Shown here in pieces: positions 1 through 37,994 of a DNA stretch of 37,994 nt (positions within the stretch are counted from its first letter, which is position 1; each line of letters starts with the position of its first letter). The notes beneath the pieces are model-generated. The model did no database searches. It was not told the DNA's origin and was given only the letters and a program-made list of their open reading frames with translations. Origin of the DNA: Ilumatobacteraceae bacterium (GTDB lineage: Bacteria > Actinomycetota > Acidimicrobiia > Acidimicrobiales > Ilumatobacteraceae); the NCBI GenBank assembly GCA_016463105.1, contig JAEMRY010000002.1, positions 18,799 through 56,792 on the forward strand, written 5' to 3'. The position numbers and the translations under genes are program-made.

Positions 1-1845
1 CCGATTGATTTGACTGTATTAACTGAATCAACCGACTCGATAAGTGCTGCTGCTGATGATGCGGCAAGAAATATAGGCAGCACATTAAAGCCGGTTGTTT
101 CAACTTGCGATTCTGTCGAAACTGCAATCTCGGCATTGACAAGCAACAAAGTCAGCGACATAGCAGCAGCATGGGTGGGCGAAGTTGGAAGATCTGAACT
201 ACTTGGTTTGGCAGTTGTAACCGACTCTAGCCATAGTGCGGTTAGTTGGATAAGCAAATCGCTGCTGCTCAATTCTGATGTCAAGAAAATACTGCTATCT
301 GATTGGCAATTTCGCGGGCACAATGTCAAACCATTGCTCAGAAGTTTGCTCAGTCTTGGGATTGATTTGAAATGCATGGTTCTTGACACTGCAATTGCGG
401 CATATTTACTTGATCCGTCAGAGGCTCGTTATGAAATCAAAGAAGTCGTCGCAAGATATGTTGGGCTTGAATTTGCTACGGCTACCACAGGTGTTGATGA
501 TGGTCAATTAAATTTCACGGCAACTGATACAGAGTCTGCCTCAAGCATTGTTGCCGCAAACACCGCACTGGGTGTCGCGTTGGTAGCGAAATCTTTGACA
601 GATGCTCTTGCGAGTCAAAAACTAACTTCGCTTTATTCTGACATTGAGCACCCATTGGTTCGCGTTCTCGCCAAGATGGAGCATCTAGGCGTTCTTGTTG
701 ACGTCAAACAACTCAATGCGATTAACGATCGCCTGACAGCCGAGTGTCTTAAATTGACAAAACAACTACACCAGGTTGCTAATCAAGAGTTCAATCTCAA
801 CTCACCACTACAACTGCGTAAAATTTTATACGAAGACAAAAAATTAACACCGGGCAAGAAAAATAAAACAGGCCCATCCACCGACGCGGCAACTCTCGAG
901 AAACTAAAAGATCAGTGGCCAGAATTCATTGAACCATTGCTTGAATACCGAGAAGTAGAAAAACTGCGTTCAACTTATGGAGAAGGATTGCTCGGCGTCG
1001 TCGACACCGATAAGCGAATTCATGCAACGTTTAATCAGACGGTTGCACGCACAGGACGTTTAAGTAGCGATCAACCCAACCTGCACAATATTCCTGTGCG
1101 CAGTGAACAAGGAAAGGTCTTTCGCACAGCGTTCATTCCGCGGAGCGGTACAAAGTTTTTGGTTGCTGACTATAACCAAATCGAACTGCGTTGCATCGCT
1201 CACCTGGCAAACGATCCTGGTTTGATAGATGCGTTCAACAAAAATATTGATGTTCATAATGTGACCGCAGCAAATGTTTTCGGCGTTGCAGTCGACAAAG
1301 TAACAAGTGAGCAACGATCAAAAGCCAAAATGGTTTCATATGGATTGGCGTATGGCATGGAGGCCTATGGTCTGGCTCAACGTCTAGCGATCGGGGTAAG
1401 CGAAGCGAGTGAAATTTTAGATGCATATTTTTCTGCGTTTCCACGAGTAAAGAAGTACATGGATGAAACTGTTGAAGAGGCCAGAAAACGTGGCTACACC
1501 GAAACATTGTTTGGTCGCCGAAGAACGATTCCGGAGTTACAAAATCCGAATTTTCGAATTAGACAAATAGGCGAGCGACAGGCGATGAACTCGGGGATAC
1601 AAGGTTTGGCTGCGGATATTTTTAAAGTCGCCCTTGTGCGTATTGATGCTGCACTTGAGACTGCCAACTTTGAGTCGCAATTGGTATTACAAGTTCACGA
1701 TGAGGTGATTGTTGAGGCAGTCGCCAGTGAGGCAGAAACTGTCGAAAAACTAGTGCGCGAGACAATGTGCGCCGCGGCGAAACTTGCCGTGCCACTCGAG
1801 GTCAACCTCGCATGGGGGGACACCTGGGCCTCAGCAAAATCGTGA
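1..1845 (+). CDS. polA: DNA polymerase I, C-terminal part (5' end outside window)
   Basis: Frame open from base 1. Family A polymerase motifs: ARTGRLSSDQPNLHNIPVR, ADYNQIELRCIAHL, RSKAKMVSYGLAYGM, QVHDEVIVEA. The 5' nuclease domain is not in the window. Confidence 0.96.
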   Translation, partial: PIDLTVLTESTDSISAAADDAARNIGSTLKPVVSTCDSVETAISALTSNKVSDIAAAWVGEVGRSELLGLAVVTDSSHSAVSWISKSLLLNSDVKKILLSDWQFRGHNVKPLLRSLLSLGIDLKCMVLDTAIAAYLLDPSEARYEIKEVVARYVGLEFATATTGVDDGQLNFTATDTESASSIVAANTALGVALVAKSLTDALASQKLTSLYSDIEHPLVRVLAKMEHLGVLVDVKQLNAINDRLTAECLKLTKQLHQVANQEFNLNSPLQLRKILYEDKKLTPGKKNKTGPSTDAATLEKLKDQWPEFIEPLLEYREVEKLRSTYGEGLLGVVDTDKRIHATFNQTVARTGRLSSDQPNLHNIPVRSEQGKVFRTAFIPRSGTKFLVADYNQIELRCIAHLANDPGLIDAFNKNIDVHNVTAANVFGVAVDKVTSEQRSKAKMVSYGLAYGMEAYGLAQRLAIGVSEASEILDAYFSAFPRVKKYMDETVEEARKRGYTETLFGRRRTIPELQNPNFRIRQIGERQAMNSGIQGLAADIFKVALVRIDAALETANFESQLVLQVHDEVIVEAVASEAETVEKLVRETMCAAAKLAVPLEVNLAWGDTWASAKS

Positions 1846-1923
1846 ACTCATCAGCCAAATACTGATTAGAAGGGTAGGCTGACTCGTCCTATCCAACTCT
1901 CCTATCCACCGAAAGTAACACTT

Positions 1924-3255
1924 GTGTCAACCGATCAAATGATGGCGTCGCCCGAAATGGGAACCTTCGACGCAGAAGGCAATTACACCCCTCGAAAAGT
2001 AACTGAGCGAGACGTTTCGTTTGCAGACTCAATTAACGAGACGATGGTCGAACTTAAAGAAGGAAAGCTAGTCACCGGAACAGTCGTGCGGATCACCCGC
2101 GATGAAGTTCTCGTTGAGATTGGCTACAAAACAGAAGGCGTAATTCTTAATCGCGAGCTTTCAATTCGTCAAGATGCTGATCCAAATACGATCGTCAAGT
2201 TGGGCGAGAAGATTGAAACATTGATTCTCACTCTCGAAGACAAAGAGGGTCGTCTATTGCTTTCAAAGAAGCGCGCACAATATGAGCGTGCGTGGGGCGA
2301 CATTGAAACAATCAAGAACAATGACGGAACAGTCGAAGGTGTCGTAATCGAAGCCGTCAAGGGTGGTTTGATTGTTGATATCGGTTTGCGTGGCTTCTTG
2401 CCAGCATCACTTGTTGAGTTGCGTCGTGTGCGTGACTTGGCACCATACATTGGTCAGCGCATTACGGCAAAGATTCTTGAACTAGATCGTCAACGCAACA
2501 ACGTCGTGCTGTCACGACGAGTATTGCTTGAGCAAAATCAAAAAGGATCGCAGACCGACTTCCTCGACAAACTTACAATCGGCGAGATTCGTACTGGCCG
2601 TATTTCGAGTGTCGTAGCGTTCGGCGCTTTCGTTGATCTTGGTGGCATGGATGGACTGATTCACGTTTCTGAATTGTCATGGAAGCATGTTGACAATCCA
2701 AGTGCAGTTGTCAAGATTGGTGATGAAGTTTCGGTGAAGGTTCTTGAAGTCGACCGCGAACGCGATCGCATCAGCCTCTCGCTCAAAGCAACACAGCAAG
2801 ATCCATGGCAAGAGTTCGCTTCGAGTCACCAAGTTGGTCAACTCGTTTACGGACGTGTTACGAAGCTTGTTCCATTCGGCGGATTCGTACAAGTCGGAGA
2901 CGGAATCGAAGGTCTCGTGCATATTTCTGAGATGTCAACGCATCACGTTGAGGCGCCAGAGCAAGTAGTCACCCCGAGCGAAGAACTTTGGGTGAAGATT
3001 ATTGATCTTGACCTTGCACGTCGGCGAATTAGTTTGTCGATTAAGCAGGCTGCTGAGGGTGGAGAATTGGCCGAAGAATATCGTGGCCAGTTTCAAACTG
3101 ATGAGCAAGGCAATTGGGTGAGTGGCGACGATTCAACTCGCGAGGCTGCTTGGGCCGAGTTCTTTGATCCAAATGCTGCTCCAGCTGCTGATGCTGCAAC
3201 TCAACCTGCAAAAGCAGAAGAATCAACAACTTCAGAAGAACCAAGCGCAGGCTGA
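1924..3255 (+). CDS. rpsA: 30S ribosomal protein S1 (four S1 domains)
   Basis: GTG start. Four S1 repeats (e.g. GRISSVVAFGAFVDLGGMDGLIHVSELSW, GRVTKLVPFGGFVQVGDGIEGLVHISEMS). Located after polA as in other actinobacteria. Confidence 0.95.
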   Translation: MSTDQMMASPEMGTFDAEGNYTPRKVTERDVSFADSINETMVELKEGKLVTGTVVRITRDEVLVEIGYKTEGVILNRELSIRQDADPNTIVKLGEKIETLILTLEDKEGRLLLSKKRAQYERAWGDIETIKNNDGTVEGVVIEAVKGGLIVDIGLRGFLPASLVELRRVRDLAPYIGQRITAKILELDRQRNNVVLSRRVLLEQNQKGSQTDFLDKLTIGEIRTGRISSVVAFGAFVDLGGMDGLIHVSELSWKHVDNPSAVVKIGDEVSVKVLEVDRERDRISLSLKATQQDPWQEFASSHQVGQLVYGRVTKLVPFGGFVQVGDGIEGLVHISEMSTHHVEAPEQVVTPSEELWVKIIDLDLARRRISLSIKQAAEGGELAEEYRGQFQTDEQGNWVSGDDSTREAAWAEFFDPNAAPAADAATQPAKAEESTTSEEPSAG

Positions 3256-3285
3256 TAAAAATTCGGTCTGTTTGGTGAGTCTCCG

Positions 3286-3879
3286 ATGATTCTCATTGGG
3301 TTAACTGGCGGTATTGGTTCTGGCAAGTCCGAAGTCTCTGCGTTGTTAACTCAACACGGGGCAATAGTGATCGACGCAGATCTAATCGTGCGTGAATTAC
3401 AACAACCTGGGCAGCAGGCGTTCATCAAAATTGTTGAGATGTTCGGTAGCAGCGTCGTTGCTGCTGACGGGACTTTGAATCGGGCCGCGATCGCTGCAGA
3501 AGTTTTCAAAGATAAACAGGCATTGCAGAAACTTAACGACCTTGTTCATCCGTTGGTGCGTGAAGAGATGAATCTTCGAATTGAAAGCCACCGAAACTCT
3601 GACAAGGTTGTCGTTTTAGATATTCCGTTACTTGTTGAAAATCCACGCAAAGGATTAGATGGAGTATTGGTTATTGATCTTGATTCAGAAATCGCTGTTT
3701 CGCGCCTCGTTGAACAACGCAAGATGACGGTTGATGACGCGAGAGCTCGCGTTAATGCCCAGTCAACACGTGAGCAACGTCTTGCCATCGCAAATCATGT
3801 GATCGACAACTCTGGCGATCGAGTCGCTCTCGAACGACAAGTCAAAACTGCATGGTCGTGGATAACGTCACTCAAATGA
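3286..3879 (+). CDS. coaE: Dephospho-CoA kinase
   Basis: P-loop [39 protein letters not shown]. Confidence 0.95.
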
Positions 3880-5912
3880 CAGAACGAAAGTTCGTAGTTG
3901 AATCAGAGTTCAAACCTGCCGGAGATCAGCCACAGGCGATCGCCAAACTTGCCGAGGGTGTAAATAGAGGTGACCGGTTTCAGACTCTCTTAGGAATTAC
4001 TGGTTCTGGAAAATCGGCAACAATCGCCTGGACGATTGAGCAGATTCAACGACCTACTTTAATTCTTGCTCCTAATAAATCTCTTGCGGCGCAGTTGGCT
4101 CAAGAAATGCGTGAGTTCTTTCCGAATAATCGAGTCGAATATTTCGTTAGTTACTACGACTATTACCAGCCCGAGGCCTACATCGCATCTAGCGATACTT
4201 TTATCGAAAAAGACTCATCAATCAACGATGAGATAGATCGTCTGCGACATTCTGCAACCGCGGCGTTGTTGACTCGTCGAGACACGATAGTTGTTGCATC
4301 TGTGAGTTGTATTTATGGAATGGGTGACCCGGGTGAATATCGGGGCAATTTGCTTGAACTGCATGTTGGTGTTGATTACGACCAACGAAGCATCTTGGCA
4401 CGGCTAGTCGGTTTGCAATACGACAGAAATGATCTGACACTTGGGCGCGGCAACTTTCGTGTGCGCGGTGACACGATTGAAGTTCATCCGGCGTATGAAG
4501 AAACCGTCACACGTTTCGAAATGTTCGGTGACACAGTAGAGCGAATCACAGTTGTAGACCCAGTAACTGGCGAAACACTTCGTGATCTAACCGAAGTTGT
4601 CGTTTTTCCGGCTACCCACTATGTCGCAGGCGAAGAACGAATGCGCGTGGCGATGGGTCGAATAGAAATCGAATTGGCGGCTCGTCTGAAAGTTTTTGAG
4701 GCAGAGGGCAAACTTCTTGAAGCCCAACGCATTCGCATGCGAACGATGTTTGATCTCGAGATGATGAAAGAAGTCGGTTATTGCAACGGAATTGAAAATT
4801 ACTCGATGCATATTGATGGACGCAGTCCAGGTGAGCCACCATTTACATTGTTGGACTACTTTCCAAAAGATTTTCTATTGGTGATTGACGAGAGCCACGT
4901 CGCGGTGCCACAGTTGCACGGACAATTTGCTGGAGACCGAAGTCGCAAGCAAACATTGATCGAACATGGTTTTCGCTTGCCTTCTGCAATAGATAACAGA
5001 CCACTGCAATTTGAAGAGACGATGGAGCGACTGAATCAATGTATTTTTCTTTCGGCAACGCCCGCGAAGTTTGAATTGGCGCTTAGCGATCAGGTTGTTG
5101 AGCAAATCGTTCGGCCAACCGGATTGATCGATCCAGAGGTGATAGTCAGGTCAACGAAAGGTCAAATAGATGATTTAATCGAGATGATTAAATCTAAAAC
5201 CGCACAAGGCGACCGAACGCTAGTTACGACGCTGACAAAAAAGATGGCTGAAGATCTATCAGAATATTTAATCGAGCAAGGTTTGCGAGTGCGTTACCTG
5301 CATTCAAATATCGACACGATTGAACGAATCGAAATTTTACGTGCATTACGACTGGGTGAGTTTGACGTTTTGGTAGGCATCAACCTGTTGCGTGAGGGTT
5401 TAGACCTGCCAGAAGTTTCTCTTGTTGCGATATTGGACGCAGACAAGCAGGGCTTCTTGCGTAGTCAGACTTCATTGATTCAGATGATTGGTCGTGCAGC
5501 ACGAAACGTTGACGGCCAAGTTGTGATGTATGCCGACAATCGCACTCCTGCAATGGAGTTTGCAATCTCAGAAACCCAACGGCGTCGTGAGCGACAAATC
5601 GCATATAACGCCGAACACGGAATCAACCCTCAAACAGTGCGTAAAGCAATCGGGGATATTCTCTCGCTTCTTCGGCCTGCCTCGGCAGGTGCAAGTGGTG
5701 CACCGTACCCAGGCAAAGGAAAACGCAAAGATCACGAGAGAGACAAGGTTGTTCGCGAACTTCGGGCCCTGCCTGATGATGAGTTGGCACGTTTGATTCA
5801 GACCCTTGAGGAAGAAATGAATCAGGCGGCTGAAGAATTGCGTTTCGAATATGCCGCAAGACTTCGTGACGAAGTGAAAGAACTGCGTCGCGAACTACGC
5901 GATGCCCACTAA
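3876..5912 (+). CDS. uvrB: Excinuclease ABC subunit B
   Basis: [53 protein letters not shown]-terminal UVR motif. ATG at 3876 overlaps the coaE stop (ATGA); the ORF-track start at 3852 is probably too far upstream. Confidence 0.96.
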
Positions 5913-5932
5913 CACTTTGTAGCCTGCCTGTG

Positions 5933-8812
5933 ATGGCTAATCAAATAATCGTGCGGGGCGCTCGAGAGCACAACCTAAAAAACATCAGCGTTGAGTTGCC
6001 GCGAGACAAATTAGTTGTGATCACTGGGCTCTCCGGCTCGGGAAAATCGAGTTTGGCGTTTGACACGATCTATGCCGAGGGACAAAGGCGTTATGTCGAA
6101 TCTTTGAGTTCATATGCACGTCAGTTCTTAGGACAAATGGATAAACCCGATGTCGATTTGATTGACGGTTTGTCACCGGCGATTTCGATAGATCAAAAGT
6201 CTTCTTCGCGCAATCCACGTTCAACAGTCGGCACGATCACTGAGGTATATGACTATTTGAGATTGTTGTATGCGCGAATTGGCGCACAGCATTGTCCAAA
6301 AGATATGACGAGACTGTCGCGACAGACCCCGCAACAGATTGTTGATCGCATTCTTAAGTTTCCAGAAGGAACTCGATTTCAAGTTCTTGCCCCTGTAGTT
6401 CGAGGACGTAAAGGTGAGTACGACACGTTGCTGCAAGAACTTTCGTCGCAAGGTTTCTCGCGCGCTCGGGTTGACGGTGAGGTTGTCGAAATAAATGAGT
6501 TTTTAAAAAAGCAAAAACGATTGGCTAAATACGAGCAACACCAAATTGACATCATTGTTGATCGTTTGATTCGCAAAGACGGAATCGTCCGTCGGCTTAC
6601 AGATTCGCTTGAAACTGCCTTGCGTTTAGCCGATGGTGTTGCAGAAATAGAGTTAGTCGAAGGTGGCGAGCCGATTACGTTCAGTCAGCACTTGGCTTGT
6701 CCAAAATGCGGCACTAGTTATGACGAACTTGCTCCGCGAAATTTCTCGTTCAACTCACCGTATGGGGCTTGCGAGACTTGTTTAGGGCTCGGCACAAAAT
6801 ACGAAGTCGATGTCGAACTTGTCGTACCTGACCCAAACTTGAGTATCAACGATGGTGCAATCGCGCCGTGGCGTTCTGCTCACACACAATATTTCACTCG
6901 AATGTTAGAAGCGGTTGCAGATCGCTTTGAAATTGATTTAGATAAAAAGTGGTCGAAACTTTCTGCGAAAGCACAAAAAATTGTGATGAACGGCGTTGAT
7001 GACAACATGATGGTCAAGTACCGAAATCGTTATGGTCGAACTCGCGAATACAGCACCTCTTATGAGGGCGTTATTCCATGGATAAAGCGCCGTCATGAAA
7101 GTGCCGAGAGCGATCATTCTCGAGAGCAATTTGAAAGTTATATGCGCGAGGTGCCATGCCCGGCCTGTAAGGGTGCAAGATTAAAGCCTTCGTCGCTGGC
7201 TGTGCTTGTAGATGGCAAACACATCTCTGAGGTCTGCAATATGTCGATCGGAGAATCGGCAAAGTTCTTAGAAACATTTGATATGAGTGATCGAGATCGA
7301 ATGATCGCTGAGCGAATCACTAAAGAGATTAATGCTCGTCTGGGTTTTCTATTAGATGTCGGTCTGGATTATTTGACGCTTTCTCGTGCCGCAGCGACAT
7401 TGGCTGGTGGCGAAGCGCAACGAATTCGCTTGGCGAGCCAAATCGGCTCGGGGCTAGTTGGCACGCTTTACGTTTTGGATGAGCCGAGTATTGGTTTGCA
7501 TCAGCGCGACAATCATCGCCTGATTGAAACTCTGCAACGTTTAAGAGATCTAGGCAACACCGTAATTGTGGTTGAACACGATGAAGACACGATCAGGTCG
7601 TGTGATTGGTTAGTTGATATTGGCCCGGGCGCCGGTGAACATGGTGGCCAAGTTGTCTATAGCGGTCCAGTCAGTGGTGTATTGAAAGTTAAAGACTCAA
7701 TAACGGGCCAGTATCTCTCAGGTGCACGAACCGTAGCGATTCCTGCGATGCGCAGACTGCCGAATAAAGAATTTCTAACAATTCGCGGAGCGCGTGAACA
7801 TAACTTAAAAAATTTAAATGTCAAGATTCCTCTCGGCTGTTTTGTCGCAGTTACTGGCGTATCTGGCAGCGGAAAGAGCACTTTGATTCGCGACATCTTG
7901 TTGCCTTCATTAATGCAAAAAATTTACAAATCAAAAGATGCGCCAGGTCGTCACACAGGTGTCGACGGCATTCAGCATCTTGACAAGGTGATCGATATGG
8001 ATCAATCACCAATTGGTCGAACACCAAGATCGAATCCGGCAACTTATACGGGCGTATTCGACGACATTCGAAAATTATTTGCATCAACTCCTGAGGCAAA
8101 AGTGCGCGGTTATATGCCTGGTCGGTTTAGTTTTAATGTTCCTGGTGGCCGATGCGAAGCATGTTCTGGTGATGGCACATTAAAAATTGAAATGCATTTC
8201 TTGCCCGATGTCTATGTGCCTTGCGAAGTTTGTAAAGGAGCAAGATATAACCGCGACACCCTTGACATCACATTTAAGGGCAAGAACGTCGCAGATGTTT
8301 TAGATATGCCGATCTCTGACGCTGTTGATTTTTTTTCGAATCAACCAAGAATTTCTCGACACATGCAAACATTCGTCGACGTTGGTCTTGGCTATGTCAG
8401 ACTCGGGCAATCTGCACCGACTCTTTCGGGCGGAGAGGCTCAACGAGTGAAACTTGCGAGCGAACTTGCCAAACGAAGCACTGGTCATACGATTTATTTG
8501 TTGGACGAACCAACGACTGGTTTGCATTTTGAAGACGTTCGAAGATTATTGATCGTCTTGGCAAGACTCGTAGATCAGGGCAATACTGTTTTGGTTATTG
8601 AGCACAACTTAGATGTGATTAAGACGGCTGATTGGATTATCGATCTTGGACCGGAGGGTGGCAACGCAGGTGGCATGGTTGTTGCTGAAGGTTCGCCAGA
8701 GATAGTTGCGAAGATCGATGCTTCGCATACGGGTAGGTATTTGGCCAAGATTCTTTCAATTGAAACAACTAAGTCTGTTAAGAAAACTAAGACCCTTACG
8801 AAGAAAAAATAG
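5933..8812 (+). CDS. uvrA: Excinuclease ABC subunit A
   Basis: [62 protein letters not shown]; two ABC ATPase halves and CxxC zinc motifs. A GTG at 5930 is an alternative start. Confidence 0.97.
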
Positions 8813-8823
8813 ACTACGCATAT

Positions 8824-10686
8824 ATGCAACGTCCGAGCGGTGTAATTCCAGATACGCCGGGCTCATATCAATTCAAAGATGTGCATGGACGCGTGATTTA
8901 TGTTGGCAAGGCCAAAAATCTTCGGTCTCGCTTAAATAGTTACTTCGCAAGTCCAGACACATTGCACCCTCGCACTCTGAACATGGTCACAACTGCGACA
9001 ACTGTCGAGTGGATCGAAGTGCGAAACGAAATTGAAGCGCTGATTCTCGAGCACAGCCTGATCAATCGCTATGCACCTCGCTTCAACATTCGGTTGCGTG
9101 ACGACAAGAGTTATCCATTTTTGGCGGTGACCACAGACGAGCAATGGCCACGAGCAATGGTGATGCGTGGTCGCAAACGAAAGGGGACTAGATATTTTGG
9201 TCCGTATCCACACCCGTGGGCGATTCATGAAACTTTAGATTTGTTATTACGAACGTTCCCGGTTCGTACTTGTTCTCCGGCCACATTTAAACAACACGAA
9301 CGCCTCGGTCGACCGTGTCTTTTGTTTCATATCGAAAAGTGCTCTGGTCCATGTGTCGGAAACGTCTCTGCCGAAAAATATGCAGAACACGTCAAAGATT
9401 TTCTGGATGTAATGGATGGTGAAAGTGATGATGTCTGCGCACGCCTTGAAACTGAGATGGCTGCGGCATCAAAAGCCCAAGAGTTTGAGCGTGCAGCCCG
9501 ATTGCGTGATCAACGCGAAGCAATCAACTTGGCCCTCGAACGACAACAGATGGTCGGCGAGCGAAGCGAAGATATCGACGTAATTGGCGTTGCTGAAGAT
9601 GAGTTTGAGGCTGCAGTTCAGGTTTTTTATGTGCGCAAAGGACGAGTTGTAGGTAGAAAAGGTTTCGTTGTAGACAAGGTCGAAGAAGTAACGAGTGCAG
9701 GCTTAGCGGGCCGAGTGATTGAGCGCTTATACGACGAGTCACCGATACTCGGAGTGCCAAAGATGGTGATTGTGCCCGTCGAACCCGAAGAAGTTCAAGT
9801 GCTCGAGCAATGGCTGACCTCGTTGCGAACATCGCTTGTAGAGATTCGAGTTCCACAGCGCGGTGATAAGCGTGAGTTGCACGAACTCGTAACGCAAAAT
9901 GCTCGTGAAGAGCTAAATCGTCATCGCCTTCGACGGGCATCTGATCACACAGCAAGATCGCGTGCGCTGACTGAGTTGCAGGATTTGTTGCACCTACCTG
10001 AAGCTCCGCTTCGAATTGAATGTTACGACATGGCTCATTTACAAGGCACCGACTATGTCGGCTCAATGGTTGTTCTCGAGGACGGCTTGCCAATGAAGCG
10101 AGAATATAGAAGATTTAAAGTCAAAAATGTTCCAGGCAATGATGATTATGCAGCAATGCGCGAAGTTCTAACACGACGATTGAAAGCATATATTTCTGAG
10201 CGGGATCAACCAGTCAACGAACGTGGTGAGCGACCTGGCAAATTTTCGTATGCACCACAGTTGTTGTTGGTTGATGGAGGCAAAGGTCAACTTAGTGTTG
10301 CCGAGCAAGTTGTTCGCGAACTTGGCTTAGAAAATGAAATACCAGTTGCTTCATTGGCAAAACGTTTTGAAGAAGTTTTTATTCCGGGAAGCTCTTCGCC
10401 AGTTGAGATTCCGCGCGGTAGTGACGCGCTATTTATGTTGCAAGTAATTCGCGACGAGGCTCATCGTTTTGCCAATCGGTTTCATCGTGAGTTGCGTGGC
10501 AAACGAATGACCTCAAGCACTTTGGATGGAATCGCAGGGCTTGGTGCCGCAAGAGCAAAAAAACTTGTTAAGGCTTTGGGCAGTGTCACTGCAGTCAAGC
10601 AAGCAACTCGAGAAGATCTCGCTTTGTTGACTTGGTTACCGAGTGGTGTTGCTGATGCTATTTATCAGCGCTTTCACTCGTCATAA
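8824..10686 (+). CDS. uvrC: Excinuclease ABC subunit C
   Basis: GIY-YIG-type N-terminus (PGSYQFKDVHGRVIYVGKAKNLRSRL), UVR motif, RNase H-like domain (IECYDMAHLQGTDYVGSMVV), C-terminal HhH. Confidence 0.96.
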   Translation: MQRPSGVIPDTPGSYQFKDVHGRVIYVGKAKNLRSRLNSYFASPDTLHPRTLNMVTTATTVEWIEVRNEIEALILEHSLINRYAPRFNIRLRDDKSYPFLAVTTDEQWPRAMVMRGRKRKGTRYFGPYPHPWAIHETLDLLLRTFPVRTCSPATFKQHERLGRPCLLFHIEKCSGPCVGNVSAEKYAEHVKDFLDVMDGESDDVCARLETEMAAASKAQEFERAARLRDQREAINLALERQQMVGERSEDIDVIGVAEDEFEAAVQVFYVRKGRVVGRKGFVVDKVEEVTSAGLAGRVIERLYDESPILGVPKMVIVPVEPEEVQVLEQWLTSLRTSLVEIRVPQRGDKRELHELVTQNAREELNRHRLRRASDHTARSRALTELQDLLHLPEAPLRIECYDMAHLQGTDYVGSMVVLEDGLPMKREYRRFKVKNVPGNDDYAAMREVLTRRLKAYISERDQPVNERGERPGKFSYAPQLLLVDGGKGQLSVAEQVVRELGLENEIPVASLAKRFEEVFIPGSSSPVEIPRGSDALFMLQVIRDEAHRFANRFHRELRGKRMTSSTLDGIAGLGAARAKKLVKALGSVTAVKQATREDLALLTWLPSGVADAIYQRFHSS

Positions 10687-10718
10687 AAAACGGCACCCGT
10701 TAGATAGCCTTATTAGTA

Positions 10719-11585
10719 GTGGCTGACATTCTGTTGATTACTGGGCTTTCCGGCGCAGGACGGTCGCAGGCCGCCGATGACCTTGAAGACCTCGGCTGGT
10801 TCGTTGTTGACAACATGCCGACTGAATTGATCGACAAGGTTGTCGAGATTGCGTCGGTGGGCTCGACATTGTCAAAACTTGCATTGGTCGTTGGCACTAC
10901 AACTGCTCAGCGAAACGTGATAGATGTTTTAAAAAAACTCAGGCTCACCAGTCACCGTGTTCGGTTGTTGTACTTAGATGCGACGACAGCCGAGTTGGTT
11001 AAGCGATATGGTGCGACACGACGAAAGCATCCGCTGGCAGTAGACCACTTGGGTGTCGAGCAGGCAATTGCACAAGAACGTGTTCTGCTTGAAACAGTCA
11101 AAGGTGAAGCCGATTTAGTTATTGATACTTCTAATCTCACAGTGCATCAACTTAAATCGAAGATCGGTGAAATATTCGCTGCCGGCGATCAAGGCGACAC
11201 GATGCAGGTTTCGGTTGTCTCATTCGGTTATAAACATGGCTTGCCAACTGATGTCGATCTTGTTTTTGATGTCCGTTTTTTGCCGAACCCACACTGGGAT
11301 GAAAAACTAAGGCCCTTCACAGGTCTTGAAGCACCCGTGCGTGATTACGTGATGTCACACGAAGTCTCGCGTTCGTTTCTCGCTCAATTATTTGCGATGT
11401 TGACGACGCTATTGCCGGCTTACAAAGCAGAAGGTAAAAGTTATTTAACGATTGCCATTGGTTGTACAGGTGGACATCATCGGTCGGTTGTAATTGCCGA
11501 GCAAATTGTTCAGTGGCTGACCGACAACGAGCAACACCCAAGGGTTACTCATCGCGACATTCTGCGGGTCGACTCTGGGCACTAA
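10719..11585 (+). CDS. rapZ: RNase adapter/nucleotide-binding protein RapZ (YvcJ family)
   Basis: GTG start; LLITGLSGAGRSQAADDLEDLGWFVVDNMP, VVSFGYKHGLPTDVDLVFDVRFLPNPHW, IAIGCTGGHHRSV. Confidence 0.94.
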   Translation: MADILLITGLSGAGRSQAADDLEDLGWFVVDNMPTELIDKVVEIASVGSTLSKLALVVGTTTAQRNVIDVLKKLRLTSHRVRLLYLDATTAELVKRYGATRRKHPLAVDHLGVEQAIAQERVLLETVKGEADLVIDTSNLTVHQLKSKIGEIFAAGDQGDTMQVSVVSFGYKHGLPTDVDLVFDVRFLPNPHWDEKLRPFTGLEAPVRDYVMSHEVSRSFLAQLFAMLTTLLPAYKAEGKSYLTIAIGCTGGHHRSVVIAEQIVQWLTDNEQHPRVTHRDILRVDSGH

Positions 11586-11594
11586 GGTTTGGGC

Positions 11595-12605
11595 ATGACA
11601 ATTCGCGTAGGAATCAACGGCTTTGGCCGAATCGGTAGAAATTTTTATCGTGCAATAAAACAAACTGGTCAAGATATAGAAATTGTTGCGGTCAATGATT
11701 TGGGTTCGCTCAAGACAATGGCGCATCTTCTTAAATACGACTCAGTATTAGGTGTATTGCCAAATACGATTTTTGCTACTGATGACGGAATCAGCATTGA
11801 CGGCAAAATTCTTAAAGTTCTGTCAAAGCGTGACCCAAAAGATTTGGGCTGGGGCGATCTGGGTGTAGATCTCGTGATTGAATCCACAGGGTTTTTTACA
11901 GATCGCGATAAAGCCTCGGCTCACTTAGAAGCAGGGGCACCGTGTGTGATTATCTCTGCGCCCGCCACCAATGCTGATGCAACTTTTGTGTACGGCGTCA
12001 ACCACCAAGATTTTGATCCAAAAAATCACAAAGTAGTTTCGAATGCCAGTTGCACTACGAATTGTTTTGTGCCGATGGTCAAAGTTTTGGATGATGCATT
12101 TGGCGTCGAAAATGGTCTGATGACTACGATCCATGCATACACAGGTGATCAGTCTTTAGTAGACGGGCCGCACAGTGATTTGCGTCGAGCAAGGGCTGCG
12201 GCGATAAATATTATTCCGACTAGTACTGGCGCGGCACGAGCAACAAGTCTGGTGATGCAATCAATGAAGGGCAAACTTGACGGAACATCTTTGCGTGTTC
12301 CCGTGCCGACGGGGTCGATTACTGATCTTGTTGCAAACTTAAAAAAACCAGCGTCAGTTGCCGAAATTAATTCGGCGTTTAAGGCTGCGGCAACTGGTCC
12401 ACTTAAAAATATTCTCGAATATTGCACCGACCCAATTGTTTCTAGCGATGTTGTGACTAATCCTCATAGTTGCGTGTTTGACAGTGACTTGACAATGAGT
12501 ATGGGTTCTCTGGTCAAGGTCTTGGGTTGGTATGACAACGAATGGGGCTACTCGAATCGGCTCGTAGACATAACCGCGTTTATCGGGGCTGCACTCAAGC
12601 GCTAA
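11595..12605 (+). CDS. gap: Glyceraldehyde-3-phosphate dehydrogenase
   Basis: MTIRVGINGFGRIGRNFYRA, SNASCTTNCFVPMVKVL, WYDNEWGYSNRLVD. ATG at 11595 preferred over the TTG at 11589. Confidence 0.96.
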   Translation: MTIRVGINGFGRIGRNFYRAIKQTGQDIEIVAVNDLGSLKTMAHLLKYDSVLGVLPNTIFATDDGISIDGKILKVLSKRDPKDLGWGDLGVDLVIESTGFFTDRDKASAHLEAGAPCVIISAPATNADATFVYGVNHQDFDPKNHKVVSNASCTTNCFVPMVKVLDDAFGVENGLMTTIHAYTGDQSLVDGPHSDLRRARAAAINIIPTSTGAARATSLVMQSMKGKLDGTSLRVPVPTGSITDLVANLKKPASVAEINSAFKAAATGPLKNILEYCTDPIVSSDVVTNPHSCVFDSDLTMSMGSLVKVLGWYDNEWGYSNRLVDITAFIGAALKR

Positions 12606-13715
12606 ATGATTCCACATCTTGAAGATCTTGGTGACGTGCGCGGAAAAACCGCACTCGTGCGAACTGATTTTAATGTGCCAATGTCTGGGCCAGATTCGGC
12701 ACGAGTGATCACGGATGATTTTAGAATCAGGGCTGCACTTCCGACAATTAATTGGTTGACCGACCGTGGCGCAAAAGTTATTTGTGCGAGTCATTTAGGT
12801 CGGCCTAAAGGCGTCGTAAACATCAAATACTCAATGGCGCCAATTCGTGAGCGACTTGCCGAACTCGCACCGGGTGTCGAACTGCTTGAAAACTTGCGCT
12901 TTGATGCTGGCGAAGAATCAAACGATCCGGCATTTGTTGCGCAACTAATTAACGGTGTGGATCTGTATATTAACGATGCATTTGGTGCGGCTCACCGATC
13001 GCATGGGTCAATAGTTGGTCCACCAAAGACATTGCCGTCTGCTGCTGGACGTTTATTGCAACGCGAGGTTGAAGTGCTCGGTGAGATGCGCAAGAATCCG
13101 AAGCGTCCGTTAATTGCAGTATTGGGTGGTGCGAAAATTAGCGACAAACTTGGAGTAATTGAGGCACTAACTAGCATTGTTGATGCGTTTGTGATTGGCG
13201 GCGGCATGTGCTTCACGTTTCTAGCGGCAAAAGGTCTTCCAATCGGTGACTCGTTGTGTGAGAAAAATCAAATCGATGCATGCAAAAAACTTCTGGCAGG
13301 CAACGTGCCGATCCATCTTCCTGAAGACATTGTCGGTTTAGACGCAGATGGAAATTTCGCCACATTTGGGGTTCGACTTCCTGAACACGCAAAGGGTTTA
13401 GACATCGGTCCTGGAAGCGCAGCGGCTTTTGCCGACATCGTTATGTCAGCACGAAGCGTATTTTGGAATGGGCCGATGGGAATGTTCGAAGATGATCGAT
13501 TTGCCGCCGGAACACGAACTATTGCCCAAGCGATGTCAGAAACAAAAGCCTTCACAGTTGTTGGAGGGGGAGATTCTGCGGCGGCTCTCGCGCAATTTGG
13601 ATACGAAAAAGATGTTGATCACGTTTCTACTGGGGGTGGGGCATCATTAGAGTTTCTTGAACTCGGCGACTTGCCTGGATTAATAGCATTGCGAGGAGCA
13701 CCGAATGTCAAATGA
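12606..13715 (+). CDS. pgk: Phosphoglycerate kinase
   Basis: GKTALVRTDFNVP, ASHLGRPKG, VLGGAKISDKLGVIEAL, FWNGPMGMFE, VVGGGDSAAAL. ATG immediately follows the gap stop. Confidence 0.96.
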   Translation: MIPHLEDLGDVRGKTALVRTDFNVPMSGPDSARVITDDFRIRAALPTINWLTDRGAKVICASHLGRPKGVVNIKYSMAPIRERLAELAPGVELLENLRFDAGEESNDPAFVAQLINGVDLYINDAFGAAHRSHGSIVGPPKTLPSAAGRLLQREVEVLGEMRKNPKRPLIAVLGGAKISDKLGVIEALTSIVDAFVIGGGMCFTFLAAKGLPIGDSLCEKNQIDACKKLLAGNVPIHLPEDIVGLDADGNFATFGVRLPEHAKGLDIGPGSAAAFADIVMSARSVFWNGPMGMFEDDRFAAGTRTIAQAMSETKAFTVVGGGDSAAALAQFGYEKDVDHVSTGGGASLEFLELGDLPGLIALRGAPNVK

Positions 13716-14493
13716 AACTAGAAAGCCACTGATCAGCGGCAACTGGAAGATGAATCACAATCACTTCGAGGCCATTCAGTGCATTCAAAAACTTGCTTAC
13801 TTATTAACGAAAGACGATTTCGCTGCTGTTGATGTAACCATTCATCCGCCGTTTACTGATTTGCGAAGTGCGCAAACTTTAATCGATGCAGACGAGTTGC
13901 GATTTATTCTTGGCGCTCAACACTGTCATGAAGCCGATTCAGGCGCGTTCACAGGCGAAATTTCTGCGCAGTTCTTGGCGAAACTAAATGTGCGCTATGT
14001 AATAGTTGGTCACAGTGAGCGCCGCGAATTATTTGGCGAAACCGATGAAGTTGTGCAACAAAAATTAGTGTCGATTCAAAAACACAAAATGACGCCAATT
14101 CTGTGTGTCGGTGAAACTCTTAGCGATCGTGAAGCCGGGTTAACTCATGACAAGATTCTTGGGCAAGTTCGAACTGCATTGGCAAAACAATCAGTCGAAC
14201 AAGTTCGGTCGATGGTGATTGCGTATGAACCGATTTGGGCAATCGGAACTGGCAAGACCGCTACGGCCGATGATGCACAACGGGTGATTAGTGCGATTCG
14301 CCAAGAAGTTGCCAAAATCTCATCCAAGATGGCAGCCGAGGCGATTCGATTGCAATACGGTGGCAGCGTGAAGGCAAGCAATATCGGTGAGATTATGTCG
14401 CAACCTGATATTGACGGGGTTTTGGTCGGTGGCGCCAGCCTTGATTCGGCAGAGTTTGCTCGCATTTGCCAGTACCGGCTTAGAGCCAGCTAA
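13705..14493 (+). CDS. tpiA: Triosephosphate isomerase
   Basis: PLISGNWKMNHNHFEA, YVIVGHSERRELFGE, VIAYEPIWAIGTGKTA, LQYGGSVKASN, GVLVGGASLD. Overlaps pgk by 11 bp. Confidence 0.96.
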   Translation: MSNETRKPLISGNWKMNHNHFEAIQCIQKLAYLLTKDDFAAVDVTIHPPFTDLRSAQTLIDADELRFILGAQHCHEADSGAFTGEISAQFLAKLNVRYVIVGHSERRELFGETDEVVQQKLVSIQKHKMTPILCVGETLSDREAGLTHDKILGQVRTALAKQSVEQVRSMVIAYEPIWAIGTGKTATADDAQRVISAIRQEVAKISSKMAAEAIRLQYGGSVKASNIGEIMSQPDIDGVLVGGASLDSAEFARICQYRLRAS

Positions 14494-14496
14494 GTT

Positions 14497-14526
14497 TTGC
14501 CGCTGCCCGATAACTGTTAGTGTAAT
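14497..14526 (+). promoter_or_regulatory. Candidate sigma70-type promoter for the ABC transporter operon
   Basis: TTGCCG (14497-14502), 18 nt spacer, TGTAAT (14521-14526), upstream of the GTG at 14581. By eye only. Confidence 0.35.
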
Positions 14527-14545
14527 TCTATTACTAGGAGTCATT

Positions 14546-14577
14546 CCGACTTCTACCTAATTCGACGGGGAGGTCGG
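14546..14577 (+). promoter_or_regulatory. Candidate leader hairpin partly covering the Shine-Dalgarno of the solute-binding protein gene
   Basis: CCGACTTC (14546-14553) pairs with GAGGTCGG (14570-14577), 8 bp with one G.U. The right arm overlaps GGGGAGG (14567-14573), 7 nt before the GTG start. Confidence 0.4.
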
Positions 14578-14580
14578 AGA

Positions 14581-16326
14581 GTGAGAAAAACCACAAAAGT
14601 GGCTCGTCTTGCTGCAGCACTAGCAACTATTGCATTAATAGTTGCGGCGTGCGGTGGCAGCGATGCGGCTACAACAGACACAGTTGTTGATACAACTGCA
14701 CCAGAAGCAACACCAGTCAGTTATCCAACGAGTTTGGAAGATTGCGCAAATGTTACTTACGACTATGTCAAACCAGCAACTGTTGGTGGCATGACGATTA
14801 CATATGACATCAACCCTGCTGCAGTTTGGGAAGACGGGTCGCCAATTACGGCAGCCGACTTCGCCGCAACATGGGAAGCGTCATTGAACACACCAGGTTC
14901 GATTTCGACATCTGGTTATGACCAAGTGACAGCCGTAGCTGCCGGAACAAGTGACAAGCAAGTTGTTGTTACTATGAAAGCCGTTTACGCGCCGTGGCGT
15001 GGGTTGTTCGGTGCACTTATCAAGGCTGCTTCAGTCAAGAACACGAAAGATGTTTCTGCAGATTACGCAAACAACATTCCGTTCTCGGGACGTCCATACA
15101 AGATTAAGTCTTGGAGCCCAGATCAAGTTGTGTACGTGCCAAACGAGAATTATTGGGGCACTGACAAGGCTGTCACCAAGAAGTTCGTAATGGTGCCAAA
15201 GGCAGACAGCGACACAGAAATTGCAGCGCTTAAGGCTGGCGAAGTTGACTTCATTTACCCACAGTTCTTCGCAGGTATCGAAGAAGCGGTGAAGCAAGAC
15301 AACATTCAAACCAACCTTGACTACGGTGGCGACTACGAAGGTTTCTACTTCCAACAGAAGTGTGGACCTTTCGCAGATCCGAACTTCCGTGCAGCGTTCT
15401 CAATGTCAATTGATCGCGATGCATTGTTTCAGCAGATCTACATTCCACTCGGTGGAAAAGAATTGCTTCAGTGTGGCCCGATGGTGCCTGGACCGTATTG
15501 CAATGGCGACGAGTTCGCTAACGGCTACGACCCAGCAGCAGCAGAGGCTTTGTTGACCGAGAATGGTTGGACAAAGGGAACTGACGGCTACTGGGTTGAC
15601 CCAAGTGGCAAAGTTCCAGACATTCGTTGGATCATCAACACGGGCAACACTCGTCGAGAGAGCACACAGGCTTATTTGATTCCGTTGCTTAACGCATCAG
15701 GTTTCAAAGTGCGCGCAGACAACTGCGATGCCGCTTGTTACTTCCAGCAACGTCTGCCAGGTATGGACTATGACATGGCGATGTACATCAGTACAGCACC
15801 ACCAGATCCGGCTTACCTCACTGGTGGTTTCGCTTGCGACCTCATCCCAACTGAAGCCAATGGCAACATTGGTCAGAACAGTCAGGGTTGGTGCAACACT
15901 GAGGCGTCAGATTTGCTCTATGCAGCAGATGTTGATTCCGATGCAACGACTCGTGCAGACAAGGTCAAGCAGGTTCTTGCGCTTATGGCTCAAGATCATG
16001 TGATGTTGCCTTTGATGCAGTTCCCGAAGTCGGGTTTTGCTCGCACAGACAAGGTTGGCGGTCCATGGAACGCTGAACTCAACAACTACGCAGCATTCAA
16101 CAACATCCACCTTTGGACAGATGTTGACGGCGACGGACAAATTGTGCTCGGTGCCGAACAATGGCCAGAGTGTCTCAACCCAATCACTGAGTGTGCAAAC
16201 TCTTCGTGGATGGTTTGGACAACTGCATTCCAGGTAATGCCAGGTGCTTACGCAACTACCAATGATGGTAAGTACGTGATGACTAACCTGCTTGCTGGTG
16301 AAGCAAAGGTTGAAGTTAAGAGCTAA
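14581..16326 (+). CDS. Peptide-type ABC transporter solute-binding lipoprotein (SBP_bac_5 family), apparently circularly permuted
   Basis: Signal peptide and lipobox (IALIVAAC/GGS). SBP family 5 core (TYDINPAAVWEDGSPITAADFAATW, FRAAFSMSIDRDALFQQIY). The C-terminus carries GQIVLGAEQWPECLNPITECANSSWMVWTTAFQVMPGAY, normally an N-terminal segment. Followed by DppB/C/D/F-like genes. Confidence 0.92.
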   Translation: MRKTTKVARLAAALATIALIVAACGGSDAATTDTVVDTTAPEATPVSYPTSLEDCANVTYDYVKPATVGGMTITYDINPAAVWEDGSPITAADFAATWEASLNTPGSISTSGYDQVTAVAAGTSDKQVVVTMKAVYAPWRGLFGALIKAASVKNTKDVSADYANNIPFSGRPYKIKSWSPDQVVYVPNENYWGTDKAVTKKFVMVPKADSDTEIAALKAGEVDFIYPQFFAGIEEAVKQDNIQTNLDYGGDYEGFYFQQKCGPFADPNFRAAFSMSIDRDALFQQIYIPLGGKELLQCGPMVPGPYCNGDEFANGYDPAAAEALLTENGWTKGTDGYWVDPSGKVPDIRWIINTGNTRRESTQAYLIPLLNASGFKVRADNCDAACYFQQRLPGMDYDMAMYISTAPPDPAYLTGGFACDLIPTEANGNIGQNSQGWCNTEASDLLYAADVDSDATTRADKVKQVLALMAQDHVMLPLMQFPKSGFARTDKVGGPWNAELNNYAAFNNIHLWTDVDGDGQIVLGAEQWPECLNPITECANSSWMVWTTAFQVMPGAYATTNDGKYVMTNLLAGEAKVEVKS

Positions 16327-16350
16327 TTGCTCGAAACTAAGTAGTTCAAA

Positions 16351-16392
16351 ATAGGTGCGCCAATTCGACTTTTGTCGGGTTGGCGCACCTAT
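16351..16392 (+). terminator. Strong intercistronic hairpin (attenuator or 3'-end stabiliser) between solute-binding protein and permease genes
   Basis: ATAGGTGCGCCAATTCGAC / TTTT / GTCGGGTTGGCGCACCTAT: 19-bp stem (17 Watson-Crick, 2 G.U) with a UUUU loop. No strong T-tract immediately downstream (GTTATTTGTGTCGTTTTA). Confidence 0.7.
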
Positions 16393-16457
16393 GTTATTTG
16401 TGTCGTTTTATTTTGGAGAACCTTGTTTGTGGACTTGAAACAGTAAGAGAAGACACA

Positions 16458-17432
16458 GTGCTTCGCTATATTTTCCGCCGTCTGGCTTGGTCGATACCGA
16501 CTTTGTTGCTAGTGACATTCTTGGTTTACTTGGCTTTGCGAATCGGCACCAACCCTGTTGAAAGTTATAAACGAGTTAACCCGCGCGCAAGTCGCGCCAA
16601 AATTCAGCAGTACATCGACGTAAACGGCTTGGATCCAAATTTTGTACAGGGTTATTTTAAGTGGTTGAAGAATTTCATAACTGGCGATTGGGCACCCAGC
16701 ATCAAGGGGCGTCGCGAAGTTTGGCCCGCACTCAAAGATGCAATGGCTAATACTTTGCGTCTTGGCACTGCCGCTACGGTCGTCGGCATTTTCTTTGGAT
16801 TGATCTTCGGCGTTCTGGCTGCATTGCGCCCGGGCGGTAGGCGTGATGTCTTTATTAATACAAGTGCTTTCGTCGGCATTTCGATACCCCCGTTCATTAG
16901 TGCGATTTTATTGCAGTTGCTATTTGCTGTTTATTGGCAACGTTGGTTCGGATTTAGTTTGTTTCCAACATCTGGTGTCTACCCGGCAGGGCATACAGGC
17001 TTTGACTTGTTCCTGATGCTTAAGTTCATGGCTCTTCCGACAATTATTGTGGCGATTCAGGTTATTGCGACGTATAGCCGCTACATGCGTTCATCGCTTC
17101 TCGACGTCTTGAATTCTGACTACATGCGCACCGCACGCTCAAAGGGCATTAGTGAACGCCGTATATTAATTAAGCACGGCATGCGCAACGCGCTAATACC
17201 AGTTGTGACGATTGCTGCACTTGATGTTGGCTCGATCGTCGGTGGATTGATCATTACAGAAAATATTTTTTCGTACCCAGGCATGGGGCTCTATTTTTTG
17301 AAGTCGTTTGGTGAGGGCGACTTTCCGTTGCTCATGCCGTGGATGGTTGTAATTGTTGCGTCGATCCTGTTGTTCAATTTGATTGCAGACATTTCATATG
17401 CCTGGCTTGACCCAAGGATCCGCCTTGAGTGA
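16458..17432 (+). CDS. Peptide-type ABC transporter permease (DppB/OppB-like)
   Basis: LRYIFRRLAWSIPTLLLVTFLVYLAL; EAA-type motif YMRTARSKGISERRILIKHGMRNALIPV; IITENIFSYPGMG. GTG at 16458 preferred; the ORF-track start at 16380 lies inside the hairpin. Confidence 0.92.
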   Translation: MLRYIFRRLAWSIPTLLLVTFLVYLALRIGTNPVESYKRVNPRASRAKIQQYIDVNGLDPNFVQGYFKWLKNFITGDWAPSIKGRREVWPALKDAMANTLRLGTAATVVGIFFGLIFGVLAALRPGGRRDVFINTSAFVGISIPPFISAILLQLLFAVYWQRWFGFSLFPTSGVYPAGHTGFDLFLMLKFMALPTIIVAIQVIATYSRYMRSSLLDVLNSDYMRTARSKGISERRILIKHGMRNALIPVVTIAALDVGSIVGGLIITENIFSYPGMGLYFLKSFGEGDFPLLMPWMVVIVASILLFNLIADISYAWLDPRIRLE

Positions 17433-18345
17433 GCAAAATGAAAAAGACTTGTCGCCGCGACAGATGGCGCTTCGGCGGTTCGTCTCGCACAAAGCTGCCG
17501 TGGTTAGTTGCATCATCATCGGAGTTCTGGCACTGTTTGTAATTTTGGCACCATTCACAGCGCGATATGGCGTTAACCAATCTGTACAGGCACCACCGAA
17601 CTCGTTTCTTTCGCCCCGCAGCAACGCTTGGCTCGGCACAGACGACATTGGTCGTGATCTTTACAGTCGTTTGATTTATGGTGTTCGAGTCTCACTTTTG
17701 ATTGGGTTGGCGAGCGCAGTAATTTCTGTAACCCTGGGTGCCCTTGTCGGAGCAGTCGCAGGTTTTCGTGGTGGCAAATTTGACGACATCCTGATGCGTG
17801 TCACAGACCTGTTTTTGGCTTTCCCATTCCTGGTGACTTTGTTGGTCGTACGAAATGTTCTTGGTGGGTTGCCTTGGCTCAAACCTTTAACTGGTGAAAT
17901 GAACTCTGTTCGTTTCATTATTGTTTTGTTCAGTATCTTCGGCTGGATGGGTGTCGCTCGAATTGTGCGGGGCCAAGTTCTGTCGCTTAAGGAACGCGAA
18001 TTTGTTGAAGCCGCTCGAGCAGTTGGCGCGTCGCGTCGATACATCATCGCTCGTCACTTGCTGCCGAATTCTGTTGGTCCGATTATGGTGGCTCTGACCT
18101 TTTCGGTGGTGGGAGCAATTATTGGTGAATCAACTTTGGCCTTCTTCGGTTATGGACCTCAAGCAGGAGACGGCGCTACATCGCTCGGCATTTTGGTTGG
18201 TGCAGCCAAAGGGGCGGTACAAACTGGCTTTTGGTGGCTTGCTGTGTTTCCATGCTTTGTTTTGATCATTATCGCTTTGAGTATCAATTTCATCGGCGAT
18301 GCTTTGCGCGACGCAACCGACCCTCGTCTTGATCGAGGTGCATGA
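17425..18345 (+). CDS. Peptide-type ABC transporter permease (DppC/OppC-like)
   Basis: NAWLGTDDIGRDLYSRLIYGVRVSLLIG; EAARAVGASRRYIIARHLLPNSVGPIMV. A TTG at 17425 overlapping the upstream stop is the likely start. Confidence 0.91.
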   Translation: MSEQNEKDLSPRQMALRRFVSHKAAVVSCIIIGVLALFVILAPFTARYGVNQSVQAPPNSFLSPRSNAWLGTDDIGRDLYSRLIYGVRVSLLIGLASAVISVTLGALVGAVAGFRGGKFDDILMRVTDLFLAFPFLVTLLVVRNVLGGLPWLKPLTGEMNSVRFIIVLFSIFGWMGVARIVRGQVLSLKEREFVEAARAVGASRRYIIARHLLPNSVGPIMVALTFSVVGAIIGESTLAFFGYGPQAGDGATSLGILVGAAKGAVQTGFWWLAVFPCFVLIIIALSINFIGDALRDATDPRLDRGA

Positions 18346-19325
18346 TGTCTGAAAAAGTTTTAGAGATTAGAGATTTACGTGTCACATTTGATACGCCGTC
18401 TGGGCCGCTTGAAGCAGTACGCGGAGTCGACCTTGACGTTTCCGCGGGCGAACTTCTCGGTGTGGTGGGCGAATCTGGCTCGGGAAAGTCAGTGAGTTTC
18501 TTAGCGACGATGGGACTCTTGCCGGCCCGAGCGCGGGTTACCGGTTCAGTGTTATTGGCGGGTGAGCAGTTGATTGGCGCTTCAAACAAATATATGCGCT
18601 CTGTGCGCGGACGATTGCTGTCAATGATTTTTCAAGATCCACTTTCAGCGCTAAACCCGGTGCATCGAATCGGCAATCAGATTGCAGAGATGTTGCAGTC
18701 GCATCAAGACTTGAGCAAGCGCGACGCCGAAAAGCGGGCTATCGAACTTTTAGACATCGTCGGTATACCGCAACCGAGTGAGCGAGCGACACAATTTCCT
18801 CATGAATTTTCTGGTGGTATGCGCCAACGCGTTGTAATTGCAATCGCGATCGCAAATAACCCGAAGGTGTTGATTGCTGATGAACCAACGACGGCACTCG
18901 ACGTGACAGTTCAGGCCCAAATTCTTGAAGTGATTGAGCGAGTGCAAGAACGCTTTGGCACAGCTGTTGTGTTGATCACCCACGATCTGGGTGTGATTGC
19001 ACGCGTTGCCGACCGAGTAAATGTTATGTACGCGGGGCGAAACGTTGAACAGGGGACGATCGATAGTTTGTTCGATCACCCGAGCCATCCGTATACACGA
19101 GGCTTACTCGCATCTTTGCCGGGACCAGGCAAGCAACGGTTAAAGCCGATCACTGGGTTTCCGCCGAATATGTTGAACCCACCAAAGGGCTGTGCATTTC
19201 ACACGCGTTGTGAATACGCGGCTGAAATCTGCAAACTTGACTTACCAGAGTTGCAGACATTTGGAGATTTGCAGACTGCATGTGTGCGAGTCAAAGAGTT
19301 ACCAAAGGCTGAGATCAGAGTATGA
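18342..19325 (+). CDS. Peptide-type ABC transporter ATP-binding protein (DppD/OppD-like)
   Basis: Walker [54 protein letters not shown]-terminal cysteine-containing oligopeptide extension ([11 protein letters not shown]). Confidence 0.95.
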
Positions 19326-20296
19326 GCACTGAACTTCTTAGAGTTACTAATCTCGTAAAGCACTTTGAATTGAGAAACAACAAGAAGTCGGGTGGAAAAA
19401 AACGAATAGTGCAGGCGGTATCAAATGTTTCGTTTACATTAGATAAGGGTCAAACTCTCGGATTAGTTGGTGAATCCGGGTCTGGCAAAACCACGGTCGG
19501 CAGGTGCGTCTTGCGTCTGATAGAACCGACTTCGGGCAAAGTCGAATTTGACAGCCGTGATCTCGGAACTCTCAAGTTCGAAGAGATGCGAGCGATTCGA
19601 CGCAGGATGCAGATCGTATTTCAAGACCCGTTTGCATCACTCGACCCAAAAATGACAGTTGGTGCATCGATAGCAGAACCGCTGAAAGTTCAGAATGTGC
19701 CAGGCGACCACGGCGACAAGGTGATTGAACTTCTTGAACTTGTTGGACTAGCACCTGATCATGCCCAACGATTTCCGCATGAGTTTTCGGGCGGGCAACG
19801 ACAGCGAGTTGGTGTCGCTCGAGCCCTTGCGTTAAATCCAGATTTAATTGTGCTTGACGAACCGGTCTCTGCTCTTGATGTCAGCATTCAGGCAGGAATT
19901 GTGAATCTGTTTGAAGACTTGCAGAAGAAACTTGGAATGTCTTATTTGTTTATTGCTCACGACCTATCTGTGGTGCGACATATCGCAGATCGAGTTGCTG
20001 TTATGTATTTAGGCAAGGTAGTAGAAATTGGCGATCAAGAATCGATTTATGCGCATCCAACTCATCCGTATACAAAGGCGCTGCTATCGGCTGTGCCATT
20101 GCCTGATCCCACGACCGAGCGTTCACGAAATCGCATCATGCTCGAGGGTGATGTGCCTTCACCAATTAATCCGCCAACAGGTTGCCGCTTTCGCACGCGA
20201 TGCTGGAAAGCACAAGATGTTTGCGCACAAGAAGAGCCAGTGCTTTTAATTCGTCAGTCTGGGCAGATGTCTGCCTGCCATTTTCCTGAGTCCTGA
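19322..20296 (+). CDS. Peptide-type ABC transporter ATP-binding protein (DppF/OppF-like)
   Basis: [65 protein letters not shown] overlap with the upstream gene. Confidence 0.95.
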
Positions 20297-20311
20297 AGGT
20301 AGAATTCTGAC

Positions 20312-20551
20312 GTGCGAAATTTGATCACCTATGTAACTCTTGTCATCAATGTAATTGCAATGTTGTCAATGATCGTTGGTGTTTTGCTACATAGCGGCCG
20401 TGGTGGCGGATTGTCAGACATGTTCGGTGGCGGTGGGGCATCAGCCTTGGGTTCGGCGGCGGCTGAGCGTAATCTCAATCGAATTACCACAGTTTTTGCG
20501 CTGACCTGGGTGGTTACTGTTATCGCTCTAGGTTTGTTGCTTTCAAATTAA
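20312..20551 (+). CDS. secG: Preprotein translocase subunit SecG
   Basis: 79 aa, two TM segments, GGGLSDMFGGGGASALGSAAAERNLNRIT, GTG start. Confidence 0.92.
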   Translation: MRNLITYVTLVINVIAMLSMIVGVLLHSGRGGGLSDMFGGGGASALGSAAAERNLNRITTVFALTWVVTVIALGLLLSN

Positions 20552-20602
20552 CTAAATTATTTGCTTATAATTAATACAGTCATAAGATAAGTTTTAATCC
20601 AC

Positions 20603-20686
20603 GTCGGAGTGGCGAAATTGGCAGACGCACCAGCTTAAGGGGCTGGCGCTCGTAAGGGCGTAGGGGTTCAAGTCCCCTCTTCGACA
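20603..20686 (+). tRNA. tRNA-Leu, anticodon read as AAG; CCA not encoded
   Basis: 7-bp acceptor GTCGGAG/CTTCGAC, discriminator A, anticodon stem CCAGC/GCTGG with loop TTAAGGG, long class-II variable arm, T arm AGGGG-TTCAAGT-CCCCT. Confidence 0.95.
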
Positions 20687-20717
20687 CAATTAGAGTCTTG
20701 TAAGTGGAAGTTCGTAG

Positions 20718-21974
20718 GTGATCAGTTCTGAAATAGATCGCGTCGAACTGCAGAAACGAACGCTGCGAGTTTTGGTGGCTGGGCAAGTAGTTGCAGCGGC
20801 GGCATTGTCGGCGGCAGTCACAGTTGGTGCGTTTGTAATTCAAGACATTCTTGGTCAAGAAACACCATGGGGTGGCATCTCGAGTGCAACATTCACAATG
20901 GGATCGGCGTTTATGTCGCAGGTGCTGGCACGCAAAATGAGTCGTAAAGGTCGTCGTGTTGGTTTGCAATACGGTTATTCACTGGCGATTGTGGGTGGAT
21001 TGCTTGCCGGTTATGCGGTGAATCGAAGTTCTTTACCGCTTTTCATCTTGGGATTATTTCTCTATGGCTCTGGGCAAGCATCAAATTTGCTTTCACGCTA
21101 TGCAGCGATGGATCTTGCAGCCCCAGACCAACGCAGTCAGGCAATGAGTTATATTTTGTTTGGTTCAACGTTTGGTGCTGTGTTTGGTCCGGTTTTAATT
21201 CAGCCCGCAGAAAAATTTGGTGAAGAGATCTTCGGATGGTCGACGTATACAGGCCCTTGGATCGCGTCAGCATTTTTCTTTGCGTTCGCACTTCTAAATG
21301 TTGCGATTCGCTTGCGCCCAGACCCTTTAGAGGTCAGCGGTGGGCTCATCTCGCAACAGGGCGTTGGTGTCGTGACACCAAACTTAGGAGTAGCGTTTCG
21401 AACAATTTTCGGTATTAAAAATGCTCGAGTCGCTCTGACTGCGATGGTGATTTCGCAAGTCACGATGGTCGCGGTGATGACGATGACTCCAGTGCACTTA
21501 AAATTGCATGGTCATGAAGATGTGAGTCCGTATGTGATTTCACTGCACATTGCGGGCATGTACGCCTTTAGTCCTTTAGTTGGCAAGTTTGCAGATCGTC
21601 GCGGCAAGTTGTTATCGATTGTCGTGGGAGGTGTGCTGTTGTTGGCTGCGACAGTGATGGCCGCACTTGCGGGCGAAGCGGCAACTTTGCTGTGGCCGTC
21701 GCTGTGGTTGCTTGGCATCGGCTGGAATTTCGGTTTGATCGGTGGATCAAGTCTGTTGGTCGAGTCTGTGCCAGAAAAAACACGAGTCACGGTTCAGGGT
21801 GCTGCAGATTTGACGATGAGTTTTTGTGGTGGACTTGCAGGCTTCTCAAGTGGATTTATTCGAAAAGCCTTTGGATTTCATATGCTGAGCAATCTTGGCA
21901 CTGTGTTGGCGCTAATTTTGGTGGTTGTTGCAATAAGACATCTCTATCCATTAAAGCGTGCAACGCTAATCTAG
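20718..21974 (+). CDS. MFS transporter
   Basis: About 12 hydrophobic segments; MFS-like loop GKFADRRGKLLSIVVGG. GTG start. Confidence 0.82.
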   Translation: MISSEIDRVELQKRTLRVLVAGQVVAAAALSAAVTVGAFVIQDILGQETPWGGISSATFTMGSAFMSQVLARKMSRKGRRVGLQYGYSLAIVGGLLAGYAVNRSSLPLFILGLFLYGSGQASNLLSRYAAMDLAAPDQRSQAMSYILFGSTFGAVFGPVLIQPAEKFGEEIFGWSTYTGPWIASAFFFAFALLNVAIRLRPDPLEVSGGLISQQGVGVVTPNLGVAFRTIFGIKNARVALTAMVISQVTMVAVMTMTPVHLKLHGHEDVSPYVISLHIAGMYAFSPLVGKFADRRGKLLSIVVGGVLLLAATVMAALAGEAATLLWPSLWLLGIGWNFGLIGGSSLLVESVPEKTRVTVQGAADLTMSFCGGLAGFSSGFIRKAFGFHMLSNLGTVLALILVVVAIRHLYPLKRATLI

Positions 21975-21978
21975 ATAG

Positions 21979-23292
21979 GTGACTGCAACAGACAGCCGTA
22001 CAACCCGATGGTCAAACTGGGCTGGCAATCAAAAGACTGAACTAGTTGGCCTAAGTCTGCCACGAACCGAAATTGAATTACAACAAATTGTTCAGCATGC
22101 TTTCAAAAATAGCCAGCGTGTCAAGGCCGTTGGCGCTGGGCATAGTTTCACAGGTATCGCGCTAGCCGAACAACAACTTATTGATTTAACAAATTATTCA
22201 GAGATTGTCGAGATTGATTCGCAAAGATGTTTGGTGACCGTGCAAGCCGGAATGCAGTTATCAGTATTAAATATATTTTTGCATCAGCATGGTCTTGCGA
22301 TGCCCAACTTGGGAGATATTTCGTATCAGACGATTGCCGGTGCGATCTCAACTTCAACTCATGGTACGGGTGCTCAACTCACAGGGCTAGCAGGACAAGT
22401 TGAGAGTTTGCGAATTATTTTGGCAGACGGATCAATAGTTGATTGTTCGGCGACTGCTAATCGCGAACTGTTTGATTGCGCTCGTGTCGGGTTAGGTGCA
22501 GTCGGTCTGTTGAGTACGGTTACTTTAAAAGTCGTGCCAGCATTTACGCTCGCCGTAATTGAGCAACCAATGAGAGTCGATGAGTTGCTGGCGAACCTTG
22601 ACACTCATGTTGCAAGCAACGACCACTTTGAGTTTTTTTGGGTGCCACACACAGGTTGGGCGTTGACAAAGCGCAATAATCGCACGACTGAGCCCGCAAA
22701 ACCGATGGGGAAGATGTCACACTGGTATGCCAAAACACTGATGGAGAACTATGCGTTTGGTGCAGTTTGCATGCTCGGTCGTGCGAAACCTTCGCTAATC
22801 CCCAAACTGGCTAAGGCATTGCCAGCATCTGGCCGAAACGAGTATTCAGATTCAAGTTTCAAAATTTTTGCCAGCAAACGAATCGTCAAATTTTACGAAA
22901 TGGAGTATGCAATACCACGCGATGCATGTGCCGAAGCGCTCAATCGTGTCCGTAGAATGATTGGAGATAGTGGGTTCTTCCTGAATTTTCCTGTTGAGGT
23001 TCGCTTTACAGCCCCAGATGAGATTCCGCTAAGTACAGCGAGTAATCGAGAATCTGCGTATATCGCAGTTCATATATATAAAGGAATGGACTATGTTCCG
23101 TATTTTAAAGAAGTTGAATCAATCATGAACTCATATCAAGGCCGCCCGCATTGGGGCAAATTGCATTTTCAAAATGCAGAGACTCTTGCCCCGCGATATC
23201 CAAAGTGGGATCTATTTCAATCAGTTCGTAATCAAGTTGACCCCAAGCGTGTCTTTTCGAATGCTTATTTAGAGACAGTGTTGGGTAAATAG
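21979..23292 (+). CDS. FAD-linked oxidoreductase, D-arabinono-1,4-lactone oxidase/L-gulonolactone oxidase-like
   Basis: VGAGHSFTGIA (FAD attachment-type motif), GAISTSTHGTG, C-terminal ALO segment with GRPHWGKLHFQ. Confidence 0.88.
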   Translation: MTATDSRTTRWSNWAGNQKTELVGLSLPRTEIELQQIVQHAFKNSQRVKAVGAGHSFTGIALAEQQLIDLTNYSEIVEIDSQRCLVTVQAGMQLSVLNIFLHQHGLAMPNLGDISYQTIAGAISTSTHGTGAQLTGLAGQVESLRIILADGSIVDCSATANRELFDCARVGLGAVGLLSTVTLKVVPAFTLAVIEQPMRVDELLANLDTHVASNDHFEFFWVPHTGWALTKRNNRTTEPAKPMGKMSHWYAKTLMENYAFGAVCMLGRAKPSLIPKLAKALPASGRNEYSDSSFKIFASKRIVKFYEMEYAIPRDACAEALNRVRRMIGDSGFFLNFPVEVRFTAPDEIPLSTASNRESAYIAVHIYKGMDYVPYFKEVESIMNSYQGRPHWGKLHFQNAETLAPRYPKWDLFQSVRNQVDPKRVFSNAYLETVLGK

Positions 23293-23294
23293 TT

Positions 23295-24467
23295 ATGAAA
23301 AGTTTTATAGAGTTGGGCGTACCAGCAAAGTTCGCCGAGAAATTAACAGCACGTGGAATCACAACGCCATTTGAAATTCAAGCAGCAGCGTTGCCTGATG
23401 GTTTAGCCGGTCATGATGTGTGCGGTAAAGCACCTACGGGTTCGGGTAAGACAATTGCATTTGGTCTCGTGTTGGCGGTTCGATTGCAAAAGTCAAAACC
23501 TGGTCAACCAGGCGGATTAGTTTTAGTGCCAACTCGCGAATTAGCGATTCAGGTTGCCAAAGAGATTGGTCTGCTCTGCGAAGGAACAGATCTTCGTGTG
23601 GCTTCGGTTTATGGTGGTGCGGGTTACGGCCCTCAAGTAAAAGCAGTTCGCGGTGCAAGCATAATTGTTGCCACTCCTGGACGTCTTGAAGACTTGTTAG
23701 AGCGTCGTGACATGTCATTGTCGGCAGTGACGATTGCCGTGCTCGACGAAGCAGACCGTATGTCTGACATGGGATTCTTGCCAGCAGTGCGTCGTTTGCT
23801 TCGCGCGTTACCAAAGCAGCGTCAAGTGATGTTATTTTCGGCGACCCTGGATGGCGACATTTCGCAGGTTGTTAAAGAGTTTCAGCACGAGCCAAAACGA
23901 CACGAGTCACACTCTGACGCAGACGAACCAGACATCGAACATAAGTTCTGGATGGTAAGTCGCAACGACCGAGTCGAGACGATTGCTCAGTTGGTGAATC
24001 ATTACGAACGAATTATTTTGTTCTGTCGCACCAAGCACGGCTGTGATCGACTTGCCAAGCAACTTGATAATGCAGGGGTTCGTTCGTCGATCATTCACGG
24101 CAATAAGAGTCAGGCACAAAGAGAGCGATCGCTAGAAGAATTTCGACGTGGTCGATCTAATGCGCTAGTTGCCACTGATGTTGCCGCCCGCGGAATTCAC
24201 ATCGATGATGTGCCTTGTGTTGTGCACTTCGATCCACCTGCTGACCACAAGGACTACATTCATCGTTCTGGTCGTACGGGTCGTGCTGGTTCTAAGGGCG
24301 TTGTTATCTCGCTAGTTGAGTCATCGCAGAAGCGAACAGTTAATAAACTTGCCCGCGATGCAGGTGTCGAGGCTGACTTTGTTGAGCCAGATTTTGAACC
24401 AGCAGATCCAGATCAACTCGAAGCACGTCCAGGTGCGCTCGGCGGAGTTCTACTCGCCGTTAAATAA
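23295..24467 (+). CDS. DEAD-box RNA helicase
   Basis: APTGSGKTIAFGL, PTRELAIQVA, VLDEADRMSDMGF, FSATLDG, ATDVAARGIHIDDV, HRSGRTGRAG. Confidence 0.95.
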   Translation: MKSFIELGVPAKFAEKLTARGITTPFEIQAAALPDGLAGHDVCGKAPTGSGKTIAFGLVLAVRLQKSKPGQPGGLVLVPTRELAIQVAKEIGLLCEGTDLRVASVYGGAGYGPQVKAVRGASIIVATPGRLEDLLERRDMSLSAVTIAVLDEADRMSDMGFLPAVRRLLRALPKQRQVMLFSATLDGDISQVVKEFQHEPKRHESHSDADEPDIEHKFWMVSRNDRVETIAQLVNHYERIILFCRTKHGCDRLAKQLDNAGVRSSIIHGNKSQAQRERSLEEFRRGRSNALVATDVAARGIHIDDVPCVVHFDPPADHKDYIHRSGRTGRAGSKGVVISLVESSQKRTVNKLARDAGVEADFVEPDFEPADPDQLEARPGALGGVLLAVK

Positions 24468-26738
24468 TCAGAGACAAATATCTTGTGGGCGAATTGGCAC
24501 GCGAGGTAAGTCACGACCAGTGGCATTACGAATTGCCGCGGCTATGGCCGGAGTAACAGAGATGCATGGTGGTTCGCCGATTCCTTTTGCACCGAGAGGT
24601 GCTTGAGGTTCTGGTTCTTCGATCATCACTGCAATTACTTGTGGAGCATCAAGCGCTGTGGGCAATAAATAATCAGTAAAACTTGGATTTCGCATTTTGC
24701 CGTTATCTAAAACAATTTCTTCCATCACTGCCAGACCCAAACCCTGTGCAATGCCACCTTCAATTTGTCCGAGTGCAGCAATTGGATTTAATACACGTCC
24801 GACGTCTTGGGCTGTTGCGATTTGAATAACTTTGACCAACCCAAGTTCAACATCAACATCTACAACTGCTCGATGAGCAACAAATGCGAAGGCAACGTGG
24901 CAGTTGCCTTGGCCGTTTTCGTCGAGTTCTTCGGTTGGGCGGTGATGATGCTCGAAGGTTTCGTCAATAAAGACTCCGGTTGAAGCTTCGATAACGCTGA
25001 TACGAAAATCACCGAGCATGTCGACGACATCTGTGTCTTCAATTACAAGTCGCAATGGGTCAATGTTGTGTTTCGTACCGACGTGTTCAAAAAGTCTCTG
25101 GCGCACGAGTCTGCAAGCACCGTCTACGGCTCCACCACTCATCCAAGTTTGACGTGATGCCGATGTGCTGCCGGCTGATCCGATTCGTGTGTCAACTGGG
25201 TCGATGATCACTTCGTCCACGCCCAGAACTGACCGTGCGATCTGTGGGGCGAGAACTACAAAACCTTGACCGACTTCAACTGTGGCGAACTTTAAGTTCA
25301 CGACGCCGTTTTGTAATTGACATCGTGCAGTCGCGAAGTCGTCAAAAGATTCGCTATACATTAGGTTTTTGATCGAAACACCCCAGCCGACTCCGCGAAC
25401 GATGTTGTGCGGTAGGGATGTCAGGCCAGAGCCACCAACTATTTCGAGAGCATTTGCGTTTCGCGCAAGGGGAGCAGGCATTTCAATTGCATCAGTCTCA
25501 CGAATGCATCGCTCAACTGGTGCAACACTTTCAACAACTTGACCCGTGATCAATTTGTCACCGGTAACCATTGCATTAATTAGTCGAATCTCAACTGGTG
25601 AAAGCCCGCAAGCCACTGCCAATTTGTCCATTTGGCTTTCGTGTGCATAGCAAGCCTGAACGACACCAAAGCCTCGCATCGCACCACAAGGTGGATTATT
25701 CGTGCGGACTGCGTAGCCGTCCACTGTTGCATTGAGACATTTATATGGACCTTGAATGTGCGTAACGCCATTAATTAGAACTGCTGCTGATGTGGATGCA
25801 TATGCGCCACCGTCAAACACCATTCTTGATTCGATTCGCTGAATTACTCCGGTGCGAGTGGCATGGTGACGTATCCAAATTTTTGCTGGGTGACGATGCA
25901 CGTGGCCATAAAACGATTCTTCACGACCGTATTGCATCTTGATTGGTCGCGATGTTCGCAATGCAAGCAATGCACAGTGAACTTGCAAACTTATATCTTC
26001 ACGAGCACCGAATGCGCCACCGACGCCACCAAGAGTTATTCGAATTTTCTCAAGTGGCAAATCAAGACAGGCAGCAATTTGTTTTTGATCTTCGTGTAGC
26101 CACTGAGTAGCGACAAACATTTCAACTCCGGCACCGCCACTATCTGGAATCGCGAGTGCTGCTTCGAGCCCAAGAAAAGCCTGGTCTTGCATTCCCATTT
26201 CGTAAGTGGCTTCGACAATGATTTCACCTTGAAGATTTTGATCACCAGTGATAATTCGTTGGTGACGAAACAGGTTTCCATCAGGGTGTATTTGAGTTGT
26301 AGATGGCAACATCGCCAACTCTGCATCAGTTATAGGGGTTAAAACTTCATAGTTGACTTTGATCGCTGCGAGTGCCCGGCGACAAGTTTCAGGATGATCA
26401 GCAGCAACGGCAGCGACAGGCTCACCGACGTATCGAACTATCTCGCTGGCAAAAACTGGCTGATCGCTAGAGATTAAACCATATGTTTTTTTGCCCGGTA
26501 CGTCTTGGGCCGTGATAATTGCTTCAACCCCATCAATTTTGTAGGCGGCCGAGAGATCGATACTGATTATTCGTGCAAACGGGTGCGGGCTGCGCAATGT
26601 CGCACCCCACAACATATGTTCGGCATGCAGATCAGAAGAGAACTCAAATTTGCCTGAAACTTTTGCGGCTCCGTCAGGACGCAATGCCGATGCACCAAGA
26701 ACATCGCGATGAATGGATGTTTTAGTTGCGTTGCTCAT
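24468..26738 (-). CDS. Molybdenum hydroxylase (xanthine dehydrogenase family), molybdopterin-binding subunit
   Basis: GGVGGAFGAREDIS, CGAMRGFGVVQACYAHE, PLGAKGIGEPPCIS (active-site Glu motif). Confidence 0.93.
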   Translation of the reverse strand: MSNATKTSIHRDVLGASALRPDGAAKVSGKFEFSSDLHAEHMLWGATLRSPHPFARIISIDLSAAYKIDGVEAIITAQDVPGKKTYGLISSDQPVFASEIVRYVGEPVAAVAADHPETCRRALAAIKVNYEVLTPITDAELAMLPSTTQIHPDGNLFRHQRIITGDQNLQGEIIVEATYEMGMQDQAFLGLEAALAIPDSGGAGVEMFVATQWLHEDQKQIAACLDLPLEKIRITLGGVGGAFGAREDISLQVHCALLALRTSRPIKMQYGREESFYGHVHRHPAKIWIRHHATRTGVIQRIESRMVFDGGAYASTSAAVLINGVTHIQGPYKCLNATVDGYAVRTNNPPCGAMRGFGVVQACYAHESQMDKLAVACGLSPVEIRLINAMVTGDKLITGQVVESVAPVERCIRETDAIEMPAPLARNANALEIVGGSGLTSLPHNIVRGVGWGVSIKNLMYSESFDDFATARCQLQNGVVNLKFATVEVGQGFVVLAPQIARSVLGVDEVIIDPVDTRIGSAGSTSASRQTWMSGGAVDGACRLVRQRLFEHVGTKHNIDPLRLVIEDTDVVDMLGDFRISVIEASTGVFIDETFEHHHRPTEELDENGQGNCHVAFAFVAHRAVVDVDVELGLVKVIQIATAQDVGRVLNPIAALGQIEGGIAQGLGLAVMEEIVLDNGKMRNPSFTDYLLPTALDAPQVIAVMIEEPEPQAPLGAKGIGEPPCISVTPAIAAAIRNATGRDLPRVPIRPQDICL

Positions 26739-27226
26739 AAATTAGTTGCTCTGCGGGTAGTGACAGCCGTATTGACTGCCTCAAAGATTCGGCCGTAGCC
26801 AGTGCATCGACAAATATTGCCCGAGATTGCTTCTTTAACTTCGAGTTGAGAAGGGTCAGGATTGTTGTCGAGTAAATGTTCAATTGCGACTATTAGTCCT
26901 GGCGTACAAAACCCACATTGAACACCGCCCTCAGTAATGAATGCATCTTGAACGGCCGTCAATGAATCATCTTGAGTCAAACCTTCGACCGTTGTAATTT
27001 TTGAGTCGATCGCAGTTGCCGCCATCACGAGACAAGAGCAGACGGCCTGACCATCCATAATTACGGTGCAGCTTCCACATTCGCCTTGCTCGCAGGCACC
27101 TTTAGAACCAGGAAGACCCAAACGCTCACGCAATACATAGAGCAAACTTTCACCAACCCATGCGTCCCGAACTTGGCGCTTCTGGCCATTTACATTGAGA
27201 TCGTAAACCTCTGAGTTTGCGCTCAT
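26735..27226 (-). CDS. Molybdenum hydroxylase 2Fe-2S subunit
   Basis: GSKGACEQGECGSCTVIMDGQAVCSCL and QCGFCTPGLIVA...GNICRCTGYGRI. Confidence 0.95.
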   Translation of the reverse strand: MSANSEVYDLNVNGQKRQVRDAWVGESLLYVLRERLGLPGSKGACEQGECGSCTVIMDGQAVCSCLVMAATAIDSKITTVEGLTQDDSLTAVQDAFITEGGVQCGFCTPGLIVAIEHLLDNNPDPSQLEVKEAISGNICRCTGYGRIFEAVNTAVTTRRATNL

Positions 27227-28074
27227 TGTGTGTTGGCTCTCGTTAAAAGTCTGCGCGACAGGGTTGCGACTGCATGTCGTCGATATGCAGCGGTACTTCT
27301 GTGGTCATCAATAGGTTTCGATTCTTTGGCGACTCTGTCACCAAATTCTTTAAGCAAATTAGGCGCCACGATCGAAATATTTTTGAGGTCAATCTGCATC
27401 GCGAGCCATTGTTCAGTTTCGCGACAACGAATAATTGTTGGACCGACTGAACCAAGCGCAACACCGATAGAACCTTTTTCACGGTCAATAACAAGACAAC
27501 ACGATGCAATAGAAATGACCATTGCGTTTCTTACACCGACTTTTGCATAACCTTGCCAACCGTTGATGATTGGCAGAGTTGCAGAAACAATTAATTCACC
27601 AGGTTGACGCGCATTTCGCTTTACTCCAACCATAAAGTCATGCACCGAGATCTCACGAGAAGTTGTGGCAGTTTGCAGGTTAATTACTGCATCAAGCGCA
27701 CTAAGCACAGGCAGCGCATCGCCAGCAGGCGAGCAGGTGCCTAGATTGCCACCAATTGAGCCTGCGGCTCGAATTTGCGGTGACCCAACTGTGCGAGCGG
27801 CTTGTGCAAGTGCAGGAAGCAACTGTGCAAGTTCGCCGTGCTCCATTTCTCGGTAGGGCAATCCTGATCCAATTACGACATTTTTTTTATCTGCTGTGAC
27901 TACATAGTTGCGGATTTCGTCTACACGACGCAGAGCAATAACATCAGTCGGTTTGCGATGATTGAAATTAACTTCAACCATCAGGTCGGTTCCGCCTTGA
28001 ATTATTTGAGCGTCAGGGTTAGCCGTTGCTGCTGCCAGCGCGTCATGCAAACTTTGCGGAATCAGTACTGTCAC
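27223..28074 (-). CDS. Molybdenum hydroxylase FAD-binding subunit
   Basis: [49 protein letters not shown] at 28074 overlaps the upstream TGA (GTGA); the ORF-track ATG at 28089 is less likely. Confidence 0.92.
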
Positions 28075-29099
28075 GAAACACCATCCCAATTCGAAAACGC
28101 GTCAATCATTGCTTTGACATCTCCAAGTGGATAAAGAATCGGACAAGTCGCTCCGTTCTTGAGATAGTGGGTTACTTGCTGTCGTGCTTCAGCGGGTGTG
28201 CCACTGGCAGTAAGCATCTGCACGATTTCGTCTGGCACGTGCTTAGATGCGGCGACAACTTGATCGTGTGTGGCGGGCCAAGTTAATACAGAGCCAACTT
28301 TGTCAAGTATTGATTGTGGTACTCCAGACGCCTTCATGATGTGGGGCTGTTGCCCAAGATATTGCGTGACCATTTGTCGCGCCATATCGAGAGCAGTTTT
28401 TCGATCTTCGTGCACACTGCAAACCACTAATTGAGGACGATCAATTGACTCAACTGATCTGCCTGCTCGGTCGGCGCCGATAGATAATGCTTCCATTGCT
28501 TGTTGGTTATATTCAGGAGACACGAGGTAGTTGAGCACAACACCATCAGCAATTTCGCCGGTCAACTCCATCATTTGCATGCCGGTTGCACCTATATATA
28601 TGGGGACATCTTTGGCTCGGCGTTCTTGGTAAACATAGTCGAGCTCAACACCATCGAGATGAACAAACTCGCCATTAAATGTGACCGTCTCGTTATTTAG
28701 TAGTGCACGTACTGAGGTAACGATTTCGCGCATCGCTCGCAAAGGCTTGGCGCGCGAGATTCCAACTTTTTGAGCCAATGGATCCCACCATGCGCCGATG
28801 CCGAGAATAATTCGACCTGGTGCGAGGTCGTCGAGAGTAGAGAATGTTGCCGCGAGTCGAGCAGGGTTGCGACTCCAACAATCGACAACACCAGAACCAA
28901 CCTTGAGAGTTGTGGTTACCGATGCGAATGCCGCCATCGGCACAGTTGCTTCACGAACAAGGCGACTTTCGGCCTGCCAAACTGCTTCAAAGCCCTTGGC
29001 TTCTGCGTATTTAGCAAATTCCATTCCTTCGGAGATGCGGTGAGCATCCTGAAGATATAGCGCAACGCGGGCAGATTTTTTGTTTGTAACAGTGCTCAT
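28071..29099 (-). CDS. LLM-class flavin/F420-dependent oxidoreductase
   Basis: Luciferase-like fold signatures: [81 protein letters not shown]. Confidence 0.9.
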
Positions 29100-30169
29100 T
29101 AGATGGCCAACCTCTGATGTAATCGTATTGATTGTTCTGCAGCTTTGGCCCTAACTTCTTGTATATCAACTCGAGTCGGCAGACCAGCGACGACTAATTT
29201 CTCACCGTTAACTTCGACATCTGTGGCGCGAACACCCGGGGTAAATGCAACATGCCACGGGCTATCTAGATGATCGTAGTTATATGTCACTTTGTCAGAT
29301 TTGGCCTCGGGAAATATTTCATAGCCATTTTCTAACCACGACCAAACCGTGGATGGCGTTTGTTCGATGTCATATTCTCGTAGACGAACAAACGCTAAGC
29401 GAGCTTCTTCAAGCATGTCTGCACCAATGCCGTCAGTGCCAAGCAGAATTTTATTCTTTAGTGCACTTGGTTTGGCGTAGCCCACCGAGTTGTTCATGTT
29501 TGATCGCGGATTATGAACCACATATCCAGAAAGTTTTCGGTCTAAGTGCACAGCGTGAATTAAAAGCCAATTGTCTCTAGTCAGTGATTCAAGTCTGGCT
29601 CCGGCATGCACATCATCTAATCCCTCGGCGACATGAATATGAACACCAACATTATGTTTTGCTGCCAGTTCGCTGGCTGCATTTAGGGTTTCATCGCTAC
29701 AAGTAAATGCTGCGTGAACTCCAACCATTCCACGCCCTCCTTGGCTCAGATATCGATCGCATTCTTCTAAGCCCCGTTTGGCAGCATTAGTCATTTTCGA
29801 AAGGGGAGATACTTTCGAGTGCAATTGTCCAAGATCGTCCCAACGATCAGTGACTCCATAGCAAGCGTTGACACGCACTCCGACTTGTTCGCAGGCTTTC
29901 GCGATTAATGAAAGAGAGCCGTCAATAAAATTTGGTGATTCGTGATGATCGATAATGCAAGTCGTGCCGCTGATTAAGGCTTCTGTTGCGCCAAGCATTG
30001 CTGACCAATAAATCATTTGTTCGTCAAGTGCGTTATCTAATCGCCACCAAACCTGTTGCAAGATTTCTAAGAAGTTATTTGGTGTTGTCTTGCTTGCGGG
30101 CATGCCTCGGGCAAGCGACGAATAAAGGTGATGGTGCGCACAGACATGCCCCGAGGTCTGATTCGACAT
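29099..30169 (-). CDS. SsnA-like amidohydrolase (aminohydrolase), lacking the usual N-terminal beta-sandwich segment
   Basis: Metal-ligand motifs: [14 protein letters not shown] (HxH), [50 protein letters not shown]. The protein starts about 10 aa before HxH. Confidence 0.82.
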
Positions 30170-30172
30170 TTT

Positions 30173-32782
30173 TTACTCTTCTTGTTTGTCTCGACGCATC
30201 GGTAAAGTATTGCGCCACTGCCCATCAAGGCTGTGCATGGCAGTGGCTACCGCACCCGCAGTTGGCACTAAGCCGATTTCACCCACACCCTTGATGCCGT
30301 ATGGCGAGTTGGGCTGGGCAGACTCAATAAGTTTGACGTCAATTTTTGGAACATCTTTTGCTCGCAAGATGCCAAGACTGCGTAATGTCATATTTGTCGG
30401 AAACGCCGTAACTGGATCAGACGGAAAATCTTCAGTCAGTGCATAGCCCAGTCCCATGTGCACACTGCCTTCAACTTGACCCTCACAAAGAGTTGGGTTA
30501 ACAATGCGACCTACGTCGTGTACAGCGAGTACACGCTCAATCTTTTGGGTTTCGCGATCGATCACAACCATTTGTGCGGCGTAACTAAAAGTCGAATGGA
30601 TTAGTGGATTAGTGACCCCAGGTTCGCCAAGTTTGTTTGTCCAGTCAACGCGATATTCACCGACGTGGTCAACGCCTTTTGCAAAGTTTGCAGCACGAGC
30701 GACATCGCATGCATCTTTAACCGAACCTGCTCCCATCAGCGTGCCGCGTGAACCAGTTGTCTGACCGAAACCGAGTTCGCGAGTTGTATCAACAATGACG
30801 TCAATCAGAGCCGCATCAACTCCGAGTTCGTGAACAGCAACTTGAGCAGCAACAGTGTTGATCCCTTGACCCATTTCGGTCCAGCCGTGGCGTACTTCGA
30901 TTCGTCCGTTTTCTTTAAAGTGCACGACTGCTTTTGAGATTTCTTTGAAGCCGTTTCCGAGACCACTATTTTTTAAGCCCAGTCCGAGGCCCACTGCTTT
31001 GCCCGCGGCAACTGCTGCATCGTATTCGGGTTTGATTTCGTTAAGGCAAATTTCTGCGCCCAAGCAACCGTCATCCATGATTTGCCCAGGTCCCCAAACC
31101 ATGCCGGGCTTGATCACATTTCGTGATCTGATTTCCCAACCAGAAATTCCTACTTTTTCGGCCAGTCTGTCGAGCACACCTTCCATCGCAAACTGTGCTT
31201 GATTCGCACCAAAACCGCGGAAGGCACCGCAGATTGGATTGTTTGTTCGCGCCGCAATCGCTTCAACATCAATATTCGGAACTTGATATGGACCACTGGC
31301 ATGGCCTGCCATACGTTCTAGAACTTTCATTCCGACACTTGCGTATGCACCAGAGTCGCCAAGTGCACGAACACGTAACCCAGTGAGTCGGCCTTGATCA
31401 TCGCAACCAGCCTCGTAATCCATTTCTATTGGGTGACGTTTTGCATGCATTAAAAAACTCTCTTCGCGTGTGAGAGTGCATTTGACCGGCACATTAAGTA
31501 ACCAGGCAGCCAAGGATGCATGGGCTTGATTGCTCATATCTTCTTTGCCACCAAATGCACCACCGTTAGTAACGAGAGTGACGGTGACTTGCTCGTTAGG
31601 AACAGCAAGTAGGCGAGCGATGTCGTTGCGGTCATCCCATACGCCTTGACCACCTGAGTAAACCTGTAGATGTCGTGTTGATGCATCGGTGCTGGGCACT
31701 GCAAGTGTGCTTTCGGGCTCTAGAAAAGCGTGTTCAATTCTTTGAGTTGAAAATATTTCGCGAACAACATGTTTACTTGAGGCAAATGCTTCGTCGCAAT
31801 CACCGCGTTTATAGCTTGATTTGCTAAGAATATTATTTTCGGTTTTCCAAACAGCAAGATCGCTAGAAGATATGGCAATTCTTGGATCTGTGATTGCAGC
31901 GAGCGCGTCATAAGACACTTCGACGTGAGCAGTTGCGTGTCGTGCGTTCATTCGCGTATCAGCAACGACGATCGCCAAGACGTCACCCGCATAAGAAGTG
32001 CGACCACCAACCGGAATCATCACCGGCCAGTCTTTGTAAATAATTCCCATCATCAACTCACCTGGAATATCAGCAGCCGTAAAAACTGCTTTAACACCTG
32101 GTTGATCTAAAGCATTTGCCGTGTTGATCGCGAGTACATCCGCGCGTGCGTATTTTGTGAAAACTAACGCAGCGTGCAACATTCCTGGTTCGCGCATGTC
32201 GTCGATGTATCCACGGTCGCCGAGTGTTAAAGCTTCAGCCTCAAGTTTTTTAACTCGCACACCAAGTCCGCCAGTCGTAACTATTTCGCGAACTTCGCCT
32301 CGCGCCACTGTCTCAATTGCTTCAAGAATTTTTACGTATCCAGTGCAACGACAAAGGTGCGCACCAAGATGGCGGGCCATATCTTCACGCTTCAAACCAG
32401 CGCCTTTTTTGTCAATTTGAGCTTTTGCGCGCACGACGATTCCTGGTATGCAAAATCCACATTGCAAACCACCGCAAGCTGCGAACGCATTAGCGAAAGC
32501 ATCGCGCTCTGATTGGCTGACTCCTTCGAGTGTCGTGATCTCTGAGCCAGTTACTTTTTCAAGCGACTGCTGACAACTAACAATTGCCTTTCCATCTACA
32601 AGAACTGTGCAGCAACCACACTGACCAGTTGGAGAGCAACCATCTTTGGCAGATGTGATATTAAGTTCTTCTCGAAGTGCGGCCAATAAATGCGGATGAT
32701 CGCTACGCACCGTTACAGGCGTGCCGTTGACACTAAACGCCACACGCTCGGCTGTAGTCAGCCCCTGGTCGACCTGAGTCAT
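30173..32782 (-). CDS. Molybdenum hydroxylase with N-terminal 2Fe-2S domain fused to the molybdopterin domain (XdhD-like architecture)
   Basis: N-terminal DGCSPTGQCGCCTVLVDG and LQCGFCIPGIVVRAK...HLCRCTGYVKI, followed by GGAFGGKEDMSNQAH, CGAFRGFGANQAQFAME, YGIKGVGEIGLVP in one 869-aa ORF. Confidence 0.93.
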   Translation of the reverse strand: MTQVDQGLTTAERVAFSVNGTPVTVRSDHPHLLAALREELNITSAKDGCSPTGQCGCCTVLVDGKAIVSCQQSLEKVTGSEITTLEGVSQSERDAFANAFAACGGLQCGFCIPGIVVRAKAQIDKKGAGLKREDMARHLGAHLCRCTGYVKILEAIETVARGEVREIVTTGGLGVRVKKLEAEALTLGDRGYIDDMREPGMLHAALVFTKYARADVLAINTANALDQPGVKAVFTAADIPGELMMGIIYKDWPVMIPVGGRTSYAGDVLAIVVADTRMNARHATAHVEVSYDALAAITDPRIAISSSDLAVWKTENNILSKSSYKRGDCDEAFASSKHVVREIFSTQRIEHAFLEPESTLAVPSTDASTRHLQVYSGGQGVWDDRNDIARLLAVPNEQVTVTLVTNGGAFGGKEDMSNQAHASLAAWLLNVPVKCTLTREESFLMHAKRHPIEMDYEAGCDDQGRLTGLRVRALGDSGAYASVGMKVLERMAGHASGPYQVPNIDVEAIAARTNNPICGAFRGFGANQAQFAMEGVLDRLAEKVGISGWEIRSRNVIKPGMVWGPGQIMDDGCLGAEICLNEIKPEYDAAVAAGKAVGLGLGLKNSGLGNGFKEISKAVVHFKENGRIEVRHGWTEMGQGINTVAAQVAVHELGVDAALIDVIVDTTRELGFGQTTGSRGTLMGAGSVKDACDVARAANFAKGVDHVGEYRVDWTNKLGEPGVTNPLIHSTFSYAAQMVVIDRETQKIERVLAVHDVGRIVNPTLCEGQVEGSVHMGLGYALTEDFPSDPVTAFPTNMTLRSLGILRAKDVPKIDVKLIESAQPNSPYGIKGVGEIGLVPTAGAVATAMHSLDGQWRNTLPMRRDKQEE

Positions 32783-32812
32783 GTATTAACCATACTCTGA
32801 TTGGGCTTCAGG

Positions 32813-32827
32813 TTTACATTATGTAAA
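32813..32827. promoter_or_regulatory. Candidate operator: perfect 15-bp palindrome TTTACATTATGTAAA
   Basis: 7-bp arms TTTACAT/ATGTAAA with one central base; overlaps the candidate -10 box. Confidence 0.6.
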
Positions 32828-32845
32828 GAAACAGCGTTTCGTCAA
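32818..32845 (-). promoter_or_regulatory. Candidate internal promoter for the fused molybdenum-hydroxylase operon
   Basis: On - strand: TTGACG (revcomp of 32840-32845), 16 nt, CATAAT (revcomp of 32818-32823), about 36 nt upstream of the ATG at 32782. Confidence 0.55.
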
Positions 32846-33765
32846 TCCAGCACAGTGCCACGTTGACCAGTAATTCGCCCATAAACCTCAGGTCGTCGGT
32901 AGCGGTCGAAATTAAACAAAGTGTTTTTGTAATTATTGCACCAGTCAAGATCGCAAACCGCTGTCACTAATTCGTCGTCACTGGTCACGGTTTTGGCAAG
33001 CAATTCACCCGACGGTGCGATGATGCTTGAGTCGGCGAGGCTGTCGACACCTTCTTCGACTCCACCTTTGGCAACACCAACGACGAATGTGCCATTTTGG
33101 TATGCGCCACTTTGCATAACGAGTGCATTGTGAAAACCTTGAAGTGGATCTTGAGACGGATCAGGAATATATTGCAACGGCGTGTTGTAGCCGCAGAGAA
33201 TCATTTCTACACCCTGCAATCCCATCACGCGATAACTTTCTGGCCATCGACGGTCATTGCAGATCATCATTCCGATTCGTCCACCGAACGCCTTCCAAAC
33301 CCCAAAACCGTCATCACTCGGTTTGAAGTAGTAACGCTCAGCATGTTGAAACGGACGATCAGGTTCGTGGTGTTCGTGACCCGGAATATGAACCTTGCGA
33401 TATTTTGCGACGATAGATCCATCGCGCTCAACTAAAATTTGTGTATTAAAACGTTCACCTTGAGGTGTCAGTTCTGCATATCCTAAACAAAATCCAATAT
33501 TAAGTTTCTTCGCTTCGTCAAATAGTGGCTTTGTAATCGCCGATGGCATTTCGGTCTCATACCAATGATCGGCTTGAGTGATGTCATCAACGAACCATCT
33601 CGGAAAAAAAGTCGTTAGCGCTAATTCTGGAAACACAACTAACTCGACTTTTTTAGAGTGAGCTTCTCGCAGTAGCTCAAGCAAACGTGCAACGACTGAT
33701 TTACGATCATCTGTGCGTTGCACTGGCCCAAGTTGAGCCGCGGCAACATTTAGCAACCGTGACAC
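32842..33765 (-). CDS. Nitrilase-superfamily hydrolase, N-carbamoyl-D-amino-acid hydrolase-like
   Basis: VVFPELALTTFFPRW, YETEMP, GFCLGYAEL, KYRKVHIPGH, MMICNDRRWPESYRVMGLQG, YNTP, MQSGAYQNG: Glu/Lys/Cys triad in D-carbamoylase context. GTG start overlaps the upstream TAG. Confidence 0.87.
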   Translation of the reverse strand: MSRLLNVAAAQLGPVQRTDDRKSVVARLLELLREAHSKKVELVVFPELALTTFFPRWFVDDITQADHWYETEMPSAITKPLFDEAKKLNIGFCLGYAELTPQGERFNTQILVERDGSIVAKYRKVHIPGHEHHEPDRPFQHAERYYFKPSDDGFGVWKAFGGRIGMMICNDRRWPESYRVMGLQGVEMILCGYNTPLQYIPDPSQDPLQGFHNALVMQSGAYQNGTFVVGVAKGGVEEGVDSLADSSIIAPSGELLAKTVTSDDELVTAVCDLDWCNNYKNTLFNFDRYRRPEVYGRITGQRGTVLD

Positions 33766-35036
33766 TATTTATCTTCCAAAAGCTCGAGCGTTGTCAGCGA
33801 AAGCATCGTATGCAACAAAATATTCGCGCCGGCTATCAGATCAATAGTTTCGGTGAACTCTGCAGGGTTGTGGCTAATACCTTTGACACTTGGCACGAAA
33901 ATCATTCCTGAAGGGCAGACGCGCGCCAGCATTTGTGCGTCGTGACCAGCGCCCGATGGCATTCGTTGAACCGTATTACCTTGATCTCGCGCAATTTTTT
34001 CAACACAGTCAATTACGCGATCATCAAAAATTACTGGTTCGAAACGAACTAGTTCGCGTGTGGTTATTTTTACTCCTTCGCCGACCGCGATATCTATTAA
34101 GAATTCAGAAATTTTTGACTCGGCTTGTTTAAGTAGTGATTCGTCTGTGTTGCGCACATCAAGCGTGAGGGTCGCTTTGGCCGCTACGACATTTGTCAGA
34201 TTGGGATGTATATCAATCTTGCCGACTGTGCAAACTTGATCGCCACCCATAGTGATTGCAAGTTTGCGCATGAAAACAGTTATTTCGGCGGCGATGTATG
34301 CAGGGTCGTGGCGCAGTGACATCGGGGTGGTTCCCGCATGGTTGGATTGTCCAATAATTGTGACTTCTTGCCACGAGATTCCCTGCACGCTTGTTACGGC
34401 ACCGATGCGTACATTGTTAGCTTCAAGCATCGGTCCCTGTTCGATATGCAATTCGACAAATGCATGCGGAATCAAACCTGGGCAAGGTGTTGTGCCGGCG
34501 TATCCGATGCGCACAAGTTCGTCACCGAGTTTCGCACCATCAATTGCGATTACGTCCAATGCTTCTTCAAGTGAAAGGCCACCCACATATACGAGTGAGC
34601 CGAGCATGTCTGGGGCGAAGCGCGCACCCTCTTCATCGGTAAAAATGCCAACAGCGAGTGGACGCGGCGGAGTCACGCCAGCTTTCTGACAAGTTTCAAT
34701 AACCTCAAGTGCGGCGAGCACGCCGTAGCACCCATCAAATCTTCCACCGGTGCGAACCGTGTCGATGTGTGAACCCGACATTACAGGTGTACCGATTCCG
34801 ACGTTCCAGATACCAATAATGTTGCCCACAGCATCTATCGAAACGTCCAAGTTGCAATCTTTCATCCAAGCAACAAGCAGATCTCGTCCATCTTTGTCCT
34901 CGTCGGTGAGTGCGAGGCGACAGTTTCCGCCACCGTCAATCGGGGCAATTTCAGCGAGCGCGTTAATCCGAGTCATCAGACGATCGCCATCAATACAAAG
35001 ATCTAAATGCTGTTGGCTGAAGTCACCTAGGGGCAC
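33765..35036 (-). CDS. M20-family Zn hydrolase (N-carbamoyl-L-amino-acid hydrolase/allantoate amidohydrolase-like)
   Basis: CRLALTDEDKDGRDLL, SGSHIDTVRTGGRFDGCYGVLAALEV, FTDEEGARF, VELHIEQGPMLE, SNHAGTTPM, PSGAGHDAQMLA. GTG start. Confidence 0.9.
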   Translation of the reverse strand: MPLGDFSQQHLDLCIDGDRLMTRINALAEIAPIDGGGNCRLALTDEDKDGRDLLVAWMKDCNLDVSIDAVGNIIGIWNVGIGTPVMSGSHIDTVRTGGRFDGCYGVLAALEVIETCQKAGVTPPRPLAVGIFTDEEGARFAPDMLGSLVYVGGLSLEEALDVIAIDGAKLGDELVRIGYAGTTPCPGLIPHAFVELHIEQGPMLEANNVRIGAVTSVQGISWQEVTIIGQSNHAGTTPMSLRHDPAYIAAEITVFMRKLAITMGGDQVCTVGKIDIHPNLTNVVAAKATLTLDVRNTDESLLKQAESKISEFLIDIAVGEGVKITTRELVRFEPVIFDDRVIDCVEKIARDQGNTVQRMPSGAGHDAQMLARVCPSGMIFVPSVKGISHNPAEFTETIDLIAGANILLHTMLSLTTLELLEDK

Positions 35037-35073
35037 TTAGAGATTTTACACCGCAATTTGCCATGATGGAGAG

Positions 35074-36420
35074 GTGATTAATCAACAAAGGCTTTCGGAA
35101 GCACTGGAAGTCGAAGAAAAACTATTTATCAGCCGTCATCCGAAATCTAAAGCTGCGGCAAACAGCGCTAGTAGTTCACTGATTGCAGGTGTACCGATGC
35201 CTTGGATGACGAGATGGCCAGGGAGTTTTCCGCTTTACGTTCGTCGAGCAAGTGGTGCCAGATTCACAGACATTGATGACATTGAATACGTCGATTTTTG
35301 TCTTGGCGATACAGGTGCGATGACAGGTCACGCGGTTGCTGAAATTACGCAAGCAATCTCGACACAATTAAGTAATGGCTCAACGATGATGTTGCCGACA
35401 CAAGACGCAAGTTGGGTGGGCGAGGAGTTAACTCGACGTTTTGGGTTACCGAAATGGCAGTTCACGATTAGTGCGACTGACGCGAATCGATTTGTGTTGC
35501 GAATCGCAAGACATCTTACAAAGCGTTCGAAGATTTTGGTGCATGACTGGTGTTATCACGGCACAGTAGATGAGACTTTGGTGATCGCTGACGTGAACGG
35601 CCAGACGATTTCTCGTCCTGGTGCGATTGGTCCACAGATAGACCCTGCTCTGACGACACGAGTTGCACCATTTAATGATCTTGCGATTCTTGAGCAACAA
35701 CTACAGCATCGTGATGTCGCGTGTATGTTGATCGAACCAGCACTTACAAATATTGGAATCGTTTTACCTGAAGATGGATACTTGGCTGGCGTTCGAGAAC
35801 TAACTAGAAAATACGGCACGCTGTTGATTATTGACGAGACACATACGATCTGTGCTGGTCCTGGTGGTTGCACAAAACTTTGGCAACTTGAACCTGACAT
35901 GCTGGTGATCGGCAAAACAATCGGCGGCGGAGTACCAGTTGCCGCTTACGGAATGAGTGCAGAACTCGCCGCACAAATTGAACAGAACTTGAGTGATCAT
36001 GATGTGGATGTCTCGGGAATCGGCGGAACTCTCTCTGGTAGCGCCTTAGCGATGGCTGCAATTCGGGCAACACTTAGTAATTGTTTATTGCCGTCGCAAT
36101 TTGAACAAACAATTCAATTGGCAAGTCGGTGGACTACAGGCGTGACTAAATCGTATACACAGCACAATTTGGATTGGAATGTTCAACAACTTGGCTGTCG
36201 TGCCGAGTATTGGTTTTGCAAACCTCCAAGAAACGGCGCACAAGCGGCGGCAGCATCTGATCCAAAATTAGAAAGCTTTATGCACTTGTGGGCAATTAAT
36301 CGCGGCGTGCTTCTAACTCCGTTTCACAACATGGCACTGATGTCATCGTTTCATACAACTGCTGATGTTGATCTGCATACTGAAGTATTTAATGCCGCTC
36401 TTGATGAGTTGTCAGTCTGA
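35074..36420 (+). CDS. Class-III PLP aminotransferase (glutamate-1-semialdehyde aminomutase-like)
   Basis: SATDANRFVLRIARHLTKRSKILVHDWCYHGTVDE, LLIIDETHTICAGPGG, MLVIGKTIGGGVPVAAYG (PLP Lys). Confidence 0.88.
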   Translation: MINQQRLSEALEVEEKLFISRHPKSKAAANSASSSLIAGVPMPWMTRWPGSFPLYVRRASGARFTDIDDIEYVDFCLGDTGAMTGHAVAEITQAISTQLSNGSTMMLPTQDASWVGEELTRRFGLPKWQFTISATDANRFVLRIARHLTKRSKILVHDWCYHGTVDETLVIADVNGQTISRPGAIGPQIDPALTTRVAPFNDLAILEQQLQHRDVACMLIEPALTNIGIVLPEDGYLAGVRELTRKYGTLLIIDETHTICAGPGGCTKLWQLEPDMLVIGKTIGGGVPVAAYGMSAELAAQIEQNLSDHDVDVSGIGGTLSGSALAMAAIRATLSNCLLPSQFEQTIQLASRWTTGVTKSYTQHNLDWNVQQLGCRAEYWFCKPPRNGAQAAAASDPKLESFMHLWAINRGVLLTPFHNMALMSSFHTTADVDLHTEVFNAALDELSV

Positions 36421-36430
36421 AAAATCGTAA

Positions 36431-37156
36431 ATGCAGCAATTAATTTTTATCGGCCTGATCGTCTTGTTTGCGTCGGTTATTCAAGCACTCTTTGGGTTCG
36501 GATTTGGCCTGATATCAGTGCCGCTGATGATTTTCTTCATAGATCTTCCAACAGCCGTAGTCACCGCAACATCTGTATCCACTGTTAGTTGTGCCGTGCA
36601 ATGGTGGCAGTCGCGAGCGGTGAAGGCAAGAGAAATGTCGCGGCGACTTGTTTGTTCTGCGATTATTGGTATGCCTTTTGGGTTGTGGTTGTTGCTAAAT
36701 GTCGACGTTCGGTTGATGAAAGCAATCCTCGGAATAGTTGTCTTGATCGGTGTGTTTTTGAGCATCAAGGGTTTTGATCTACAACGATTGCCAAAATCAT
36801 TTGACTATGCGATGGGTGTCGTTTCTGGTGTGTTATCGACTGCGACGTCAACTAATGGGCCACCTTTGGTGTTTTTGCTGCACTCGCGTCATTACACACC
36901 AGAGAACTTTCGCGCTGTGTTGAATCGCGTCTTCACGATTTTGAACTTTCTCACATTGGTGACTTTTATCGTCGCTGGTAAATTCACGTCCGAGGCGATG
37001 CGATTAGCGATGATCTCTATTCCAGTGATGGGAGTAGGTGTATGGCTCGGCACTCGGGCTCGCAAAAGTATTAATCCAGAAAACTTCAGAAATCTCGTAG
37101 TCGGTTTGTTATTTATTAGCGGGCTAAGCGCGCTTGCTAACTCTTTGCTTAGTTAG
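36431..37156 (+). CDS. TauE/SafE-family membrane transporter
   Basis: Hydrophobic 241-aa protein, FASVIQALFGFGFGLISVPLMIFFIDLPTAVVTATSVSTVSCAVQWWQSR, second half FDYAMGVVSGVLSTATSTNGPPLVFLLHSR. Confidence 0.85.
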   Translation: MQQLIFIGLIVLFASVIQALFGFGFGLISVPLMIFFIDLPTAVVTATSVSTVSCAVQWWQSRAVKAREMSRRLVCSAIIGMPFGLWLLLNVDVRLMKAILGIVVLIGVFLSIKGFDLQRLPKSFDYAMGVVSGVLSTATSTNGPPLVFLLHSRHYTPENFRAVLNRVFTILNFLTLVTFIVAGKFTSEAMRLAMISIPVMGVGVWLGTRARKSINPENFRNLVVGLLFISGLSALANSLLS

Positions 37157-37166
37157 TTGATTTTTT

Positions 37167-37886
37167 CTAGCGACCGAACCACTCAAGCCATTGCTGCTGG
37201 GTTTGCGGCTTAAAGACATTATTTGTTGCGACAACATCACCTAAATCACTAGACGGCATAGCCGAATATTGGTGACCCGGGCAAACAAGTGTGTCGTGAG
37301 GTAGTTGGGCAAGTTTCTGCAGACTGAAATACATTTCGCCAGGGTCACTTCCTGGAAGGTCAGTTCTTCCGCATCCTTCTAGAAAAAGCGTGTCTCCAGC
37401 AACTAGTCGCTGTTCAACTAAAAAACATTGGCTACCTGGCGTGTGACCAGGTGTGTGCACGAATGTGATGTCGATTTCACCGACAGTCAATTTGTCGCCG
37501 CTCTCATGGGCAGCGAGATCTTTCTCTGAAATTCCGGTAGTGCGAGTTACCCAAGCAGACTCATTTTTGTTGACATGAATCGGCACTTGTTTTGTTTCGA
37601 GCAGCGCAGCAACACCTTCAATATTCATCCCCATCATTGACCCACCAACGTGGTCAGGGTGGTAGTGCGTAGCCAAGACTCCGACGAGGTTCATCTGGTC
37701 TTGTTCAACAATTTGCAATAAATCACTGACCGCGTAAGCAGGGTCAATAATCACGCACTCACGAGTCTTTGTGTCGCCGATTAAATAAACAAAATTGACC
37801 ATTTGACTGGCAAGTTGGTCAGATACAGCGAAGTCCCGCCCCGAAAGTAACTGCCGAAAATAAAGTCGGTCGCTAATTTTGTTCAT
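37167..37886 (-). CDS. MBL-fold metallo-hydrolase (hydroxyacylglutathione hydrolase-like)
   Basis: ATHYHPDHVGG, VHTPGHTPGSQCFLVEQRLVAGDTLF, CPGHQYS. Confidence 0.9.
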   Translation of the reverse strand: MNKISDRLYFRQLLSGRDFAVSDQLASQMVNFVYLIGDTKTRECVIIDPAYAVSDLLQIVEQDQMNLVGVLATHYHPDHVGGSMMGMNIEGVAALLETKQVPIHVNKNESAWVTRTTGISEKDLAAHESGDKLTVGEIDITFVHTPGHTPGSQCFLVEQRLVAGDTLFLEGCGRTDLPGSDPGEMYFSLQKLAQLPHDTLVCPGHQYSAMPSSDLGDVVATNNVFKPQTQQQWLEWFGR

Positions 37887-37918
37887 GCGTCAATAGGTTA
37901 GCGACCTAGTCTGAAACT

Positions 37919-37994
37919 GTGAGTTTCTCTAATCCGATTCTGCGTTACGCAATGATCGGCACGGGGATGATGGGGTGCGAACATATTCGTAATC
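37919..37994 (+). CDS. Gfo/Idh/MocA-family oxidoreductase, N-terminus (3' truncated by window)
   Basis: GTG start, translation VSFSNPILRYAMIGTGMMGCEHIRN with a Rossmann GTGMMG motif; frame open to the window end. Confidence 0.65.
   Translation, partial: MSFSNPILRYAMIGTGMMGCEHIRN

Follow-up and report, generated by a model that had tools for sequence, protein, structure and literature searches.

Natural circular permutants of binding proteins seem to be rare. Among binding lipoproteins, the only natural permutant that we found in the open-access literature is TpMglB-2 (Tp0684) of Treponema pallidum, and none was found there for cluster C. TpMglB-2 is a cluster B lipoprotein that binds glucose and has its N lobe permuted. 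Together with its relatives it has been proposed as "Type Ic / Cluster Bc", and its authors raised the topology as a possible adaptation to membrane anchoring (PMC4990184). Cluster C proteins supply ABC permeases with peptides, metal chelates or sugars. Their N- and C-termini lie close together beside the sheet of domain I (PMC10924461). Two main models are considered for the origin of circular permutations in general, duplication and fission-fusion (PMC3320104).

The gene described here lies in a stretch of 37,994 nucleotides from an Ilumatobacteraceae bacterium, which was analysed as a whole and is called the window. The product of this gene is very probably the lipoprotein of an Opp-type importer and a genuine circular permutant of the cluster C (SBP_bac_5) fold that arose in nature. 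Sequence comparison shows that some 60 residues from the start of the canonical mature domain have been relocated to the C-terminus. A short junction, in most cases rich in Asp, connects them to the old C-terminus, and the turn between the two strands of a canonical beta-hairpin is the site of the new N-terminus. The solute-binding protein (SBP) shares the PF00496 family, the predicted fold and the Opp-type operon with OppA, DppA, NikA, EppA (6wm6) and Mtb OppA (Rv1280c). It differs from canonical cluster C proteins by a rotation of about 60 residues; their anchor lies ahead of the first strand, whereas its lipid tether would now be attached at the beta-hairpin.

With TpMglB-2, the SBP of the window has in common that a lipid-anchored ABC binding protein is naturally permuted, that the canonical N-terminus has its counterpart in the C-terminal part, and that the arrangement is conserved in a lineage. 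The two differ in fold (a cluster B sugar-binding fold in TpMglB-2) and in cut site, and represent separate events. Also, the permutation of TpMglB-2 was seen by crystal structure, with 13% identity in the moved part, whereas that of the window was seen by sequence, at 41–50%. Membership of PF00496 and structural matches to cluster C place the SBP outside the TpMglB-2 type. It is an independent case of permutation, in cluster C.

The locus and its context

The features of the locus are collected in Table 1. The gene order is rapZ-gap-pgk-tpi-SBP-oppBCDF, and a neighbourhood comparison shows that this locus is retained in many genomes with a permuted SBP. The V-A-A-C lipobox is conserved among the relatives.

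Table 1. Features of the permuted SBP and its operon (positions in the window; residue numbers refer to the SBP)
Feature	Position	Strand	Basis
SBP gene, GTG start, 581 aa, lipobox VAAC (C24)	14581..16326	+	ORF
Lipoprotein signal peptide, residues 1–24, lipidated Cys24 in V-A-A-C	14581..14652	+	direct from sequence
N-terminal linker, residues 25–66, fast evolving	14653..14778	+	dN/dS; segment profile
SBP core, residues 67–512	14779..16116	+	PF00496 2e-55, BLAST to L104/L105, core HMM
Junction DVDGDG, residues 514–519, old C-terminus to old N-terminus	16120..16137	+	alignment
Relocated canonical N-terminal segment, residues 520–581	16138..16323	+	canonical-segment HMM, L104/L105 identity
CLNPITECANSSWMVW, residues 531–546, Cys531/Cys538 and positions aligned to EppA cleft	16171..16218	+	alignments
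OppB-type permease, start codon approximate	16455..17432	+	PF00528 4e-37
OppC-type permease, start codon approximate	17404..18345	+	PF00528 and OppC_N
OppD-type ATPase	18342..19325	+	ABC_tran and oligo_HPY
OppF-type ATPase	19322..20296	+	ABC_tran and oligo_HPY
gap-pgk-tpi, conserved upstream neighbours	11589..14493	+	TIM by Pfam; gap/pgk by sequence; synteny

From rapZ through gap, pgk and tpi to the Opp importer (10719–20296), all genes lie on one strand, a neighbourhood that is conserved in the family. The association may hint at a link of central glycolysis genes with peptide uptake.

Evidence for the permuted order

The first-pass annotation had described a rotated SBP_bac_5 lipoprotein and expected two matches to PF00496. 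Only one was found, a single collinear match of residues 69–413 to profile positions 15–356, which at 188.9 bits lies well above the curated family cut-off of 32.4. The match is unbroken because the PF00496 model is centred on the middle part of the protein and includes hardly any of the moved segment, for which reason routine Pfam annotation hides the permutation.

The rotation itself was borne out by comparison with canonical homologues. The closest that were found are L104 and L105 from the same family and L147 from the same phylum, all of canonical order and 36–37% identical over the core; L104 stems from a complete one-contig genome. In BLAST against L104, residues 67–512 of the SBP align to 156–610 (37%) and residues 516–578 to 89–151 (41%, E 2.5e-12). 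Against L105, residues 71–512 align to 167–616 (37%) and 514–571 to 95–151 (50%, E 5.6e-12). The two pieces adjoin each other in the canonical protein and occur in swapped order in the window, jointly covering the fold of L104, as is characteristic of a circular permutation. The core (residues 67–512) runs from the second strand of the canonical hairpin to the canonical C-terminus. The first domain strand, which is N-terminal in the canonical order, is absent from that position and found at the C-terminus.

An HMM was built from the N-terminal segments of 21 canonical rows, leaving out that of the window. It matches the last ~60 residues of the SBP with an E-value of 9e-25. The same HMM found no canonical segment in the N-terminal linkers of any of the permuted proteins (best E 0.46), so that no canonical strand is left upstream in frame. 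When profiles of core and segment, both built from permuted rows, were applied separately to the tested loci, the segment always lay C-terminal of the core in permuted proteins and, wherever it was detected, N-terminal of it in canonical ones. The C-terminal ~65 residues, for which the first-pass annotation had considered a position outside the SBP fold, are thus homologous to the canonical N-terminal segment. We regard the permuted order as confirmed by these sequence comparisons. An unrelated C-terminal domain was rejected on account of the same matches and of the purifying selection described below.

Distribution and origin

A single ORF spanning core and tail occurs in 55 of the 150 sampled genomes of the family, distributed over 12 genera. 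In an order-wide sample (299 genomes), the only permuted proteins outside the family are L119 (family f47) and L121 (family f26), the remaining matches there ending near profile position 515. At the threshold used, a phylum-wide sample of 398 genomes contained permuted proteins only in the family of the window. The hosts are mostly freshwater actinobacteria, with several records from lakes, although not all sources are freshwater; near-identical records are labelled acIV, Ilumatobacteraceae or Acidimicrobiaceae. No relatives were found in a scan of viral contigs.

The expectation that homologues with a C-terminal tail form one clade held in a tree of 62 cores, where a branch with 100/100 support separates the 34 permuted proteins from all others, a single change of order. 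Since the canonical order is kept by homologues elsewhere, among them the matched relatives of solved structure, the permuted form is the derived one. It had a single origin, and selection has preserved it since.

An origin by duplication and truncation is plausible, and duplication followed by fusion and trimming would be the likeliest route. The junction resembles the acidic stretch before the first strand of canonical L105, which is suggestive only, such a leftover being what a downstream second copy would be expected to leave. The permutant could instead stem from gene pieces that were split and fused, and it is true that neither tandem nor both-sided intermediates, such as a duplicated precursor would represent, occur among 146 ORFs. 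We nevertheless consider this route unlikely, as the 60-residue segment was not seen as a gene of its own and a linker like that of L105 is expected from a full downstream copy.

Most permuted proteins have conserved the DxDGDG junction; the early-branching L109 and L119 lack it. While DVDGDG resembles the start of an EF-type loop, a Ca-binding domain was rejected, as neither EF-hand, dockerin nor any other Ca-binding family was matched in the SBP by Pfam at E-values up to 10.

Divergent binding proteins at the tpi locus

In G038, the close canonical relative L104 is located away from the tpi locus. At the tpi locus of this genome and of six others (G055, G019, G012, G010, G021 and G008; L181–L187), a divergent SBP with about 23–33% identity precedes oppBCDF. 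The permease is divergent at these loci too, while OppD and OppF are still 50–65% identical. By segment profile, the SBP at the tpi locus of G055 has canonical order, and the other six would be canonical as well, judging only from the N-terminal sequences of some of them.

OppB proteins of the permuted operons form one clade, the nearest being OppB of the closest canonical relatives, whereas OppD groups by locus. These quick trees suggest a possible exchange of SBP and permease at an old, fixed locus. An altered gene order was observed at the tpi locus of G025 (L191), where an OppC-like gene directly follows tpi and precedes a region with a weak match to the SBP core, after which homologues of OppB, OppD and OppF are found.

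Selection, ligand cleft and predicted structure

Ratios of dN/dS are about 0.04–0.12 for the core and, almost as low, about 0.05–0.16 for the tail, while those of the N-terminal linker are mostly 0.09–0.31. Strong purifying selection on both tail and core excludes a pseudogene, an unrelated tail and a chimera.

Within the moved segment, Cys531, Cys538 and Trp543 are invariant or nearly so in permuted and canonical forms alike. Residues N69, N70, A71, V72 and R74 of EppA are among those lining its ligand cleft (PMC7312458). A full-length canonical profile aligns the loop of the moved segment to these residues of 6wm6_A, their counterparts in the window being S541, S542, W543, M544 and W546. Judged from this alignment, the moved segment should be required for the ligand pocket. 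The link to solved structures was made via the full-length profile; a profile of the moved segment alone gave no match among PDB sequences, as the segment is too short and too divergent.

AlphaFold2 reached a pLDDT of only 59.5 with 27 close permuted rows, which increased to 81.5 (pTM 0.81) when distant canonical core rows were added, giving 34 rows. The tail is largely ordered in this model, with strands at 521–526, 557–559, 565–567 and 576–580; local pLDDT is about 95 for residues 571–580 and about 55 for 531–550. The predicted structure has the three-domain, bilobed fold of cluster C. Its best Foldseek matches are EppA (E 9e-30), Mtb OppA and LpqW, over about 470 columns with TM scores of about 0.65–0.70, in a sequential alignment that is uninformative on the placement of the tail.

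The tail, even if homologous, might be packed on a neighbouring molecule in a domain-swapped dimer or obligate oligomer, which a flexible junction would permit. We consider this very unlikely, because the old termini adjoin each other in this fold (PMC10924461) and only a very short junction links them, both of which favour packing in cis, and because the AlphaFold2 monomer is fairly confident. With the termini of cluster C proteins so close together, a short junction suffices. We favour a tail that would pack in cis, where the relocated segment would occupy its usual site and complete the ligand cleft.

Function

Since the gene sits in rapZ-gap-pgk-tpi-SBP-oppBCDF, transport is the likeliest function of the permuted SBP by operon context, with an oligopeptide probably the candidate ligand. 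The protein would then pass an oligopeptide-like ligand to OppBC.

It is hardly probable that the protein is instead a sensor which has lost its role as a transport receptor. Genus g13 retains the gene without adjacent opp genes, and L108 combines a permuted SBP with a probable membrane helix and an Hsp70/actin-like region. However, the SBP gene heads an intact oppBCDF in the window and in most of the relatives that were read, and OppB of the permuted operons is a single clade, just as the SBP is.

An artefact has a negligible probability. It would be either a misannotated frame or a chimera in which assembly or binning had joined two tandem SBP genes (a concern of the first-pass annotation, the window coming from a fragmented MAG of 1.49 Mb in 163 contigs that is 83% complete). 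It is excluded because single ORFs with this order occur in 55 sampled genomes that come from many assemblies, and because L119 and L121 of two other families share the order; in addition, the tail is under purifying selection and no second SBP gene was found beside that of the window.

Significance

For the permuted lipoprotein, canonical relatives are available, the origin is single and the operon is intact, so that the effects of tether position on ligand binding and on docking to the permease can be addressed directly. The break point is one that evolution has tolerated in the OppA/DppA fold, which is useful to engineers for biosensor design. As routine Pfam annotation is blind to the permutation, more permutants are possibly hidden.

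We also consider, as a rather doubtful reading, that the permutation was adaptive. Moving the tether off a strand and loop that form the cleft might free the lobe or reorient it toward the permease, and this would have happened independently in clusters B (TpMglB-2) and C, the permuted form being reused later as an orphan lipoprotein (g13) and, in L108, as the ectodomain of a membrane protein whose N-terminal region is Hsp70/actin-like.

Unusual permuted relatives

Genus g13 (L097–L103, L158, L159 and L167) possesses a divergent permuted SBP with about 29–34% identity, which is on a long branch (1.31) of the core tree. Where its context could be read, the gene is found behind gap-pgk-tpi without adjacent oppBCDF, and among the g13 genomes a close OppB was found only in G122. 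Perhaps this SBP is an orphan with a new role.

A different architecture is seen in L108 (1325–3703, minus strand) and also in L157 (G011:C29). This protein of ~792 residues has an Hsp70/actin-like N-terminal region (PF00012, 5.8e-5), followed by a probable membrane helix and then by the whole of a permuted SBP; opp genes were not matched nearby. Related N-terminal regions (about 27–36% identity) occur in long open frames in 25 of the 150 genomes of the family.
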